DNA of 64,000 nucleotides from an uncultured Fimbriimonadales bacterium (GCA_937992175.1 CALKLF010000012.1:30622-94621), one strand, 5' to 3'; counted from the stretch's first letter, positions 1 through 64,000 are shown. A program made the numbers and translations. Notes: generated from the letters alone by a model not told the origin.

Positions 1-69
1 GTGGGCTGTTTTCCTGACCTGTACGCCGCGCTGGCGGGCAACCCGCCTGACCAGGTGATTTCGCTCTGA
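1..69 (+). CDS. 3' end of an unseen upstream gene (partial)
   Basis: The first frame is open from base 1 and ends at TGA 67-69, giving the tail DLYAALAGNPPDQVISL. The codons look like the GC-rich coding style of the window, and the open frame stops just before the palindrome array at 75. Only 22 residues are visible, so no family can be named. It could be a chance open frame, but the amino-acid composition (Ala, Leu, Asp, Pro) resembles a protein C-terminus here. Confidence 0.4.
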   Translation: MGCFPDLYAALAGNPPDQVISL

Positions 70-74
70 TTATG

Positions 75-216
75 GCTTGGGCGTCCTCGCCCAAGCATAT
101 AAACTGTGGCTTGGACATTCCTGTCCAAGCACAGACGCACGGACAGGAATGTCCGTGCTACAAAAGTGGCTGGGTCATTGCTGTCCGTACTCGTGGCAGG
201 GGCGTCGCGCCCCTGC
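75..216. repeat. Array of four short palindromes (GGAAT-loop family)
   Basis: Four near-perfect hairpins follow one another: GCTTGGGCG/CGCCCAAGC (75-96), GCTTGGACA/TGTCCAAGC (109-130), GCACGGACA/TGTCCGTGC (137-158) and GCAGGGGCG/CGCCCCTGC (196-216). Two have the short loop TTCC or GGAA. The same units return at 59.5 kb and 63.1-63.5 kb. No gene lies in 70-401 apart from these and the next repeat. Confidence 0.75.
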
Positions 217-258
217 AGAGTTATGCAACTCATGTTGCCGCCTACTGGCTTTGAGTGG

Positions 259-347
259 GCGAGATTCCTCGCTCCGCTCGGAATGACAAGACGGTTTTCG
301 CCAAAATGAACTTGTCATTCCGAGCCGAAGGCACGGAATCTCAACGC
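259..347. repeat. Inverted pair of the GATTCC...GGAATGAC repeat
   Basis: GAGATTCCTCGCTCCGCTCG followed by GAATGAC, then about 25 bases later a reversed version (GTCATTCCGAGCC...GGAATCTC). Related copies sit at 3117, 3612, 15489 and 15540. It lies directly upstream of the prepilin gene. The ORF track start at 255 is an artefact of translating this repeat. Confidence 0.7.
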
Positions 348-401
348 AGGGACAAGCGGAGCAGGAGCGGATTGCATCCGCGATTACAGAGAGGTACAAC
401 C

Positions 402-1079
402 ATGCGAAGATCGGGCTTTACACTGATTGAACTATTGGTCGTCATCGCCATTATCGCTATCCTGGCGGCGATCCTGTTTCCTGTGTTCGCACAGGCGCGA
501 GAAAAGGCGCGGCAGACCCAGTGTCTGAGCAATATGCGTCAGATGGGGCTTGCCGTGCAGATGTATCTGCAGGACTACGAGGAGCGGTTCCCGCTCGACA
601 GCCACACGGGGTCGGGCGCGTACTGGACATGGCTGTTCACGCTGGAGCCGTACACCAAGACGCGCCTGCTGTACCGCTGTCCCAGCGACCCCAGTCGCAA
701 CTGGGAGCAACCCCTGCCGGGTCAGCGCACCCCGCGCCGCGTGTCCTACGGAACCAACTTCTGGATGCTGCCCAGACTCTGGGGCGAGCAGGACTGCCTT
801 GGCTATAACAGCCTCGCGTCCATCGTATCGCCCGCTAATACCATCTACATCGCGGAGGTGAAAGAGAACACCACCATCGACCACTACCATCCGGGCGCAT
901 GGCGCTTCCCGAACGAGTGCAGCAGCGTCTACTACATCGAACCGCAGCAGGAACTCGCGATGTTCTGGCACAGCGGCGGGACGAACTACACCTATGTCGA
1001 CGGACACACAAAATGGCATCGCTTCGAGCAGACCTGGACGCCTGACGGGAGCGTGGATCGGTATGACCCTCGACGATAA
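402..1079 (+). CDS. Type II secretion/type IV prepilin-like protein (H-X-DG family)
   Basis: A 225-residue exported pseudopilin-like protein. It starts [19 protein letters not shown], a class III prepilin leader that a prepilin peptidase would cut after the Gly before Phe, with Glu at +5 and one long hydrophobic helix. Then comes [20 protein letters not shown], the usual continuation in the multi-copy prepilin family of Planctomycetes and Armatimonadota. Near the C-terminus [16 protein letters not shown] is the family's H-X-DG region. The ORF track start at 255 is rejected because its first 49 codons are an intergenic repeat; ATG 402 lies after GAGAGG. It stands alone, ahead of recJ by 18 bases. 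The role (minor pilin, surface layer or secretion) cannot be told. Confidence 0.88.
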
Positions 1080-1083
1080 CAGG

Positions 1084-1089
1084 TACACT
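1084..1089 (+). promoter_or_regulatory. -10 box of a leaderless promoter for recJ
   Basis: TACACT lies 8 bases before the recJ ATG and no Shine-Dalgarno sequence is present, so transcription would begin at or next to the start codon. It matches the arrangement seen before about nine other genes here. Confidence 0.45.
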
Positions 1090-1097
1090 TTTACTCA

Positions 1098-2801
1098 ATG
1101 TCCCGTTATCGATGGTGTGTTCGACCGACGGATAAAGCGAAAGCGGAGCGGCTGGCGCAGGAGCTGAACCTCAGCCAGACCACCGCGAGTTTACTGGTTG
1201 CGCGAGGGTATACGGAGCCTGAGGACGCCTATCGGTTCCTGAACCCGTCGTTGCGCGATTTAGCCGACCCAAGCTTGCTGCCCGATATCGAACCCGCTGT
1301 GCGGCGCTTGGCGCAAGCGGTGGAGCGCAAGGAGCCTGTGTTAGTCTACGGCGATTACGACGCCGACGGGGTGACCTCCACCGCGCTTTGGCTGACCACC
1401 CTGCGCAAACTGGGGGTTCCCGCCGAGCCGTATGTGCCTCATCGCGAACGGGAGGGCTACGACCTGCACCCGAACGCGATTGAAGCGGCGCAGGGGATAG
1501 GCGCGCGCCTCGTGCTAACCTGCGATTGCGGCGTGCGCGCTCACGACGCCGTGAACGCCCTCAACGCCGCGGGACTGGAAGTCGTGATTACCGACCACCA
1601 CGAGCCAGGCGACCGCCTGCCGAACGCGCTCGCCGTCGTGAACCCCAAACGCGCCGATTCGCAATACCCATTCCGCGAGCTGAGCGGCGTGGGCGTATCG
1701 TTCCGCGTGGCGGAGGCGTTATTACGCGAGCGCAACCTGCCCCGCAACGGCTTCTACGAAACGATGCTTGAACTCGTGGCGATTGGCACGGTCGCTGATG
1801 TGATGCCCATCGTCGGCGAAAATCGCGTGCTGGTCAGATACGGGCTGGAGCAACTCCATCAGACGAAGCGCGAGGGGCTGAAATCGCTCAAGCAGGTCGC
1901 ACAAATCAGGCGCAAGCCCACCCCCCGTGATGTCGGCTACGCGATTGGTCCTCGCCTGAACGCCGCGGGACGCCTCGAAGACGCCCGCCTCGCGTTGCAA
2001 CTCCTGCTGGAGGAAGACGCGCAGAAGGCGATGCGCATCGCAGAGACGCTGGACAGGCACAACCGCGAGCGACAGAAATATCAGGAAGACGCCGTCAGAG
2101 AGGCAATTGCGCAGGTGGAGAGCGAAGGGCAGACCCGCCACCGCGCGCTGGTGGTGTATTCCACGAACTGGCATCATGGGATTGTGGGGCTGGTGGCGGG
2201 TAAACTGATGAACCGCTATTATCGCCCTGTCGCCGCCGTGACGATTGAGCCAGAAGTGGGCATCGCACGCGGCTCGATGCGCAGCATCCCCGAACTGAAC
2301 CTCACGCAGCTGCTTGCCGTGATGAAGCCGATTTGCACCAAATGCGGTGGGCACGCCGCCGCAGGTGGGTTCGCAGTACCCCTGGAGCAGTTCGACGCCC
2401 TGCGCCAAACGATTGTCGAGTTCGCCAACCAGCGACTGACCGACGCAGACCTCATCCCGACGCTGGAGATCGACCAGACGCTGGAGGCGCACGCCGTCAC
2501 GATGCGCCTGATTCAGGAGCTGAACCTGATGGAGCCGTTCGGCAACGGCAACGAGCGTCCCCTGTTCCTGTGTCGGGGCGTGGAGGTGGTGGGCAGCCGA
2601 ACCAACAGGGATGGCAGGCATCTCTTTCTCAAGGTGCGCAGCGAGGGGAGCATCGTCCACGACGCCGTACTGTGGGACGGCGGCGACTACCCCATCGAAC
2701 CCGGCGCGATACTCGACCTCGTGTTTGACCCTGAGGAGGATACCTACACTGGCTACGGCGCTGTGCGCTGGGTCATCAAAGACTTCGAAGAGGTGAGTTA
2801 G
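1098..2801 (+). CDS. recJ: Single-stranded-DNA-specific exonuclease RecJ
   Basis: 567 residues, full length for RecJ, a 5'-3' ssDNA exonuclease used in recombination and base-excision/mismatch repair. The DHH phosphoesterase motifs are intact: GDYDADG near 85-91, CDCG near 142 and TDHHEPGD near 165. The DHHA1 domain carries GGHAAAGGF near 416-424, and the C-terminal OB-type domain includes NLMEPFGNGNERPLF. Catalytic Asp/His residues for two metal ions are therefore present. The start MSRYRWCVRPTD fits the family's N-terminus and lies 8 bases after a -10-like box. It appears to be transcribed alone; downstream is a long repeat-rich gap. Confidence 0.95.
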   Translation: MSRYRWCVRPTDKAKAERLAQELNLSQTTASLLVARGYTEPEDAYRFLNPSLRDLADPSLLPDIEPAVRRLAQAVERKEPVLVYGDYDADGVTSTALWLTTLRKLGVPAEPYVPHREREGYDLHPNAIEAAQGIGARLVLTCDCGVRAHDAVNALNAAGLEVVITDHHEPGDRLPNALAVVNPKRADSQYPFRELSGVGVSFRVAEALLRERNLPRNGFYETMLELVAIGTVADVMPIVGENRVLVRYGLEQLHQTKREGLKSLKQVAQIRRKPTPRDVGYAIGPRLNAAGRLEDARLALQLLLEEDAQKAMRIAETLDRHNRERQKYQEDAVREAIAQVESEGQTRHRALVVYSTNWHHGIVGLVAGKLMNRYYRPVAAVTIEPEVGIARGSMRSIPELNLTQLLAVMKPICTKCGGHAAAGGFAVPLEQFDALRQTIVEFANQRLTDADLIPTLEIDQTLEAHAVTMRLIQELNLMEPFGNGNERPLFLCRGVEVVGSRTNRDGRHLFLKVRSEGSIVHDAVLWDGGDYPIEPGAILDLVFDPEEDTYTGYGAVRWVIKDFEEVS

Positions 2802-2916
2802 CGCGGGCTGTGAGTTATATCAGTTATCGTCTCCTTTCCTGCTGTTCTTTCTCCCCCCCTCCCGACCTCCCCCACGAACGGGGGAGGCGTCGCGGCTGCC
2901 CGCCGTGTGCGCTCCC

Positions 2917-3003
2917 TCCTCGCTTGCGGGGAGGGCTGGGGTGGGGGGTGGCTTTGGCGCAGGCGTGGGGGCAAAAAGGGACGACTTAACATTTGAAGCA
3001 CTT
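2917..3003 (+). repeat. Copy A of an ~90-bp repeat element
   Basis: It begins with a CGCTTGCGGGGAGGG hairpin part, then a G-rich stretch, GGCTTTGG, then GGCAAAAAGGGACGACTTAA. Copies B (15359-15449) and C (52076-52163, reversed) are closer to each other; copy A has diverged. The remainder of 2802-3350 holds a C-rich palindromic stretch (2852-2890), a GAGCGGAGCGAGGAATCTCG repeat at 3119 and a 12-bp palindrome CCCGAATTCGGG at 3229, with no convincing gene. Confidence 0.6.
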
Positions 3004-3309
3004 ACCGATCAGGTTTTCAAGTCTCGTGTGTCGTCGGCGGAGACACCGACGAATTGCGACAACTGAAATCCCATTTGATATAACAAGTTGATTTTTGCGC
3101 AAGCCTCGCTATGATTCTGAGCGGAGCGAGGAATCTCGCCAGCCCAAGATCGATAGTCAGCAACTTCGGTTATTATAACGAGCAAATCCCTACCCGGTCT
3201 CTGCACGAAAGGATCGAGGCGCAACTTGCCCGAATTCGGGTCAAATTCGCCCCAAAATCCCTCGAAGTTTAGCAGGAATCCAGCATGGCGTCAGGTAAAT
3301 TAGGCACAA

Positions 3310-3327
3310 CACAGGTGATGACCTGTG
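3310..3327 (+). promoter_or_regulatory. 5'-UTR hairpin before a small gene
   Basis: CACAGGT-gatg-ACCTGTG forms a perfect 7-bp stem. It lies 8 bases after a possible -10 box (TAAATT, 3296-3301) and 12 bases before the strong AGGAGGGAGG ribosome site of the gene at 3351. The layout resembles the hairpin leaders of the dockerin genes, though here the hairpin is not adjacent to the ribosome site. Confidence 0.4.
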
Positions 3328-3350
3328 AATCCATCCATAGGAGGGAGGCT

Positions 3351-3542
3351 ATGCAATTCTACAGCGTGAAAGAGCGCAAGATGGTCGATGTACCTGACAA
3401 TCAGGTGAAGACCCAGAAGTATGAGCGCACCACCAAGTCGGGCAAGAAGCAGGTGCGCTACGCCCTGAAAGCCGAGTACAACGGACAGAAGCTCACGAAG
3501 TTCGTTGACGAGGCGACCTACAAGAAGTTCGGCGGGAAGTAA
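3351..3542 (+). CDS. Small basic conserved-looking protein, function unknown
   Basis: 63 residues starting MQFYSVKERKMVDVP, rich in Lys and Tyr with several short charged segments (KYERTTKSGKKQVRYALKAE). It has no signal peptide and no membrane segment. ATG 3351 is chosen over the track start at 3285 because AGGAGGGAGG lies 2-3 bases upstream and the longer start would read through the leader hairpin. A strong terminator follows at 3559, so this is a one-gene transcript with a well-built leader, which argues that it is real and well expressed. The composition suggests a nucleic-acid-associated or ribosome-associated protein, but that is inference. Confidence 0.75.
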   Translation: MQFYSVKERKMVDVPDNQVKTQKYERTTKSGKKQVRYALKAEYNGQKLTKFVDEATYKKFGGK

Positions 3543-3558
3543 GGGCGACTCTCTTCGG

Positions 3559-3603
3559 AGCCCCCCGCCCCCTCGCGTGGGCACGGGGGGCTTCCTGCTT
3601 TGT
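3559..3603 (+). terminator. Rho-independent terminator
   Basis: AGCCCCCCG (3559-3567) pairs with CGGGGGGCT (3584-3592) and is followed by TCCTGCTTT. It closes the small gene ending at 3542. Confidence 0.7.
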
Positions 3604-3644
3604 AGGGCGCGAGTTTCCTCGCTCCGCTCGGAATGACAAAAAGG

Positions 3645-3931
3645 AGCGGCTGCCCGAAGGCAAGCCGCTCGCAGGGTTCATTCAGGGTACGCCCGACCTC
3701 GCCGTGGAAGTCATCTCGCCTTCCGAAAAAAACCAACGACATCATGGAGAAAATCGGCGAATACTGCGAGTCAGGGACGCAGGAAGTGTGGCTCCTCTTT
3801 CCTAGCGCAAGCAGGTGCACCAGTACACGGTGTACCTCGAAGTGCAGGTGCTGAACGAGAACGATATTCTGAAAGGTGAGTCGATCCTGCCTGGCTTTGA
3901 GGTACGCTTGGGCGACCTGTTTGCTGAGTAG
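3645..3931 (+). pseudogene. Degraded Uma2-family (DUF820) endonuclease
   Basis: Reading across frames gives GTPDLAVEVISPSEK, then DIMEKIGEYCESGTQEVWLL, then QVHQYTVYLEVQVL and finally ILPGFEVRLGDLFAE with stop TAG at 3929-3931. These are the core and C-terminal motifs of Uma2 (PD-(D/E)XK-like) proteins, but at least two frameshifts separate them. The N-terminal third is missing and replaced by the terminator and a GATTCC...GGAATGAC repeat at 3612. Uma2 genes are commonly multi-copy and labile in such genomes. The rest of 3932-4115 has two -10-like boxes but no gene. Confidence 0.7.
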
Positions 3932-4072
3932 ACGCGACGCCACTCTCGCCTCGCAGAGCTTCCGCACGAAAGAATTGCGCCCCTGCAGAAAACAGACGAT
4001 TACGCCTATAATATCAAGAGCGGAACTTCCCCGCGCGCGGACGCGCCTAAAGAGCAGGCGCATGGGATGGGG

Positions 4073-4078
4073 TACAAT
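4073..4078 (+). promoter_or_regulatory. -10 box for the response regulator
   Basis: TACAAT in GGGGTACAATATC. A further TATAAT lies at 4007-4012. Both are upstream of the CGGAGGATT ribosome site and ATG at 4116, so this gene has a normal leader. Confidence 0.4.
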
Positions 4079-4115
4079 ATCTTTACCTAACCTATAACCG
4101 CGCGGAGGATTATCG

Positions 4116-4520
4116 ATGAGGAAGATTCTGGTAGTGGACGACGAACGGCATATCGTGCGCCTGATTCAGGTGAATCTGGAGCGACAGGGCTACAATGTCG
4201 TCACGGCGCATGACGGCAAAGAGGCACTGGAGAAAGTCGCTTCCGAGAAGCCTGACTTGGTGGTACTCGATGTGATGATGCCCTATATGGACGGTTTCGA
4301 GGTGCTGCGCAACCTGCGCCGCAATCCGGAGACCGCGGAACTGCCCGTGATTATGCTCACGGCGAAAGCGCAGGATCAGGATGTGTTTCGCGGGTGGCAG
4401 GAAGGCGTCGATATGTACCTTACCAAGCCGTTTAACCCTCAGGAGCTAATTACCTTTGTGAAGCGTATCTTTCGCTCGCGCGAGTCGGGCGAAGACGGTG
4501 AAAGTCGCTATGAACTCTAA
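4116..4520 (+). CDS. Stand-alone response regulator receiver protein
   Basis: 134 residues made only of a CheY-like receiver domain. The acidic pocket D9-D10, phosphoacceptor D52 in LVVLDVMMPYMDGFE, T82 in MLTAKA and K104 in YLTKPF are all present, so it should accept phosphate. No output domain follows; the tail is a short Arg/Glu-rich stretch. The start is set by GCGGAGGATTATCG before ATG. No histidine kinase is in the window, so the signal and target are unknown. Such proteins act through protein-protein contacts, for example in motility, polarity or phosphorelay. It overlaps the next small membrane gene by 11 bases, so the two are probably translated together. Confidence 0.9.
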   Translation: MRKILVVDDERHIVRLIQVNLERQGYNVVTAHDGKEALEKVASEKPDLVVLDVMMPYMDGFEVLRNLRRNPETAELPVIMLTAKAQDQDVFRGWQEGVDMYLTKPFNPQELITFVKRIFRSRESGEDGESRYEL

Positions 4521-4722
4521 CAACACGGCGCGATGTCATTACGGCTGGCTGATTGGCGCGGCGCTGGTCACTGCGACGGTGACGGCGGTCGCGATTATTC
4601 GCAAGCTGCAGGAGTGTCAGGCGCAGCCTGAGTTTCGTGCGGAGCGCGCCTATCAGCGCGGCGTCAAGCAGGTGCAGACCGTCGAGGAGCGCATCCCGCG
4701 CTGGCTGGCGGAACGCAGCTGA
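4510..4722 (+). CDS. Small single-pass membrane protein coupled to the response regulator
   Basis: 70 residues from ATG 4510 (GTG 4498 is an alternative). One hydrophobic helix (WLIGAALVTATVTAVAIIRK) follows a short N-terminus; the remainder is a charged, Arg/Glu-rich cytoplasmic tail. The start lies inside the end of the response regulator gene, so translation is likely coupled. No family is recognised. A role as membrane anchor or partner of the receiver protein is suggested only by position. Confidence 0.65.
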   Translation: MNSNNTARCHYGWLIGAALVTATVTAVAIIRKLQECQAQPEFRAERAYQRGVKQVQTVEERIPRWLAERS

Positions 4723-4794
4723 ACCACTCGTTCTTAGGGCGACGTGATAACTGGGGCGCGCGTCGCTCTGCCCGTTTTCTACTCTGGAGGCGAA

Positions 4795-6066
4795 ATGGCG
4801 GTTTCGGTCGTGGTCGGCGCCCAGTGGGGCGATGAAGCGAAAGGGAAGATTGTCGACCTACTTGCGCAACGCGCCCGTTATGTCGTGCGCTATGCCGGCG
4901 GCAGCAACGCTGGACACACCGTCTGCGTCAACGGCGCAACTTACAAGTTCCACCTTATTCCCTCTGGCATTCTCCATTCCCATGTGACCGCCGTGATTGC
5001 CGACGGCGTTGTGATGGACTTGCGCTCGTTCAGCGTGGAAGCCGCCGCGCTGCGCGAACAGGGCGTCGACCTGTCGCGCCTGCGTATCGGGCTGGGCGTC
5101 CACCTGACCATGCCCTACCATCGCCTGCTGGACGAGCTGGAGGAGGCGCAGATCGAGGGACGCATCGGCACCACCAAGCGCGGAATCGGTCCCACCTACG
5201 CCGACAAGGCGTGGCGAATCGGCGTGCGCGTTGCCGATCTGCTGGAGCGCGACCGACTCGCGCAGCGCATCCAGCGCGTGCTGATGCGGCGCAACCCCAC
5301 AATTCAGCGCGTCTACGGCGCGAAACCCCTCAACGCCGACGAACTCATCGAGGAGTTCAGCCGCTATGCCGAACAGATTCGCCCCTATGTCTGTGATGTG
5401 CCCCACCTGCTGATGCGCGCTGTCGAGCAGGACGAGCCGATTCTGATGGAAGGCGCGCAGGGCACGCTGCTTGACCTGGACTATGGCACATACCCGTATG
5501 TGACCTCCTCGCACCCCACCGCGGCGGGCGCGTGTCTGGGCACAGGCGTCGCGCCGAACCGCCTGACCGAAATCTGGGGTGTGGCGAAAGCCTACACCAC
5601 GCGCGTCGGCGAGGGACCCTTCCCGACCGAGCTGGAAGACGAGACGGGCGAGCGCATCCGCAATCGCGGGCGGGAGTACGGCACGACCACAGGCAGGGCG
5701 CGGCGCGTCGGCTGGCTCGACCTGGTCGCCCTGCGCTACGCCGCGCGGGTCAACGGCTTCACCGCGCTTGCCGTGACGCTGCTCGATGTGCTGTCGGGCT
5801 TTCCCCGACTCAAAGTGTGCGTGGCGTACCGCGTTGGCGGTAGCGAGACGCGCGAGTTTATCGGCGACGCGCCCGCGCTCGCGCGCTGCGAGCCTGTCTA
5901 CGCCGAGTTGCCCGGCTGGCGCGAGGAAATCACCCACTGCCGCACCCCCGACGACCTCCCCGCCAACGCACTCGCCTACCTGAACTTCATCGAGGAGTAT
6001 GTGGGCGTCCCGATCCGACTGATTTCGGTCGGCCCAGGACGCGAGCAAACTATCGGCGCGGTGTAA
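4795..6066 (+). CDS. purA: Adenylosuccinate synthetase
   Basis: 423 residues, typical length. It makes adenylosuccinate from IMP, aspartate and GTP, the first committed step to AMP. The P-loop-like GAQWGDEAKGKIVD is at the N-terminus with the catalytic Asp; GGSNAGHTV (catalytic His), GTTKRGIGPTYADK, EGAQGTLLDLDYGTYPYVT and the GTP-binding TTTGRARRVGW segment follow in order. Start ATG 4795 is preferred over GTG 4744 because CTGGAGG sits 6-7 bases upstream and the family starts at this point. Spacing of 72 bases from the previous gene gives no clear operon link. Confidence 0.96.
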   Translation: MAVSVVVGAQWGDEAKGKIVDLLAQRARYVVRYAGGSNAGHTVCVNGATYKFHLIPSGILHSHVTAVIADGVVMDLRSFSVEAAALREQGVDLSRLRIGLGVHLTMPYHRLLDELEEAQIEGRIGTTKRGIGPTYADKAWRIGVRVADLLERDRLAQRIQRVLMRRNPTIQRVYGAKPLNADELIEEFSRYAEQIRPYVCDVPHLLMRAVEQDEPILMEGAQGTLLDLDYGTYPYVTSSHPTAAGACLGTGVAPNRLTEIWGVAKAYTTRVGEGPFPTELEDETGERIRNRGREYGTTTGRARRVGWLDLVALRYAARVNGFTALAVTLLDVLSGFPRLKVCVAYRVGGSETREFIGDAPALARCEPVYAELPGWREEITHCRTPDDLPANALAYLNFIEEYVGVPIRLISVGPGREQTIGAV

Positions 6067-6075
6067 CGGCAGAGG

Positions 6076-6081
6076 TATAAT
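6076..6081 (+). promoter_or_regulatory. -10 box of a leaderless promoter
   Basis: TATAAT in GAGGTATAATCCC, 8 bases before ATG 6090, with no Shine-Dalgarno sequence. It still looks intact although the gene behind it is broken. Confidence 0.5.
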
Positions 6082-6089
6082 CCCTGCCG

Positions 6090-6916
6090 ATGCAACCCGC
6101 CCACGTGCTCAAACGCTACACGGACGCCCTGCGTGCCATCCAAAACCAAGCGCAGGCAACCGATGAACTCTCGTATCACCACGCGCTGCTCCAACTGCTG
6201 CGTGAGTTAGACCCCGACGCCGAGTTCGTCTACGAACCCAAGCGCGTGATCATCGGCAGACCGGACTTTATTTTGCTCAAACACGGCGCACCCGCAGGCT
6301 ATATTGAAGCTGAAGCGTTCGGCGCCGACTTAGACCGCCTCTATGGGCATGCCAAAGCCCAAACCGAAGCTTCGCCCAAAACCTGGACAACTTCCTGCTG
6401 ACCAACTTTATCGAGTTTCGACTCTACCGCGGGGGCGTGTGTGTGATGGAGGCGAAACTCCCTATTGGCGCGACGACATTCTTGTCGTCGCATACATCGA
6501 GTACGGCGACGCCAGAAATGGCTTCGCACCAAGCGCAGGCAACGACGAAGCCAAGAATGGCGTCGCAGCAGGTGATTGACTTGCTACTGCTCTTCCTCTC
6601 CGCCCTGCCGTTCCCCATCCGCACGCCCCACGAATTTGCCGTCCACCTTGCCCGCCGCACCCGCCAACTCAAGCATATCCTGCATGCCACGCTGGAGGCG
6701 CAACTCAAACAACCGCCCAACGCCCCGCTGGAACTGCACAGCCTCTACCGCGCGTTCCAGGAAACCTTGCTGCCCGACCTGCAGCTCGCCGAGTTCGCCG
6801 ATTTGGTTGCGCAAACGATTGCGTATGGGTTGTTTGCGGCGCGATGTCAGATGGTTAACCTCACCCCTCTCCGTAAACGGAGAGGGGAGCGCACCCGCCG
6901 CATCGCACGCGCCTGA
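6090..6916 (+). pseudogene. Broken N-terminal part of a type II restriction/N6-adenine methylase protein, with repeats in it
   Basis: Frame one (6090-6360) gives FVYEPKRVIIGRPDFILLK and GYIEAEAFGADLDRLYGHAK. After a one-step frameshift at about 6360, the frame used by the 6437-6916 ORF reads NRSFAQNLDNFLLTNFIEF, later FLSALPFPIRTPHEFAVHLA and finally FADLVAQTIAYGLFAARC. This order matches the N-terminal specificity/nuclease region of single-chain type II (IIG-like) restriction-methylase proteins, where YGLFAAR precedes the methylase domain; here the methylase domain is missing. Between the two parts (6469-6565) lie three degenerate palindromes such as GCGACGACATTCTTGTCGTC, in frame. The tail enters another palindrome (CTCTCCGTAAACGGAGAG). 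It is not expected to be functional. Confidence 0.7.
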
Positions 6917-6980
6917 CTCTCCCTCTCCGTTTTCCCCATTGAGGCGGAGCCGTGTACCTCCCAGAGAGGAGCGAGGGGGG

Positions 6981-8978
6981 CTATCTACTAAACAACGGCG
7001 CAAACACCAGTGCGACGATACTCATCAGCTTGATGAGGATGTTCATGCTGGGACCCGTGGTGTCTTTGAACGGGTCGCCGACGGTGTCGCCCACGACGGC
7101 GGCTTTATGGACATCACTGCCCTTGCCGCCCTCGTGTCCCTCTTCGATATACTTCTTGGCGTTGTCCCACGCGCCGCCCGCGTTCGCCATCATCAAGCCT
7201 GTGACGACGCCCATGCCGAGCGCGCCTGCAAGGAACCCGCCCAGCGCCTCTGCGCCGAGACCGAAGCCCACTGCCAGCGGCGCAATCACCGCAATTGCCC
7301 CGGGCAGAATCATCTCCCGCAGCGACGCGCTGGTCACGATGTCAATACAGCGGTTATAGTCGGGCTTGCCCTTGCCTTCGAGCAGCCCTAGCTCGCGGAA
7401 CTGGCGGCGCACCTCTTCCACCATCTGGTCGGAAGCGCGGCTGACCGCTTTGAGCGTGAGCGCGGCGAACAGGCTCGGCATCGCAATTCCGACGAGCAAG
7501 CCAATCAGCGTGAACGGGTTCACAAGGTTAATCGTCTGCAGTCCTGTCTGGCTCTGGTAGGCGGCGAAGAGCGCGAGGGCGGTCAGCGCCGCGCTGCCAA
7601 TCGCGAAGCCCTTGCCAATCGCAGCGGTGGTGTTGCCCAGCGAGTCGAGCTTGTCGGTGATTTTGCGCACACTCTCGCCGAAGCCCGCCACCTCCGCGAT
7701 TCCGCCTGCGTTGTCGGCTATCGGACCGTAGCTGTCGGTGCTCATCACGATTCCAATCGTCGCGAGCATCCCGACGCCCGCCAGCGCGATACCGTATAGC
7801 CCGTTCGTCTCGAAGGCAATCCAGATTGCCGCCGCGATGCCCAGCAAGGGCAACACGGTGCTGAGATAGCCGACGCCTATCCCTGACAGGATATTCGGCG
7901 CGACGCCAAAGCGCGACGATTTCGCAATCTCACGGATGGGCGGACCGCTGGTGTAGTACTGGCTCACCGCACCAATGAACACGCCCGCAAACAGCCCTGC
8001 CAGCACCGCCCAGTAGGGCGCGAGGCTGCCCACCAGCGCGTTCGTGATGAACGCTCCGCCCACCAAAAACAGCAAAATCGAGATGATGGTGGAGCCATTC
8101 AGCGCAAGCTGCGGATCCATGCTGCGAAACACGCGAATCGAGAACACGCCCAGCACCGACGCGATTAGTCCAAACGCAATAAGCGCGAGGGGCAGAATAA
8201 TATACGGCAGCGGGTTGTCACTATAAAAGGTCACGGCAATTACGGCGGCGGCAATCACCGAGCCGACATAGCTTTCAAAGAGATCCGCGCCCATGCCTGC
8301 CGTATCACCCACATTGTCGCCCACATTATCGGCAAGCACGGCGGGATTACGCGGATCGTCTTCGGGGATGCCCGCCTCTACCTTGCCCACGAGGTCCGCC
8401 CCGACATCGGCGGCTTTGGTGTAAATCCCGCCACCCACGCGGGCGAACAACGCGACGGACGACGCGCCCATCGAGTAGCCTGTGAGGTACTGCGCGAGCG
8501 TCGCCAAGTTCGCTTGCCCCAGTAAGATAATCAGCCCGACGCCGAGCAGACCGAGCGCGGCGACCGCCAGACCCATCACCGAGCCGCCCGTGAACGCCAC
8601 CACCAGCGCTTCGCCCATGCCGCCCGTGCGCGCTGCTTCCGTGGAGCGCACGCCGCTGCGCGTGGACGCCTTCATCCCGATAAAGCCCGCCAGCATCGAG
8701 CTGAACGCGCCGAACAGATACGCGCCGCCAATCCACGGCGCACTCTGATAAAACGCGAAGGTCAGCACCGCGAACAGCACAATCGCAAACAGCGTGATCG
8801 CGATATATTCTCGCTTGAGAAAGGTCATCGCGCCGTCATGAATCGCCTGCGCGTAGGTGCGCATCGTCTCGTTGCCGTCAGGTCGGCGCGTGACCATCCA
8901 GTAATTCAATCCTGCTAATAAAATGCCCGCCCCGCCAAGTACGGGAGCGGCGTAGGGAACAAGCTGTAAAACCTCCAT
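6981..8978 (-). CDS. hppA: Membrane-bound ion-translocating pyrophosphatase (probably K+-dependent)
   Basis: 665 residues with about 16 predicted membrane helices. It hydrolyses pyrophosphate and pumps H+ (or Na+) out of the cytoplasm. Diagnostic motifs are DNVGDNVGD followed by [11 protein letters not shown] (near 212-230), the [12 protein letters not shown] motif near the C-terminus and [14 protein letters not shown]. In [21 protein letters not shown] the residue that is Lys in K+-independent enzymes is Ala, which by family knowledge predicts a K+-dependent enzyme. Ion choice (H+ versus Na+) is not decided from sequence here. Start ATG 8978 is chosen because AAGGAGGAGGCGACT precedes it; the track start at 9011 has no such site. 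It appears to be a single-gene unit on the minus strand. Confidence 0.95.
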
Positions 8979-9110
8979 AGTCGCCTCCTCCTTCGTTCTG
9001 TGCGCTTCCAAAACGCGCCGAAAGTATACCCTATGAGGAACCCTGAAGCGACGCAGAGCAAATACTTAACTGCGCGTTCCCCTAGACGGCACAGTAGCCC
9101 GTGAGGAGGC

Positions 9111-9701
9111 TTATGGACGCACAGCGGGCAGCAATCGCTCGACATACCGCGCCAGAATATCGGTCTCGAGGTTCACGCGCTCGCCGATTTGCCGATGCGC
9201 GAGGTTTGTGACGGCCCAGGTATGAGGGATAATCCACACGGTGAACCAGTCTGAACCGGCCTCAACGACAGTGAGGCTGATTCCATCAATCGCTATCGAG
9301 CCTTTTGGTACGATATAGCGCATATACGCGGCGTTTTCCAGCTGCAATTTCAACACGCGCGCGTTGCCCTCCTCGCGTATCTCGATTAGACGCGCCGTCG
9401 TGTCCACATGTCCCTGCACGAAGTGCCCCCCGATGCGGCTCTCGGCTGTGAGCGGGCGCTCGAGGTTCACGCAATCGCCCGCTTTCAGGTCGCCCAGATT
9501 CGTGCGGCGCAGGGTTTCGGACACGGCGTCAAAGTAAAGCAGGTCGCCTTCCGCTCGCTGCACGGTCAGGCATACGCCGTTCACGGCGAGGCTCTCGCCC
9601 ACCGCCATCGGGAACGCACGTACGGCTATCCGCGCGCCCCCGTCAGAGTGGATTTGAATCGATTCCACAGCGCCGACCGCTTCGATAATGCCTGTGAACA
9701 T
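9111..9701 (-). CDS. ribE: Riboflavin synthase alpha chain
   Basis: 196 residues, normal size. It dismutates two 6,7-dimethyl-8-ribityllumazine molecules to riboflavin. The conserved start MFTGIIEAVGAV marks the true N-terminus at 9701; the extra 34 residues of the track ORF are not part of the family. Two lumazine-binding repeats are seen: repeat one with ESLAVNGVCLTV and repeat two with GSIAIDGISLTV, each containing the G-x-SL/CLTV motif. It lies 25 bases after the ferredoxin-NADP reductase gene, probably as a flavin-related two-gene operon. The other riboflavin genes are not in the window. Confidence 0.95.
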   Translation of the reverse strand: MFTGIIEAVGAVESIQIHSDGGARIAVRAFPMAVGESLAVNGVCLTVQRAEGDLLYFDAVSETLRRTNLGDLKAGDCVNLERPLTAESRIGGHFVQGHVDTTARLIEIREEGNARVLKLQLENAAYMRYIVPKGSIAIDGISLTVVEAGSDWFTVWIIPHTWAVTNLAHRQIGERVNLETDILARYVERLLPAVRP

Positions 9702-9726
9702 AGTCTTGGGTACAGTACATATGGGG

Positions 9727-10722
9727 CTACAGCGCGGGCAACTCCATATCGCTACTGTGCCCTGGAAACATCTTCGCGTCGGGATCGATGACGCTTTTCG
9801 CATGATTAACCGCCGTGCAGACCTCCCCGACGCCCGTCGCGATGAGCTTCAGCTTGCCCGGATGCGTACATACATCCCCTGCCGCATAGACGCCTAGCAG
9901 GTTCGTCTGCATGTATTCATCCACCACAATCTGGTTGCCCTGCAGCTCGAGCCCCCAGTTCTTAATCGGTCCCAGCGTCGCCACGAAGCCGAGATTCAGA
10001 ATCACGGCGTCTACCTCGAGGGCGAGTTCCTCCTGCGTCTTGTTGTGGAAGATAATAGCCTGTTCCAGTTTGCCGTTGCCGCACACGCGGCGTACTTCAT
10101 AAGGGGTCAAAATCTTCACAGGCGACTCGCGTAGCTCCTGCACGCTCTGCTCGTGGGCGCGGAACTCGTCGCGGCGGTGAATCAGCGTGACTTCCTGCGC
10201 GACGGGATACAGGTTCAACGCCCAGTCGACCGCTGAGTCGCCGCCGCCGACAATCAGGAGACGCTTGCCGGCGAACATCGCCTTGTCGCGCACGCCGTAG
10301 TAGACGCCGTTGCCCTCGAACTCGGCGATTCCCTCGGCGTTCAGCTTGCGAGGGGAGAACGCGCCCGCTCCTGCGCAGATTACTATGGTACGCGTGCAGT
10401 GAAGTCCGCCTCTGTCGGTGAGAATCGTCCAGCCGTCGTCCATGCGTTGCAGGGTTTCGGCGCGTTCCTCGAGGCACACAGTCGGCTTGAAGCGCATTGC
10501 CTGCCGTATCATCTGCGCCGCGAGGTCTTTCGCCAGCACCTCAGGAAACCCCGGCATGTCGTACACATACTTTTCAGGATAGAGCGCGGCAAGCTGCCCC
10601 CCAAGTTCGGGCAGGCTGTCGATAATCTTGGTGCGCATGCCCCGCAAGCCCGCGTAGAACGCGCCGAACAACCCCACAGGACCGCCGCCGATAATCGTGA
10701 TGTCATACAACTCGGTGTGCAT
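9727..10722 (-). CDS. Ferredoxin/flavodoxin-NADP+ reductase, thioredoxin-reductase-like (YumC type)
   Basis: 331 residues. The FAD Rossmann motif IIGGGPVGLFGAFYAGLRG is at residues 10-28, the NADPH motif VGGGDSAVDWALNL is near 157, and the second FAD contact AAGDVCTHPGKLKLIATG is near 280. There is no CxxC redox pair between the domains, which separates it from thioredoxin reductase and places it with YumC-type ferredoxin/flavodoxin-NADP+ reductases. Start ATG 10722 is preferred: the family begins near YDITIIGGG, and a -10-like TAGAAT lies 8 bases upstream without a ribosome site, suggesting a leaderless mRNA. ribE follows closely. Confidence 0.9.
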   Translation of the reverse strand: MHTELYDITIIGGGPVGLFGAFYAGLRGMRTKIIDSLPELGGQLAALYPEKYVYDMPGFPEVLAKDLAAQMIRQAMRFKPTVCLEERAETLQRMDDGWTILTDRGGLHCTRTIVICAGAGAFSPRKLNAEGIAEFEGNGVYYGVRDKAMFAGKRLLIVGGGDSAVDWALNLYPVAQEVTLIHRRDEFRAHEQSVQELRESPVKILTPYEVRRVCGNGKLEQAIIFHNKTQEELALEVDAVILNLGFVATLGPIKNWGLELQGNQIVVDEYMQTNLLGVYAAGDVCTHPGKLKLIATGVGEVCTAVNHAKSVIDPDAKMFPGHSSDMELPAL

Positions 10723-10730
10723 ATGACGAA

Positions 10731-10736
10731 ATTCTA
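10731..10736 (-). promoter_or_regulatory. -10 box of a leaderless promoter (reductase-ribE operon)
   Basis: On the minus strand CAGGTAGAATTTCGTCAT precedes ATG; TAGAAT is 8 bases before the start codon and no Shine-Dalgarno sequence is visible. Confidence 0.4.
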
Positions 10737-10805
10737 CCTGAAAAACCCCCAAATTAGGACTAAAGTCCCTAACATCGGTGCGTCTGTTCGATGTATTATG
10801 AGTGG

Positions 10806-10988
10806 AGACAGGAGGGCACAGTGGGCGGCGTCAAGGACTAAAGTTCAGTGCTTCGTGAGTTTCCGCGCTGCCCGGAACCGTGCAGTTGCCTCGGTCAGGA
10901 CGCTTTTGTAGCACACAACTGGGCAAAGTCCCTGCCGTGCCTGCCAAAGCCCGAGGGGAGTCGACCAGCCTCCCCTCGGGTTTTTTTT
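10806..10988 (+). ncRNA. Candidate structured non-coding RNA (~180 nt), class unknown
   Basis: A plus-strand unit with no open frame fits a small RNA. It has a TATTAT -10 box (10794-10799), a likely start near 10806, and a strong terminator (10950-10988) that serves no protein gene on this strand. The start (GGAGGGCACAGTGGG) can pair imperfectly with the segment just before the terminator (CCCTGCCGTGCCTGCC). Inside are GTTTCCG/CGGAAC and CAGTTG/CAACTG hairpins. The size and the paired ends would suit a 6S-like RNA, but the hallmarks of SRP RNA, RNase P or tmRNA are not seen and the class stays open. Confidence 0.4.
10950..10988 (+). terminator. Strong Rho-independent terminator
   Basis: CCCGAGGGGA (10950-10959) pairs perfectly with TCCCCTCGGG (10971-10980), followed by eight T. 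The T-run is on the plus strand only, so it terminates plus-strand transcription (the candidate RNA), not the DUF1800 gene that ends at 10987 on the minus strand. Confidence 0.85.
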
Positions 10989-12366
10989 ATATCATCTGAT
11001 ACTCGGCAGCGCTGAACACGATTTGCAGTGCGCCCTGCACGGTCTGGCGGTCGCGCTGGCGCAGGGCATTCGTTCCGCCGCGTTTCTCTAAATACTCCAG
11101 CAGGCTCTGGCGCGTACGAGGCTGCAGCGGCACATCCAGCGTGGTCTCTAAGCGTTGCACGAACTCGTGCAGCGTAGGCGGGGCAGGCAAGCCGACCAGC
11201 TCGTTCAGCGTCGCGAAGCCGACCCCGCGTCGGTCGGGCAGCATGAACTCCGCAAAGCGCATCCGCTCCAGCATCGTGGTGGAGCTAATCCAAGCCTTGC
11301 CCCACTCCCAGCCTGCGACATCGGGCGGATAGAGCAAGGACTGCCCCATACGACGCGTCCACTGCGTCGCTAGCCGCAGGTACGCTGCCAGCAGGCGTTG
11401 CCCTGCGCCGTCGCTCAGGTTCAACGCCCGCAGTCGCTCGCCAATGCCCACCTGGCGCAGTGTCCCCACCACAAACTCCACAGGGCTTTTCACCCGCTTA
11501 CGCCAGTTCAGGGGGCTCCAGAAGGCGGGTGTCAGCAGCAGGCGACGCATCAGCGCGCGTACACTGTAGCCCGACTCGCGAAAGACTTTCGCCAGCTCCT
11601 GTACCGTGCGCTCGTCAGGCGGCTCTACATCGTTGATAAAGTGCTGATAGAACTTACGTGCAAGGTGCAGTGCGGTTGCAGGATGCTCCACAGCCATCAC
11701 GATGATATCCTCACCGCCGAACCGTCCGCGCTTGCCGAACACCTCTTTCTCGCCATCGTCGTGCTGATTGCGATTGAACACGAAACTTGCTGTGACTCGG
11801 CTGAACGACCAGCCTGTGAACGCCCGCGCTGCCTCCTGGATGTCGCGCTCCGTGTAGTGACCGATGCCGAGCGTAAACAACTCGAACAGCTCGCGGGCGA
11901 AGTTCTCGTTCGGTTTGCCCTTCACATTGCGCACTCCGTCCAGCCATACCAGCATCGCAGGGTCTTTCGCGACCTCCAGCATGAGCGTCTTGAAGTTGTC
12001 CAGCCCCAGCCGCTGGAAGAGCTGAATCTGAATCAGCATCAGCCTGCCTGCCTGCACTTTAGAGGCGGATGTCGCGAAGTGGTTGTGCCAGAACAGCGCC
12101 ATCCGTTCCTGAACCGGCTGCTTCGAGACCAGCATACGATAGAGCCACCACGCACTCACTGCCTGCGGCTGCAGGTTGTTCATATCCCCTTGCAACAGGC
12201 GCAGCACAGCCTCATCATCGATCTCACTGTCGTAGGGGTTCCCCAGCACTTTATCGACCGCGCCCTCGATGCCCAACGGGATGAGCGATTCGATCTCGCT
12301 CGCTCGCGCACCGAAACCCGTGCGTCGGCGCAGGTGCGCCAAACGCTCTCTCAAACTCGATTGCAT
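10987..12366 (-). CDS. DUF1800 family protein
   Basis: 459 residues from ATG 12366 (MQSSLRERLAHLRRRTGFG); a GTG start at 12414 is also possible and neither has a good ribosome site. Family motifs seen are RTGFGA near the N-terminus, FWHNHFATS, NENFARELFELFTLGIGHYT, AARAFTGWSF and HDDGEKEVFG. DUF1800 proteins are widespread in Planctomycetes, Armatimonadota and similar phyla, usually beside a DUF1501 gene; no DUF1501 partner is next to it here. No obvious signal peptide is present. The function is unknown; an exported complex with DUF1501 proteins has been inferred elsewhere from gene pairing only. Confidence 0.88.
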   Translation of the reverse strand: MQSSLRERLAHLRRRTGFGARASEIESLIPLGIEGAVDKVLGNPYDSEIDDEAVLRLLQGDMNNLQPQAVSAWWLYRMLVSKQPVQERMALFWHNHFATSASKVQAGRLMLIQIQLFQRLGLDNFKTLMLEVAKDPAMLVWLDGVRNVKGKPNENFARELFELFTLGIGHYTERDIQEAARAFTGWSFSRVTASFVFNRNQHDDGEKEVFGKRGRFGGEDIIVMAVEHPATALHLARKFYQHFINDVEPPDERTVQELAKVFRESGYSVRALMRRLLLTPAFWSPLNWRKRVKSPVEFVVGTLRQVGIGERLRALNLSDGAGQRLLAAYLRLATQWTRRMGQSLLYPPDVAGWEWGKAWISSTTMLERMRFAEFMLPDRRGVGFATLNELVGLPAPPTLHEFVQRLETTLDVPLQPRTRQSLLEYLEKRGGTNALRQRDRQTVQGALQIVFSAAEYQMI

Positions 12367-12528
12367 AGGACGATTGGTACCGATACTGACGATTCTGGGC
12401 AGGGAGTGGTTCACTTTCGACTGTCCTGTTTACACCCAGCGCGTTCGTCGGGTTTCGGAGCGGACGAGTATCGCGACGTGACTTGCCTCAAAGTGGGAGT
12501 TTCGTCAGGCGCGTCGAATGCCCTGCCT

Positions 12529-15087
12529 ATGTTTCGACCGTGGCTGACATCGATTGGCGTTGCGCTGGTGGGACTCTGGGCACAGGACGCGCCGCAGGGC
12601 GATTCGCGCCCCCTGCGTGACCCGCTGCGCCCGGTGATGGAAATCGGGCGTGATTATGTGGTGTTGCAATACCATACGAAAACGCCTACCGAGACGCGCG
12701 TGCAGATTCGCGCGGGCAACCTGCCGATGACGGCGTGGCGTCCGCCCGAGAAGCGCATCGACCTGTGGGCGAAGGCGCGGATTGTAAACGGCGAGACGGG
12801 CAAGCGCACTTATCATCGGATTCGAATTGCAGGGCTGAAACCCGGAACGCGCTACTACTATCGGATTTACGACCCCGACCATCAGCCGACGGGCGAGGAG
12901 CGTCGCTGGGGGGCAAGCCCGCCGTGGCGGCGTGAGTACGCCGTCGCCACGCTCGCCCCGCGCGGTTATAAGACCATCATCCGCCTGCCCGTGAAGGTGC
13001 TGCTGATGCCGAATGTAATCAATGTGGCGTCGGCGTACAAAGACCCTGCCAACCCCGCGCCGCCGCCCCTCAAAATGACCGACGCCGAGCTGCAGCGCAT
13101 CAAGGAGGAGTACGCTATCGCCGCGCGCTACTTCTGGGTGAACAGCGGGATGCGCTTCTGGGTGGACTTCCAGATTTTCGTTGACGACCGCTGGCAACGC
13201 TGGGGCGAGGAGCCTGCGGAGGCGTCAGGCTTCTACAAGGGTCTGCCTCCAAGCCGCGCATGGGCGGGCGTCGATTTCGCCGGACCGGGCGGCGGCGCGT
13301 TCACCATCGTCGACACGCGCGACATCACCCGCGCCGCCACCGAGCCGGTGTACGAGGAGCTGCCCTACGCGGGGCAGATCGAGCAGGCGTTCACCCGACG
13401 CTGGAACGCCGAGACGCGCCGCTGGGAGTATTACATCAGCGGCGGCGGCACGCTGGGCGTGGACGGCTTCCCCGACGGGGTTCCTGCACGGAGCCAGTAT
13501 CTGGGCGGGGGCGACACCGCATGGCTCGCCGCGCACGAGTTCCACCACCAGATGGAATCGTTCGGCGCGTTCTCGCTTGCGAATCGTGAGGACGAGCGCA
13601 TCGTATTCAATCACCCAGAGCCGCGCTACCGACGCAAGAACCCCGACGGCTCCGTCGCGATGAACCCGTGGAACACAGCAGGCAGGCACGGCGAACACTG
13701 GAATGTGATGGCGTTCTGGGATCGCCAGCTCAGCGACGCGCAGTGGCTACGGCTCTACTTTGGCGAGGCGATGATTGTGCGCGACGCCGACGGCGACGGC
13801 TTCCCCGACGACGACCCGCGCCTGCCCCTCGACGAGAAACGGTTCGGCTCCCACCCGCGCCGCGCTCAGACCGACGGACAGATGAACGACCTGCACAAGG
13901 CGATGTTCAGCACCTGGGCGCCTGCGCCCCTGCAAAACACCTTCGTCAAACCCGCGTGGCAGTCGCGCGTTCCCGACCCGCGCAAAACCGACCAGGACGG
14001 CGACGGCTTGTCCGATTCGGTAGACCCCTACCCGCTTTACCCATGGCAACCGTTCGTGTGGTACGCCCGCGCGACCGTCGACGGCGACGCCAGCGAGTGG
14101 CGCGACATCCCACCTGCAGGCGTGCTGGAGCAGGACGGGCTGAAAACGACGCTCAAACACTGCCACGATGAGGATTACTACTACGCGCTGTTCGAAATCA
14201 CGGGCGATTGGGACAGGCTCTACTCGGGCTTCGACGGCGAGGGACTGGGCGTTTTTTCGTCTGAGGCGGTCATCTGGTTCGAGGCGCGCAATCGGGGCGA
14301 GGTGGAGGCGCGCACGCTCTGGCGCGACGCGCCCGGCTTGCAGTGGAAGGCGTCCCGACGGCGCGACCGCACGACCGTGATCGAACTCAGCATCCCGAAC
14401 GGGGGCGAAAGCCGCTGGTTTTGGCGCGGCGGCGGACGCGAAATCGGCGTCTACGCCGACATTTTCAAGGCGAACGGAACGGGCTACTCCATCTATGAAC
14501 CCTACGATGTGTTCTACTGCATCATGAAAGAGCCGTCGGGGACGCTGCCGATGCCTGCGGGCGCGCCTGCCGAGCTGACGCGCGAAGCGGCGACGCGCGT
14601 GGTCACCCCCGCCCGCGCCGAGGGAGTGCAAATCGGCGCAGGCTGGACAGTTCGAGACGGCGCGTGGGCATACGACGGACACGAGGAGTCGCACATCCGC
14701 CTCACAGGGCTGAACGCAACCGAGTTCGACCTCTGGATCGAGCTGGAAGCCGTTCAGGACGGGATACTGGCGGCGTTCCTGCCCACCACCCAAGAGAGCG
14801 AGATGAGCGCAGGGCGCGACTATGTGCTGTTCGTGGGTGGCTACCTGAACACGCGCACGCGGTTTCGGATTTTCGGCGCAGAGACGGGCGAAAGCGCGCA
14901 GATGATCACGCCCGGACGCCACACCCTGCAACTCTCGCGCCGCGCGGGCAAACTCTGGGCGCTGTTCGACGGCAAGCCCATCCTCTCCGCCCGCGACCCG
15001 AACCCCACTCAGCCGATTGGGACGCTGGCGATTATCGGCGGCTACAGCGGGAAACAGCGCGTGTACGAAATCAGGGCGCGCTGGTAA
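12529..15087 (+). CDS. Large exported zincin-like protein with CBM9-like and laminin/DUF1080-like C-terminus
   Basis: 852 residues with an N-terminal signal sequence (MFRPWLTSIGVALVGLWAQ). Residues ~30-125 look like a fibronectin-III/phosphatase-N-like beta domain ending IAGLKPGTRYYYRIYDPDH. AAHEFHHQMESFG holds a zinc-protease HExxH signature (H336, E337, H340); GEHWNVMAFWD downstream could offer further ligands. Two Asp-rich calcium motifs follow, DADGDGFPDDDPRLP (~420) and DQDGDGLSDSVDPYP (~489, thrombospondin-3-like). Next is VDGDASEWRDIPP (~516), the opening of CBM9-like domains, and the C-terminus has a laminin-like beta sandwich. The track's earlier start (11398) is rejected because it runs antisense through the DUF1800 gene. 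Substrate unknown; protease activity is inferred from one motif. Confidence 0.75.
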   Translation: MFRPWLTSIGVALVGLWAQDAPQGDSRPLRDPLRPVMEIGRDYVVLQYHTKTPTETRVQIRAGNLPMTAWRPPEKRIDLWAKARIVNGETGKRTYHRIRIAGLKPGTRYYYRIYDPDHQPTGEERRWGASPPWRREYAVATLAPRGYKTIIRLPVKVLLMPNVINVASAYKDPANPAPPPLKMTDAELQRIKEEYAIAARYFWVNSGMRFWVDFQIFVDDRWQRWGEEPAEASGFYKGLPPSRAWAGVDFAGPGGGAFTIVDTRDITRAATEPVYEELPYAGQIEQAFTRRWNAETRRWEYYISGGGTLGVDGFPDGVPARSQYLGGGDTAWLAAHEFHHQMESFGAFSLANREDERIVFNHPEPRYRRKNPDGSVAMNPWNTAGRHGEHWNVMAFWDRQLSDAQWLRLYFGEAMIVRDADGDGFPDDDPRLPLDEKRFGSHPRRAQTDGQMNDLHKAMFSTWAPAPLQNTFVKPAWQSRVPDPRKTDQDGDGLSDSVDPYPLYPWQPFVWYARATVDGDASEWRDIPPAGVLEQDGLKTTLKHCHDEDYYYALFEITGDWDRLYSGFDGEGLGVFSSEAVIWFEARNRGEVEARTLWRDAPGLQWKASRRRDRTTVIELSIPNGGESRWFWRGGGREIGVYADIFKANGTGYSIYEPYDVFYCIMKEPSGTLPMPAGAPAELTREAATRVVTPARAEGVQIGAGWTVRDGAWAYDGHEESHIRLTGLNATEFDLWIELEAVQDGILAAFLPTTQESEMSAGRDYVLFVGGYLNTRTRFRIFGAETGESAQMITPGRHTLQLSRRAGKLWALFDGKPILSARDPNPTQPIGTLAIIGGYSGKQRVYEIRARW

Positions 15088-15131
15088 GTCCCTCAAGGGT
15101 TAAAGCGTCCCCAAACATGCAAAGCGCGCAT

Positions 15132-15203
15132 GGTGCGACGGCATTCCTGCCGTCGCGCCGCCTGTGAACATTCCCCAAGTGACGGCAGGAATGCCGTCGC
15201 ACC
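15132..15203. repeat. Two GGAAT-loop palindromes
   Basis: GCGACGGCATTCCTGCCGTCGC and, 25 bases later, GACGGCAGGAATGCCGTC: the same hairpin in opposite orientation. Just upstream, AAGTCCCTCAAGGGTTAAAG (15086-15106) is the end sequence of the ~90-bp repeat element, reversed. Confidence 0.7.
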
Positions 15204-15358
15204 AGAGCGAGACGATTTCACCTGGCAGTGACTTGTACCAATCGGGGTTTCAAATGAGACAAAAGCAGACAGAGCGAAAGAGGAATGCGCTGGTTTTCCC
15301 TCACCCTCTCTCCCGTGACGCAGGAGAGAGGGAACCAGTAGCACTGTGCACGCGCGCG

Positions 15359-15449
15359 CTCCCCGCTTGCGGGGAGGGTGAGGGTGGGGGCGGCGGCTTT
15401 GGCAGGCATCAAGGCAAAAAGGGACGCTTTAATCTTTGTGGGGCTTAAG
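15359..15449 (+). repeat. Copy B of the ~90-bp repeat element
   Basis: CTCCCCGCTTGCGGGGAGGG hairpin, a G-rich stretch, GGCTTTGGCAGGCATCAAGG, then CAAAAAGGGACGCTTTAATC. It matches the reversed copy C at 52076-52163 almost base for base over the second half. Confidence 0.7.
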
Positions 15450-15488
15450 TGCCTCACGGGGTAAATCCTCCCTAAATAGAGCCGCTTT

Positions 15489-15572
15489 GAGATTCCTCGC
15501 CTTCGGCTCGGAATGACAAGTTCATCTTCGCGCAAACAGCCCTGTCATTCCGAGCGGAGCGAGGAATCTCGC
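15489..15572. repeat. Inverted pair of the GATTCC...GGAATGAC repeat
   Basis: GAGATTCCTCGCCTTCGGCT then CGGAATGACAAG, followed by a reversed copy GTCATTCCGAGCGGAGCGAGG. With the other repeats it fills the gap 15088-15603, where no gene is seen. Confidence 0.7.
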
Positions 15573-15603
15573 CCGCTCAAAATCAATAGGTAGCAACTTG
15601 GGC

Positions 15604-15609
15604 TATAAT
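15604..15609 (+). promoter_or_regulatory. -10 box of a leaderless promoter
   Basis: A perfect TATAAT, 9 bases before ATG 15619, and no Shine-Dalgarno sequence. It also decides the start: the track's start at 15598 would lie upstream of the -10 box. Confidence 0.55.
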
Positions 15610-15618
15610 ATAACCGCT

Positions 15619-18195
15619 ATGCGCTACTTCTGGCTCGCAGGTCTACTGGTATGTTTATCAATCGGGTTCGCTCAAGAGATTAAGACGGAGCCTCAGAAAC
15701 AGGAAGCAGTCGTCGAAGCCGTCGCAACGGAACCTCCATACTATTCACTGAAGCAGCTCAAGCAGTGGATTGAGCAGGAGAAAAAACGCGCGAAAGAGCG
15801 CGTCAAGCAGATTGAGCAGTCAGGCGTTTCGTTAGACCCTAAACAACGGCACAAACTGGAGGAGGGACCCGAATATCTGGAGGCGCTCTGGGACTATCTG
15901 TATGTACGCGCCTATCCGAACGATTCGGTGGACTGGCTGGCATACCTTCGCGCCGCTGAGCAGCGCGACCTGATGGCAGGCGCATTTTTCCCTGCATCAG
16001 ACTCCCGGTGGGAGTTCATCGGCCCACGCAATACGACCCCACCCTACCGCACCTATTTCGGCACGGCGGCAGTTTCGGGGCGCGTGAACGCGGTCGCGTA
16101 TGACCCCGTGAACGAGAATGTGTATTACTTGGGCGCGCCGCAGGGAGGCGTGTGGAAAACGACCGACGGCGGCGCGACCTGGCAGCCCCTCACGGACGAC
16201 TGGCAGTTCCTGCAGGTCGCCTGTATCGCGATTCACCCGACGAACCCGAACATTATTTATGTGGGTACGGGCGATTTTCAGGGCTGGATGCGCCCCTTCT
16301 CGCAGGGCGTGATGCGCTCCACCGACGGCGGGCAAACATGGCAGAGCCTCGGCGCAGCGCAGTTCGGCAATCGCTGCGTGTCGGACATTCTCATCGACCC
16401 CGAAAACCCGAACCGTATTACGGTCTGTACGGGCTGGGGACCCTATCAAGGTGTGGCAGGCCACCTCTGGCGCAGCACGGACGGCGGGAACACATGGACG
16501 CAGGTCAGCTCGGTCAGCGCCATCTGGAGCGACCTGGCGATGAGCGCGCGCAACCCCACAACCGGCGTGCGCTATTACTACGCGGTGGGGCACGGCAATC
16601 CGGGACGCCTGCTGCGCTCCAGCGATCGCGGGCAGACCTGGACGATGCTCACGCCCCCCTTCAGCGCCCAGTATCAGTCCTCCCTTCGCGTGGCGACCTC
16701 GCCGAATAACCCGAACCGCGTGTATCTGCTCTCAGGCGTGGATCAGCAGGTCTGGGTCAGCAACGACGCGGGCAACACCTGGACGCCGATGAACCCCACT
16801 GTGGACGGCGGCTTCTATCAGGCATGGTACGACGCCACGATGCATGTCTCCACCGACGGTGCGAGCAACGATGTGCTGTATCTGGGACTGGTCGACCTTG
16901 TGCAGTGGACGCAGGCGCGCGGCTGGCGCTCGATCGGGTATGGCTTCACTAATCAGGCGATTATCCATGTGGACATCCACAGCATGGCAATCAACCCGCG
17001 CAACCCGAACCAGCTGCTGATTGGCACCGACGGCGGCGTCTATCGGCTCACTTACACGCCCAGCACAGGGGCAGTGAACATCGCCGGGCTGAACGCGACA
17101 CTGGGCATCACGCAGCTCTACTGGGCGGCGTTCCATCCGACCGACCCCAACCGCGTGATGGGCGGCGCGCAGGACAACGCCACCCCGCGCGCGAACGGCA
17201 ACCTGAACAGCTGGCGCTGCATCGTCGGCGGCGATGGCGGCTACTGCGCCTATAACCCCAACAATCCGAACATCCAGTACGCCAGCTCGCAGTATCTCAA
17301 TATCGACCGCACCACCAACAACTGGAGCAGCAGCGAGTATATCGGCCCCAACTACGGCTCCGACCGTGTGGCGTTCATCGCGCCGCTCACGGTTCATCCT
17401 GCTCAGCCGAACTGGATGCTGGCAGGCACGAACTTCCTCTACCGCTGGGACGAGGTTACCCGCAGCTGGACGAGCCGACTGGGCAATCAGTCGCTTACGA
17501 ACGGCAGTCTCCGCGCGATTGCGGGCGCGCCCAGCAACGCGAATGTCATCTACACGGGCGGCGACGACGGGCAACTCTGGATGACCACCAACGGGGGCAA
17601 CACCTGGCGGCAGATTAACGCAGGGCTGCCTAACCGTTCGATTAGCGACATCGCCGTGCATCCCACGAACCCCTACAAAATCTATGTCGTGTTGGGCGGG
17701 ACGGGCACGCCCCATGTGTACCGCTGCGACAACACGCTCGCAACCACCCCGCAGTGGATAAACATCAGCGGCTCAGGCATTACGGGGATTCCCGATGTGC
17801 ATGCGAACTCGATTGCGCTGGATCCCGCCGCGCCCGACGCGATTATCTATGTGGGCAACGATGTGGGCTTCTTCTACACGCTCAACGGCGGGGCGGCCTG
17901 GCGCAACGGCACGCAACCACTCGGACTGCCCAATGTGCAGGTAAACACCGTGCGCGTTGTGCCCGCCACAGGCTACCTGATGGCGGCGACCTATGGGCGC
18001 GGGATGTGGCGCATCCGCCCGCCGCTCGCGCCTGCAGGCGATGTGAACGGCGACGGCTGCGTGGACGACAGCGACCTGCTGATTGTGCTGTTCAACTTCG
18101 GCTCGAATCATATGCAAGCCGACCTGAACCGCGACGGCATCGTGGACGACGCGGACCTGCTGATTGTACTGTTCAACTTCGGCGGGGGATGTTAA
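15619..18195 (+). CDS. Exported BNR/Asp-box beta-propeller protein with dockerin-like C-terminus
   Basis: 858 residues. A signal peptide (MRYFWLAGLLVCLSIGFAQ) and a charged helical linker (residues ~40-95) come first. Six Asp-box motifs follow: TTDGGATW (~182), STDGGQTW (~234), STDGGNTW (~287), SSDRGQTW (~334), SNDAGNTW (~381) and TTNGGNTW (~656), the hallmark of sialidase/sortilin-like (VPS10-type) propellers. The last ~50 residues are a double calcium-binding dockerin-like domain, GDVNGDGCVDDSDLLIVLFN and ADLNRDGIVDDADLLIVLFN, ending FGGGC. Sialidase catalytic Arg/Tyr residues are not evident, so it may bind or display rather than hydrolyse. Transcription is probably leaderless. Confidence 0.88.
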   Translation: MRYFWLAGLLVCLSIGFAQEIKTEPQKQEAVVEAVATEPPYYSLKQLKQWIEQEKKRAKERVKQIEQSGVSLDPKQRHKLEEGPEYLEALWDYLYVRAYPNDSVDWLAYLRAAEQRDLMAGAFFPASDSRWEFIGPRNTTPPYRTYFGTAAVSGRVNAVAYDPVNENVYYLGAPQGGVWKTTDGGATWQPLTDDWQFLQVACIAIHPTNPNIIYVGTGDFQGWMRPFSQGVMRSTDGGQTWQSLGAAQFGNRCVSDILIDPENPNRITVCTGWGPYQGVAGHLWRSTDGGNTWTQVSSVSAIWSDLAMSARNPTTGVRYYYAVGHGNPGRLLRSSDRGQTWTMLTPPFSAQYQSSLRVATSPNNPNRVYLLSGVDQQVWVSNDAGNTWTPMNPTVDGGFYQAWYDATMHVSTDGASNDVLYLGLVDLVQWTQARGWRSIGYGFTNQAIIHVDIHSMAINPRNPNQLLIGTDGGVYRLTYTPSTGAVNIAGLNATLGITQLYWAAFHPTDPNRVMGGAQDNATPRANGNLNSWRCIVGGDGGYCAYNPNNPNIQYASSQYLNIDRTTNNWSSSEYIGPNYGSDRVAFIAPLTVHPAQPNWMLAGTNFLYRWDEVTRSWTSRLGNQSLTNGSLRAIAGAPSNANVIYTGGDDGQLWMTTNGGNTWRQINAGLPNRSISDIAVHPTNPYKIYVVLGGTGTPHVYRCDNTLATTPQWINISGSGITGIPDVHANSIALDPAAPDAIIYVGNDVGFFYTLNGGAAWRNGTQPLGLPNVQVNTVRVVPATGYLMAATYGRGMWRIRPPLAPAGDVNGDGCVDDSDLLIVLFNFGSNHMQADLNRDGIVDDADLLIVLFNFGGGC

Positions 18196-18218
18196 TGCGC
18201 CACGACAGCACGATTGTT

Positions 18219-18255
18219 CGGTGCTGAAGGCGAGAAATCACCTTCAGCACCGTTT
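18219..18255. terminator. Hairpin terminator between convergent genes
   Basis: CGGTGCTGAAGG (18219-18230) pairs perfectly with CCTTCAGCACCG (18241-18252), then TTT. Placed between the plus gene ending at 18195 and the minus gene ending at 18272, it probably serves both. Confidence 0.65.
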
Positions 18256-18271
18256 ACTACGGGGGCGACTA

Positions 18272-20293
18272 TTAACGCAGGCGCGCTCCCGCATTTGAAA
18301 CATCGAACGGCTTGAATCCGAGCGCAAGCGCGGGTGAGTTGGGCTTGAGGCGAAAGTCACCCGCGCCAGGATTCTCAAACAGCGGGTCGGCGAGGCGCGA
18401 GTGAGTGTCCTGTCCTTTTGCCTGCCACGCCGCGAAATCGTCCCCGCCGAAGCGCAGCTCGCCCCCATCCTCACGCCAGTAGAGGTTGTAGTCGAAGCGC
18501 ATGTTCGCGTCGATTCCGCCCGCAAGCCACTGCGCCCCTTTACCCAGCACGATATTACGCTCGAAAGTGAAGCGCAGGTGGTTTTCGGGGCGCGACGCCT
18601 GAATCTGATGGTCGCGGGCGTAGGCGAAGATATTGTTGCGTACGATGTTCTCGTGTCCGTAGTGCTGGTGGAAGCCTCCATGCGTCGTGCGGTACACGAG
18701 GTTGTTCTCCGCCACAATCCCCGAGCTGCCTTCGTCAAAGTAAATTCCCCAGCCGCCGTAGCGATAGCCCGCGATGTCGTGCCAGCGGTTATGGCGGATA
18801 ACCGTGCCATGCTGGATCCCCAGCGTGTAAATCCCACCCAAGTCGCTCAACACGGGTCCATCGCCGTCGGAGCGCACGCCGATATGATGCACAAGGTTGA
18901 ACTCCACAAGGTTGCCCCCTGCAAGCGATTGACTGTAGCCCCAAGTCCAGCCGATGGAGATGCCCGTGTAGTAGAAGTCGCTAAGGGTGTTGTGGACGAG
19001 GCGGTTGCTGTAGCTTTGCCCAATCCATACGCCGATTGCGCTTGCGAACAGTTTGCCGCCGTCTTGAATAACGCAGTCCTGCACAGTGTTCCCGAAGGTC
19101 TGCTCGGCCGGGTTTTCGCGAATGGTCGGCTCGCCGATTTTGACGCCGCCCGCCCCCAAGTTGCGCAGGATGCATCGTTCGACGCGATTATACTGGCAGC
19201 CGCGCCCCAGCTCAATCCCGTAGGTTCCGACCTGTTCGATGACGCAGTCGACAAACTCGCAGCGGCGCGCACCTTCCGCGTAAAGCGCGGCGGGTACACC
19301 GAACGCCGCCTGCACAAAGCCCCCAGTCTCCATCTCCGTAGGCAGCGACCATTCCGTATGGCGGAACACGATACCCTGAAAGCGCACGCCCTCTACATAG
19401 CGCCCCTGTTCCGCCGCACCTATGAGCCGCACGAGCTGGGGTAGCGCAGGGGCAATTGTCTCTATGGTCTCGATCCGCTCGCCCGCCTGCGGCAGGTAAT
19501 AGAGCCTCCCCTCACGACGGCTCAGATACCATTCGCCAGGCGTATCCAGCGCTTCCGGCAGATTCTCCAGATAGTAAAGGTCGCCCTCTTGCAGTGCGAA
19601 GGTGCTGCGCTTGCCAAAGCTCAGGATGCGTGCCTGCGGTTCGATGGCTTTCAGAGGCAGACGGCTCTCTACCCACCGATTGAACACCAGCACCTCGCCA
19701 TCCTCGATCGTACCGAATTGAGGGACATCCCCCTCGCGATAACGGAATCGCGTGTGTCCCTGAAACCAGTCGGGCGTACTATCCAGCAGCGATTCGACCT
19801 TTAGATAGCCATCGTTGGGATGGCGCGCGCGGACAGCGCGTCTGCCGTTCACGAACAGTTGACGAAAGTACCACCTGCCCTCGCGCACCGCCGGGATGTC
19901 GGCGACCCAGACGGTTTTCCCATTCCACGCCTCTGGTTTCCAGCCGATAATGCGCTGTCCGCCGCTCAGGATGGGAGTTTCGCCTTCGTAAGCCGAGAGA
20001 GTAAGTCTGCCCTGCGCCCTCGTGGTGTGTTCGGGCGTGATGACAATCGGCTCGGGCAGCAAGTAGACGCCCCCACGCAAGCGTATCTCAGTCGGCGCAG
20101 GTTCGCCCTGAAGCAGGAGTTGCAGCGCGCGCCGAGGAGTGCGCAGGGGTCCATCGCTGCGCGAGCGATTCGGCGTGGCGTGTTTGCCCGACCAGGTGTC
20201 ATCGCCTTCGGGCGCAACATAGAACACGCGTGTCTGCGCCATCGCTTGCACCAGTAATGCTCCTGTCAGCCAAAGTAAGACCAACCGCTTCAT
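18272..20293 (-). CDS. Exported right-handed parallel beta-helix protein
   Basis: 673 residues with signal peptide (MKRLVLLWLTGALLVQAMA). FYVAPEGDDTWSGKHATP is the usual opening of DUF1565/pectate-lyase-like beta-helix proteins, followed by repeated short beta-coils rich in Asn and Gly (for example CEFVDCVIEQVGTYGIELG, NRVERCILRNLGAGGVKIG, FERNIVLGKG). Proteins of this fold bind or cleave long polysaccharides; a specific enzyme class cannot be set from motifs here. It lies 23 bases after the MFS transporter in a three-gene minus-strand run with the Gfo/Idh/MocA oxidoreductase, which suggests carbohydrate use. Confidence 0.85.
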   Translation of the reverse strand: MKRLVLLWLTGALLVQAMAQTRVFYVAPEGDDTWSGKHATPNRSRSDGPLRTPRRALQLLLQGEPAPTEIRLRGGVYLLPEPIVITPEHTTRAQGRLTLSAYEGETPILSGGQRIIGWKPEAWNGKTVWVADIPAVREGRWYFRQLFVNGRRAVRARHPNDGYLKVESLLDSTPDWFQGHTRFRYREGDVPQFGTIEDGEVLVFNRWVESRLPLKAIEPQARILSFGKRSTFALQEGDLYYLENLPEALDTPGEWYLSRREGRLYYLPQAGERIETIETIAPALPQLVRLIGAAEQGRYVEGVRFQGIVFRHTEWSLPTEMETGGFVQAAFGVPAALYAEGARRCEFVDCVIEQVGTYGIELGRGCQYNRVERCILRNLGAGGVKIGEPTIRENPAEQTFGNTVQDCVIQDGGKLFASAIGVWIGQSYSNRLVHNTLSDFYYTGISIGWTWGYSQSLAGGNLVEFNLVHHIGVRSDGDGPVLSDLGGIYTLGIQHGTVIRHNRWHDIAGYRYGGWGIYFDEGSSGIVAENNLVYRTTHGGFHQHYGHENIVRNNIFAYARDHQIQASRPENHLRFTFERNIVLGKGAQWLAGGIDANMRFDYNLYWREDGGELRFGGDDFAAWQAKGQDTHSRLADPLFENPGAGDFRLKPNSPALALGFKPFDVSNAGARLR

Positions 20294-20316
20294 CCAATAA
20301 AGGATTCACGCTCCGG

Positions 20317-21576
20317 CTAACGGTTCCTGCGAGCGAGGGGTGTGTGGCGCGCGCCGTCTTCGGTGAGGATAAGCCAGCTGAGCAGCGCGCCAAGACTGAG
20401 CATCAGGGCGCACCCGATGAACGGCGTGCGATGGGCAGGGATTTGCACTTCAGCCAGCGTAATCGGCACATGTTCGTACAGGAATCCACCCAGCAGTGCG
20501 CCCAGGATACTGCCGATACCCTGCGCTGTGCCCGCTGCACCCAGAATTACCCCGCGCCGCGTGGGGTCTAACTCGCTCAGCTCCGCCATCCACGCGGCGA
20601 AGGTCAACACGAAGCAGGTTGCGCCCAGCCCCGCAGCGACCACCACCCACGCGATTGGCGGCTTGGACGGCGCGACCACGCTCCACAACACGCACGCCGC
20701 AAGGGTCAGACCCCAGCGAATACTGCGCGTGCGCCCTAAACGGTCTGCTAGACGCCCCAAAGGCAGGCTCAGTGAAGCGATCGCCAGCGCAGGAACCACC
20801 AGCCCGACCCCAAACAGCGTCTCGCTCACACCGAACTCGTCCATCGCATAGAGCTTGACGAGCAGCATAATCAGCCCTATGCCGAAAAACACCACGAACG
20901 CCAGTGCCAAATGCCCTGGCGCGACGCGTAGCGCGTCCAGCAGCGTGCGCAGGGAGAGTTTCTCGGCGTCGGGATTCGAACCGTCGTGGCGGGCACGTCC
21001 GTCCCTCGGGTAGAATCGCCAGGCGATGAAGGTCGCACAGGCAAACAGTACCGCCGTCAGGTAAAACGACGCCTGTTTCGCGCCCGTGAGGTCGTTCGCC
21101 AGACCGCCTGCCAGCGGACCCAGCGCGATGCCCGACATGTAGGTCATGTTCAAAAAGCTCATCGCCCAGGCGCGTTTCTGGGGAGGGACGGCGTCGCCAA
21201 TCGCGGCGTAGACCGAGGGCCAGAGCATCGCCGCGCCCAGCCCGTCAATCGCGCGCAGCGCGATAAAGTGGAGCGGATGATGCGCGACCAGCGTCGCCAC
21301 GGAGGTAAGCATCGTCAGCAGCGGTCCCAGCACAATCAGGCGACGCCGACCGAACTGGTCGCTCAGCATGCCCATCGGCGCACGGAAAATCGCCTCCGTG
21401 AGCAGGAACACCGAGCCGACCACGGTAATCGTCGACTCGCCCAATCCAATCACCTCTCGTAAATAGACGGGCATCGCCGAGATGTTAAGCGTCACATAGC
21501 CCAACTCGGCGAAGCCCGCCATCACGACCAACGCCCAGAACGCCGCGAGCGATCTCACAACGGTCAGGTGGGGCAA
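20317..21576 (-). CDS. Major facilitator superfamily transporter
   Basis: 419 residues, twelve hydrophobic segments. The loop 2-3 signature reads GMLSDQFGRRRLIVLG and is echoed after helix 8 as GRLADRLGRTRS, as in typical MFS permeases. TTG 21576 is the track start and lies 15 bases after the oxidoreductase stop; a GTG a few codons inside is a possible alternative. It shares a transcript with the oxidoreductase before it and the beta-helix protein after it. Sugar or sugar-acid uptake is a contextual guess; drug or metabolite efflux cannot be excluded. Confidence 0.85.
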   Translation of the reverse strand: MPHLTVVRSLAAFWALVVMAGFAELGYVTLNISAMPVYLREVIGLGESTITVVGSVFLLTEAIFRAPMGMLSDQFGRRRLIVLGPLLTMLTSVATLVAHHPLHFIALRAIDGLGAAMLWPSVYAAIGDAVPPQKRAWAMSFLNMTYMSGIALGPLAGGLANDLTGAKQASFYLTAVLFACATFIAWRFYPRDGRARHDGSNPDAEKLSLRTLLDALRVAPGHLALAFVVFFGIGLIMLLVKLYAMDEFGVSETLFGVGLVVPALAIASLSLPLGRLADRLGRTRSIRWGLTLAACVLWSVVAPSKPPIAWVVVAAGLGATCFVLTFAAWMAELSELDPTRRGVILGAAGTAQGIGSILGALLGGFLYEHVPITLAEVQIPAHRTPFIGCALMLSLGALLSWLILTEDGARHTPLARRNR

Positions 21577-21591
21577 AGAACCCTACAGCAA

Positions 21592-22665
21592 TTAGTCTAA
21601 CGAAGTATCAATACGCACTTCATGCCCCGTCTCGGATGATTCGTAGATTGCGTCCATAATTGCGTTCAGGTAGAAGCCGTGTTCGCCTGGGATGGGCGCG
21701 GGCTTGTTGTGGATTACGGCGTCCACGAACGCTTCAACATTCGCCTGATAGGAGTTCACATTCGCCAAGTTCGCCGGCTCCACATTGTAGAGCGTGCGGT
21801 TCTGCTCAGTGGCGATGCGCACGGGGCGATCGCTCAGCGGGTCGGCGAACACACCGCCCTTGTCGCCCAATAACAGCGTGTTGAACTCGTCGCGCTCGAT
21901 GTTGGCGCAGAAGCTGGACTCCAGCGTGACTGTCGCGCCGTTCTCAAGACGAATCAGCCCTACGGCGAAGTCCTCGACGGTGAACTTTGTGTAGTCCCAC
22001 TGCCCCATTAGTCCAACCACATCGGGGCGATTGCCAAACTTGACATAGGTCGCGCCGAACGCCGCTACAGGCTTGGGATAGCCCATCAGCCAGAGCGTGG
22101 TGTCCAGAATATGCACGCCGATATCGATGAGGGGACCGCCGCCCTGTTTTTCTTTGTCGATGAACACGCCCCAGCCCGGAATCCCGCGCCGTCGCAGCGC
22201 GTGGGCGCGCGCGTAATACACCTCGCCTAAGTTGCCTTCCTGAACGATATATTTGTGGAGAAACTGCGCTACGCCCGAGAACCGCCACTGCAACGACACA
22301 TGGAGCAGTCTGCCCGCGTGTCGGGCGGCGCGCACCATCTCGCGCGCCTCGTGGGCGTTGCGCGCCAGCGGCTTCTCACAATGCACATGTTTGCCCGCTT
22401 CCAGCGCGGCGATGGTCGCATCCTTGTGTAGAAAATTGGGCGTCGCGACCACCACAATCTGGATGTCATCGCGCTGCAACATCTCGTGGTAGTCGGTGTA
22501 AATATGCGGAATATTGAACCGCTCGGCGGCGGCGCGCGCGCCCGCCTCGTTCACATCCGCAACCGCGATTAGCTCCACCCGATCGGAAAGTTTCGCGTAG
22601 CTGGGCATGTGTTGCCCCTGTGCGATACCGCCTGCTCCGATAAATCCAATGCCTATCTTACTCAA
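21592..22665 (-). CDS. Gfo/Idh/MocA family oxidoreductase
   Basis: 357 residues. The N-terminal NAD(P)-binding Rossmann fold reads IGFIGAGGIAQGQHMPSYAK; VVVATPNFLHKD and HCEKPLARNAHEAREMV carry the conserved EKP motif whose Lys is catalytic. The C-terminal alpha/beta substrate domain includes GGGPLIDIGVHILDTTLWLM with the conserved Asp/His. These enzymes oxidise or reduce sugars, inositols or their derivatives. The start is TTG 22665, supported by AAGGAGG about 9 bases upstream; a GGTATACT promoter lies further upstream. It is the first gene of the run with an MFS transporter and a beta-helix protein. Confidence 0.93.
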   Translation of the reverse strand: MSKIGIGFIGAGGIAQGQHMPSYAKLSDRVELIAVADVNEAGARAAAERFNIPHIYTDYHEMLQRDDIQIVVVATPNFLHKDATIAALEAGKHVHCEKPLARNAHEAREMVRAARHAGRLLHVSLQWRFSGVAQFLHKYIVQEGNLGEVYYARAHALRRRGIPGWGVFIDKEKQGGGPLIDIGVHILDTTLWLMGYPKPVAAFGATYVKFGNRPDVVGLMGQWDYTKFTVEDFAVGLIRLENGATVTLESSFCANIERDEFNTLLLGDKGGVFADPLSDRPVRIATEQNRTLYNVEPANLANVNSYQANVEAFVDAVIHNKPAPIPGEHGFYLNAIMDAIYESSETGHEVRIDTSLD

Positions 22666-22735
22666 GTTCGTCGCTCCTCCTTAGGTTCTACACTGCTGCG
22701 GTCAGGTCAACCGCGCTACCTCATAACCATAAAGG

Positions 22736-22741
22736 AGTATA
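22736..22741 (-). promoter_or_regulatory. -10 box for the oxidoreductase operon
   Basis: Minus-strand TATACT in CAGGTATACTCC, about 70 bases before the TTG start, leaving a leader that contains GGTTGACCTGACC, a partly palindromic stretch that could be an operator. Confidence 0.35.
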
Positions 22742-22824
22742 CCTGACGCCAACGCAGGCACACCGCGATAGCCGTTGCTGACTCATAGCAGGAATACTTG
22801 CTAAGAACAGAGAAGGATTAATCT

Positions 22825-24519
22825 ATGCGCACGGGTGTAATACTGGTGTTGGTCGTGTCCGCAGCGGTAGCGCCGTTAGGGGCACAGCGCGTGAGCGCGT
22901 CGGGCGTGCGCGCCGACGAGGGGTTCGTGTGGCAAAACGGCGTGGGTCCGACGCAGTGGCTGCGTCTGTGCGCGACAAACCTCAGCCTGCCGCCACGCAC
23001 CGTACGCTACGGTTGGGCGTCTACGGTACAGGTCGTTGAAGCGGGTCTGTTTGGGCGCGTCGCACTGCTGTGGAGCGGCTGGGAAGGCAATGGCGGCGAC
23101 CGCGCAGAATACTGGCTGAAGTGCGCTTACAAGTCGCCCCCCATTTATGAGGCGGCGCATCTGTACGACACGCTTACCGTGTGCGGCGACCGAGCTTTTC
23201 GGGCGCGCCTGTGGAACGAGCAATACTTCAGCTGGCAGCCGCGCTCGGTGGAGGTCAGCCTATTCGTCGCGAACGCGCCGCTCCCCTCGCCTGCCACCTT
23301 CCAGCAGCCGAGCTGGACGAACCTGAGCGATCTGGATCGGCTTCCGTCGCGTCCCGGAATACAGGTAGACCCGTTGCTGGACACGGAGGCGACATTAGAG
23401 TATTTCACAGGCGCGATAACGCTCCGTCGCCCGCTGATTGAAGGGCTGCAGCGCGCAGTGGGCGCGAACGCCTATCTGAGCGAGGCGCGCCCATCGCCGT
23501 TTCGCGACCGCGCGACGCTGGACGCCCTCGCCACGCTCAAGGTCGACAGCGACGCGCCCCAGACGCTCTGGAGTCGCGCCTACGGTGCCGAATGGGCGCC
23601 GCTGGACGCTACGCTCGACCAACGGCTGGGCAACGATCGACTCCACTACACACTCGATCTCGCAAACTATCCCGTTGGTGCGACGCTAACTCTGACCTAT
23701 CAGGTGAGCGTATATCGAGTGCCCTTCGACAAGTTCGGTCAGCCGATGGCCCCCCCTGCGCGTCAACCCATCGACGACCTGCGCGATGGGCAGAACCTTA
23801 ACTTCGACCTGAGGGGACTAACCTACACCTACAGTGGGGCGGTTGGCGGCGACGGAAGGGTGTCGGACGAGGAGGCACAGCCCGTGTGTCTGCCCAAAGA
23901 GGCTGGCTCGCTGAACCTCACGCTCAACCTGCGCGAGTTCATCCCCGACCTGCCGATTGACCTCGTCGTTACGCTCACGGGCGCACGCATCGACGCCGAC
24001 ACGGTACGCTGGAGTTTCGATATCTCTCCCAACCGATGTGTGAACATCGACGGCGTGAACGCGCTGGTCAAGCGCATCTGGGGACAGCTGACAGCGGCTC
24101 TGGAGGTTGTGCCCGTCTTTCTGGATGACGAGTGCCGACGCTACTACACACTGCGTCTGACGCCCGAAGGCGGCGACTCGGGCAACTGGATGAACGCCGA
24201 ACTATACGCACTGTGCTTCGAGAACCCCGCCACGCGGGTCAATGTCGCCGTGCGCAACATCGACTATGTCGCTTACGGCGGCGGGGTGTTCCTGCAGGAC
24301 GACCCGCGCCGGGTCTACTACGGCGTTGAATCGCAACTAATCGAGCTGATACGATTCGGTGATGTGAACGGCGACGGCTGTGTGGACGACCGAGACCTCA
24401 TCGGGGTTCTCTTCCACTTCGGCGCGTCCGGGATTCACCCCGCTGACCTGAACGGCGATGGGGTGGTCAACGACGCAGATTTGTTAATCACGCTGCTCGC
24501 GTTCGGGAACGGGTGCTAA
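22825..24519 (+). CDS. Exported protein with dockerin-like C-terminus, function unknown
   Basis: 564 residues starting MRTGVILVLVVSAAVAPLGA (signal peptide). The body is beta-rich, with Trp/Tyr and several Cys but no recognised catalytic motif. The last ~55 residues are the dockerin-like pair GDVNGDGCVDDRDLIGVLFH and ADLNGDGVVNDADLLITLLA, ending FGNGC. Both calcium loops keep the Asp/Asn positions. Start ATG 22825 follows GAGAAGG. It is convergent with the mannitol-phosphate dehydrogenase-like gene, with only 10 bases between their stops. Probably a surface or secreted protein. Confidence 0.8.
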   Translation: MRTGVILVLVVSAAVAPLGAQRVSASGVRADEGFVWQNGVGPTQWLRLCATNLSLPPRTVRYGWASTVQVVEAGLFGRVALLWSGWEGNGGDRAEYWLKCAYKSPPIYEAAHLYDTLTVCGDRAFRARLWNEQYFSWQPRSVEVSLFVANAPLPSPATFQQPSWTNLSDLDRLPSRPGIQVDPLLDTEATLEYFTGAITLRRPLIEGLQRAVGANAYLSEARPSPFRDRATLDALATLKVDSDAPQTLWSRAYGAEWAPLDATLDQRLGNDRLHYTLDLANYPVGATLTLTYQVSVYRVPFDKFGQPMAPPARQPIDDLRDGQNLNFDLRGLTYTYSGAVGGDGRVSDEEAQPVCLPKEAGSLNLTLNLREFIPDLPIDLVVTLTGARIDADTVRWSFDISPNRCVNIDGVNALVKRIWGQLTAALEVVPVFLDDECRRYYTLRLTPEGGDSGNWMNAELYALCFENPATRVNVAVRNIDYVAYGGGVFLQDDPRRVYYGVESQLIELIRFGDVNGDGCVDDRDLIGVLFHFGASGIHPADLNGDGVVNDADLLITLLAFGNGC

Positions 24520-24529
24520 GCGCGGTGGG

Positions 24530-25618
24530 TTAAATCCGTTCGAGGCCGCACCATTCGCGCAGCACCCAATCTGCGCCGCGCTCGCGAATCATCTGTTGCA
24601 GCTGCTGCGATTCGGGGTCGCCGGGGTCGTTGTACGCCAGCGCGGCAAGGATTGCCTTACGAAACGGCGTTGGATCCTCGCCCTGTTCGACGAGTAGTCT
24701 GTACGCGCCCACCAGTCGATCGTCAGGGCGGATTTTACGCAGCGGCTCGCGCGCCACACGGGCAATCGGGTCGTCCAAATGGGGATCCTGTATCCGCGCG
24801 AGGATGTCCTGCACCGTTGAAAAGTGTTCATCGATATCGAACGGGTGCTTCTTGAGAAACGCCCTCGAGAGCGCATTTGCACCCTGCACGAACAGCGCGT
24901 AGATTTCTGGGTCTTGCAGAGCTTGCTGGATGGTCTGATAGCCTCGCTGCGCGCCTAAGTAGGCAATCAGTGCGTGCAAGCCGTTATGCAGATAGAGTTT
25001 GCGCTGCATGTAAATCTCGAACGGGCGCACGGGTTGCAGTCCGATAATCGGCGGCGGCTCGCCGAGTAGTGCGTCGGCGTCGACGGGGAGTTTACTGTAG
25101 CGATCGACGCGCACGCCGGGTGGAGCGCCGGGCAGCTCGGCGACGGCTTGACGCCCGATGATACAGCGCACCAACCCCAGTGAGTTGAGCAGGGGATGCT
25201 CATCAGGGGAGAGATGATGCAGCAGCGCGTCGCGCAGGACGGCGTCAGCGTTCACAGCGTTCTCGCCCAGCAGCAGAGGGAGCGGCTTGGGGTTCTCGGC
25301 GGCGCGACGGCGCAGCCCAGTGGCAATTAAAGGCGCAAGGCTCGGCACTATGTTCAGCCCAACGGCGGTGGAGGCGACCGCCGCGCGGGCGAAAGCGTCC
25401 GCCACAGCGTCTATGTTGGAAGCGTCAATCGCTGAGACAGGCGCAATCGTCTCGCGCCCGCCGTCTATCCATTCTATCCAGCAGAAGCGATGACGGTTAA
25501 GGCTCTCAACAACCTCAGGACGCGCTTCGACAAACACCGTTTCGAAGCCGGAGCGGGCGTATAGCTGAGCAAGGAAACCTCGCCCAATCTTGCCCGCTCC
25601 GAATTGCAGCGCCAGCAA
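24530..25618 (-). CDS. Mannitol-1-phosphate 5-dehydrogenase-like protein
   Basis: About 362 residues. ALQFGAGKIGRGFLAQLYAR is the NAD-binding signature of the long-chain mannitol dehydrogenase family (MtlD subgroup), which interconverts mannitol 1-phosphate and fructose 6-phosphate. NALSRAFLKKHPFDIDEHFS and ARVAREPLRKIRPDDRLVGA match the C-terminal catalytic domain. The track start at 25672 would overlap the upstream gene and begins with unrelated residues; TTG 25618 just before LALQFGAG is proposed, though the exact start is uncertain. It sits 16 bases after an exported dockerin gene, an unusual partner. No PTS mannitol gene is present. Confidence 0.82.
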   Translation of the reverse strand: MLALQFGAGKIGRGFLAQLYARSGFETVFVEARPEVVESLNRHRFCWIEWIDGGRETIAPVSAIDASNIDAVADAFARAAVASTAVGLNIVPSLAPLIATGLRRRAAENPKPLPLLLGENAVNADAVLRDALLHHLSPDEHPLLNSLGLVRCIIGRQAVAELPGAPPGVRVDRYSKLPVDADALLGEPPPIIGLQPVRPFEIYMQRKLYLHNGLHALIAYLGAQRGYQTIQQALQDPEIYALFVQGANALSRAFLKKHPFDIDEHFSTVQDILARIQDPHLDDPIARVAREPLRKIRPDDRLVGAYRLLVEQGEDPTPFRKAILAALAYNDPGDPESQQLQQMIRERGADWVLREWCGLERI

Positions 25619-25634
25619 CGCAACACCCCGTTGC

Positions 25635-26972
25635 TCAGTTGTCGCCCACCGCGCCGAAGTTGAACAGCACAATCAACAGGTCGGCATCGTCCACCAACCC
25701 GTCGCCGGTCAAGTCGACTTCGGGGTTGTTCGCGCCGAAGTTGAACAGCACTGTGAGCAAATCGGCGTCGTCGATCACATTGTCGCGGTTGAGGTCGCCA
25801 TTAACGAGGTTGAACACCAACCCCGACACATCGCTATTGAGCGAGACGCCACGCAGGATACGCCTCAGGCTGGTGGGCGCGCGCACCGCGATGTCGACCG
25901 TGCCGCCCATAATTGAGGTGTAGGTAGTGAAGTTCCCCGCGTTGTTCGTGTTGAAGGTGCGCTGGTACTGCAGATTCTGTGTGTTCGCCTGAAAGATTTG
26001 CATTTCAAACGGCACGAGCGAGAGGTTCTGGCGGTCGAAGTTCACGCGCCCTGAGATGAGGCGTCGCACTGGCGAGTAGTCGGTAATCAGCACATCGTAC
26101 CAACCGCCTGCGCGCCCGCCTTGGTAGTTGAACCCCTCTACGCGAATATAGTAGATGCCCGCTGGCAGATTGTAAAGCGCGACGCGCGAGGTGTAGGGGT
26201 TGAACGGGTCGTGCGAATCGTCGTCGTTGCTTGCCAGCGGGTTGAAATTGGCGTCGTAAACGGTCAAGATAGTGTCGGTTGCGCCGAAGGTTCGAACCGT
26301 TAGGTTGCCCTCGCCAATCTCGATGCGGTAGTGGTCAAGGTCGGTCTGTCGGTAGCGCAGGAAGGCATTAGGGATTAGCGTGAAGTCATCGGCGAGGTTG
26401 CCCACCTCCGTCGCCGTAGCGAAGGTTTCGTTCGTACCGTCCACCTCGTAAGGGTCAAAATCGCGCGCCGTGCTGCCGTCGAACACGCGCAGGGTGTATC
26501 GGAAGCGCGCCAACACGCCCGACTCGGCAATCGAGCGCACACGCAGGTAATACACGCCCGCATTCAGCGCGATAGTGATGCCCGAATCGGCATTCGTGAA
26601 CGAGGTGTCGCGGTTGCCGCGGTTGTTGTTGCCCAGCTCGTCGTCATCGTTCTCGGCAATGAGCGTCCCGCTCGCGTTGTAAAGCGTCAGCACCGAGTCG
26701 AGTGTGCAATCCACGCGAAACGAATAGGTTCCTGTCTGCGCCAGCTCCACGCGGAACCAGTCGTTGTCGCCGTCAGGGTTAATCAAACCTCGCACAACCT
26801 TCATGCGGCGCGTGTTCGTGTTGTCGACCCCCACCACGCCCAGGTCCTGAGCGGTTGCTAAAGTGTTATTTGCTTCGGTATCGATAGAAAAGTCGATGAC
26901 TAATGGTTGCGCCCTACAGAGCGCGAGCGTCAAGCCGATGCACCCGAACAGACTCGTTATCTTCCTCATCAT
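25635..26972 (-). CDS. Exported protein with two pre-peptidase (PPC-like) domains and a dockerin-like C-terminus
   Basis: 445 residues. The signal peptide reads MMRKITSLFGCIGLTLALC. Two bacterial pre-peptidase C-terminal (PPC) type beta domains are seen, each with the family's NDWFRVEL- or DLDHYRIEI-like strand and a closing YYLRVRS or YYIRVEGF. A carboxypeptidase-like segment follows, then GDLNRDNVIDDADLLTVLFN and VDLTGDGLVDDADLLIVLFN. It ends FGAVGDN: both the loop-1 Cys and the terminal Cys found in its five relatives are absent. The start at 26972 is set by AAAGGAGCCTGTG; ATG 26969 is equally possible. A TATAAT lies 25 bases upstream. Confidence 0.85.
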   Translation of the reverse strand: MMRKITSLFGCIGLTLALCRAQPLVIDFSIDTEANNTLATAQDLGVVGVDNTNTRRMKVVRGLINPDGDNDWFRVELAQTGTYSFRVDCTLDSVLTLYNASGTLIAENDDDELGNNNRGNRDTSFTNADSGITIALNAGVYYLRVRSIAESGVLARFRYTLRVFDGSTARDFDPYEVDGTNETFATATEVGNLADDFTLIPNAFLRYRQTDLDHYRIEIGEGNLTVRTFGATDTILTVYDANFNPLASNDDDSHDPFNPYTSRVALYNLPAGIYYIRVEGFNYQGGRAGGWYDVLITDYSPVRRLISGRVNFDRQNLSLVPFEMQIFQANTQNLQYQRTFNTNNAGNFTTYTSIMGGTVDIAVRAPTSLRRILRGVSLNSDVSGLVFNLVNGDLNRDNVIDDADLLTVLFNFGANNPEVDLTGDGLVDDADLLIVLFNFGAVGDN

Positions 26973-26996
26973 CACAGGCTCCTTTCCCGCGCCCCT

Positions 26997-27002
26997 ATTA
27001 TA
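26997..27002 (-). promoter_or_regulatory. -10 box for the PPC/dockerin gene
   Basis: Minus-strand TATAAT in GTGCTATAATAGGG, followed after 18 bases by the ribosome site. Unlike three other dockerin genes, no hairpin lies between box and ribosome site. Confidence 0.5.
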
Positions 27003-27016
27003 GCACACTTTCGCGT

Positions 27017-27709
27017 CTAAAAGTAGCCCTTTTCGCGCAAACTGGTATAGTTTCCGTCGCCGATGATGAGGTGGTCGAGCAGTTCCACGCCGAGCAGTTC
27101 GCCCGCTTCTTTGAGTCGTCGGGTGACGGCGATATCTTCGGGGCTGGGGGTCGGGTCGCCGCTGGGGTGGTTATGTACGGCAATCCAGCACGCCGCGCCC
27201 TCGCGAATGACCACGCGGTATACCTCGCGGGGATGCACAAGGCTGCTGTCCAGCGTGCCGATGGAGATGGTCTCGGTGCGCAGCACGCGATTTTTCGTGT
27301 CGAGCATTACGGCGAGGAAGTGTTCACGCCGCTCGCCGAGTAGCTGCATGTGCATCAGTTGATACACATCTTCGGGCGAGCGGATCTGGGGGCGTTCGTG
27401 GAACTGACTCAGCGCAACGCGCCGGCCGAGTTCCATCGCCGCAGCGATTTGCGTCGCCTTCGCCAGTCCCATGCCCTTGATGTCGGCTAACTCCTGCACA
27501 CTGGCGTGCATCACGCCGCGCACGCCGCCGAACTTTTGTAACAGGTGTTGCGCCAGTTGCAGGGCAGACATCTGCGCCGTACCCGTGCGGAGCAGAATCG
27601 CGAGCAGTTCGTACTCGCGCAGGCTGGACGCCCCCCAGTGCGCCAGCTTCTCGCGGGGGCGCTCTTGGGGGGGCAGCTCGCGAATCGTCGTATAGCGCGT
27701 CGGCTCCAT
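27017..27709 (-). CDS. radC: RadC/JAMM-domain DNA repair-like protein
   Basis: 230 residues. The N-terminal helix-hairpin-helix part includes REKLAHWGASSLREYELLAI and IKGMGLAKATQIAAA; the C-terminal JAB1/MPN-type metallo domain has the intact zinc signature HNHPSGDPTPSPED (HxH...D). Once tied to DNA repair, the family's activity is not firmly known. Start ATG 27709 overlaps the stop of the upstream DUF2227 gene (TGATG), so translation is coupled; the track start at 28117 is antisense-like read-through of that gene. It is the last gene of the dnaG-rpoD run. Confidence 0.92.
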   Translation of the reverse strand: MEPTRYTTIRELPPQERPREKLAHWGASSLREYELLAILLRTGTAQMSALQLAQHLLQKFGGVRGVMHASVQELADIKGMGLAKATQIAAAMELGRRVALSQFHERPQIRSPEDVYQLMHMQLLGERREHFLAVMLDTKNRVLRTETISIGTLDSSLVHPREVYRVVIREGAACWIAVHNHPSGDPTPSPEDIAVTRRLKEAGELLGVELLDHLIIGDGNYTSLREKGYF

Positions 27710-28218
27710 CAGAACCACCGTTTGAGGCGAGTATGCGCGAAATCGAGCAGCGAATGCACTGCGCCACCCGCTACCAACCCAATTAGCAGCGCCCACACCT
27801 CGCGCTGATAAGTAAACACCCAGTCGGTCGCGTGCAGCAGCCAGCTGTGGGGATCCACCTGCAACGCCAGCCCGACTCGCGCCAGAACCCAGTTCAGCCC
27901 GAAGATAAGCAGTAGCAGAACCCCAACGAGATATACCACGCGCAGGATGGGTCCCACGCCCAGACCATGCGAAATCCAGCTGCGGTGCGGTACGAGTTTC
28001 TGATAGGGATACCAGAGGACGCGCAGGGGACCCCACCGGCGATAGGCGCTGGAGTCGACATCGAGGTCGCTGGAGAGCCAGATTCCCGAAAAGGCGTAGC
28101 TGGCGATAGCGAGCCACGCCAGCGGGCGCGTTTCTGGGGGCAGGTACATCCCTGTCAGCGGGATTGCCCCCAGCGCCGTGCCGATGGTCACCCAGTCATG
28201 CACTTTGCCCGACGGCAT
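27709..28218 (-). CDS. DUF2227 metal-binding membrane protein
   Basis: 169 residues with four or so hydrophobic segments. MPSGKVHDWVTIGTALGAIP, WLSSDLDVDSS, PHRSWISHGLGVGPILRVVY and GAVHSLLDFAHT carry the conserved His/Asp residues of DUF2227, a family of putative metal-binding membrane proteins related to YdjM-like hydrolases. It starts one base after the sigma factor stop (TGAGATG) and overlaps radC, so it sits inside a coupled operon. Its job in this information-processing context is unknown. Confidence 0.82.
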   Translation of the reverse strand: MPSGKVHDWVTIGTALGAIPLTGMYLPPETRPLAWLAIASYAFSGIWLSSDLDVDSSAYRRWGPLRVLWYPYQKLVPHRSWISHGLGVGPILRVVYLVGVLLLLIFGLNWVLARVGLALQVDPHSWLLHATDWVFTYQREVWALLIGLVAGGAVHSLLDFAHTRLKRWF

Positions 28219-28219
28219 C

Positions 28220-29254
28220 TCAGGCGCGCACCGCCTCCTGCATCTTCTGGATCGCGCGCGATTCGAGCTGGCGCACGCGCTCTTTGCTCAGTCCCAGCCG
28301 CTTGCCAATCTCTTCTAAGGTGAGCGGTGGCTCGCCGCTCAGTCCATAGCGCAGGCGAATGACCGCCCGTTCGCGCTCGTTCAGACGCGCCATTAGGCTC
28401 TCCCAGTCGATGGCTTGTTCCCACTCGGCTTCCGTTTCGTCGGCGATAAGGTCGCCCAATACGGAGCCGTCGCTGTCATTGATAGGCATTTCCAGCGAGA
28501 TAGGTTTCGCGACCGCGTGCATCAGCTCGCGCACCTGTTCGGGGTTTAGTTTCGCGCGTTGCGCCACTTCGTGTACGGTCGGTTCGCGTCCCAGTTCCTG
28601 CTGGAGCAGTGCAGCGGTCTGGCGCACCTGCTGCAGCACGCGCGACATGTGCTGCGGCACGCGAATCATCGACGCCTGCTCCTGCAGGGCGCGGGAGATG
28701 GCTTGCCGGATCCACCAGGTAGCGTAGGTACTGAATCGGCTGCCACGCTTCGGGTCAAACTGCGCCACGGCGCGCATCAGCCCCAAGTTGCCTTCCTGAA
28801 TCAGGTCTATCATCGACAGCCCGCGTCCTGTGTAGTGCTTCGCCACCGAGATAACAAGTCGCAGGTTCGCCTGCACCAGCAGTTCACGGGCGCGTTCGTC
28901 GCCCTCAGCGGCGCGGACTGCCAGTTCCCGTTCCTGCTCCGCCGAGAGCAATGGCGCACGCGCCGCCTGCTGTGTCCACCACTGTACCGCGTCTTCCAGA
29001 ACTTCCTGCTCAACTTCCGCGATGAACCGTTCCGCACGCTCGGCTACGTGGCGCAGTTCGCGCTCCGACGCCTCCGACTCGTTTAGTACTCGCACCCCGT
29101 GCGACTCGATATGCTCCAGCACGCTGTCGATGGCGTCAGGGTTCAGCTCGATTTCAGGCAGGATAGTAAGCAACGCTTCGATGGCAACATAACCCGATTG
29201 TCGTCCGCTCTCGATTAAAGCTCGCAACTCATCCGACTCTAGCCAATGCTCCAT
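28220..29254 (-). CDS. rpoD: RNA polymerase sigma factor, primary (RpoD/SigA) type
   Basis: 344 residues. Region 1.2 starts near [18 protein letters not shown]. Region 2 is complete, with [28 protein letters not shown] and [17 protein letters not shown] (2.3-2.4). Region 3 holds [15 protein letters not shown], and region 4 ends with [20 protein letters not shown]. The N-terminal ~95 residues are acidic and shorter than E. coli region 1.1, as in SigA of many phyla. It follows dnaG by 9-15 bases, the classic dnaG-rpoD macromolecular-synthesis arrangement, supporting housekeeping status. ATG 29254 is chosen because ACGGAGG lies 8 bases upstream; TTG 29260 is the track start. Confidence 0.92.
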
Positions 29255-29269
29255 AGGCAAGACCTCCGT

Positions 29270-31081
29270 TTAGTCTATAGATTCGACGCGGATACGCCAG
29301 TATTCCTGCAATTTTTCGGCGTTTTGGAGGTCGGCTTCATGGTGCGGAGTCGGCTGCGTAATTTCCGCGGCAAGTCGCATGCGTTTGCGTCGTAGGGCGT
29401 ACTCTTTGAGACGCAGGATGCACCCCTGCGCCCATTCGGGCGTCATCGGGGGTGATTCCTGCATCAGTAGCGCGGTCAGCAGGTCTTTGAGTGGCTCCTC
29501 CTGAATTTGCTCCAGCAGTTCTGACGGCGCGTAGTGGCTGGGCGGTTTGGGCAGGGTGCGCAGTTGATCGGCTAATAGTGCGTGCAGCGGGATTTGCCAC
29601 TCGATTTCGGGCAGATGTTCCAGCGCGACGGCGGCGGAGTCGGGGTAGAGCGCGGCGCGGAGTGTCTCGCTCTCCGCCTGAAAAATCGCTTTGGGAATGC
29701 TCAGACGCGCAGTTGGGTTCGTTTCAGGTTCGGGCGACGGCGCGGCAGGTCGATTTCGGCGCGTGCGTTGCTGGCGCTGATGCTGGCGCAACTCCTGCTG
29801 CAGCGCGTGCAACGCCGCCTGCGGGCTGGTCAGGTATGCAGGCGTCAGGGGCGTAAGCCGCTCCAGACACGCCAAACGGTCTAACTCACTCGGCAGACTC
29901 GCCGCCCAGCGCAGTCCGCGCTCTACGATTTGCGCCTTCACCGTAGGCTCCAGCTCTAGCAGATTGCGCTCGCCTGCCACATCACGAAAAATCTGCTCAA
30001 TCCCGAACAGGGCAATTGGCGTCGCAGCGTCGAGGGCGCGCTGCAGCGCGTCCGCACCCTGCGTGCGCAACAGGCTATCGGGGTCTTGCCCCCGCGGCAG
30101 GCTGACCACCAGCGCAGGGACGCCTGCTTGAAGCAACGCCTCGCCTGCCTTAAGCGCGGCGCGGACGCCCGCCGCATCGGAGTCGTACATCAGGTACACG
30201 CGATCCACGAGGCGTTTGAGGCGCGCAGTATGGTCCTCGGTAAACGCCGTGCCGAGCGTCGCCAGGCTATGTGCAAAGCCGTACTGGTGGAGCATAATCA
30301 GATCCAGATAGCCCTCCACGATAATCGCCGCGCGCTGTTTGAGTATCTCGCCGCGCGCCCTGTGCCAACCGTAGAAGGTGTTGCGCTTCTCAAAAAGGGG
30401 CGTTTCAGGGCTGTTGAGATACTTCGGTTCGTCATTGCCCATCGTGCGCGCCCCAAACGCGACTACGCGCCCCGCCGCGTCGTGAATGGGGAAAGTGATG
30501 CGGTTGCGGAAACGATCGTAGTAGCCCTCGCCGTCCTCACGCGCCTTGAGCAGTCCCGCTGTCTCCGCCTCCTGAAGGTTGAAATTGTGTTTCTGCAGGA
30601 ACTTGAGTAGATAGTCCCAGCCGTCGGGCGCGTAGCCAAGTTCGAACGCCTCGACGGTTTCGGGGGTCAAGCCGCGCTGGGCGAGGTACTGCTGCGCTGC
30701 GGGCGTGCGCTTGAGGCACTGGCGGTAGAAGAAATTCGCAGCGTAGACCAGTTTGCGCAGGCGGTCGCGCTCATCGGGCGACTCCTGGGGCAACGATTCG
30801 GCGCGCAGCTCGACTCCGGCGCGCTCGGCAAGTCGACGCATCGCTTCGCGGAACGACAGCCCCTCGATGCGCATCAGGAACGCGAAAGCGTCGCCCGACG
30901 CGCCGCAGCCGAAGCAGTGGAAACGGTTCAGCGCAGGGCTGACATGGAACGAGGGCGTCTTCTCGGAGTGGAATGGGCAGAGTCCCTTGAAGTTTTTCCC
31001 TGCCCGTTCCAGTTGCACATAGTGCGAGACCAGTTCCACCAGGTCAATTCGGTCTCGGATTTCCTCGCGCAGGTCGCGCAA
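29270..31081 (-). CDS. dnaG: DNA primase
   Basis: 603 residues. The zinc-binding domain is intact (CPFH at 35-38 and CFGCG at 56-60, a CHC2-type finger). The catalytic core has YLNSPETPLFEKRNTFYGWH and the TOPRIM motif IIVEGYLDLIMLHQYG near 250, then YDSDAAGVRAALKAGE (metal-binding Asp pair). The C-terminal helicase-binding region is less conserved. The start is TTG 31081, with AAGGAGG about 9 bases upstream, overlapping the stop region of the previous gene. It leads into the sigma factor gene. Confidence 0.95.
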   Translation of the reverse strand: MRDLREEIRDRIDLVELVSHYVQLERAGKNFKGLCPFHSEKTPSFHVSPALNRFHCFGCGASGDAFAFLMRIEGLSFREAMRRLAERAGVELRAESLPQESPDERDRLRKLVYAANFFYRQCLKRTPAAQQYLAQRGLTPETVEAFELGYAPDGWDYLLKFLQKHNFNLQEAETAGLLKAREDGEGYYDRFRNRITFPIHDAAGRVVAFGARTMGNDEPKYLNSPETPLFEKRNTFYGWHRARGEILKQRAAIIVEGYLDLIMLHQYGFAHSLATLGTAFTEDHTARLKRLVDRVYLMYDSDAAGVRAALKAGEALLQAGVPALVVSLPRGQDPDSLLRTQGADALQRALDAATPIALFGIEQIFRDVAGERNLLELEPTVKAQIVERGLRWAASLPSELDRLACLERLTPLTPAYLTSPQAALHALQQELRQHQRQQRTRRNRPAAPSPEPETNPTARLSIPKAIFQAESETLRAALYPDSAAVALEHLPEIEWQIPLHALLADQLRTLPKPPSHYAPSELLEQIQEEPLKDLLTALLMQESPPMTPEWAQGCILRLKEYALRRKRMRLAAEITQPTPHHEADLQNAEKLQEYWRIRVESID

Positions 31082-31095
31082 AGGGGGTCGCCTCC

Positions 31096-31857
31096 TTAGT
31101 ATGCGACGGAAGGTGCGCCGCCGCCTCGTCCGGGCGGGCCGGAGAGTTGACCGCCGCCACCCATGCCAGGCGATTGCGGTCCACCGCCGCTGCTACTCTG
31201 ACCGCCCAGCCCTGTAAATCCCGCGCCGAGTGTCGGGATCCCCGCCGCCACGAAGATACCCGTTACACGGTTCGTGCGTGCATCTAGCTGAAACGCCACG
31301 CCCAGCTTGTTGTAGCGGATGGCGTACACATCCCCGCTGAACGCATGCTCGTCGGGGTGTCCGTATGCGGAGATGACCTTGCTATAAGGGTCGCCCAGTC
31401 CGATGCCGCGGCTGGTGCGCACGCGCGGGTCGGGACGGCGTCCGTAGGCGCTGATTTGCACCACGCGCCCATCCTTATTGAACTGGAACAGGTAGGTCGA
31501 GCCGCCCTTCACGCGGTAGACATAGACGATTTCGTTCTCGATACGGCTCTGTCCCTGTCCACCGCCGAAATCGCCGCCGCGCGGGGGACCCCATGACGGC
31601 GCGCCCGTGTCTCCCTGCTCGCCGCCTGTAACGAAGCCGCCCGATTGCTGTCCCTGACCCTGAATCTCCGTGATCGTGATTTGCGTGTTCGTAATCATCG
31701 TCGGGTTGCCAAACCGTTTGACCACCTGTGTGGTGGGTGTAAGGACGCGCACGCCCAGCAGTGCTACTTCATGGCGTGGACGCGCTTGCGCCATCAGCCC
31801 AACCATCAGCGCTGCCGCGCCGACCGCTGCAATACCGAAACGCCAGGTTTTCTCCAT
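31096..31857 (-). CDS. Exported protein with two BamE/SmpA-like repeats, first gene of the dnaG operon
   Basis: 253 residues. The N-terminal signal/anchor (MEKTWRFGIAAVGAAALMVG) starts at ATG 31857, set by GAGGAGGCGACAATTGCG; the 34 residues upstream in the track ORF are rejected. Two related beta-alpha units are seen, LGVRVLTPTTQVVKRFGNPT and GIGLGDPYSKVISAYGHPDE, which resemble the G-x-s-x-x-x-v-x-x-x-f-G-x-P pattern of BamE/SmpA-like folds; this assignment is inference. The C-terminal ~45 residues are Gly/Ser/Pro-rich and low complexity. It ends 14 bases before dnaG. Confidence 0.7.
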   Translation of the reverse strand: MEKTWRFGIAAVGAAALMVGLMAQARPRHEVALLGVRVLTPTTQVVKRFGNPTMITNTQITITEIQGQGQQSGGFVTGGEQGDTGAPSWGPPRGGDFGGGQGQSRIENEIVYVYRVKGGSTYLFQFNKDGRVVQISAYGRRPDPRVRTSRGIGLGDPYSKVISAYGHPDEHAFSGDVYAIRYNKLGVAFQLDARTNRVTGIFVAAGIPTLGAGFTGLGGQSSSGGGPQSPGMGGGGQLSGPPGRGGGAPSVAY

Positions 31858-31938
31858 CGCAATTGTCGCCTCCTCAATACGGTATACTATTTCGGCGCGG
31901 GCGCGAGGACTCCTGCAGACTCCCGCGCACATAACCCC

Positions 31939-31944
31939 TATATT
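31939..31944 (+). promoter_or_regulatory. -10 box of a leaderless promoter
   Basis: TATATT in CCCTATATTATAGACG, 7 bases before ATG 31952, with no ribosome site. Confidence 0.45.
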
Positions 31945-31951
31945 ATAGACG

Positions 31952-32092
31952 ATGGGCAACCCGAAAAGTTTCTGGGCGAAGGCGTTGCGGACGCTGGCGC
32001 TGCTGCTTGCGCTGGCGCTGGTTCTCTACTGGTTTTGGTATCTGCCCTTGCAGCAGCCTGTGCCCGCTCAGCAAATCGAGTTCACGCCATGA
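31952..32092 (+). CDS. 46-residue single-pass membrane peptide coupled to a YchF-like gene (missed by ORF track)
   Basis: Reads MGNPKSFWAKALRTLALLLA, then LALVLYWFWYLPLQQPVPAQ and QIEFTP. A basic start, one strong hydrophobic helix with an aromatic end, and a short polar tail give an inside-out single-pass topology. Its stop codon overlaps the start of the next gene (ATGA at 32089-32092), and a -10 box sits 7 bases before its own start, so it leads a two-gene transcript. It is below the track's length limit. No family is recognised. Confidence 0.65.
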   Translation: MGNPKSFWAKALRTLALLLALALVLYWFWYLPLQQPVPAQQIEFTP

Positions 32093-33147
32093 AAGTCGCA
32101 TTCCTTGGATTTCCGTTAAGCGGGCGCACCACGCTGTTTGAGGCGTTGTCGGGCGGGCACGCGCGTGATGGCGTGGCGAGTATTCCCATTCCCGACCCGC
32201 GTTTAGAAGCCTTGGCGAAACAGGCAGGCGCGAAAAAGGTTGTTCACGCCGCGTTCGAGTGGCGCGACGACCTGCCCGACTTTGACCCTGAAAAGCCGGA
32301 AACCGTGCGCCAGCCGCTCAGCCTCGCCCGCCAGAGCGACGCGCTCGTGTGCGTGCTGCGCCTGTTCGACAGCCCCTACGCGCCTTATCACGCGCCTCTC
32401 GACCCCGTGCGCGACCTCCAGTTCTGGCTCGATGAGTTCACGCTCTTCGACCTGCAGGTGATTGAGAATCGCTTAGAACGGTTAACGAAGCTGTTCCAAT
32501 CGCACAAGGAGAGCGCTGCTGATCGAGTGGAGTACGCCCTGCTGGAGCGGATGCACCGCGCCGTGAGCGAGGGCGAGTCGCTGCAGGCGTTCGAAGTCCC
32601 TCCCGATCTGGAGCCGCGCCTGCGCGGGTTCGGGTTCCTCGCCCGCAAGCCAATGGTGGTGGTCGCCAATATCGGTGAGAGTCTGCTGGGCAACGAGGCG
32701 AGTTCGGAACCGCTACAGCGTCTGCAACTCCGCTGCGACGCGCGCGGGCTACCCCTCCTCCCGCTCTGCGCGACTTTTGAGCGCGACCTGCGTCAGCTGC
32801 CCGAAGCCGAGCAAGCCGAGTTCCTACAGATGATGGGCGTTGCGGAACCGGCGCTGCCCCGCCTTGTGCGCGCGGTCTACGAATCGTTGCATCTGCAGGT
32901 GTTCTACACCATCGGCGACGACTCGCGGGCGTGGCTGCTGCCGAAGGGAGGAACCGCCCTAGACGCCGCCGCGACGATTCACTCCGACCTGGCGCGCGGC
33001 TTCATTCGCGCTGAGGTGTGCCATGCCGATGAGGTGCTGGCGGCGGGTGGCTGGAAAGCCGCACAGAAAGCCAACAAGGTTCAGCTGGTGGGCAAAGACT
33101 ATGTGATGCGCGATGGCGAAGTGGTTCATGTCCGATTCAATGTATGA
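32089..33147 (+). CDS. YchF/OLA1-related P-loop protein with altered P-loop and TGS domain
   Basis: 352 residues. The G1 loop reads GFPLSGRTTLFEAL where YchF proteins have GxPNVGKSTLFNAL, so the invariant P-loop Lys is Arg. The base-recognition region PMVVVANIGESLLG resembles YchF's N-x-x-E type G4. A helical hairpin (~115-175) and a C-terminal TGS-like domain (LHLQVFYTIGDDSRAWLLPK and then ATIHSDLARGFIRAEV) complete the YchF plan. It is translationally coupled to the 46-residue membrane peptide. The track start at 31645 is a non-coding extension. Nucleotide binding may be altered or lost. Confidence 0.8.
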   Translation: MKVAFLGFPLSGRTTLFEALSGGHARDGVASIPIPDPRLEALAKQAGAKKVVHAAFEWRDDLPDFDPEKPETVRQPLSLARQSDALVCVLRLFDSPYAPYHAPLDPVRDLQFWLDEFTLFDLQVIENRLERLTKLFQSHKESAADRVEYALLERMHRAVSEGESLQAFEVPPDLEPRLRGFGFLARKPMVVVANIGESLLGNEASSEPLQRLQLRCDARGLPLLPLCATFERDLRQLPEAEQAEFLQMMGVAEPALPRLVRAVYESLHLQVFYTIGDDSRAWLLPKGGTALDAAATIHSDLARGFIRAEVCHADEVLAAGGWKAAQKANKVQLVGKDYVMRDGEVVHVRFNV

Positions 33148-33163
33148 GGGAGCGTAATCCCGT

Positions 33164-34006
33164 ATGAAACCTACACTTGCCCGAATCGCTCAGGGGTTGG
33201 TATGGCTGAACCTGTTGGTTGCGTTGGCGACCGTAATTGGCAGCGGGTTGCTGCTCAGGGGGGTGCAGAACCTGCCACTGCTGGACTACAATCGCCTGTC
33301 TACGCTGATGGGGATGCTCTGCGTGCTGTTCGGGATTGGCGCGTCGCTGTTGCATATGGCGTACACGCAGGGGTGGCGTGCGACGCTCTGGCTGCTGGGG
33401 CTTTGCACGGTGCTGGCGGGCGGCGTGGAGCTGATTGGTACGCTTACAGGGTTGCCGTTCGGACCTTACGAATACACTGACCGCCTCGGTCCGAAGTTTC
33501 TGGGACATGTGCCGTATGTGATCCCGCCTTCGTGGTTTATGATGCTCTACCCTGCGCTGCATCTGAGTTTCATGCTGGGGGTTCCACGCAGACTGATCCC
33601 CGTTGCGGCGTCCGCGCTGCTGACATGGTGGGATGTGGCAATGGATGCTGCGGTCTCTACCTCACGCGTCAATCCCGGGGCGGCAGCATTCGTCTACTGG
33701 TTCTGGGATGTGGACGGCGCGTTCTATGGAATGCCGCTGCAAAACTGGCTGGGCTGGTTCGCCACGGGATGGTTGCTCAGCTGGATTTACCTCAAACTTG
33801 TGCCCGAATGGCGCGAGTCGCGCGCGTTGACGCCCCTGGCTATCTGGCTTATCCAAGGCGGCGTGATGGCAGGGCTGGCGTTCTGGGTACAGCGTCCCAT
33901 TGCGACCTTCTTATGGCTGGCAGGGGCGGTTATCGTAAGCGTACTCGCCTATCGCACCGCCGCGCGTTCGCGTCCTGTATCGGTGAAAAGTGTACCTGAC
34001 ACATGA
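33164..34006 (+). CDS. Carotenoid biosynthesis protein (DUF422/CruF-like hydratase)
   Basis: 280 residues, seven or so membrane helices. GLPFGPYEYTDRLGPKFLGH followed by VPYVIPPSWFMM is the signature of the DUF422 family, which contains CruF (gamma-carotene 1',2'-hydratase) and archaeal bisanhydrobacterioruberin hydratase. TWWDVAMDAAVS and FYGMPLQNWLGWFATGW are the other conserved polar-in-membrane stretches. It would add water to the end of acyclic or monocyclic carotenoids in the membrane. No other carotenoid gene is in the window. It starts 16 bases after the YchF-like gene, so it is probably co-transcribed. Confidence 0.87.
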   Translation: MKPTLARIAQGLVWLNLLVALATVIGSGLLLRGVQNLPLLDYNRLSTLMGMLCVLFGIGASLLHMAYTQGWRATLWLLGLCTVLAGGVELIGTLTGLPFGPYEYTDRLGPKFLGHVPYVIPPSWFMMLYPALHLSFMLGVPRRLIPVAASALLTWWDVAMDAAVSTSRVNPGAAAFVYWFWDVDGAFYGMPLQNWLGWFATGWLLSWIYLKLVPEWRESRALTPLAIWLIQGGVMAGLAFWVQRPIATFLWLAGAVIVSVLAYRTAARSRPVSVKSVPDT

Positions 34007-34051
34007 ATAATAAGAAGGTAGGTATACTTTGAGCATTGAGGGGGACGAACG

Positions 34052-34387
34052 ATGCAACAGTCGACGAACAGCGCGGCGATCGCGAGCCTGGTGCTGGGGA
34101 TTGTGGCGATACTCACGCTGCTTTCATCGGGCATGTTCTTGGGATGTTTGCCAATCCCGCTAATCTGTGGGATTCTCGCATGGATTTTCGGCAAGAACGC
34201 CATGAGCCAGATTGACGCGGGGCTGGGCAACCCGAACGATCGGGGCATCGCGACGGCGGGCTATGTGATGGGGCTGATTACCGTCATCCTGTCCGTGCTG
34301 GGGCTGTGCTGTTTGATTGGCGCGCTGGCGGGGATTATCGGCGTTGGAATGTTTCCAGTATGGGAGAGCATGCGGTTCAATCTTTAG
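34052..34387 (+). CDS. DUF4190-like small membrane protein
   Basis: 111 residues with two to three hydrophobic segments. NSAAIASLVLGIVAILTLLS and the later GIATAGYVMGLITVILSVLG give the repeated S/T-x-x-A-x-x-x-G pattern of DUF4190. Function unknown. It has its own promoter (TATACT at 34023) and ribosome site (GAGGGGG). Its stop overlaps the stop of the convergent GH38-like gene by four bases. Confidence 0.8.
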   Translation: MQQSTNSAAIASLVLGIVAILTLLSSGMFLGCLPIPLICGILAWIFGKNAMSQIDAGLGNPNDRGIATAGYVMGLITVILSVLGLCCLIGALAGIIGVGMFPVWESMRFNL

Positions 34388-36924
34388 TCCACCCGATGCG
34401 CCGTCGCCCACACATAGCGGTAGGCGTCTAAGTTGCGCGGCTGCTTGCGTCCCTGTATAATGTCCAAATACAGCGTGGCGATTTCATAGGGGCGTACGGC
34501 GATGCGAATGCGGCTGAAAGGCATGCCGTCGGTATCGTGTTCCACAGCAAGCGTCTCGATTGGCTCGCCGAGCAGGTTTGTGCGAAACGCCGTCGCGATC
34601 TCGCCGCGCACGCACACCGTCGCCTCACACGCCGCGCCGTCCCACTCTACTAAACGCAACACAAAGGGAAACTCCATGCCCCGCCCTGCGTAGGAATCTA
34701 AGTGCATCCCTGCGAACCGCTCCGACTCGCGATAGAAGGCGGTAATGGCGACATTGGGGGCGTCGCACCAGACGGTGCGCCACTCGCTGGGCAAGTCGCC
34801 TGCTGAGTCGTCGCTGAGAGCCATAAGCGGAGGGCGTAGGAACTCCTGCGCCCGTCGCCATCGCTCGGCGTGGGAGAGTGTGCCGTGTGGAATCAGGCGC
34901 GTGCGCACTTCCAGCGTGTCCACGAAATAATCCTCATCCCAAGGGTCGTACATCGTGAGGATGTTGAGCAGGCGCGCGCCGTCCTTCAGGAACGCCTGAC
35001 TGCCGTTGTGGAGGTAGAGCAGTCCGCGTTCGCCGTCCGTGCAATCCAGCAGGCTCAGCGCTGTGAAGGGGTTGTGAACTTCCTCGAAGACTTGGGGGGA
35101 AGTCATCCAGTCGCCCGTGGGATACTTGCGCAGGTAAGTTCCTTTGGGTTGGATTTCGCTCACGCCGTAGGGGTGGTCGTGGGTGAGCGTGTAGCTGGGC
35201 AGGTTCGGCGCGAGGACGGTCTTGAGCGCGCCTGCAACGCTGCCGTCGGGACGCGCCAGCCCTGTTGCGCGATAGGAAATATCAACGGCGTCGCATTCGG
35301 GGGCAAGGGCGATGGTGAGTTCAATAACGCTTCCGTCGTGAGTGGCGCGGCGGAGAAGGATACCCTCACCCCCGTCCCCTCTCCCACGGCGTGGGAGAGG
35401 GGAGATGCGCGTTCCCCCCTCTCCCACGCCGTGGGAGAGGGGACAGGGGTGAGGGCGCACAATCTCCACCACTTGCTCAAACCGCTCCGTTAGCCCGCCA
35501 ATGCGCATCTCCAGCTGCCCTAGCGGTTCGGCTAACGCGCCCTCGGGAAACTCGGGGCTGTAAATCTGGTGGATGAGACCGCGCCGTTTGTCGATCTCCA
35601 CGCGCAGGTCGCCTCGCGCAAGGGTAAGCGCATCGTCGGTTTCGTGAAGACTGCATTCAGACGCAGGCGGCAGGGCGTCCCAATCGGAGTAAGTATGATA
35701 GCCCAGCGGCGGCAGGTTCTGGGCGAGCCGCGTGGTTCCGTCGGGGGCTTGCACTGCGCCGTCGCGAGTCCAGCCGAGCGGGTTGTAAATAAGAATCTGC
35801 CCTTGCGCACGCTTGGCGAAGTGGCGCAGCGTCCGCTCCACCACATGCCCACTGAGCGCGAGGCTGCGCTGATAGGAAGCCGCGCCCACGTGCCCGCAGA
35901 GTCCCTCGCACTCGTCGTTGTCGTGGTGCTGCGCGGCGAGCAGCTCGCGCCACGCCTCGTCCAGCTCCCACGCGGGGTACACATCCCAGTGCGGATAAGG
36001 TCGCCTGAACAGCCCCGCCGTTGCGGAGAGGCTCTCAGCGGTCAGTAGCTGCCGCTCGGCGGTGTGGCTATAGCGGCGGAACAGGTCGCCGTTCTTGCCC
36101 AGGCTCACGCCGTGAAACACCTCGCTGAGCGTGTAGCGGCGCGGCTGCGCCTGGTCGCGCGCCGCCTCCAGAAACTCCGAAAGCGTCGCGAAGCGCAGCT
36201 CAAACTCTGGGCGCGCCTTGAGCTGCCGTAGCGGCGGAATCATCAACTCGGCGCGGCACATCCAGTCGGGCGAGGGCATCAACTCCAGCCACTGCACGAT
36301 ACAGGGCGTCTCCATCGCGCGTAGGTCAGGGCTTTCCAGCAGCAGCATAAAGTCTTCGGGCCACTGGTGCAGGTTCAGCTTGTGGCGCGGCGCGGTCAGC
36401 AGGCGCGAGCCGTCCTGACCTTCCCACCAGACGGCGGGCGCGTCCTCAACAGGCATATGGGGTGTGTGCCATGTCCACTGATAGAACAAGCAGGCGTACT
36501 CGTAGCCTACGCCGCGCAACATCTGCGGCAGCTGCGGAAAGAAGTCGAACTCCTCCTCCCAGAAGGTGTGCGGGCGCACCCCCAGCAGGCGTATCACCGC
36601 ACGCACGCCGTACACACGTTGCCGAATGTTCGACTCGCCCCCATGAAATAAGCCGTAGGGCTGCCCGTAAGACGCGCCCACGATTTCAATCTGCCCCGCG
36701 CGAAGCGCATGCTTGAGCTCTTCCAGTACTTCAGGGGCTTCAGCAGCGAGGCGTTCGTAGCCTACCCCGTCGAAGTTCAGGTTGCCCTTTGCGCCCGTCT
36801 CACGGCAGAAGTGCAACATATCCCGCGCCGAGTCGGGCAGCACGCTGTAGCCCCACAGCCACTCCATATCGACCCAGTGCATGTGGTTGCCGAAGGTGTA
36901 GTAGAGTGGTTGTCGGGGTTCCAT
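34384..36924 (-). CDS. Glycoside hydrolase family 38-like (alpha-mannosidase-type) protein with in-frame palindrome
   Basis: 846 residues, no signal peptide. The start YYTFGNHMHWVDMEWLWGY, then GYERLAAEAPEVLEELKHAL and QIEIVGASYGQPYGLFHGGE, follows the GH38 N-terminal alpha/beta fold (HxD near the start). The region that normally carries the nucleophile (D-x-FG before LPQ) reads FWEEEFDFFPQLPQML, so the usual motif is altered. A helical middle domain (~260-370) and a C-terminal beta domain (GTYLRKYPTGDWMTSPQVFE) are present. Residues ~490-520 are encoded by a 93-bp inverted repeat. It starts 3 bases after glutamate dehydrogenase, so it is co-transcribed. Substrate unknown. Confidence 0.75.
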   Translation of the reverse strand: MEPRQPLYYTFGNHMHWVDMEWLWGYSVLPDSARDMLHFCRETGAKGNLNFDGVGYERLAAEAPEVLEELKHALRAGQIEIVGASYGQPYGLFHGGESNIRQRVYGVRAVIRLLGVRPHTFWEEEFDFFPQLPQMLRGVGYEYACLFYQWTWHTPHMPVEDAPAVWWEGQDGSRLLTAPRHKLNLHQWPEDFMLLLESPDLRAMETPCIVQWLELMPSPDWMCRAELMIPPLRQLKARPEFELRFATLSEFLEAARDQAQPRRYTLSEVFHGVSLGKNGDLFRRYSHTAERQLLTAESLSATAGLFRRPYPHWDVYPAWELDEAWRELLAAQHHDNDECEGLCGHVGAASYQRSLALSGHVVERTLRHFAKRAQGQILIYNPLGWTRDGAVQAPDGTTRLAQNLPPLGYHTYSDWDALPPASECSLHETDDALTLARGDLRVEIDKRRGLIHQIYSPEFPEGALAEPLGQLEMRIGGLTERFEQVVEIVRPHPCPLSHGVGEGGTRISPLPRRGRGDGGEGILLRRATHDGSVIELTIALAPECDAVDISYRATGLARPDGSVAGALKTVLAPNLPSYTLTHDHPYGVSEIQPKGTYLRKYPTGDWMTSPQVFEEVHNPFTALSLLDCTDGERGLLYLHNGSQAFLKDGARLLNILTMYDPWDEDYFVDTLEVRTRLIPHGTLSHAERWRRAQEFLRPPLMALSDDSAGDLPSEWRTVWCDAPNVAITAFYRESERFAGMHLDSYAGRGMEFPFVLRLVEWDGAACEATVCVRGEIATAFRTNLLGEPIETLAVEHDTDGMPFSRIRIAVRPYEIATLYLDIIQGRKQPRNLDAYRYVWATAHRVD
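35363..35455. repeat. 93-bp nested inverted repeat inside a coding region
   Basis: Two 40-base arms (starting CCCTCACCCCCGTCCCCTCT and ending CAGGGGTGAGGG) are reverse complements with one mismatch, separated by about 13 bases. Each arm itself contains the palindrome CTCTCCCACGGCGTGGGAGAG. The same core occurs in intergenic DNA (for example near 53566). It is a multiple of three in effect and keeps the GH38-like frame open. Confidence 0.8.
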
Positions 36925-36927
36925 CGT

Positions 36928-38208
36928 TTAAGGATAAATCCCTCGTATCGTGGTTGCTTCCGCAACACGCTTGACGCCGATGATGTACGCACCCATGCGC
37001 AGGTTCACTTTGTTCTGCTCGGCGGTCTGCACGACATGCTCGTAGCTGCGGCGCATTGCCTTCTCCAGCTTGCGATTCACTTCCTCTTCTTCCCAGAAGA
37101 AGGCTTGCAGGTCTTGCACCCACTCGAAGTAGGAGACTATTACGCCGCCTGCGTTGGCGAGGATGTCGGGCACGACCAGCACCCCTTTGTCGTCGAGAAT
37201 CTCGTCGGCGTCGGGGGTCACGGGTCCGTTCGCAGCTTCCACAATCACGCGGGCTTTGACGCGCTCGGCGTTGTGCCCCGTAATCACGCCGTGTAACGCG
37301 GCGGGAACCAGCACATCACACGGAAGTTCGAGCAGCTCCTCATTCGTGATAAGCTCGGCGTCGCGATAGGCTTGGATGCAGCCGTCGCGCCCCGCGCAGT
37401 GCAGCAGGGCAGGGATATTCAGTCCGTTCGGGTTATAGATGCCGCCACGCACATCGGAGATGGCGACCACCTGCGCGCCCGCCTGGTGCATCAGCTTCGC
37501 TGTCGCTGAGCCGACATTGCCGAAGCCCTGAATCACGACGGTTGCGCCCTCGAGCTGGCTGCCGAGCTGCTTCAGCGCCTCGTGCGCCATCACCATCACG
37601 CCGCGCCCTGTCGCTTCCAGTCGTCCTTCCGAGCCGCCAATCGCAATCGGCTTGCCCGTTACGACCGCTGGCACGGTGTAGCCCTTGTGCATGGAGTAAG
37701 TGTCCATAATCCACGCCATCACCTGCGGGTTCGTGCCGACATCGGGCGCGGGGATGTCCGATTCGGGACCAATCATCATCGAAATTTCCGTGATATAGCG
37801 TCGGGTGAGGTTCTCCAGTTCGTGAATCGAGAGGCGTTTGGGGTCGCACACCACGCCGCCCTTCGCGCCGCTGTAGGGGATGTTGACGACGGCGCATTTC
37901 CAGGTCATCCACATCGCCAGCGCGCGGGTTTCATCTAAGGTGACCTCAGGATGATAGCGGATACCGCCCTTGGCGGGACCGCGCGCAGGGTTGTGATGCA
38001 CGCGATAGCCCGTAAAAACGCGGATGGAGCCGTCATCCATCTTCACGGGGAAGTTCACAATCAGCTCGCGCCGAGGGTGTTTCAGCACCTCCAGCAGGCT
38101 CCGATCCAGATTCAAATAATGCGCCGCTGTTTCCAGCTGGCGAATCGCAATCGCATACGCGCTGCTCTCTTCGGTGTGGCGTTCTCGTTCGATTATCGTC
38201 TGCGCCAT
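36928..38208 (-). CDS. gdhA: Glutamate dehydrogenase
   Basis: 426 residues, the length of the hexameric Glu/Leu/Phe/Val dehydrogenases. [20 protein letters not shown] and [16 protein letters not shown] hold the substrate-binding and catalytic lysines; [19 protein letters not shown] follows. The Rossmann motif is [20 protein letters not shown], and [20 protein letters not shown] and [16 protein letters not shown] complete the domain. It makes or degrades glutamate using NAD(P)H. ATG 38208 is preceded by AGGAGGCATCACTGCA. The GH38-like gene follows by 3 bases. Confidence 0.95.
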
Positions 38209-38248
38209 TGCAGTGATGCCTCCTGTATCTTAGTACCATACATCGTCG

Positions 38249-38809
38249 TCAGTTGTTCCATAAAATCGGTTCATCGTCCAGTTCGGGCGGTACGATTCGC
38301 TGGACAAGCCAGTAGGCGGGTATCGCTAAACCTATATTATACACCATGCTCCCCAGAGTTCCCTGCCAGAACGCGCCGCCTGAGACCGTTGGCGCGGCGA
38401 GGTAGAGCAGTCCCTGCGCAAGTAGGGTCAGCAAGATCACGGCGGGAACGACGCTGAGCCAGTGGCGTTTGGAGAGGAGCATCGGCAGGTAGGCGACGGC
38501 GGTCGCCGCGAGCGTGCGGCTAATCACCAGACTCCCTACTGTCTGTTCGAGCATGCTTGCGTGCAGCAGCCCTGTGAGAAAGCCTGCCCATGCTGCGGTG
38601 TTTGGGTTGGTCAGCAGCGCGATACACGCTAAGAGGAGCAGCGGGAAATCAGGCGTCACCGCTCCGATTCGCAGGCGATGCGCCCACACGCCCTGCGCCA
38701 CCGCCGCCGCCACAATCAGTAGCAGCCAGCGTAAAGCGCGCGCCCAGCCGCCCGACATCACAAACCGCGTGAGCCACGGGGGCTGCACACGCTCATAATC
38801 ATAGTGCAA
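38249..38809 (-). CDS. mreD: Rod shape-determining protein MreD
   Basis: 186 residues with about five membrane helices. ARALRWLLLIVAAAVAQGVW, TPDFPLLLLACIALLTNPNT, AGFLTGLLHASMLEQTVGS and the terminal YWLVQRIVPPELD match MreD, an inner-membrane partner of MreC and MreB in lateral wall growth. Its partners mreC and mreB lie 3.6 kb away on the same strand, with a plus-strand block between them. Its own promoter (GAGTATAATC) and ribosome site (GGAGGGAGG) lie upstream. It precedes glutamate dehydrogenase by 40 bases. Confidence 0.82.
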   Translation of the reverse strand: MHYDYERVQPPWLTRFVMSGGWARALRWLLLIVAAAVAQGVWAHRLRIGAVTPDFPLLLLACIALLTNPNTAAWAGFLTGLLHASMLEQTVGSLVISRTLAATAVAYLPMLLSKRHWLSVVPAVILLTLLAQGLLYLAAPTVSGGAFWQGTLGSMVYNIGLAIPAYWLVQRIVPPELDDEPILWNN

Positions 38810-38865
38810 TCTGGGGATAGCGAACCTCCCTCCAGTTGATTATACTCCATAGAAGATTACTACGG

Positions 38866-38871
38866 TATAAT
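38866..38871 (+). promoter_or_regulatory. -10 box of a leaderless promoter
   Basis: TATAAT in ACGGTATAATTGGG, 7 bases before ATG 38879, no ribosome site. It diverges from the mreD promoter about 25 bases away. Confidence 0.55.
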
Positions 38872-38878
38872 TGGGCAT

Positions 38879-39706
38879 ATGCCAATCATCGAGACCGTTG
38901 AGCAACTCGTGGATTTTCTGGAGCAGAACGCCGAGTGGCGACACAGGCTGTTCGCCATTCTCGCGCCGCGCGCATTACGAAGGCTGCCCGAAGACTTCGA
39001 GGCATTTCGCGAAGAGACGAACCAACGGTTCAACCGCTTAGAGCGAAAGGTCGACGAAGGCTTTGAGCGCGTGGATCGTGAAATGCGCGAGGGCTTTGAG
39101 CGTGTGGATCGTGAGCTTGAAAATATGCGGGGTGAAACGCGCGCGGGCTTTGAGCGTGTGGATCGTGAGCTTGAAAATATGCGGGGTGAAATGCGCGAGG
39201 GCTTTGAGCGCGTGGATCGTGAAATGCGCGCGGGCTTTGAGCGTCAGGGCGCACAAATCAAACGCAACACCGACGACATCGCCCAACTCAAGGGACTCTC
39301 CTTAGAACACAAGTACCGCGAGCAAGCCCGCTCGTGGTTTAGCAAGTACCTCCGAAAGATACAGGTCGTCAGCTTAGCGGATTTAGAGGAGCGTCTGCCT
39401 GACGGGGTGGCGTTCTCCGACGAGGCGCGGGACGAGTTGAGCAACGCCGACCTGTTGCTGATTGGCACGGACAAGCGCACGGGGCGTGAGTGTGTGTATG
39501 TGATGGAGGTGTCGTGGGTGGTGGACGCGAGCGATGTGGAGCGTGCGGTGCGTCGGGCGCGTTGGTTGGCGGAGTATGGGTTTTGTGTGGCGGCGGTGGC
39601 GGCGGGATACGAGTTGGCGTCGGGCGCGGACGCTTTGGCGCAGCAGTTGGGGTGTGGGTTGCATATTGACGGTCGGTTCGTGAGTGAACCGAGGGTGCTG
39701 GAGTAG
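38879..39706 (+). CDS. Coiled-coil protein with PD-(D/E)XK-like C-terminus (DUF3782-like)
   Basis: 275 residues. Residues 1-45 are helical; ~55-125 are tandem copies of GFERVDREMREGFERVDREL-type units predicting a long coiled coil; the C-terminal ~130 residues (VSLADLEERLPDGVAFSDEA, ADLLLIGTD, RECVYVMEVSWVVDASDVER) resemble the restriction-endonuclease-like fold with D...E-x-S rather than E-x-K. Such proteins are often multi-copy in cyanobacteria and hot-spring bacteria; their role is unknown. The gene is the first of the plus-strand block between mreD and mreC and probably has a leaderless mRNA. Confidence 0.75.
   Translation: MPIIETVEQLVDFLEQNAEWRHRLFAILAPRALRRLPEDFEAFREETNQRFNRLERKVDEGFERVDREMREGFERVDRELENMRGETRAGFERVDRELENMRGEMREGFERVDREMRAGFERQGAQIKRNTDDIAQLKGLSLEHKYREQARSWFSKYLRKIQVVSLADLEERLPDGVAFSDEARDELSNADLLLIGTDKRTGRECVYVMEVSWVVDASDVERAVRRARWLAEYGFCVAAVAAGYELASGADALAQQLGCGLHIDGRFVSEPRVLE
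39059..39246 (+). repeat. In-frame tandem repeats of 33 and 54 bp
   Basis: Units of 11 codons (GFERVDREMRE) and 18 codons (GFERVDRELENMRGETRA) alternate: short, long, long, short, then a partial unit. The two 54-bp units are nearly identical in DNA, indicating recent duplication. Confidence 0.85.
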
Positions 39707-39743
39707 TTGATTGTGGCTCCTGAAACTTAGTGCAGGTTCGAGG

Positions 39744-39749
39744 TACAAT
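39744..39749 (+). promoter_or_regulatory. -10 box for the ECF-like sigma gene
   Basis: TACAAT in GAGGTACAATCAG, 26 bases before the ATG at 39776; a GGGGAGG ribosome site lies between. Confidence 0.4.
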
Positions 39750-39775
39750 CAGTTCACTGCTTGGGGAGGCAGCCG

Positions 39776-40483
39776 ATGGCAAAGATACCTGAGGAGTGGT
39801 TGCAGCGCCTCACGCGCCTGTGCTTGGGTGCATGCGTGGCGCACGACGACGCCGAAACTTGCGCCTGCGATATTCTGCTGCGCTACCACCACCGACGCGG
39901 CGTATACCCGTGGGACGAGCCGACGCCTGATGAAAAGCTCCTGCGCCTGCTCGCACGCGATGTCATCGCGGAACACCTGCGCACGCTCGCCCGACGCCGC
40001 CGCTTGGAAGCCGAGTACTGCGCCTGCCTACAACACGCCCACGCCTGCGCCCCCACCCCAATGCAAATGGCGATTGAGAACGCCGACGCCGAGCGGTTCT
40101 ATGCCACGCTGCCGCCGTATCTGCGTCGGACTTTGGAGCTGCTGGACGGGGTATACACCCCTGCCGAGATTGCCGAGCATTTGGGAGTGAGTGTAAACAC
40201 AGTGTACGCCTATCAACAGGAGTTGCGCGTGCATTTCGTAAAATACTTCGACTATGACCCTAGAAATCGGGGGGGTCGTGTCGGTAATTATAGTGGAAGT
40301 GCCTCACAGGGGCTTCCGAGACCAACACAGGAGGTAACCGATGATGAGACGACGGCAGACGATACTGGGTATGATGGCGTTGTCGTTAGCGATAGCGAAC
40401 CTTGTGGCGATGCCCCACACGCTGGCGGCGTTGAGCGAGTTCAGCGGGGGGGGGGGGACAAGTCTGTCTCCCGTGACGAGTAG
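39776..40483 (+). CDS. Small ECF-like sigma/HTH transcription factor, 3' end probably frameshifted
   Basis: As annotated, 235 residues. Residues 1-80 (EEWLQRLTRLCLGACVAHDD, RLLARDVIAEHLRTLARRRR) look like a reduced sigma region 2; ~105-150 (LPPYLRRTLELLDGVYTPAE, IAEHLGVSVNTVYAYQQELR) is a clear region-4-type HTH. After FDYDPRNRGG the sequence turns into residues that are just the next gene's leader in another frame, and the ORF overlaps that gene by 143 bases. A one-base change in the G7 run at 40269-40275 would instead end the protein at TAA 40335-40337, four bases before the next ATG. ATG 39776 is set by GGGGAGGCAGCCG. The real product is probably about 187 residues. Confidence 0.7.
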   Translation: MAKIPEEWLQRLTRLCLGACVAHDDAETCACDILLRYHHRRGVYPWDEPTPDEKLLRLLARDVIAEHLRTLARRRRLEAEYCACLQHAHACAPTPMQMAIENADAERFYATLPPYLRRTLELLDGVYTPAEIAEHLGVSVNTVYAYQQELRVHFVKYFDYDPRNRGGRVGNYSGSASQGLPRPTQEVTDDETTADDTGYDGVVVSDSEPCGDAPHAGGVERVQRGGGDKSVSRDE

Positions 40484-40949
40484 CAACGGCGGTTGCGGAT
40501 GCAGCCAGCCGAAGATGGAAGTGTCGCCTGAAAGGGTGAAGGAAGTGCTGAACTCGCACAGTGACTACGAGCCTGCTCAAAGAAGAAGACGACCTCCAGT
40601 TATTATATTCCCTCCGCGATTGCCAATACCGTGGCCACCAGGAGGTGGCGGGGGCGGCGGAGGAGGTGGGCAGCCTCCGTGCTTCTTGCCAGGATGCGTG
40701 CCAGATCCGAACAACCCCCACGACAAATTCCGCTGTAATACTTTCAACCTTCTTTGCCCCGGAACAGGGTTCAAGGACATCCAAAAGCGGCAAAAGTGGA
40801 TATACAATTGTCAGGGATTCCAGCTTGTCCACTGCAATGAATGGCAACATACTGGAATCTGCTGCCATCCCGCGTCCGATAGTCCTTGTGATGCAGGCGG
40901 ACCGAACCAGATACTGTGCGAGAGAGCTGGAGTTCCCTCAGCTCCGTGA
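40341..40949 (+). CDS. Exported Cys-rich, poly-Gly/Pro protein, function unknown
   Basis: 202 residues. A signal peptide (MMRRRQTILGMMALSLAIAN) is cut probably after TLA near residue 29. The mature part has a first Gly run (encoded by 12 consecutive G), CGCSQP, a basic and Pro-rich hinge, ten consecutive Gly, and then a Cys-rich domain with about ten Cys (CFLPGC, RCNTFNLLC, YNCQGF, GICCHP, PCDAGG, ILCER). The even, dense Cys content suggests disulfide bonding outside the cell. The strong AGGAGGTAACCG site sets the start. It follows the sigma-like gene and precedes a pseudopilin. No family is recognised. Confidence 0.7.
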   Translation: MMRRRQTILGMMALSLAIANLVAMPHTLAALSEFSGGGGTSLSPVTSSNGGCGCSQPKMEVSPERVKEVLNSHSDYEPAQRRRRPPVIIFPPRLPIPWPPGGGGGGGGGGQPPCFLPGCVPDPNNPHDKFRCNTFNLLCPGTGFKDIQKRQKWIYNCQGFQLVHCNEWQHTGICCHPASDSPCDAGGPNQILCERAGVPSAP

Positions 40950-41011
40950 CTTTGGGACTCTTGTGGGGGAAAGCATCCTACTTCCCCCACCCCCCAATCG
41001 GAGGTATAGCC

Positions 41012-41461
41012 ATGCGAAAGACTGCAGGTTTAACTTTGTTGGAGTTGCTGACGGTATTGGTAATCGTTGCCTTGCTGTCCGCTTTACTGCTGGCGGTGGT
41101 TTCCGAAGCGCGGAAGCGTTCTTACCGAACCGTGTGTACCAGCAACCTGCGTCAGCTGGTGGCGGCGGTGGTGATGTACCGCGAGGATTATGGGGAACTG
41201 CCGCACGCTCAGGTCTTAGCAGTTCCGTATGTAAAAGAGCACAACCTCTATGCCTGCCCTGCAGACCCCTTCCACACAGGCAGTGGCGCATCGGGGCTGG
41301 GACGGTACTGGGCGTGGGTCTACGGCTACCAGGTGGCAGTGAGTTACGAATACATCCGCGAGAACACTGAAGATAGTGAATACCTCCGCTTGGTCAAGGC
41401 AGATAGCAATTATGGCGTCTTTGTATGCCCGCTCCATGACAAATGCGACTGCAGGGGATAA
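41012..41461 (+). CDS. Prepilin-like protein, probably cut short by a frameshift
   Basis: 149 residues as read. MRKTAGLTLLELLTVLVIVA is a prepilin leader with Glu at +5; RTVCTSNLRQLVAAVVMYRE and LPHAQVLAVPYVKEHNLYAC resemble the pseudopilin at 402. It stops at CDCRG, but the -1 frame continues smoothly as GITPEYAAGKVHCLDRVLRA and DGSVQWVRVPMRFF up to TGA 41664, which looks like the natural C-terminal strand. One missing base in the G4 run at 41454-41457 would explain this. ATG 41012 follows GGAGGTATAGCC; the earlier track start at 40916 is not supported. Confidence 0.75.
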   Translation: MRKTAGLTLLELLTVLVIVALLSALLLAVVSEARKRSYRTVCTSNLRQLVAAVVMYREDYGELPHAQVLAVPYVKEHNLYACPADPFHTGSGASGLGRYWAWVYGYQVAVSYEYIRENTEDSEYLRLVKADSNYGVFVCPLHDKCDCRG

Positions 41462-41664
41462 CGCCCGAATACGCTGCAGGGAAAGTTCACTGCTTAGATA
41501 GGGTTTTGCGCGCACGGATTGACGGAAGCGTGCAGTGGGTGAGAGTGCCGATGCGCTTTTTTATTTGCCGAGACGACGGCGCACCGACGGGCGCACGCGA
41601 TGGATGGCGTTTATTTACCGATGTACCCTGTCCACCTGATATCTGCGACGACACTGATTGTTGA
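41443..41664 (+). pseudogene. Out-of-frame continuation of the prepilin-like gene
   Basis: The 73-residue frame GKVHCLDRVLRARIDGSVQW, VRVPMRFFICRDDG, DVPCPPDICDDTDC has no ribosome site of its own and begins within the end of the prepilin gene. Its Cys pattern and beta-strand character fit a prepilin C-terminus. It is listed separately so the evidence is kept; together with 41012-41461 it is best seen as one 217-residue gene with a -1 shift. Confidence 0.5.
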
Positions 41665-41672
41665 GGATAGCT

Positions 41673-42191
41673 ATGAAACAGCAGCTCTCCAGCGCACTGA
41701 CAGCGCATTTCGTAGGGTTCCTGCTGTCGCTTTTCGTACTTGCCCAAATCTTCGTCTTGGGGATGGGTGTGTTAGCCACGATTCTGTATTGGGGGAACTT
41801 CGAGGGGATGCGAGAAAATGTGTCGCTTAGCGAAATCTGGGCGCAAGTCGTCTCCCCCACGAGTGGACTGACATTCGTCGGAAAGACATATCCTTGGGGG
41901 CTGCTCATCTGGCTCGCAGGTGGCTTGTTGGTAGGCGGGCTATGCGCAGTGATTCCCAGTGAAAAGACCCAGAGGCGAGTGCGCTTTGCCGTGAGCGTTT
42001 TCACAGGATTTGGAGTGAGTCTCGCCATGAATGGCATGTCATCCAATAATTCGGGTGTCGTGGTCGCGAACCTTTTAGGAACCGCATTGACTGTGGCTGC
42101 GTTTTACTTAGCGGTTGTCCTATCGCGCTGGCTGCCCAAGTTTTATGAGTGGCTTCGGGATACGGAGGTGAGCGCGCTCTTCCGTCGCTAA
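41673..42191 (+). CDS. Polytopic membrane protein, function unknown
   Basis: 172 residues from ATG 41673 (TTGAGGATAGCT upstream). About four hydrophobic segments are seen: FVGFLLSLFVLAQIFVLGMG, WGLLIWLAGGLLVGGLCAVI, FAVSVFTGFGVSLAMNG and VVANLLGTALTVAAFYLAVV. The cytoplasmic end is basic (WLPKFYEWLRDTEV). It starts 8 bases after the prepilin frame ends, so it is likely co-transcribed with the pseudopilin and the Cys-rich protein. It could be a membrane platform or immunity-like partner; that is a guess. Confidence 0.7.
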   Translation: MKQQLSSALTAHFVGFLLSLFVLAQIFVLGMGVLATILYWGNFEGMRENVSLSEIWAQVVSPTSGLTFVGKTYPWGLLIWLAGGLLVGGLCAVIPSEKTQRRVRFAVSVFTGFGVSLAMNGMSSNNSGVVVANLLGTALTVAAFYLAVVLSRWLPKFYEWLRDTEVSALFRR

Positions 42192-42208
42192 CTCGATGGT
42201 AGTTCAAG

Positions 42209-42290
42209 ATGGAAGTGCGTAACAGCTCTGCCGAGATTGCTGAGCGTTTGGGAGTTGGCGTGAACACGGTGTATATTTACTCCAGAGACG
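42209..42290 (+). pseudogene. Remnant of a sigma region-4-type HTH
   Basis: The frame reads SSAEIAERLGVGVNTVYIYS, which closely copies TPAEIAEHLGVSVNTVYAYQ of the sigma-like gene at 39776. No sigma region 2 precedes it and the frame drifts into unrelated residues after IYSRDGN. It looks like the leftover of a second copy, probably from duplication of the block. The rest of the gap up to 42399 has no gene. Confidence 0.5.
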
Positions 42291-42399
42291 GCAACGCAGC
42301 AATCTTTGTGGGAGAGTGCGAGTACCTTCCCAGTGCGCTACCCCACCGAGAGGCTCCCAATGCAAAGCGTCCTGATGACAATATGAGCAAGGATATGGT

Positions 42400-43218
42400 T
42401 CACCGTCCGCGTTTGACCAGCGCGACGCTGAGCTGCTCGAAATCGACGGCGGGGCGCACCCACGCCTTTTTCACGGAGTATTGCCGGTCGAGCCAGACGC
42501 GCTCCACGACGCCTACAGGCAGGTTCTGGGGATACTTGCCGCCCAGCCCTGCGGTGACAACCCTGTCGCCGGGCTGGAGGGGGGCTTCGGGCGGGATGAA
42601 GTTGAGCAGGAGCAGGCTCTCGCCGCGCCCTTCGCACACGCCCGTGCTGGCTTTCTGCGCGTTTAGCACCTTCACGCTGACCGCCATGCGCGGCGCAACG
42701 AGCATACGCACAACCGCCGCGTTCGGGTCGGCATGTTCCACAACGCCAATCAGTCCTTCACCAGCCACCACAGGCGCACCCGCCAGCACCCCATCCCGCG
42801 CACCGCGATCGATAATCAGCGTCTGCTGCCCCGGTTGCGGATAACTCGCTATCACCCGACAACCGATCCATTCGTGGGGCAGGTGCGGGCGCAGGCTGAG
42901 CAGCTGGCGCAACGACTCGTTCTCGGTCTCCACGAGGCGCAAGCGTTCCAACTCCTGCTTCAGGTAGGCGTTCTCGATCGCTAACTGGTCGTGCTCGCGC
43001 AACACTGCGCGAGCGTGCGTCAGCGTCGTGAAAAACTGTTCTGTCGTCGCAGTCGCCGCGTACACGCCACGCTGCATGGAGAGGATTATCCCCCGAATCA
43101 AGGCGGTGATGGGGTTCACCTCGCCGTAATGCACACGCTGATTATGATAGACGCCCAGCGCTAGCCCCAGCGCCGCCAGAATCAGCCATGTCCAGCGACG
43201 GCGTTTCATGGGCGTCAC
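42400..43218 (-). CDS. mreC: Rod shape-determining protein MreC
   Basis: 272 residues. One N-terminal membrane helix ([20 protein letters not shown]) is followed by a coiled coil (~70-115: [20 protein letters not shown]) and then the periplasmic beta-barrel domains with [32 protein letters not shown] and [20 protein letters not shown]. It bridges MreB to wall synthases. GTG 43218 overlaps the mreB stop by four bases (GTGA); ATG 43209 is an alternative. mreD does not follow; it lies beyond the 38.9-42.3 kb block. Confidence 0.92.
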
Positions 43219-44270
43219 CTCTTGCGCGGCGACTGCGCCGTCTGCAGCACCTTGCGCAGCATCGGGTTGCTGTCCAGTTCCTCCAGCACCTTGCCTGTGC
43301 CCAGCACTACCGCCGAGGTCGGGTCGCTGGCGACATAGACGGGCATCTGCGTTTCGTGCTGGAGCAGTTTATCCAGCCCGCGCAGCAACCCGCCGCCGCC
43401 GCACAGCACGATGCCATAGTTCATGATGTCCGCCGCGAGTTCGGGCGGCGTAATCTCCAGCGTCTGCTTCACGGCTTCCACAATCGCGTTCACTGGCTCC
43501 GAGATAGCCTGACGAATCTCTTCGGAGGTAATCCGCACGCTGCGGGGCAATCCGCTAATCAGGTCGCGCCCCTTGACCTCCAGCTCCAGCTCCTCTTCCA
43601 GCGGGAACGCCGAGCCGATTTCGATCTTCACCTGCTCGGCGGTACGCTCACCAATGAACAGGTTGTAGGTACGGCGCACATAGTTGGCGATGGCTTCATC
43701 GATTTCGTCGCCGGCGATGCGTATCGAGCGGCTGGCGACGATGCCCGCCAGCGAGATGACCGCCACTTCCGTCGTGCCGCCGCCGATGTCCACGACCATC
43801 GACCCCGTCGGCTCCACGACGGGCAGCCCGACGCCAATCGCCGCCGCCATCGGCTCTTCGATCACATAGGCTTCGCGTGCGCCCGCGCGCATCGCCGCCT
43901 GCAGCACGGCGCGCCGCTCCACCTCCGTCACCCCGCTGGGGATGCCCACCACCATGCGCGGCGGGATCCAGCGATGGCGCGAGACCTTGCTGGCGTAGTA
44001 TTGCAGCATCTTCTCGGTCTGCTCGAAGTCGGCAATCACGCCGTCCTTGAGCGGGCGCACGGCGATAATATTGGCGGGCGTGCGCCCCAGCATCCGCTTC
44101 GCCTCCTCACCTACCGCCAGCACCTTGCGCGTGTCCTGGTCGATTGCGATCACCGACGGCTCGCGCAACATAATCCCCTTGCCGCGCACATGTACCAGGG
44201 TCGTCGCCGTGCCGAGATCAATTCCCAGATCGCGCCCAAACCTTCCGAACAGTTTTGAAACGAAAAACAC
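43215..44270 (-). CDS. mreB: Rod shape-determining actin homologue MreB
   Basis: 351 residues. Actin-fold motifs are intact: phosphate-1 [15 protein letters not shown], connect-1 and phosphate-2 [20 protein letters not shown], and adenosine [16 protein letters not shown]. The N-terminal [16 protein letters not shown] may act as an amphipathic membrane-binding helix. GTG 44270 is the track start with GGAGG about 12 bases upstream. It forms filaments that guide lateral wall synthesis and is followed directly by mreC; the giant CPBP protein gene lies 44 bases upstream on the same strand. Confidence 0.96.
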
Positions 44271-44314
44271 GCCCCGTTCGCCTCCGGGGTTAAGTGTACC
44301 CGTTGGGGGCGCGA

Positions 44315-47300
44315 TTAACTGCGCTCCGTTTCGGCGTGCGGTTCTTCCATCTGCACAACGGCGTAGCCCTCGGCTGGGGCAGGCTCAGGAGCAGTGACGA
44401 CCGCCTCACGCGCCCCCATGCGTTTGGCGATAAGCAGCACCGTAAAGCTGAGCGCGATGTAGACCCCAACGAGAATCGCGCCGTTCATGCGCAGGGCAGC
44501 GTCAGGAACACTCCAGTAGAGCGCAGCGTCCGCAAGGAGCAAGCCCCCGAACAGCGTCCAGCCCCACATTATCAGGTTGCCCTGCAGCAAGCGTCCCAGC
44601 CCGAAGCAGAGTGGCACGCCAATCAGCCAGACCAGCGCGTAGGTCTGCAGGTGCTCACGCAGGTTCAGCCACGACTCCGCGCCAATTGCTGCAGCGGGCG
44701 CGAACAACAACGCGAGCAGCCCCAGTCGCCAGAGCGAGCGCACATAGCGTCGGTAAGTTCCCACCGCCGCGAGTGCCAGTGCGCCGATAATCAGCGTCGC
44801 CACTCCTGCGATGCTCAGCGACTGCAGCCAGGGCAGGGCGCTCTCCGCAGGCGGCAGGCGGTCGCTGTACCAGAACTCCAGCAGTCCCAGCGCAAGGCAA
44901 AGCAGCGTCGCCACGCGCCATCCCTCGCGCGCGGCGGCAGGATGCGCCAGAGGCGAGTCGGGCGGCGCTTCACGCCAGCGCGACGGCGCAAGCCACACAC
45001 TCAGCGGAACCAGATGTCCCAGCCGCGTGCGCCAGTAGTTCGGCTCCAGCCCCATATACAGCAGCGCGACCAGTGCGCCGCCTACCAAGATTGCCGTCCC
45101 TGCGCCGACCAGCGCCAGCATCTGCTGCAGTCGGGGCGGGTCGGCAGGGTCGTAGCCGCTCCAGAGCAGTCGCTCGCCCTGACTGAGCGACAGCGCACTC
45201 AAGCAAACGACGCCTGCCAGCAGCGCGCGCCATGCCAGCGCCCTCGAGACCGACGCTGCGTTGCCCTCGCGCCACTCCCAAAACAGCAGATACCCCAGCG
45301 CCCCCAGCGCCAGCAGCGCAACCCAGCCGAGCGCGAACACGCCCCACGCCTGAAACCGCCGCCGCTCGAAAAACCATCGCTCAGGCAGCTCCCACCACTC
45401 CTGCACATCCTGCGCCAGCGCGCCCTGCACCTGCACAGTGAGCCGACGCTTCGCCTCGCCCACGCGCTGCGTTCGATGTTCATAAGTGAAGGCGTAATCG
45501 TACCGACTCGGACGCTCCGTGCGGTTGGTCTCGATCAGTCGCCATGCGGCGAGGTCATAGCCCTGAGTCTGCGTCAGGTAGCGTTCAGCGCGCTGGCGCG
45601 CCTTCGCCTCGCTAAGCATCAGGCGCGCTTTGCCCCGCTCCTCGGGCAGGTCGCCTACCGCCTCTTCGGGCAACACACGCGCGTGATCAAGTACCGCGCC
45701 AGCCACATCCACATACACGAACCACTGCGTGCGCTCCTGCGGACGGAAGAACCAGACCTGCCAGTAGTCGCCGCGGGGCAGCTCTTTGGCGATTTGCTCG
45801 TAGGCTTCCTTTTGCCCGATGGACTCGGCGTAGGCTTCTGCGTCAGGGTCGCCCTCGTCTTCTATCATGAACGCCAGTGTGCGGTAGCCTGCAATCGGCG
45901 CGCCGAGCCGTTGCAGGTAGTCGCGGGCAATCTGTATCGCCTCAGTGCGGTTGGTTTGTAGCGCTTGACGGCGTTCCCGCGACGCGGCATCCGCGTGGTA
46001 GGCGTTCCAGCCCCAGATTCCCAGCAAGGACGCCGCCAGCAACGCCCAGTGCCGCGCCGTGAGCGGACGATAGGGCGCAAAGCGCGGCTCGGCGGGCGCA
46101 GGGGGCGGCGGAATGTCCATCGCGGGCGTGTCCACCTCCTCCAGCGAGCGCAGTCGTCTCCGCCGTAGGACAGTCGCGAGCGCAGGCGTCAGAAACAGTA
46201 GCGCGCCGAGCGCCGTGAGGAGCGCGGAGACGCGCAGGTAGGGCGCGTCCATGTTCAGATAGGTCGTTGCGGTAAGCAGCGCATTATAGGTATAATGCGC
46301 CGCCATCGGGGCAAGCAAGCCGTAGCGCGCCGCCAGCCAGCAAAAGCCCAGCCCCACGGGCAGCAGCTCCAGCCCGCGCAGGTACGCTGGCTCCGTCGGG
46401 TAGCCCACATGCAAAAACGCCCACACCAGACTGCTCAGGAACGCTGCCAGCCAGAACCGTTTCAGGATGCGCCAGAGCAGCCACAGTGCAATCCCGCGAA
46501 ACATCAGCTCCTCCTGCACAGCGGGCAACAGTCCAGCAAGCAGCGGCTCGACAAAAGGCAACGGCGTCGCCACACCGTTCGTGTATGGCACATTCAACGG
46601 CGTCCACGCGCCGAGTCGGAAGCTGAGCTGATACACCGCACACACATACGCCATGTGCAGCCCTGCAAAGCCGACGCCGACCAGCAAGGCACGCACGGCA
46701 GCCTCCGTCGTCCAGAAGCGCGCCATGGTCAGCTTCGCCAGCGGCATATCTCCCAGCGGGCGCTCGCGTCCCAGCCACTCCGCCGTGAGCGCAAAAATGA
46801 ACCACAACAGCCCTGTGTGAAAGAGCGTTCCCAGCAACAGGGTTAGCAGTCGTCCGCCCAGAAAGGTCGGCTCGGGGCGCGCGGGGTCGTAGTCCAGCCA
46901 CCACAGGGGCGCAAAGTTCAACGCTGCAAGCAACGACACCCCGACTAACACCAGCGCCAGTCGCAGGGCGAACCGCCAGCCCAGTGGCTGACGCCGTATC
47001 AGCATCCAGACCGCCACACCGATAGCCGCAATTTGTAAACCCATATACGCGACGCCGAACCCCGTGTTGAGCGCAGTGCGCTGGCTCTCTCGCTGACGCT
47101 GCTCGAACGCCCACTTTTCGGGCGTGTGAAGCCTGTTCAGGGAGTAGTAAAGCACGCGGTCGCCCGCGACATTGACGCGCAGGCGCACGGTCGCAGGCGT
47201 GGGCGAGTCGGCAGGGTATTTGCGCGTTCGATGCTCGTAGACAAAGGCGTAGTCGCGTCGGTTCGGGCGCTGCTGCTCGTAGGCGTTCACGAGCCGCCAT

Positions 47301-47785
47301 TCGCGCAGGTTCACTCTTAGCGTCTTGTGCAAAAAGGCTTCGGCAATCGCACGCGCTTTTTCGGATGGCAACGACGCGCCCTGCGCCTCTTCGGGCAGAG
47401 TGTAGCCCGCCACGACGACATCGCCCGACGGCGCAACCTGCGCCCAGTAGATGGCGCGCTCCCCCTCGCGCGCCCAGCGACAGTGGAAGTACCAGACGCT
47501 AACCTCGTTGCGCATCACGGCGTTCGCCCGCTCCAGTCCCAGCGTCTTTTCCAGATACCGCTTGGCGTCGTCGTGCCAGTGGAACGCAACGGCACCGCGC
47601 CATCCTGTCAGGTCTAAGTCAGGCTGCAAGGCGCGCAGGCTCTGCAATGCTCGCTGCTGCGCCTCGCGCGGCGTGATGCGCAGGTCGATGCTCGCCTCTG
47701 GGAACACCCGTGGGTACGCCTGCCAGAAGTACCATGCGCCGACCAACCCTGCGAGGAGCCACCCCACAACCGCCGTGTGTCGCAT
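44315..47785 (-). CDS. Giant CPBP intramembrane metalloprotease-like protein with internal duplication
   Basis: 1156 residues. An N-terminal helix and extracytoplasmic domain (~30-220) precede a membrane block with the CPBP/ABI motifs: [20 protein letters not shown] (EExxxR), [13 protein letters not shown] (FxxxH) and [15 protein letters not shown] (HxxxN). A second extracytoplasmic domain (~600-790) and second membrane block follow. The halves are related: [20 protein letters not shown] with YEHRTRKY matches [20 protein letters not shown] with YEHRTQRV, and [10 protein letters not shown] matches [11 protein letters not shown]. The second half lacks the protease motifs. It sits between a small membrane gene and mreB. 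Substrate unknown. Confidence 0.82.
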
Positions 47786-47824
47786 AGCGACCTTAAAGTA
47801 TGCGCAGCACTTGCTGAATCCTGC

Positions 47825-48253
47825 CTATCCGCGAAACAATCTTGTTGCCCCCAAGAAGCCGAACACCAGCAACCCCAGAATCGCCGCCATCACGACCCAG
47901 CCCAGCAGGCGCGCCCAGCGCGACGACGCCCGACGCTCCAGCGCAATCGCCTCGTCCCGCCGGCGCGTGTCCCTGCCGAACAGAAACACGAAGTAGTAGC
48001 GCGTCCACAAAAAAGGAATCACCCCCCGCACATCCAGCAGGTGCCGCCGATGATAGCTGTAAAGCGACTCCTTGAGCAACTGATACTGTTCAGGCGAGAG
48101 CGATTCGAGCAACGCGGGAGGCAGGGCGCGCAGCAGGTGCAGAATATACACATCGCGCGGCTGCTCGGCAGGTTCGTCGCCTTCGAACGCCTCCTGAATA
48201 ATCCACAGCGGCGGCTTCTCGTTCGGCTCAGGCTGATGCGCAGGATACGCCAT
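47825..48253 (-). CDS. C-terminally anchored protein, function unknown
   Basis: 142 residues from ATG 48253 (MAYPAHQPEPNEKPPLWIIQ). The N-terminal ~95 residues are soluble, helical and charged (LSPEQYQLLKESLYSYHRRH); one hydrophobic helix ends the protein (LLGWVVMAAILGLLVFGFLG). A GATAAT box lies 7 bases before this ATG, so the mRNA is probably leaderless; the track start at 48271 would lie upstream of the transcript. It leads into the CPBP gene after 39 bases and may regulate or anchor it. No family is recognised. Confidence 0.65.
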   Translation of the reverse strand: MAYPAHQPEPNEKPPLWIIQEAFEGDEPAEQPRDVYILHLLRALPPALLESLSPEQYQLLKESLYSYHRRHLLDVRGVIPFLWTRYYFVFLFGRDTRRRDEAIALERRASSRWARLLGWVVMAAILGLLVFGFLGATRLFRG

Positions 48254-48260
48254 ACGCTCA

Positions 48261-48266
48261 ATTATC
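48261..48266 (-). promoter_or_regulatory. -10 box of a leaderless promoter, divergent from accB
   Basis: Minus-strand GATAAT, 7 bases before ATG 48253. Its expected -35 region overlaps the accB -10 box, so the two promoters share the same ~45 bases. Confidence 0.4.
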
Positions 48267-48284
48267 GGCAATTGTGTGTTCAGG

Positions 48285-48290
48285 TATAAT
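48285..48290 (+). promoter_or_regulatory. -10 box of a leaderless promoter for accB
   Basis: TATAAT in CAGGTATAATCCCC, 7 bases before GTG 48298, no ribosome site. It decides the GTG start over the track start at 48274. Confidence 0.55.
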
Positions 48291-48297
48291 CCCCGCC

Positions 48298-48720
48298 GTG
48301 CCGTTGCCGATTGAAACGGTGGAGCGCTGTCTGCAGTTGATGACGCGCTATCAGCTGCAGGAGCTGGAGATTGCGACGGAGGGTGTGCGCATCCATATCG
48401 AGATTGCGGAGACGCCCGCCCCGCCTGCCGTCGCTGCCGTGCAGCCGCCTGAACCGGCTCCCGCCGACACGTCGAACTGGATCCCCATCGAATCGCCGAT
48501 GACAGGCATGTTCTATCGCGGTCCCTCGCCCAGCGAGCCGCCCTATGTAGAGGAAGGCGACCTTGTATACGAGGGGCAGACCATCGGCTTGGTGGAGGCG
48601 ATGAAGGTTTTCAACGAGATACCCGCGCCGACGACGGGCATGGTACGGCGCATCGTGGCGCAGAACGCGACCCTGGTGCAACAGGGCGAAGTACTGATGC
48701 TGCTGGAGCCGCCTGAATGA
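48298..48720 (+). CDS. accB: Biotin carboxyl carrier protein of acetyl-CoA carboxylase
   Basis: 140 residues. The N-terminal helical region (ETVERCLQLMTRYQLQELEI) and a Pro/Ala linker (~40-60) precede the biotinyl domain: ESPMTGMFYRGPSPSEPPYV with the thumb typical of AccB, then LVEAMKVFNEI, in which K103 is the biotinylated Lys. It carries CO2 between biotin carboxylase and carboxyltransferase in fatty acid synthesis. No accC follows; instead its stop overlaps the start of homoserine dehydrogenase (ATGA), an unusual pairing. Confidence 0.92.
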   Translation: MPLPIETVERCLQLMTRYQLQELEIATEGVRIHIEIAETPAPPAVAAVQPPEPAPADTSNWIPIESPMTGMFYRGPSPSEPPYVEEGDLVYEGQTIGLVEAMKVFNEIPAPTTGMVRRIVAQNATLVQQGEVLMLLEPPE

Positions 48721-49997
48721 GGAAGGTTGTACGCTTATCGATTCTCGGCGCGGGCACGGTTGGTGGGGGCGTGCTGACCCTGCTGCGCGAGAACGCCGAC
48801 TTGCTGGAAGCGCAAACGGGCAAACGATTCGAAGTGCGCCATGTGCTGGTGCGCGACCTGAGCAAGCCTCGCGCCGTCGCCATTCCCCCCAAACTGCTGA
48901 CCACTGACCCGCAACGCGCCCTCTGCGACCCCAAGGTCGATGTCGTGCTGGAGCTAATGGGCGGGCTGGAGCCGGCGCGTTCGCTCATTCGCGACGCTCT
49001 GCAAGCGGGCAAGCATGTGATTACCGCGAACAAGCTCGTGATGGCGGTTTCGGGCGACGAGCTGATTCGTCTGGCGCAGCAGCGGGGCGTGCGGTTGCTG
49101 TACGAGGCGAGCGTGGCGGGCAGTCTCCCGATACTGAACGCGCTGCAAGGCTCGCTTGCGGGCAACCGCATCAGTCGCGTGGTGGGCATCGTGAACAGCA
49201 CGACGAACTTCGTCCTGCGCGAGATGGAGCGCGCCGTCGACGCAGGCGAACCCGCCGAGACCGCCTACGACGCCGCGCTGCGCAAGGCGCAGGAACTCGG
49301 CTACGCCGAAGCCGATCCCAGCAGCGATGTGGAGGGCTACGACGCACAATACAAAACTGCCATTCTGGCGCGGCTGGCGTTTCTGCAGTATGTGCCGCTG
49401 GAGAGCATCTATCGCGAGGGGATTACGCATCTCAGCGGGCGCGACTTGCTGTGGGCGAAACGACTGAACATGGGGCTGAAACTGCTGAGCATTTCCGAAC
49501 GACTGCCCGACGGCAGGCTGTGCGCTCGCGTACATCCGACGCTGATTCCGCGCGATTGCCCACTCTATGTGGTGCGCGGGGCGTTTAGCGGCGTGTGGCT
49601 GCAGGGCAACGGCTTTCAGGAGATGTCGTTTCATGGCTTTGGAGCGGGGGCGCGCGGCACCGCCAGCGCGGTCGTTGGCGACCTGATTGAAATCGCCCGC
49701 CATCCCAGGTCGTTGCGCATCGAAGACCCCTCGCTGCGCCCTGGCGAGACCGCGCCGATGGAAACCCTCACGATGCGCTACTTTGTGCGTCTCGTCACGC
49801 CCGACGAGAACGCCCTGCGCGCCCTACGCGAGCCGTTGCAGTTGCTCGGCGCGGAGTTCCAACCTTCGGAAACGCTGGACAACGGCGTGGAACAGGTCGT
49901 CCTCATGCCCCCCCTGAACGAAGGCGAGTTTCGGGCGCGTCTAACGGCGTTGCGAGAACAGACAGGCGTTGCCATGCAGGTCATTCGCCTGCTCTGA
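48717..49997 (+). CDS. hom: Homoserine dehydrogenase
   Basis: 426 residues. The NAD(P)-binding start is LSILGAGTVGGGVLTLLREN; KHVITANKLVMAVSGDEL and YEASVAGSLPILNALQGSLA carry the catalytic region with GIVNSTTNFVLREME; YAEADPSSDVEGYDAQYK includes the catalytic Asp/Lys. A C-terminal ACT domain (TMRYFVRLVTPDENALRALR) suggests threonine feedback. It makes homoserine for Thr and Met. The start overlaps accB by four bases. A cystathionine gamma-synthase-type gene for the Met branch is 2.4 kb downstream on the other strand. Confidence 0.95.
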   Translation: MRKVVRLSILGAGTVGGGVLTLLRENADLLEAQTGKRFEVRHVLVRDLSKPRAVAIPPKLLTTDPQRALCDPKVDVVLELMGGLEPARSLIRDALQAGKHVITANKLVMAVSGDELIRLAQQRGVRLLYEASVAGSLPILNALQGSLAGNRISRVVGIVNSTTNFVLREMERAVDAGEPAETAYDAALRKAQELGYAEADPSSDVEGYDAQYKTAILARLAFLQYVPLESIYREGITHLSGRDLLWAKRLNMGLKLLSISERLPDGRLCARVHPTLIPRDCPLYVVRGAFSGVWLQGNGFQEMSFHGFGAGARGTASAVVGDLIEIARHPRSLRIEDPSLRPGETAPMETLTMRYFVRLVTPDENALRALREPLQLLGAEFQPSETLDNGVEQVVLMPPLNEGEFRARLTALREQTGVAMQVIRLL

Positions 49998-50031
49998 ACA
50001 GAAGTGGTATACTTCCTGCAGGGGGTAATGA

Positions 50032-50343
50032 ATGCGAGCGGATGACTGGATGGCGTTGCAGTATATGCTGGATACAGGCGTCAATCCCGACGCGGTGTGT
50101 CCGTTTGAGCATTTCCTCTACTTTGACGACGAGCGTCTTGCGGGTTTTGCTGCGCTGGCGCTGCAAGACGCGGGTTATCAGACCGAGGCGGGTGCCTCCT
50201 CCCGAGGCGACTGGGTCGTGGTCGTGTACGCCTATCATCGTCCCGACGCGGCGGAGCTGGAGCGGCGCATCGAGTTTCTGGAGAGCGTGGCGGCGGCGTT
50301 CGGCGGAGAGTACGACGGCTGGGGCGTGCCCGTGAAGCGATAA
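50032..50343 (+). CDS. RraB-like (regulator of ribonuclease E) family protein
   Basis: 103 residues. The shape and the C-terminal motif AAAFGGEYDGWGVPV match the RraB/DUF695-like fold, with DWVVVVYAYHRPDAAELERR as central strand and helix. RraB inhibits RNase E in E. coli; whether this relative does so here is unknown, and no RNase E gene is in the window. It has its own TATACT promoter (50008) and an AGGGGG ribosome site, so it is separate from hom. Confidence 0.75.
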   Translation: MRADDWMALQYMLDTGVNPDAVCPFEHFLYFDDERLAGFAALALQDAGYQTEAGASSRGDWVVVVYAYHRPDAAELERRIEFLESVAAAFGGEYDGWGVPVKR

Positions 50344-50355
50344 GCCCACCTTCGG

Positions 50356-50361
50356 TATAAT
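50356..50361 (+). promoter_or_regulatory. -10 box of a leaderless promoter for argS
   Basis: TATAAT in TTCGGTATAATTGG, 9 bases before ATG 50371, no ribosome site. Confidence 0.5.
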
Positions 50362-50370
50362 TGGCGTTCC

Positions 50371-52065
50371 ATGATACGCCAGCAGTTAGCCGAGTGGGTC
50401 GGGCAGGCGGCGCGCGCCGCGCGGGAGGCAGGCGCGCTGGAGTTTGAGACGCTGCCGGAGTTCGATATCGAGACGCCGCGCAATCCGCAGTTTGGCGACT
50501 TCGCCGCGAACCTCGCGATGCTGCTCGCACGGCAGGCGCGGCGCAACCCGCGCGAGGTCGCCGAAGCGATTTGCCAACATCTGCCTGCGGAATCGAACGC
50601 CTGGGTGGAGCGCGTGGAAGTCGCGGGCGCAGGGTTCCTGAACTTCTACCTCAAACCGAACTGGGCAGGCGAGGTCGTGCGCCACATTCTGGAGCAGGGC
50701 GCACGCTACGGCAGCCTCACGCTGGGCGCGGGCAAGCGCGTACTGATCGAGTTCGTGAGCGCGAACCCCACGGGACCGCTCACGCTCGGACACGGGCGCA
50801 ACGCCGCCGTCGGCGACACGCTCGCCCGACTCTACGAGGCCGCAGGCTACACCGTCGAACGCGAGTTCTACATCAACGACGGCGAGAACTCCACGCAGAT
50901 TCGGAACTTTGCGCTCTCAGTACTGACCCGCTATCGGCAGCTGCTGGGCGAACCCGCCGAAATGCCCGAAGACGGCTATCACGGCGAGTATGTGAAGGAG
51001 ATTGCGCAGAGTATTCGCGAGCAGCACGGCGACGACTTTGCGCAGGGCGACCCCGAAACCGTGCTGAAACGCTTCGAGCAAATCGCCAAACAGCAGATGC
51101 TGCAGGAACAGGCGCGCGACCTGGAAGATTTCGGGGTGCGGTTCGACCGCTGGCTCTCCGAGCAGAGCCTGTACGACGCGAGCAAGGTACAAAAGACCCT
51201 GAACGCCTTGCGCGAGCGCGGCTACGCCTACGAACACGAGGGCGCGCTGTGGCTGAAATCGATCGCTTTCGGCGACGAGAAAGACCGCGTGCTGGTACGC
51301 GCGAACGGGATGCCGACCTACTTAGCCGCCGATGTCGCCTACCACCGCGACAAGTACGAACGCGGCTACGACCTAATAATTGACCTCTGGGGCGCCGACC
51401 ATCACGGCTATGTGGCGCGGATGAAGGCGGCGATGGCAGCGCTCGGCTATGACCCGAACCGCCTGCACATCCTGATTTATCAGCTGGTGAACCTGTTTCG
51501 CGGGGCGGAGCCAGTGCGCATGTCCAAACGCGCAGGCGAGTTCATCACACTGCGCGAGGTAATGGACGAAATCGGCGTGGACGCGCTGCGCTTTTTCTAC
51601 CTGCTGCGCTCGCACGACAGTACGCTGGACATCGATATCGAACTCGCAAAGGAGCAGTCGGAGAAGAACCCCGTGTTCTATGTGCAGTATGCGCACGCGC
51701 GGATCTGCAGCATCGAGCGCACGGCGGCGGAGCGCGGCGTGGCGATGCCTGACCCTGCTGCGACCGACCTGAGCGTGCTGACCCACGAGGCGGAAATCGC
51801 GCTGGTGAAAAAGCTCGCCGACCTGCCCGACGAGATTGCGCTGGCGGTGCAACACGATGCGCCGCATCGCCTCACTGCCTATGCGCTGGATGTGGCGCGG
51901 GCGTTTCACGGCTTTTATACCGAGTGTCGCGTGCTGGGCGCGGAGCCTGCGTTGCAAGCGGCGCGCCTGCTGCTCACTCAGGCGACGCGCCTCACCCTCG
52001 CCCGCGCGTTGAGTTTGCTGGGCGTCAGCGCGCCCCAACGGATGGAGCGGGAAGAGACAGTCTGA
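50371..52065 (+). CDS. argS: Arginyl-tRNA synthetase
   Basis: 564 residues, class I. The N-terminal Add-1 domain includes TPRNPQFGDFAANLAMLLAR. The HIGH-type motif is ANPTGPLTLGHGRNAAVGDT (near 127-146), the KMSKS-type loop is VRMSKRAGEFITLREVMDEI (near 382), and the C-terminal DALR anticodon-binding domain includes TAYALDVARAFHGFYTECRV. It charges tRNA-Arg; a tRNA-Arg(TCT) gene lies 4 kb downstream. The mRNA is probably leaderless, from the -10 box 9 bases before ATG. Confidence 0.96.
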   Translation: MIRQQLAEWVGQAARAAREAGALEFETLPEFDIETPRNPQFGDFAANLAMLLARQARRNPREVAEAICQHLPAESNAWVERVEVAGAGFLNFYLKPNWAGEVVRHILEQGARYGSLTLGAGKRVLIEFVSANPTGPLTLGHGRNAAVGDTLARLYEAAGYTVEREFYINDGENSTQIRNFALSVLTRYRQLLGEPAEMPEDGYHGEYVKEIAQSIREQHGDDFAQGDPETVLKRFEQIAKQQMLQEQARDLEDFGVRFDRWLSEQSLYDASKVQKTLNALRERGYAYEHEGALWLKSIAFGDEKDRVLVRANGMPTYLAADVAYHRDKYERGYDLIIDLWGADHHGYVARMKAAMAALGYDPNRLHILIYQLVNLFRGAEPVRMSKRAGEFITLREVMDEIGVDALRFFYLLRSHDSTLDIDIELAKEQSEKNPVFYVQYAHARICSIERTAAERGVAMPDPAATDLSVLTHEAEIALVKKLADLPDEIALAVQHDAPHRLTAYALDVARAFHGFYTECRVLGAEPALQAARLLLTQATRLTLARALSLLGVSAPQRMEREETV

Positions 52066-52075
52066 AGGGCTTATA

Positions 52076-52163
52076 AGTCCCTCAAAGATTAAAGTATCCC
52101 TTTTTGCCTTGATGCCTGCCGAAGTCGCTGCCCCCACCTCGCTCCTCCCCGCAAGCGGGGAGG
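52076..52163 (-). repeat. Copy C of the ~90-bp repeat element (reversed)
   Basis: On the minus strand: CTCCCCGCTTGCGGGGAGGA, then a G-rich run, TTCGGCAGGCATCAAGGCAA, AAAGGGATACTTTAATCTTT and GAGGGACTTATAA. The second half matches copy B almost exactly. It sits directly behind argS and beside the truncated nucleotidyltransferase gene. Confidence 0.7.
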
Positions 52164-52172
52164 ATACGCTCC

Positions 52173-52349
52173 TCAGACACGGAGACCGCGTAGGGCGTTT
52201 GCATCCCACAGATCCACGAAATCGCGATCCGAGTCGGCGCGTGCCGTGCCCCGAGCATGAGAGCCGTACAGGTATACCTGCGCAGCGAAATTCAAGCTCT
52301 CCAACGCTTCCTCGAGGCGCGGTACCCATTGAGCGACGGCGACCTTCAT
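52173..52349 (-). pseudogene. Truncated MNT-type nucleotidyltransferase (missed by ORF track)
   Basis: 58 codons: MKVAVAQWVPRLEEALESLN, then QVYLYGSHARGTARADSDRD, then a short unrelated tail and TGA. GSHARG...DSDRD is the nucleotidyltransferase signature of minimal MNT proteins (often paired with HEPN proteins), but the protein stops right after it, losing the third Asp region. Repeat copy C begins 9 bases beyond the stop, so insertion of the repeat probably truncated it. No HEPN partner is present. A short functional product is unlikely. Confidence 0.6.
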
Positions 52350-52364
52350 CAGAAAGATGATACC

Positions 52365-53507
52365 TCAAACCCTTCTTAGCCCCTGCTCCAGATCCTCCAT
52401 CAAATCTTCCACATGCTCGATCCCAATGGAGAGGCGCACGAGGTTGTCGGTAATCCCGCGTTCGGCGCGCTCTTCAGGGGTCAGGCCCTCGTGCGACATC
52501 GTGGCGGGGTAGCCCACCAGCGACTCGACGCCCCCAAGACTGCTGGCGAGGTTGAACAGGCGCAGGCTCCGACAGAAGCGATCCACGCCCGCGCGGTCTG
52601 TCTTGAGGTACACGGCAATCATGCCGCCGAAGCCACGCATCTGTTGTTTCGCCAGCGTATGCTGCGGGTGGTCAGGCAGACCTGGGTACAACACCCGCTC
52701 CACCTTCGGATGCTCCGCGAGGTACTGTGCAATTGCCATCGCGTTCTCGCAGTGGGCGCGCATGCGCACAGCGAGCGTTTTCATCCCGCGCAGCAGCAGC
52801 CAGCTCTCAAACGGCGACAGCACTGCCCCGCCAATCGCCTGTTGATCCCAGAGCGGCTCGTACAAATCGTCGCGATTGAACACCAGCGCGCCCCCTAAGA
52901 TGTCGCTGTGCCCGCCCAGATACTTCGTGACGCTATGCACTACAATATCCACGCCCATGTCGAGGGGGTTCTGCAGGTAGGGCGTAGCGAAGGTGTTGTC
53001 TATCACGGTAAGCAGCCCGCGCCGCCGCCCGAGTTCAGCAAGGACGCGAACATCCAGCACATAGGTCAGCGGGTTGGTGGGCGTCTCGAGCCAGAGCATG
53101 CGCGTATTGGGCTGAATTGCGCCCTCGACAGCGTTCAGGTCGCGCAAGTCGGCGTAGCTGACGCTAATCCCGCGCTGCGGGGCGAGGTGTTTCCACATCG
53201 AAATCGTGCCGCCGTACACATCGCGCGTGCAGACCACATGGTCGCCCAGGCGCAACAGCCCCAGCAACGCGACTTCCGCCGCCATGCCCGACGCAAACAG
53301 CAAGCCATACTTCCCGTTTTCCAGCGATGCGAGGCACTGCTCCGCCGCCGCGCGTGTGGGGTTCGATACGCGCGAGTAGGCGTAGCCGTCTCGCTGGTCA
53401 ATTGACTGGCGCTGGAAGTTCGTCGTGGCGTAAATCGGCGTGATAATCGCCCCGTTGGTGGGGTCTGGCTCTTGTCCGGCTCGGATGGCGCGCGTTTCGA
53501 AATGCAT
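52365..53507 (-). CDS. metB: Cystathionine gamma-synthase/lyase family PLP enzyme
   Basis: 380 residues, Cys/Met metabolism PLP family. TRAIRAGQEPDPTNGAIITP and YAYSRVSNPTRAAAEQCLAS open the family; LFASGMAAEVALL and TPTNPLTYVLDV bind PLP; the Schiff-base Lys lies in VHSVTKYLGGHSDILGG (~195). SLGGVESLVGYPATMSHEGL and GITDNLVRLSIGIEHVEDLM close it. It could be cystathionine gamma-synthase, gamma-lyase or O-acetylhomoserine sulfhydrylase; the start TRAIRAGQ and the nearby hom favour a synthase. ATG 53507 follows AGGAGCGAGGGGAAGT. Confidence 0.88.
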   Translation of the reverse strand: MHFETRAIRAGQEPDPTNGAIITPIYATTNFQRQSIDQRDGYAYSRVSNPTRAAAEQCLASLENGKYGLLFASGMAAEVALLGLLRLGDHVVCTRDVYGGTISMWKHLAPQRGISVSYADLRDLNAVEGAIQPNTRMLWLETPTNPLTYVLDVRVLAELGRRRGLLTVIDNTFATPYLQNPLDMGVDIVVHSVTKYLGGHSDILGGALVFNRDDLYEPLWDQQAIGGAVLSPFESWLLLRGMKTLAVRMRAHCENAMAIAQYLAEHPKVERVLYPGLPDHPQHTLAKQQMRGFGGMIAVYLKTDRAGVDRFCRSLRLFNLASSLGGVESLVGYPATMSHEGLTPEERAERGITDNLVRLSIGIEHVEDLMEDLEQGLRRV

Positions 53508-53532
53508 ACTTCCCCTCGCTCCTGCGGGGGGA

Positions 53533-53538
53533 AGTATA
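53533..53538 (-). promoter_or_regulatory. -10 box overlapping a palindrome, metB promoter
   Basis: Minus-strand TATACT. It overlaps the left arm of the palindrome ACTTCCCC...GGGGAAGT, whose right arm abuts the ATG, so a repressor bound there would block transcription. Confidence 0.4.
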
Positions 53539-53594
53539 CCATGCTCACGACATCCCCCTTTCCCAGAATGTGGGAGAGGGTTCAGGGGTGAGGG

Positions 53595-55037
53595 CTAACA
53601 GCCGTTGCCAAAGTTGAACAGCACCACCAACAGATCCGCGTCGTCCACCACGCCATCGCCGGTGGCGTCCTCAGGCAGGTTGTTGCCCGTGTTGCCGAAG
53701 GCGAACAGCACTGCCAGCAGGTCAGCGTCGTCCACGCAGCCGTCGAGGTTAATATCGCCGCAGGACAGCGTAATCGTCTGCCCGCGCGATGGGGTCTGCA
53801 GCGTCACCACCGCAGGCACGAACGGGCGACCACGCAGTGTGAAGCGAAACTTGTAGGTTCCTTCATGCGAGTAGCCCACGGGCAGCAGGTTAGGGATGCC
53901 AATCAGCCCTGTGTAGTCCTCCGTCCCGTCCACATTGTTGTAGGTCGGGTCTTTCACAGGCAGGCGGCGCTCCAGCGTAACCAGCAGGTTGTCGTTCTGG
54001 TCGAAGATTTCGATATCCACAATCCAGCCTTCCACGTCGGCGTAGCCGTTGCTGTCGGTGCGCCAGCATTCGGGCAGAACGCGCCCCACAAACAGCGCCT
54101 CGCTGAAGGCTTTGGGCACGCCGACGCCCACCGCCACATTATCGAAGTAGATGTTGCGCACATTGTTCGGGCGCGTATCCGAGAACTGGCGGAAGGTAGG
54201 GGTGGTCATGGTGCGGTTCGGGTTCGGCGCGGTGCGCGTGATGCCGTCGATAACATAGGTGAACCGACGCGGATTTTCGGGCGTACCATCCCCTGTGAGC
54301 CAGATAGCGGCATGATGCCAGCCGCGCGAGCGCGCTGCTTGTCGGAAGTCCGCCCAGCCGCGCGGGTTCATATCCGCCGTAAAAGTGGGCGCGCCGCCAA
54401 TCGCATCAGCGCGGATATTGTAGCGACGGTTGCTCAGTGAGCGGTTGCCCGGTGGCACGCCGCTGTCCGCATCGTAAGGACCAATCGACGGAATCGACTG
54501 CAGCGTTGTGGCGGGGATGCCCGCGTCCAGGTTCGCATACGCGCGGAACTCAGCCATCGCACGCGACGGCCTGCCGTAGCTATCCTCGTCGAAGAACCAG
54601 AACTCGAAGTAGCCCCCGTCGCCGATACGCTGGTCGAGGTTCACATAGTTCGTGCGTGCGGCGTTGGCAAACGACCAGAGCATCTGCACACCGCTGCGCG
54701 CCGCGGGAATGGGATCAGGCTGAGGCAGGAACGGGTCCTGCGCTAGACACGCTAGCGGAATGAAAAACGGATCGGGGTGCGGGTAGGGAATCGCCGTGTT
54801 CACCAGCTGCATATTGGGCCACGCAGGGATACCGTGCCACACATTGAACACGCGGTATAGCGGACTGTTGCCGTCGCACAGGTCGTTATACAGGTCAAAG
54901 GGGTTCGTGTTATTCGGGTCGTTATTGGGGAGCTGTCCCGTGTATGCCTCAAAGTCGTCGGAGAAAATCACTTGCGCATGCAGGACGGCGACCGCCGCCA
55001 GCGCAAACGCGAGAACGCTACTTAGGACGCGTCGCAT
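53595..55037 (-). CDS. Exported protein with dockerin-like C-terminus, function unknown
   Basis: 480 residues. Signal peptide MRRVLSSVLAFALAAVAVLH. IFSDDFEAYTGQLPNNDP and the following beta-rich part (GYFEFWFFDEDSYGRPSRAM, YFDNVAVGVGVP) suggest a concanavalin/laminin-like jelly-roll fold of the type found in surface-binding modules. The C-terminus is GDINLDGCVDDADLLAVLFA plus DATGDGVVDDADLLVVLFNF, ending GNGC. The start is fixed by GAAGGAGGTAGGCT. Its leader has the same box-hairpin-ribosome-site layout as the two dockerin genes at 55223 and 58294. Confidence 0.82.
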   Translation of the reverse strand: MRRVLSSVLAFALAAVAVLHAQVIFSDDFEAYTGQLPNNDPNNTNPFDLYNDLCDGNSPLYRVFNVWHGIPAWPNMQLVNTAIPYPHPDPFFIPLACLAQDPFLPQPDPIPAARSGVQMLWSFANAARTNYVNLDQRIGDGGYFEFWFFDEDSYGRPSRAMAEFRAYANLDAGIPATTLQSIPSIGPYDADSGVPPGNRSLSNRRYNIRADAIGGAPTFTADMNPRGWADFRQAARSRGWHHAAIWLTGDGTPENPRRFTYVIDGITRTAPNPNRTMTTPTFRQFSDTRPNNVRNIYFDNVAVGVGVPKAFSEALFVGRVLPECWRTDSNGYADVEGWIVDIEIFDQNDNLLVTLERRLPVKDPTYNNVDGTEDYTGLIGIPNLLPVGYSHEGTYKFRFTLRGRPFVPAVVTLQTPSRGQTITLSCGDINLDGCVDDADLLAVLFAFGNTGNNLPEDATGDGVVDDADLLVVLFNFGNGC

Positions 55038-55043
55038 AGCCTA

Positions 55044-55081
55044 CCTCCTTCGCAGGCGTTTTTACCTGCATTTTTAGTATA
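55044..55081 (-). promoter_or_regulatory. Dockerin-type leader module: -10 box, hairpin, ribosome site
   Basis: Minus strand: TATACT (55081-55076), six bases, hairpin GCAGG-taaaaacg-CCTGC (55069-55052), immediately GAAGGAGG (55051-55044), then six bases to ATG. The transcript would begin with the hairpin. Confidence 0.55.
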
Positions 55082-55177
55082 CATCGAATTTGGGCGTCTG
55101 GGCGGGGAAGTTAAAGAAACTTAATCGGGTCTCGATGGGAGAGAACCCAGCACTCCCAAAACCCCAGCAAAGTAGTG

Positions 55178-55217
55178 TATAATAGAAATGCGGGGTGAAA
55201 GACCCTGCGAAAGGAGG
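55178..55217 (+). promoter_or_regulatory. Dockerin-type leader module: -10 box, hairpin, ribosome site
   Basis: TATAAT (55178-55183), six bases, hairpin GCGGGGT-gaaag-ACCCTGC (55190-55208, one G-T pair), immediately GAAAGGAGG (55209-55217), then five bases to ATG. Confidence 0.6.
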
Positions 55218-55222
55218 CAACG

Positions 55223-56131
55223 ATGATGAGACGCTATATGCTTGCATTGAGCGCGCTCCTGAGCGTGAGCAGCGCGCTGGCGCAGTGCCTGATTACCGAC
55301 TTCGAGGGCTTCACTCTCGGACTCAACGGCGCAGTCTTGTTCCGCCAACCCAGCTTTTCGGGTTCGACCAGTACCTTTCTCAACGCGCCTGGAAGTTGTG
55401 ATATACCGAACGGACTTTATAACTGTTCCGTGATTTCTGACGAACAGGCGTTTAGCGGAACCCAATCGCTGAAAGTGGCGTGGCTATTCCGCTTGAACCC
55501 GGACACCAATCAACCCTACCCCAACGCCTGGCTCCGCCTGACCACTTTCAACATCCCGAACATCCCCAACCCCGCGATCAGCTTTGACCACAAAGTGCGC
55601 GTGCGCTTGTATGTGCCTTCCGACACGCCCGACTTTTACCTAACGCTGGGCGTGCGCGAGACGGGCACTAACGCAAGTTGCGGCGGCAACGGCGGCACTA
55701 CTGGGGGAATCGAATGGATTGGCGCGACGAGCTCGCAAGGTAATAACGCGCCTGTTGGCAAGCTCATCAACCAGAAAGAACAGTGGCTAACGGTGACTTT
55801 CAACATTCGCTGTGAACCCGTCCGAGCGTTTGCAGGTTCTACAGCGAACGGCACGCTCGATGGCAGCACAGGCGCGCTGGAACAACTCGCGTTCACTCCC
55901 GTTGACCCTGCCAACTTGGGTCCCTATATCGTCTATATCGATGATGTGGAGACGATTGCGGTACAGCCCGGCGATGTGGACGACAACGGTTGCGTGGACG
56001 ACGCCGACCTGCTGCAGGTGCTGTTCGCGTTCGGTTCGGAGGGTTCCAACCCTGCCGATGTGAACTGCGACGGAGTCGTAGATGATGCTGACCTGCTGAT
56101 TGTGCTGTTCAACTTCGGCACTGGGTGCTGA
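55223..56131 (+). CDS. Exported protein with dockerin-like C-terminus, function unknown
   Basis: 302 residues. Signal peptide MMRRYMLALSALLSVSSALA, then CLITDFEGFTLGLNGAVLF and a beta-sandwich-like body (DHKVRVRLYVPSDTPDFYLT, PYIVYIDDVETIA) that recalls carbohydrate-binding jelly rolls. The C-terminus is GDVDDNGCVDDADLLQVLFA and ADVNCDGVVDDADLLIVLFN, ending FGTGC. It differs from its relatives in having an extra Cys in loop 2 (NCDG). It is divergent from the dockerin gene at 53595, both with the hairpin leader. Confidence 0.82.
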   Translation: MMRRYMLALSALLSVSSALAQCLITDFEGFTLGLNGAVLFRQPSFSGSTSTFLNAPGSCDIPNGLYNCSVISDEQAFSGTQSLKVAWLFRLNPDTNQPYPNAWLRLTTFNIPNIPNPAISFDHKVRVRLYVPSDTPDFYLTLGVRETGTNASCGGNGGTTGGIEWIGATSSQGNNAPVGKLINQKEQWLTVTFNIRCEPVRAFAGSTANGTLDGSTGALEQLAFTPVDPANLGPYIVYIDDVETIAVQPGDVDDNGCVDDADLLQVLFAFGSEGSNPADVNCDGVVDDADLLIVLFNFGTGC

Positions 56132-56138
56132 AGAGGGT

Positions 56139-56178
56139 ACACTGGGTGCGAAGGCAGGAATCGCATCGCACCCAGTGT
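56139..56178 (+). terminator. Long hairpin behind a dockerin gene
   Basis: ACACTGGGTGCGA (56139-56151) pairs perfectly with TCGCACCCAGTGT (56166-56178). No T-run follows, so it may be an mRNA 3'-end stabiliser or a member of the palindrome families rather than a classic terminator. It begins 8 bases after the stop codon. Confidence 0.45.
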
Positions 56179-56225
56179 GTCGCGTTGGTGCGCCCCCTAA
56201 GCCTCCCAACGGTGTTTATAGTGGG

Positions 56226-56231
56226 TATAAT
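56226..56231 (+). promoter_or_regulatory. -10 box for tRNA-Arg
   Basis: TATAAT in GTGGGTATAATCATAG, about 35 bases before the tRNA. Confidence 0.45.
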
Positions 56232-56265
56232 CATAGGCGACCATACTCCGAAAGGTTCACCCTGC

Positions 56266-56341
56266 GCCCCCGTAGCTCAATGGACAGAGCAGCGGCCTTC
56301 TAAGCCGTTGGTTGTGGGTTCGAGTCCCGCCGGGGGCGCCA
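56266..56341 (+). tRNA. tRNA-Arg (anticodon TCT)
   Basis: 76 bases with CCA encoded. Acceptor stem GCCCCCG/CGGGGGC, D-arm GCTC-AATGGACA-GAGC, anticodon loop CTTCTAA (anticodon TCT, reads AGA/AGG) on stem GCGGC/GCCGT, T-arm GTGGG-TTCGAGT-CCCGC. All arms pair. It ends 4 bases from the convergent GH127 stop codon. Confidence 0.95.
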
Positions 56342-56345
56342 AGTC

Positions 56346-58202
56346 TTACACTGCAGGCATCCACACGCGCATTGGGCACGGACGGCGATGGTCCCACGCA
56401 TAGTACGGGATTGCGCGGAACGGTTTGAGCGGTCGCTCACGCAGGGGGCGGTAGAGCATGTTGCCCCACGCCGTATCGTCTTCCAGCAACTCTGCCATGC
56501 CCTCAACCACCACGACGCCGTTCAAGAGTTCAGGCTCCCATAGGCTATGGAGTGGATGGTCGCGTCGAATCGCCAGATGCGTGAGCGGCGCGGGCTGGTC
56601 TTGCTCTTCAAGGCAGTAGACGATGGGGCCGCGCTGAATCGCGACTTGCCAGCGATCCGCTTCCACGCGCGGGTGCGCCTCCATCAGCACGGGGGTCATC
56701 GGCAGGCGCAGATCGACAGCGTCGCCCGCTTTCCACTCGCGCTCAATAACAGCGTAGCCGTCCTCGCGCCGAACAGCGACAGGCTCTCCGTTCAAGCGCA
56801 GTTCAGGCGCGTCGCACCACGCAGGGAGCCGCAGCATGAGCTTGAACCGCCCCGCGGCGCTCTCGACGACGCGCAGGGCGACCGATTCTTGCCACGGATA
56901 GCCCGTGCGCACTTCCAGCCTTAGAGGTTTGCCGTTCAGCGTTGCCCGCACGCGCCCGCCGATGTAGAGATTCACATAAAACGCTTGGTCGCCTTGCGCG
57001 TAGATGTAATCGCCCAGCGAGGCGAGCAAGCGAGCAATGTTCGGCGGACAGCAGGCACAGCCATACCACGCCTTGCGATGGTGCGTCCCGTCGCTCTCCA
57101 ACGGGTTCACATAGAAAAAGCGTTTGCCATCCAGCGAGATCCCTGCCAGTGCGCCGTTATACAGGGCGCGTTCCAGCGCGTCATAAAAGCGCGCCTCACC
57201 CAGCAGCAGTCCCAGCCGATGCGCCCACAAAATCAACGCCACCGACGCGCAGGTCTCCTGATACGCCGTGCGGTTCGGCAGTTCATAGTCGGCGGTGAAC
57301 CCCTCGTGTTTGGGTTCGTTGCCGATGCCGCCCGTGATGTAGCTGCGCCTGTTAATCGTGTTGTCCCACACGCGCAGCAGCATCTGAATCAGACGCTCGC
57401 GCAGCGTGGCGTCGTCCGTATACGCCGCGAGGTCGGTCGCCCCAGCGAACAGGTACGCCGCGCGCACCGCGTGCCCCACTATCTCCCGATGCTCCAACAG
57501 GGGCAGGTTGTCTTGCCAGATGGAGCCGTCGTACTGCTCCAGCGGGATGTTGTGTTCCTGAGCAAAGATTTTTTTGCCCCGATTCAACAAGAAGAATTCG
57601 GCGAGTTTGGCATAGCGCGCCTCCCCTGTCGCGTGATACAGCCGAAACAGCGCAAGTTCAATCTCTGGATGACCGCAATACCCCAATCGCTTGCCCTCGC
57701 CAAATACCGAATCGATGTAATCGGCGAAGCGTCGGGCGATGTTCAGCAAGCGTTCGCTGCCTGTCGCGTGATAGTGCGCGACTGCAGCCTCAATCAAGTG
57801 TCCTGCGCAATAGAGTTCGTGCCAGTCGCGGAGGTTGCTCCAGCGTTTATCGGGGGCAACCACCTGAAAATAGCTGTTCAGGTAGCCATCGGGCTGCTGC
57901 GCCCGCTCCAGAATATCGATGACCTCGTCCACCTTGGCGCGAATGGGGTCGTCGGGGTGCTGTTTTAGCACATAGGCGGCGGCTTCGAGGGCTTTGTAGA
58001 GGTCAGAGTCCATATACACAGGTCCCTGATACCCTTCGCATTTGCCATCGGCAGCGAGGCGCAGGTTCGGGATGTTGCCCGCCCGTTCCAACTCCTCAAA
58101 TAAATGGGGGAGCGTCGCGGCGCGGTTCACCTGCTGCCGCTTCGCCCAGAAAGCGTCGTCGATTTCAACCTGTGCGAATGAGATGGAGCGTAGCCGTTTC
58201 AT
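56346..58202 (-). CDS. Glycoside hydrolase family 127-like (beta-L-arabinofuranosidase/DUF1680)
   Basis: 618 residues from ATG 58202 (MKRLRSISFAQVEIDDAFWA); the 88 extra residues of the track ORF come from the opposite gene's DNA. Motifs are GYQGPVYMDSDLYKALEAAA, RAQQPDGYLNSYF, HELYCAGHLIEAAVAHYHAT, NRTAYQETCASVALILWAHR and the zinc/nucleophile Cys cluster WYGCACCPPNIARLLASLGD (~383-402). No signal peptide, so it acts in the cytoplasm on imported arabinose-containing oligosaccharides (family knowledge). A TATCCT box 7 bases before the start suggests a leaderless mRNA. Confidence 0.92.
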   Translation of the reverse strand: MKRLRSISFAQVEIDDAFWAKRQQVNRAATLPHLFEELERAGNIPNLRLAADGKCEGYQGPVYMDSDLYKALEAAAYVLKQHPDDPIRAKVDEVIDILERAQQPDGYLNSYFQVVAPDKRWSNLRDWHELYCAGHLIEAAVAHYHATGSERLLNIARRFADYIDSVFGEGKRLGYCGHPEIELALFRLYHATGEARYAKLAEFFLLNRGKKIFAQEHNIPLEQYDGSIWQDNLPLLEHREIVGHAVRAAYLFAGATDLAAYTDDATLRERLIQMLLRVWDNTINRRSYITGGIGNEPKHEGFTADYELPNRTAYQETCASVALILWAHRLGLLLGEARFYDALERALYNGALAGISLDGKRFFYVNPLESDGTHHRKAWYGCACCPPNIARLLASLGDYIYAQGDQAFYVNLYIGGRVRATLNGKPLRLEVRTGYPWQESVALRVVESAAGRFKLMLRLPAWCDAPELRLNGEPVAVRREDGYAVIEREWKAGDAVDLRLPMTPVLMEAHPRVEADRWQVAIQRGPIVYCLEEQDQPAPLTHLAIRRDHPLHSLWEPELLNGVVVVEGMAELLEDDTAWGNMLYRPLRERPLKPFRAIPYYAWDHRRPCPMRVWMPAV

Positions 58203-58209
58203 CGGCGAT

Positions 58210-58215
58210 AGGATA
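58210..58215 (-). promoter_or_regulatory. Possible -10 box of a leaderless promoter for GH127
   Basis: Minus-strand TATCCT in GCGGGTATCCTATCGCCG, 7 bases before ATG 58202. A weaker match than the others. Confidence 0.3.
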
Positions 58216-58249
58216 CCCGCTCTTAACCACCTCTTAAAAATAGACAAGG

Positions 58250-58288
58250 TATACTCCAAATCGGCTCGACGCACGAGCCGAAAGGAGG
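58250..58288 (+). promoter_or_regulatory. Dockerin-type leader module: -10 box, hairpin, ribosome site
   Basis: TATACT (58250-58255), six bases, hairpin CGGCTCG-acgca-CGAGCCG (58262-58280), immediately AAAGGAGG (58281-58288), then five bases to ATG. The spacing matches the modules at 55044 and 55178, while stem sequences differ. Confidence 0.6.
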
Positions 58289-58293
58289 CTACT

Positions 58294-59430
58294 ATGGTAA
58301 GAACTACGATTGCTTTGGGCTTAGCGAGTGTGCTTGTAGCGACGACCTGCGCCCAAGTGGTGCTGGGCGATAACAAGGGTAAAGTGCGTAAGACGAATGC
58401 GCTGGCGGATGTTAGTACCGCCGAGCAACCCCTGCAGTGGAGCCGCCGCGACTTCCAGGATAGCACGAACCTTGAAGTCTTTGGCTTCTACCCTGCGTAC
58501 ACAATCCAAGTAGACGCAGCATTATTCGACGCCGACGGGAATAATGTAGGCGTTGGCGGCGATGCGACACCTGTGCCCATCACTACAGTGGACTCGCTGG
58601 TGAACAACTTGGGCTGGCCCAGCTCTTTCACTGTGCCTCGCTTCCTGTTCCGTCAGGGCGGCGCGTACACCAACGAGAACGGTTTTCGGGGCGATCGCCG
58701 ACTGTACGGACCCGTGTGGATTAAGTACGAGTTGGACGACAGCAACCCGAACGGCTGGAATGTGGTCAAGGTGCAGGTGTTCGCGTGGGATGTGCGCGAC
58801 CTGCTGCACAAATCCAGCTCTACCAAGACTCGCCCCTTCTCTGATACGGGCGCGCCCTACCGCATCGATGTCTATGTGGCGCAGAACGACCCGAACCCTG
58901 CCAGCGACCCCGCTTCCGATTCCAACTGGACATTCGTCGGCACGCTGAGCAAGGCGGACGGCACGCTGCCCAATGTGTGCCAGTGGGATCCCAGCACGGG
59001 CAACACCTTCGGCGAGTGCCCCCAAGCGACCATCGACTACCTCAACGGCAACAACCCGCGGAACCTGAAGTTCTACGAAGACCCGACGAACGAGATTTGG
59101 TACTCCACCCTGCGCGTGCGCGGTCAGAGCGGCATCAAATATGTCGCGCTGGTAATCCCGCAGGGCAATCAGTATAACAACGACCCCGACCTCGTTGCTT
59201 CTGACCGTGTGGCGAACTCCCTGCGCTACACCAACTTCACCGATGTGCGCGTGATTGCAGGCGTGGAGGGCGATGTGGACGGCAACGGGTGCGTGGATGA
59301 CGCCGACCTGTTGCAGGTGCTGTTCAACTTCGGCGCGACGGGCGCGAACGACGCCGATGTGAACGGCGACAACATCGTCGACGACGCGGATCTGTTGATT
59401 GTGCTGTTCAACTTCGGTACAGGCTGCTAA
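58294..59430 (+). CDS. Exported protein with dockerin-like C-terminus, function unknown
   Basis: 378 residues. Signal peptide MVRTTIALGLASVLVATTCA. The body (RFLFRQGGAYTNENGFRGDR, WNVVKVQVFAWDVRDLLH, RIDVYVAQNDPNPA) is beta-rich with many Asn/Asp and no known catalytic motif. The C-terminus is GDVDGNGCVDDADLLQVLFN and ADVNGDNIVDDADLLIVLFN, ending FGTGC. ATG 58294 is set by AAAGGAGGCTACT; the track start at 58042 runs antisense through GH127. It is divergent from GH127, whose sugar role may hint at a shared theme. Confidence 0.83.
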   Translation: MVRTTIALGLASVLVATTCAQVVLGDNKGKVRKTNALADVSTAEQPLQWSRRDFQDSTNLEVFGFYPAYTIQVDAALFDADGNNVGVGGDATPVPITTVDSLVNNLGWPSSFTVPRFLFRQGGAYTNENGFRGDRRLYGPVWIKYELDDSNPNGWNVVKVQVFAWDVRDLLHKSSSTKTRPFSDTGAPYRIDVYVAQNDPNPASDPASDSNWTFVGTLSKADGTLPNVCQWDPSTGNTFGECPQATIDYLNGNNPRNLKFYEDPTNEIWYSTLRVRGQSGIKYVALVIPQGNQYNNDPDLVASDRVANSLRYTNFTDVRVIAGVEGDVDGNGCVDDADLLQVLFNFGATGANDADVNGDNIVDDADLLIVLFNFGTGC

Positions 59431-59455
59431 ACGAAGCACTGTCTGCCCTCTCTGC

Positions 59456-59482
59456 GGTTCCCCCTACGCAGTAGGGGGAACC
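59456..59482. repeat. Perfect GGTTCCCCCTAC palindrome
   Basis: GGTTCCCCCTAC-gca-GTAGGGGGAACC behind the dockerin gene. A relative (GGGGGAACCG...CGGTTCCCCC) lies at 63031-63061. Confidence 0.75.
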
Positions 59483-59493
59483 CCATCCCTGTG

Positions 59494-59686
59494 GCTTGGA
59501 CAGTCTTGTCCAAGCGTTCCCCGTCGGCGGGGACGCCGACGGTACGAGGTGGGGTATGCGTTTCGTAGCGTCAGCGTCTCGCTGACGAAAAATGCCGACG
59601 GTACGGATTTGAGTTTTGTTAGCGGGGGCGTTGCGACGCCAGGAATGGCGTCGCACCAGAGTTGGTCGTCGGCGGGGACGCCGACG
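59494..59686. repeat. Array of GGAAT-loop and GGGGA-loop palindromes
   Basis: Units include GCTTGGACA/TGTCCAAGC (59494-59515), GTCGGCGGGGACGCCGAC twice (59523 and 59669) and GCGACGCCAGGAATGGCGTCGC near 59634. The gap 59431-59759 between two genes holds only these repeats. Confidence 0.75.
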
Positions 59687-59759
59687 CTACGCTTGGATGC
59701 GTCAACGCAACCAGAAGATTCCGCAGCGCACGCACTGCCTTCCAATCTGTAAAGTGTCA

Positions 59760-61148
59760 TCAACCCGCGCGGGCTATCGGCTCGAAGTGGCAGCTGAAGT
59801 GGCGTAGGAACGGCGTCTGCCAAGTGATTCGGTACCCTTTTAGCTGCTCGCGGCGGCGGTGCGCTTTTAGTATCACCTCCACCACATAGTCCACATGGCT
59901 TTGCGTGTAGACGCGGCGGGGGATGGCAAGGCGCACCAGTTCGCGCGGGGCGGGCGTCTCCGCGCCTGTGTCGGAGTCGCGCGCGGCGAACATCACCGAG
60001 CCGATTTCGCAGCTGCGCACGCCCCCCAAACGATACAACTCCACCGCCAGCGACTGCCCTGGAAACTGCAGCGGCGGGATGTGGGGGAGCATGCGCCCAG
60101 CGTCGATATAGATTGCGTGTCCGCCTGGCGGCTGCACAATCGGCACGCCCTCGCGGGCGATATGCTCGCCCAAGTAGCGCGTGGAGGCGAGGCGATACTC
60201 CAAGTAATGCTCATCCAACACCTCGCGCAGTCCAATCGCAATCGCCTCCAAATCGCGCCCTGCCAAGCCGCCGTAGGTGGGGAAACCCTCCGTGAGGATG
60301 AGCAGCTCCTTCTCCTGCTGGGCGAGCTGGTCGTCGTTGGTGCATAAGAAGCCCCCGATGTTCGCTAAGCCATCCTTTTTGGCGGACATCGTGCAGCCGT
60401 CGGCGTAGGAGAAGATTTCACGGGCAATCTCCAGTGGAGTTTTGTGAGCGTAGCCCGGCTCGCGCAGCTTGATGAAGTAGGCGTTCTCGGCGAAGCGGCA
60501 GGCGTCGATGTAGAAGGGGATGTTATGTTGCCGACAGAGCGCGCTGACCGCGCGGATGTTCGCCATCGAGGCGGGCTGACCGCCGCCTGAGTTGTTGGTG
60601 AGCGTCATCATCACCAGAGGTATGTTCGCCGCGCCCACCTCCGCAATCAGCCGCTCCAGCCCCTCCACATCCATGTTGCCCTTGAACGGGTGCGGAGCGG
60701 CGGTGTCGGCAAGCTCCGCGCACGGCAAGTCGACCGCGCGTCCGCCGCGATACTCGATATTGGCGCGGGTGGTGTCAAAGTGCGTATTGTTCGGGATAAC
60801 GCTGCCAGGCTTGCACAGCAGGGCGAACAAGATGCGCTCCGCCGCGCGACCCTGATGCACGGGAATCACATGCTTGAAGCCGAAGATGTCGCGCACGGTC
60901 TCCTCAAACAGATAGAAGCTGCGGCTCCCTGCATACGACTCGTCGCCGCGCATCACGCCTGCCCACTGCGCGCTGCTCATCGCCGATGTGCCCGAATCGG
61001 TGAGCAAGTCGATCATCACATCCTCGGCGGGGATAAGAAAGAGGTTATAGTGTGCGCGTTCCAAGATTGCCTCGCGCTCGGCGAGCGTCGTGAGGCGTAT
61101 CGGCTCCACTGCCTTGATTCTGAACGGCTCGATGATGGTGCGAAACAT
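59760..61148 (-). CDS. tnaA: Tryptophanase (beta-eliminating lyase family)
   Basis: 462 residues. PFRIKAVEPIRLTTLAEREA and IDLLTDSGTSAMSSAQWAGV open the family; HQGRAAERILFALL holds a substrate loop; the PLP Lys is in CTMSAKKDGLANIGGFLC (~255). FDTTRANIE has Asp where tryptophanase has its Asp137 and tyrosine phenol-lyase has Thr, and DLEGLER-like and EIGSVMF segments also side with tryptophanase, so indole, pyruvate and ammonia from tryptophan is the favoured reaction. Tyrosine phenol-lyase is the alternative. It stands alone; no tryptophan permease is next to it. Confidence 0.87.
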   Translation of the reverse strand: MFRTIIEPFRIKAVEPIRLTTLAEREAILERAHYNLFLIPAEDVMIDLLTDSGTSAMSSAQWAGVMRGDESYAGSRSFYLFEETVRDIFGFKHVIPVHQGRAAERILFALLCKPGSVIPNNTHFDTTRANIEYRGGRAVDLPCAELADTAAPHPFKGNMDVEGLERLIAEVGAANIPLVMMTLTNNSGGGQPASMANIRAVSALCRQHNIPFYIDACRFAENAYFIKLREPGYAHKTPLEIAREIFSYADGCTMSAKKDGLANIGGFLCTNDDQLAQQEKELLILTEGFPTYGGLAGRDLEAIAIGLREVLDEHYLEYRLASTRYLGEHIAREGVPIVQPPGGHAIYIDAGRMLPHIPPLQFPGQSLAVELYRLGGVRSCEIGSVMFAARDSDTGAETPAPRELVRLAIPRRVYTQSHVDYVVEVILKAHRRREQLKGYRITWQTPFLRHFSCHFEPIARAG

Positions 61149-61241
61149 CCCTCATGTGCAGTGTACCCCAAACGCCATGCGGATTTTACTTGCTTGGGGC
61201 GTCGGCGCGTGTGGAAAGTACCTGCGGGGAGGATGCGACCT

Positions 61242-62999
61242 ATGAATCGAGTGTGGGGATTGTTGTGCGCAACCTTGAGCATATGGGGAGTTAGTATCGC
61301 TGATGTGCCCGATAACGCAGTTCGCACGCCGAACGGCATGCTGTTGGCAGGCACGACCTTTCAGTTGCAAGCGACGGCGAGCATCGGCAATCGGCTTGCT
61401 GCGATTTCTGACGGGGCGCAAGTGCGCGTGGGACAGGTAGTGCGCTGGAAGTGGCAGGTGGAGTCGCCCGTGGGTCAGTCGGTGGTATCGGGCGTCAACT
61501 CTGAAGCAATTTTTCGCGTGCGCATCACCAACGACGGCAACGGCTGGGATAGGCTGCGTTTGAACCTCGCGTCGGTGGAAACTGTGGAGCCGCCCACTTG
61601 GACAGTGGAGCTACGCGAGAGCGCGACAGGCGTCTGGCAGAGCAGCAGCGCGCTGCCCAACGGACTGGGCAGCCCCATCGATCCAGGCGGCGACATCTTC
61701 TACCTGATGCGCATGCGTCCGCCAGGGAGCTCCACCCCAACCGATGGCGCGTGGGCGCAGATGCGAGCAACCACCAGCGACAACAGTTTCGAGGCGGTTC
61801 TGGGCGAGTTTGTGGCGGGCGCGGTGCGCGGCGCAAATGTTGCGGCGCGTGCATCGTGCTGGAGCCAACATACGCAGTTCGTCGCGCCGATACTCTACGA
61901 TGGGCGACTCCTCTGGATGGGAACCGACCCGAACACGAACAACACCGTCGTTTTCTACACACGCGACGCACTCCGCGCGACCACAGGCGGCGGATTAGGA
62001 AACGAGCGACTGACGGGGCGCACGCTACGCAACTTCCGCCCGACCGGCTTCAGCGTCGCGCTGGGGAACAGCTGGTTCGTGGGGAGTGGGAACCAACTCG
62101 TGCGTTTGGCTATTACCGAAGCGCAGAACGCCACGGCAACAACGCCTGTGGTGTTTCCTGTGGAGTTTCCGTCGGGCGTTGCGCCGCGCTTAGATGTTGA
62201 GCCTGTGGTGTTCAATCGGCGTCTGTATGTGGCAGGCAGCGACGGACGGCTCCATGCGTTCCGTGAAGACGGACAATGGCTGGGCTATAGCGCCGCGATA
62301 CCCGCCCGCTATGGCGCCATCAGCACGAACATCGCGCACATAGGACGCATGTTCTATGTGGGGACTCAGAACGGCTGGCTGGTGCAGATCGACGCGCTGA
62401 CGGGTAGCTTGCGCACAGCGCGACGGCTCTCTCCCGTGCAGCCCGTTCATAGCCTCGCGCCGACCGCACTGGGACGCGCCCTCGTCGTGCGCGTGGGCAA
62501 CCGTACCGTGCTGGGCGTCAACCCTAACCAGTTGAGCGTGCTGTGGCAGCGCACAGTGAACGAGGATATCGTCTCGCCTGTGAGCGCATCGCCCCATCAG
62601 GAGGTCGCCGCGTTCCTGACACAATCAGGTGTGCTACACGCGATACATACGCGCATGGGCGTCAGTCTGGGGCACTATCCGCAAAGCATCTTTGGCGATC
62701 AGGCGATACGCCGCGCGACAATCGGCTTCGCTCGCCGTGAAGACCGCAAGACAACCTATGTCTATGTGTTGGCTCAGCGCGACACAGGCGACGAGAACCA
62801 GCACCAAGCGCTGTTCCGCGCCGTGACGCTGGAGAACCCCTACAACCGCCTGGAGTTCGGCGAGCAGACGCTCCATATCGGCTCGGAGTATCTGCCCGTG
62901 GTGGGGTTCACGGGCAGCACCGTTAGAGATTACTGCCTGATTGCCTCGCGTCGCGCTGACGCGAACGGGGGCACTGTCGCTGCGATTCCGCTGCGATAG
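61242..62999 (+). CDS. Exported beta-propeller (PQQ-like) protein, function unknown
   Basis: 585 residues. Signal peptide MNRVWGLLCATLSIWGVSIA. Residues ~25-190 form a beta-sandwich-like domain (RVRITNDGNGWDRLRLNL), and ~200-585 are about seven blades of a PQQ/WD-like propeller, with repeated patterns such as VFNRRLYVAGSDGRLHAFRE, IGRMFYVGTQNGWLVQIDAL and LGRALVVRVGNRTVLGVNPN. It has no dockerin and no terminal Cys. ATG 61242 follows GGGGAGGATGCGACCT; the track start at 60690 runs antisense through tnaA. It probably binds ligands or proteins outside the cytoplasm. Confidence 0.78.
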   Translation: MNRVWGLLCATLSIWGVSIADVPDNAVRTPNGMLLAGTTFQLQATASIGNRLAAISDGAQVRVGQVVRWKWQVESPVGQSVVSGVNSEAIFRVRITNDGNGWDRLRLNLASVETVEPPTWTVELRESATGVWQSSSALPNGLGSPIDPGGDIFYLMRMRPPGSSTPTDGAWAQMRATTSDNSFEAVLGEFVAGAVRGANVAARASCWSQHTQFVAPILYDGRLLWMGTDPNTNNTVVFYTRDALRATTGGGLGNERLTGRTLRNFRPTGFSVALGNSWFVGSGNQLVRLAITEAQNATATTPVVFPVEFPSGVAPRLDVEPVVFNRRLYVAGSDGRLHAFREDGQWLGYSAAIPARYGAISTNIAHIGRMFYVGTQNGWLVQIDALTGSLRTARRLSPVQPVHSLAPTALGRALVVRVGNRTVLGVNPNQLSVLWQRTVNEDIVSPVSASPHQEVAAFLTQSGVLHAIHTRMGVSLGHYPQSIFGDQAIRRATIGFARREDRKTTYVYVLAQRDTGDENQHQALFRAVTLENPYNRLEFGEQTLHIGSEYLPVVGFTGSTVRDYCLIASRRADANGGTVAAIPLR

Positions 63000-63030
63000 G
63001 TAGAATTTGGCGGACAGCAATCTGCGTGCA

Positions 63031-63061
63031 GGGGGAACCGTGAAGCATTCTCGGTTCCCCC
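63031..63061. repeat. GGGGGAACCG palindrome
   Basis: GGGGGAACCG (63031-63040) pairs with CGGTTCCCCC (63052-63061); a third GGGGGAACC follows at 63071. Relative of the palindrome at 59456. Confidence 0.65.
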
Positions 63062-63095
63062 TTGCTTGCAGGGGGAACCTGAAGGATGGGGGCAG

Positions 63096-63520
63096 TGTGG
63101 CTTGGACATTCCTGTCCAAGCAATCCCAGGCGCGACGACATTCCTGTCGTCGCAAAGTTCACCCACTGACGCCACAAAAGGCAACGCATCTGCGCCTTGC
63201 GCACGGACAGGAATGTCCGTGCTACAGTGGCTTGGACATTCTTGTCCAAGCACACACGCTTTGCACGGACAGGAATGTCCGTGCTACAGTGGCTTGGACA
63301 TTCTTGTCCAAGCGTTGTTTGTTGGCGGGGACGCCGACGCTACGCTTTGCACGGACAGGAATGTCCGTGCTACAGTGGCTTGGACAGTCGTATCCAAGCG
63401 TAGTCTGTCGGCGAGACGCCGACGCTACGGTTTGCACGGACAGGAGTGTCCGTGCTCCAGTGGTTGGGACACTCTTGTCCAAGCGCAGTTCGTCGGCGTG
63501 GACGCGAGGGTACGCAGGTA
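63096..63520. repeat. Large array of covarying palindromes
   Basis: About ten hairpins in 425 bases. Two main units alternate: GCTTGGACA-(TTCTT/TTCCT)-GTCCAAGC and GCACGGACAGGAATGTCCGTGC. GCGACGACATTCCTGTCGTCGC and GGCGGGGACGCCGACGCTACG are mixed in. Arms differ between units but each remains self-complementary. The gap 63000-63564 holds no gene. Confidence 0.85.
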
Positions 63521-63564
63521 GCCCGCACAGGTATACTCGAAAGCGACTCGCTGACCCTAATATC

Positions 63565-64000
63565 GTGGCTGTTGTTGTAATTCACGGAATTGGCGTTCGT
63601 GAGGAGGACTTTACGTGGCTGACGCGACGCTGTGAGCCAATCCTGCGCCGCTACCTGCTGCAGCCGCTGGGGCTTGGCGATATCGAGACGCGCTGGGTCT
63701 ACTGGGGCAAGCACGGCGCGTCGTTCGCGTGGGATCTGGGCAGCCTGCCGAGCAGGCGCAATCTGGAACCTCTGGGCGAGACGATGCTCACCGATGCGCA
63801 AGCCGTTCTCTACACCGCGTTAGTCGAACTCGCAGGTGAGAGGAATGATACGCCCCAGAAGAACCTGCTCTTGCGCGCCGCGCAGCGCGACCTACCCGCC
63901 TTAGCGAACCTGCTCGTGATGTTCGCAATCGCCAACGAGGATACCCACCCAGAAACTCTGATAGCGTTGTACGAAGCGGCGTGTTCGCCCGACACGCAGC
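63565..64000 (+). CDS. Alpha/beta-hydrolase-like protein, partial (runs off the window, missed by ORF track)
   Basis: The frame is open from GTG 63565 to the window end, 145 codons. It begins VAVVVIHGIGVREEDFTWLT; VIHGIG is the strand-turn before the nucleophile region in a family of lipase/esterase-like hydrolases. It continues with helical, Leu/Ala-rich sequence (NLLLRAAQRDLPALANLLVM). No catalytic Ser region is reached yet. A TATACT at 63533 or the AATAT just before GTG could be the promoter; no ribosome site is visible, so the start is tentative. Confidence 0.6.
   Translation, partial: MAVVVIHGIGVREEDFTWLTRRCEPILRRYLLQPLGLGDIETRWVYWGKHGASFAWDLGSLPSRRNLEPLGETMLTDAQAVLYTALVELAGERNDTPQKNLLLRAAQRDLPALANLLVMFAIANEDTHPETLIALYEAACSPDTQ

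Follow-up and report, generated by a model that had tools for sequence, protein, structure and literature searches.

A promoter-anchored, predicted 5'-terminal RNA hairpin with a strong Shine-Dalgarno sequence recurs before exported-protein genes in a Fimbriimonadales lineage

Individual messages stabilised by a 5' hairpin are textbook examples from Escherichia coli and Bacillus. In the E. coli ompA and papA messages, which specify surface or outer-membrane proteins, a stem-loop lies at the extreme 5' end and is known to act by protecting the message from RppH/RNase E-dependent decay (Emory et al. 1992; Bricker and Belasco 1999, both as summarised in PMC3997798). The bla mRNA is also stabilised by a 5' hairpin, which impedes RppH (PMC3997798), and the leader of Bacillus subtilis aprE, a gene for a secreted protein, combines a 5' stem-loop with strong ribosome binding and gives extreme mRNA stability (Hambraeus et al. 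2002, as summarised in PMC3997798). Generally, both the removal of the 5' triphosphate and the attack of 5'-end-dependent RNases require a few unpaired 5' nucleotides (PMC3997798, PMC7509114), at least two in the case of B. subtilis RppH (PMC3997798). Long mRNAs are stabilised by 5' hairpins or ribosome-binding sites (PMC3997798), and for the stability of ompA and aprE a strong Shine-Dalgarno sequence (SD) is also required (PMC7509114). The leaders described here resemble ompA and papA in a hairpin predicted at the extreme 5' end, and aprE in joining a stem-loop to a strong SD. The known ompA and papA cases, however, are single genes with longer leaders, whereas here a compact -10/6 nt/hairpin/SD arrangement of about 30-40 nt stands before many unrelated exported genes, with different stems. 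The protection of aprE is framed around RNase J/Y and a single gene; the present host carries RNase E/G and RNase Y, with no RNase J match in its genome, and a set of genes is concerned.

The window, i.e. the whole 64,000-nt stretch of DNA that was analysed, corresponds to C12:30622-94621 of a 2.83 Mb draft genome. Relatives of it that bear a name, e.g. KatS3mg018 and JP3_11, belong to the Fimbriimonadales (phylum Armatimonadota) and come from hot springs. The genome was covered by 1.1 Mb sampled in stretches together with genome-wide pattern searches. An earlier note on this DNA had described a common layout before three genes, consisting of TATA(A/C)T, six bases, a hairpin of 5-7 bp, (G)A(A)AGGAGG, 5-6 bases and ATG, and we found it to be exact to the base. 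For the gene at 55037 (minus strand) the -10 hexamer TATACT (55076..55081) is followed after the spacer AAAAAT by the hairpin GCAGG-taaaaacg-CCTGC (55052..55069) and the adjoining SD GAAGGAGG (55044..55051), which is 6 nt away from the ATG; a covariance-model match covers this leader (55044-55081, minus strand). At 55223 (plus strand) the hexamer TATAAT (55178..55183, likewise matched by the covariance model), the spacer AGAAAT and the hairpin GCGGGGT-gaaag-ACCCTGC with one G.U pair (55190..55208, also supported by folding and homologues) precede the SD GAAAGGAGG (55209..55217), with 5 nt to the ATG. The gene at 58294 (plus strand) shows TATACT (58250..58255, covariance-model match), the spacer CCAAAT, the hairpin CGGCTCG-acgca-CGAGCCG (58262..58280) and the SD AAAGGAGG (58281..58288), again with 5 nt to the ATG. 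Folding z-scores of the three hairpins against mononucleotide shuffles are -7.1, -5.0 and -5.0, respectively.

The module recurs genome-wide, which the earlier note had proposed to check. The pattern TATAMTN{18,36}AAGGAGG yielded 14 matches in the 2.83 Mb genome versus 1 for the reversed pattern, most of them with a stem-loop beginning 6-7 nt after the -10, and TATA-N18-45-AGGAGG-N3-9-ATG gave 56 matches versus 1 reversed. On folding, many of the TATA-SD-ATG leaders showed a hairpin from about six bases past the hexamer. We also scanned 1.1 Mb for stems of ≥5 bp at all offsets from 0 to 39 downstream of every TATAMT located ahead of an SD and an open reading frame. Stem starts at offsets 5-8 numbered 24, as compared to 4.0 in shuffled leaders, with a peak of 10 cases at offset 6, while offsets 12-30 gave 16 versus 12 in the shuffles; when only sequence picked independently of TATA-SD matches was counted, the ratio was 12 to 1.6. 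In 400 kb sampled from G010, a genome of the same genus, no such peak was seen (3 cases as compared to 2.2 in shuffles), although homologues there keep their hairpins behind weaker -10 hexamers. Among 46 leaders from the own genome and its relatives, a set partly selected by offset (the histograms over offsets 0-39 are free of that bias), the offset is mostly 5-8, clustering at 6-7, and the gap between hairpin and SD ranges from about 0 to 21 nt. The tight layout of the earlier note is thus one end of a broader set, in which the hairpin is anchored to the -10 and hence to the predicted 5' end, and the distance to the SD is free. If the hexamer occupies -12 to -7, a stem at offset 6 starts at +1 and stems 6-7 nt past the -10 start at the expected +1/+2, so that the stem is predicted from its position to begin with the transcript.

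This geometry bears on a translation-side explanation, according to which the hairpin insulates the SD from pairing with upstream or coding sequence, or helps the 30S subunit to stand by or to be positioned, with mRNA stability being secondary. In about ten leaders of the own genome the stem ends 0-3 nt before a very strong SD that lies outside the stem, as would be expected. Before a pilin-like gene, a lipoprotein gene and other exported genes, however, the hairpin still begins at about the usual distance from the -10, and the SD is 7-21 nt away. Furthermore, folding together with the 5' coding sequence predicts partial pairing of the SD at 37 °C (unpaired probability 0.25-0.39), i.e. the hairpin alone does not free it, and we regard this explanation as rather unlikely. 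The earlier note had also suggested a thermosensor or a gate on the ribosome site, and an RNA thermometer or a metabolite- or protein-gated leader governing SD access would suit the thermophilic setting and a hairpin adjoining the SD. RNA thermometers such as ROSE and fourU indeed share the hairpin in a short leader near the SD, but differ in that the SD here is located 3' of the stem and outside it in all three leaders, and at a gap that varies as described above. According to the predictions, the stems of 55223 and 58294 remain folded at 65-75 °C, whereas that of 55037 has mostly opened by 65 °C and stays so at higher temperatures. No conserved loop and no alternative fold was found, and an Rfam search gave no family for the leaders; its two matches, a tRNA and a sub-threshold one, lie elsewhere, at 56266-56339. 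We therefore consider control of SD access by temperature, a metabolite or a protein highly improbable.

The position of the hairpin of 58294 is kept in 12 homologues, and its stem is altered by compensatory pairs, as the earlier note had proposed to look for. Homologues of this gene share 66-80% identity across the genus and extend to other genera of the family. Their leaders stand in register, with hairpins ending 0-3 nt before the SD, and carry stems such as CGGCTCG/CGAGCCG, GGTTCGC/GCGAACC, CGGCTTGG/CCGAGCCG, GGGC/GCCC, GGGT/ACCC and others. In L116 and L117, two more distant genera of the family, the homologous leaders are unstructured and A-rich. When stem arms were swapped among the 12 homologues, native halves had a mean of -9.9 kcal/mol versus -6.1 kcal/mol for mixed halves, and none of 5000 random re-pairings was as stable as the native set; the corresponding counts were 72 of 40320 for the DVUA0089 family and 150 of 5000 for the H+-pyrophosphatase family. 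The arms of the C51 family are too alike for this test. Three homologues of 55223 carry three different stems, including GCAGGC/GCCTGC and CAGGGC/GCCCTG. When 22 distinct leaders were aligned to the model, in a way that favours the modelled structure, all 7 pairs showed changes on both sides; the covariation score of this alignment was reached by 0 of 500 shuffles, and the signal was lost when the partner was shifted by one column. These tests replaced a MAFFT alignment of homologues, in which stem columns were misplaced and only one pair covaried, not above column shuffles. In agreement with the earlier note, base pairing and not sequence is under selection, and the hairpin is a genuine RNA structure conserved as such.

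Operators often take the form of an inverted repeat at +1, and upstream of the 58294 promoter there is a CTTAAC-N5-CTTAAA direct repeat with an 11-bp period (58222..58237, plus strand), which is Pho-box-like and kept in homologues; both would fit a DNA operator at the start site that is bound by a repressor or activator. The stems, however, differ between genes and share no half-site, the loops measure anything between 3 and 9 nt, and even homologues have stems of unequal length. Moreover, some seven of about ten deep internal non-Watson-Crick positions are G.U, a pair that RNA accommodates but that would break a DNA palindrome, and an operator thus appears very unlikely. The protein-bound leader of the earlier note fares no better as far as a sequence-specific binder is concerned, which is unlikely given how much the sequences and sizes of stems and loops vary.

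Regarding the distribution across genomes, a first covariance model (R1) was biased to the homologues of 58294, while a second (R2), built from 24 leaders, generalised. At E of at most 0.5, where about 0.5 chance matches per genome are expected, 17 of 18 genomes of the family were matched with 1-9 matches each, and the own genome with 9. In other genomes of the phylum, searched with stricter filters than the family, there was one weak match in 200 at E 0.05. The leader is therefore a lineage-level feature, clearest in the own genome.

All three genes near 55-58 kb encode proteins with a signal-peptide-like N-terminus and a C-terminal ...DDADLLxVLFNFGxGC motif: a protein of 480 aa (53595..55037, minus strand) ending in ...DDADLLVVLFNFGNGC, with leader-bearing homologues in G010 and G011, one of 302 aa (55223..56131, plus strand) and one of 378 aa (58294..59430, plus strand) with homologues across the genus and family, the latter two with dockerin-like C-termini. 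The earlier note had called them exported dockerin genes, but the dockerin-like tails remain below the curated cut-offs for type I and GC-type dockerins. The 302-aa protein scores 19.1 bits with Pfam Dockerin_1 (cut-off 22.9) and 16.4 with the NCBIfam GC-type dockerin (cut-off 29), and for the other two no model reached E 0.01, though their C-termini look alike. Proteins of other hairpin genes reach 19-25 bits against the latter cut-off of 29. A restriction of the leader to dockerin genes was rejected: roughly 9 of about 32 dockerin-like genes in the sample carry it, and many hairpin genes are not dockerin-like, the set including lipoproteins, a pilin-like protein, a DVUA0089-family protein and a membrane H+-pyrophosphatase.

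Using a simple signal-peptide rule to call export, we found 17 of 19 hairpin-led genes with a strong SD to be signal-peptide-like, a property shared by 88 of the 308 remaining strong-SD genes (Fisher p 1.5e-7); the earlier note had proposed to test for this enrichment. Against promoter-bearing genes without a hairpin it is only suggestive (17/19 versus 6/11, p 0.07), and with stricter stems the numbers are 13/15 with hairpin and 10/15 promoter-bearing without (p 0.39). From this weak contrast, strong promoters and export are partly confounded, and one could regard the hairpins as a by-product of strong promoters, in which a GC-rich initial transcribed sequence folds by chance and has no selected RNA function; given the compensatory changes, the arm-swap tests and the shuffle control, we hold this to be extremely improbable. 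In the relatives, nearly all covariance-model matches with a readable gene lie before signal-peptide or H+-pyrophosphatase genes, and the model is blind to coding sequence. As two cytoplasmic genes, atpD-like and ndk, also have start-site hairpins, export is a tendency of hairpin genes and no rule.

The genome encodes RNase Y and two RNase E/G genes; RppH was not identified in it. The alignment of RNase E/G with its E. coli counterpart RNase E extends over GLI(L/V)RT, the Arg-Thr of which is the 5' sensor of the E. coli enzyme, and by this alignment the host has a 5'-end-sensing decay enzyme on which a 5'-terminal stabiliser could act. We propose, with a probability of roughly 0.6, that the module is a promoter-leader cassette for exported proteins, in which a 5'-terminal mRNA-stabilising stem-loop is combined with a strong SD; its effect on decay we infer. 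Sigma-70-type initiation on one of the first two stem bases would produce an mRNA without a free 5' end, and the base-paired end would resist triphosphate removal and the entry of 5'-sensing RNase E/G. The strong SD near the hairpin may hold the start site occupied by a ribosome or its 30S subunit, loading ribosomes at once, and the outcome would be long-lived, heavily translated mRNAs for abundant surface proteins. A stabiliser would account for why the hairpin is anchored to the -10, why its distance to the SD is free, why the stem may have any sequence and why abundant exported proteins make use of it. Less in keeping with it are the offset peak missing from the G010 sample, the predicted opening of the 55037 stem at high temperature, the weak contrast with promoter-bearing genes that have no hairpin, and the failure to identify RppH. 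Of the readings offered by the earlier note, strong, stable expression of surface proteins is the best-fitting one.

The conserved hairpin cassette, predicted to be 5'-terminal, is real; its proposed kind, an mRNA 5' stabiliser, is known, and what is notable is the repeated use on exported genes. In the literature searched, we found no described genome-wide 5'-hairpin system on exported genes and no transcription-start maps for Armatimonadota. In a phylum that has received little study, an entire lineage appears to employ a single fixed promoter-hairpin-SD layout for exported proteins, which makes 5'-end protection testable as a genome-wide strategy. The leaders may also be ready-made, compact elements for expression in thermophiles, and their signature could predict abundant surface proteins in uncultured Armatimonadota. 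A more far-reaching idea, which we consider quite unlikely, is a lineage-specific post-transcriptional cell-surface regulon: a standard hairpin-SD leader would have spread to many unrelated exported-protein genes, and a dedicated factor or the decay machinery would recognise its structure, so that stability, timing or localisation of the secretome mRNAs would be set jointly.

Apart from the three leaders, the window holds a loose version and a further good copy. The gene at 3351, of which the earlier note had recorded a looser version, indeed has the hairpin ACAGGT-gatg-ACCTGT, which follows TAAATT at 9 nt but lies a long way from the SD, and its product is not exported. A fourth copy of the module, absent from the earlier note, was identified by pattern search at 8987..9028 on the minus strand, where TATACT, 7 nt, the hairpin CGTTTTG-gaagcgca-CAGAACG and AAGGAGG precede the membrane H+-pyrophosphatase gene (start 8978).

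Upstream of the exported gene at 58294 lies a CTTAA-N6-CTTAA direct repeat with an 11-bp period (window 58222-58237), which is retained upstream of the homologues of this gene. Within the 1.1 Mb sampled from the genome of this bacterium the arrangement was found in eight places, 58222-58237 and seven more, while any other spacing of the CTTAA pair from 2 to 13 occurred at most once each. In most of the eight a -10 element follows a short way 3' of the repeat, and the downstream genes are mostly exported or pilin-like. The repeat is a candidate response-regulator site of a Pho-box-like type.

A different element was noted directly 3' of TATAGT at two promoters (window ~40289-40312 and G000:C61:29178, on another contig of the genome): both share the inverted repeat GGAAGYGC...GCTTCC, in contrast to the 5'-terminal hairpins whose stems vary from gene to gene, and it may serve as an operator. 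The hairpin ACAGGT-gatg-ACCTGT (window 3300-3351), 9 nt after TAAATT, precedes a small, non-exported protein of 63 aa.

Regarding the encoded proteins, about 32 exported ones in the 1.1 Mb end in ...DDADLLxVLFNFGxGC, a tail family present in this genome and its relatives. The tails resemble the GC-type dockerin anchor NF041540 but score under its cut-off, and possibly represent an undescribed subtype of surface-sorting tag. Near-identical pilin-like N-termini (29 residues) recur on many different genes at many loci (e.g. L031:3512, L024, L081 and L093). The draft genome also carries two RNase E/G genes that are much alike (G000:C27:8135-8944 and G000:C80:2249-3061), reflecting either a mixed assembly or a recent duplication.
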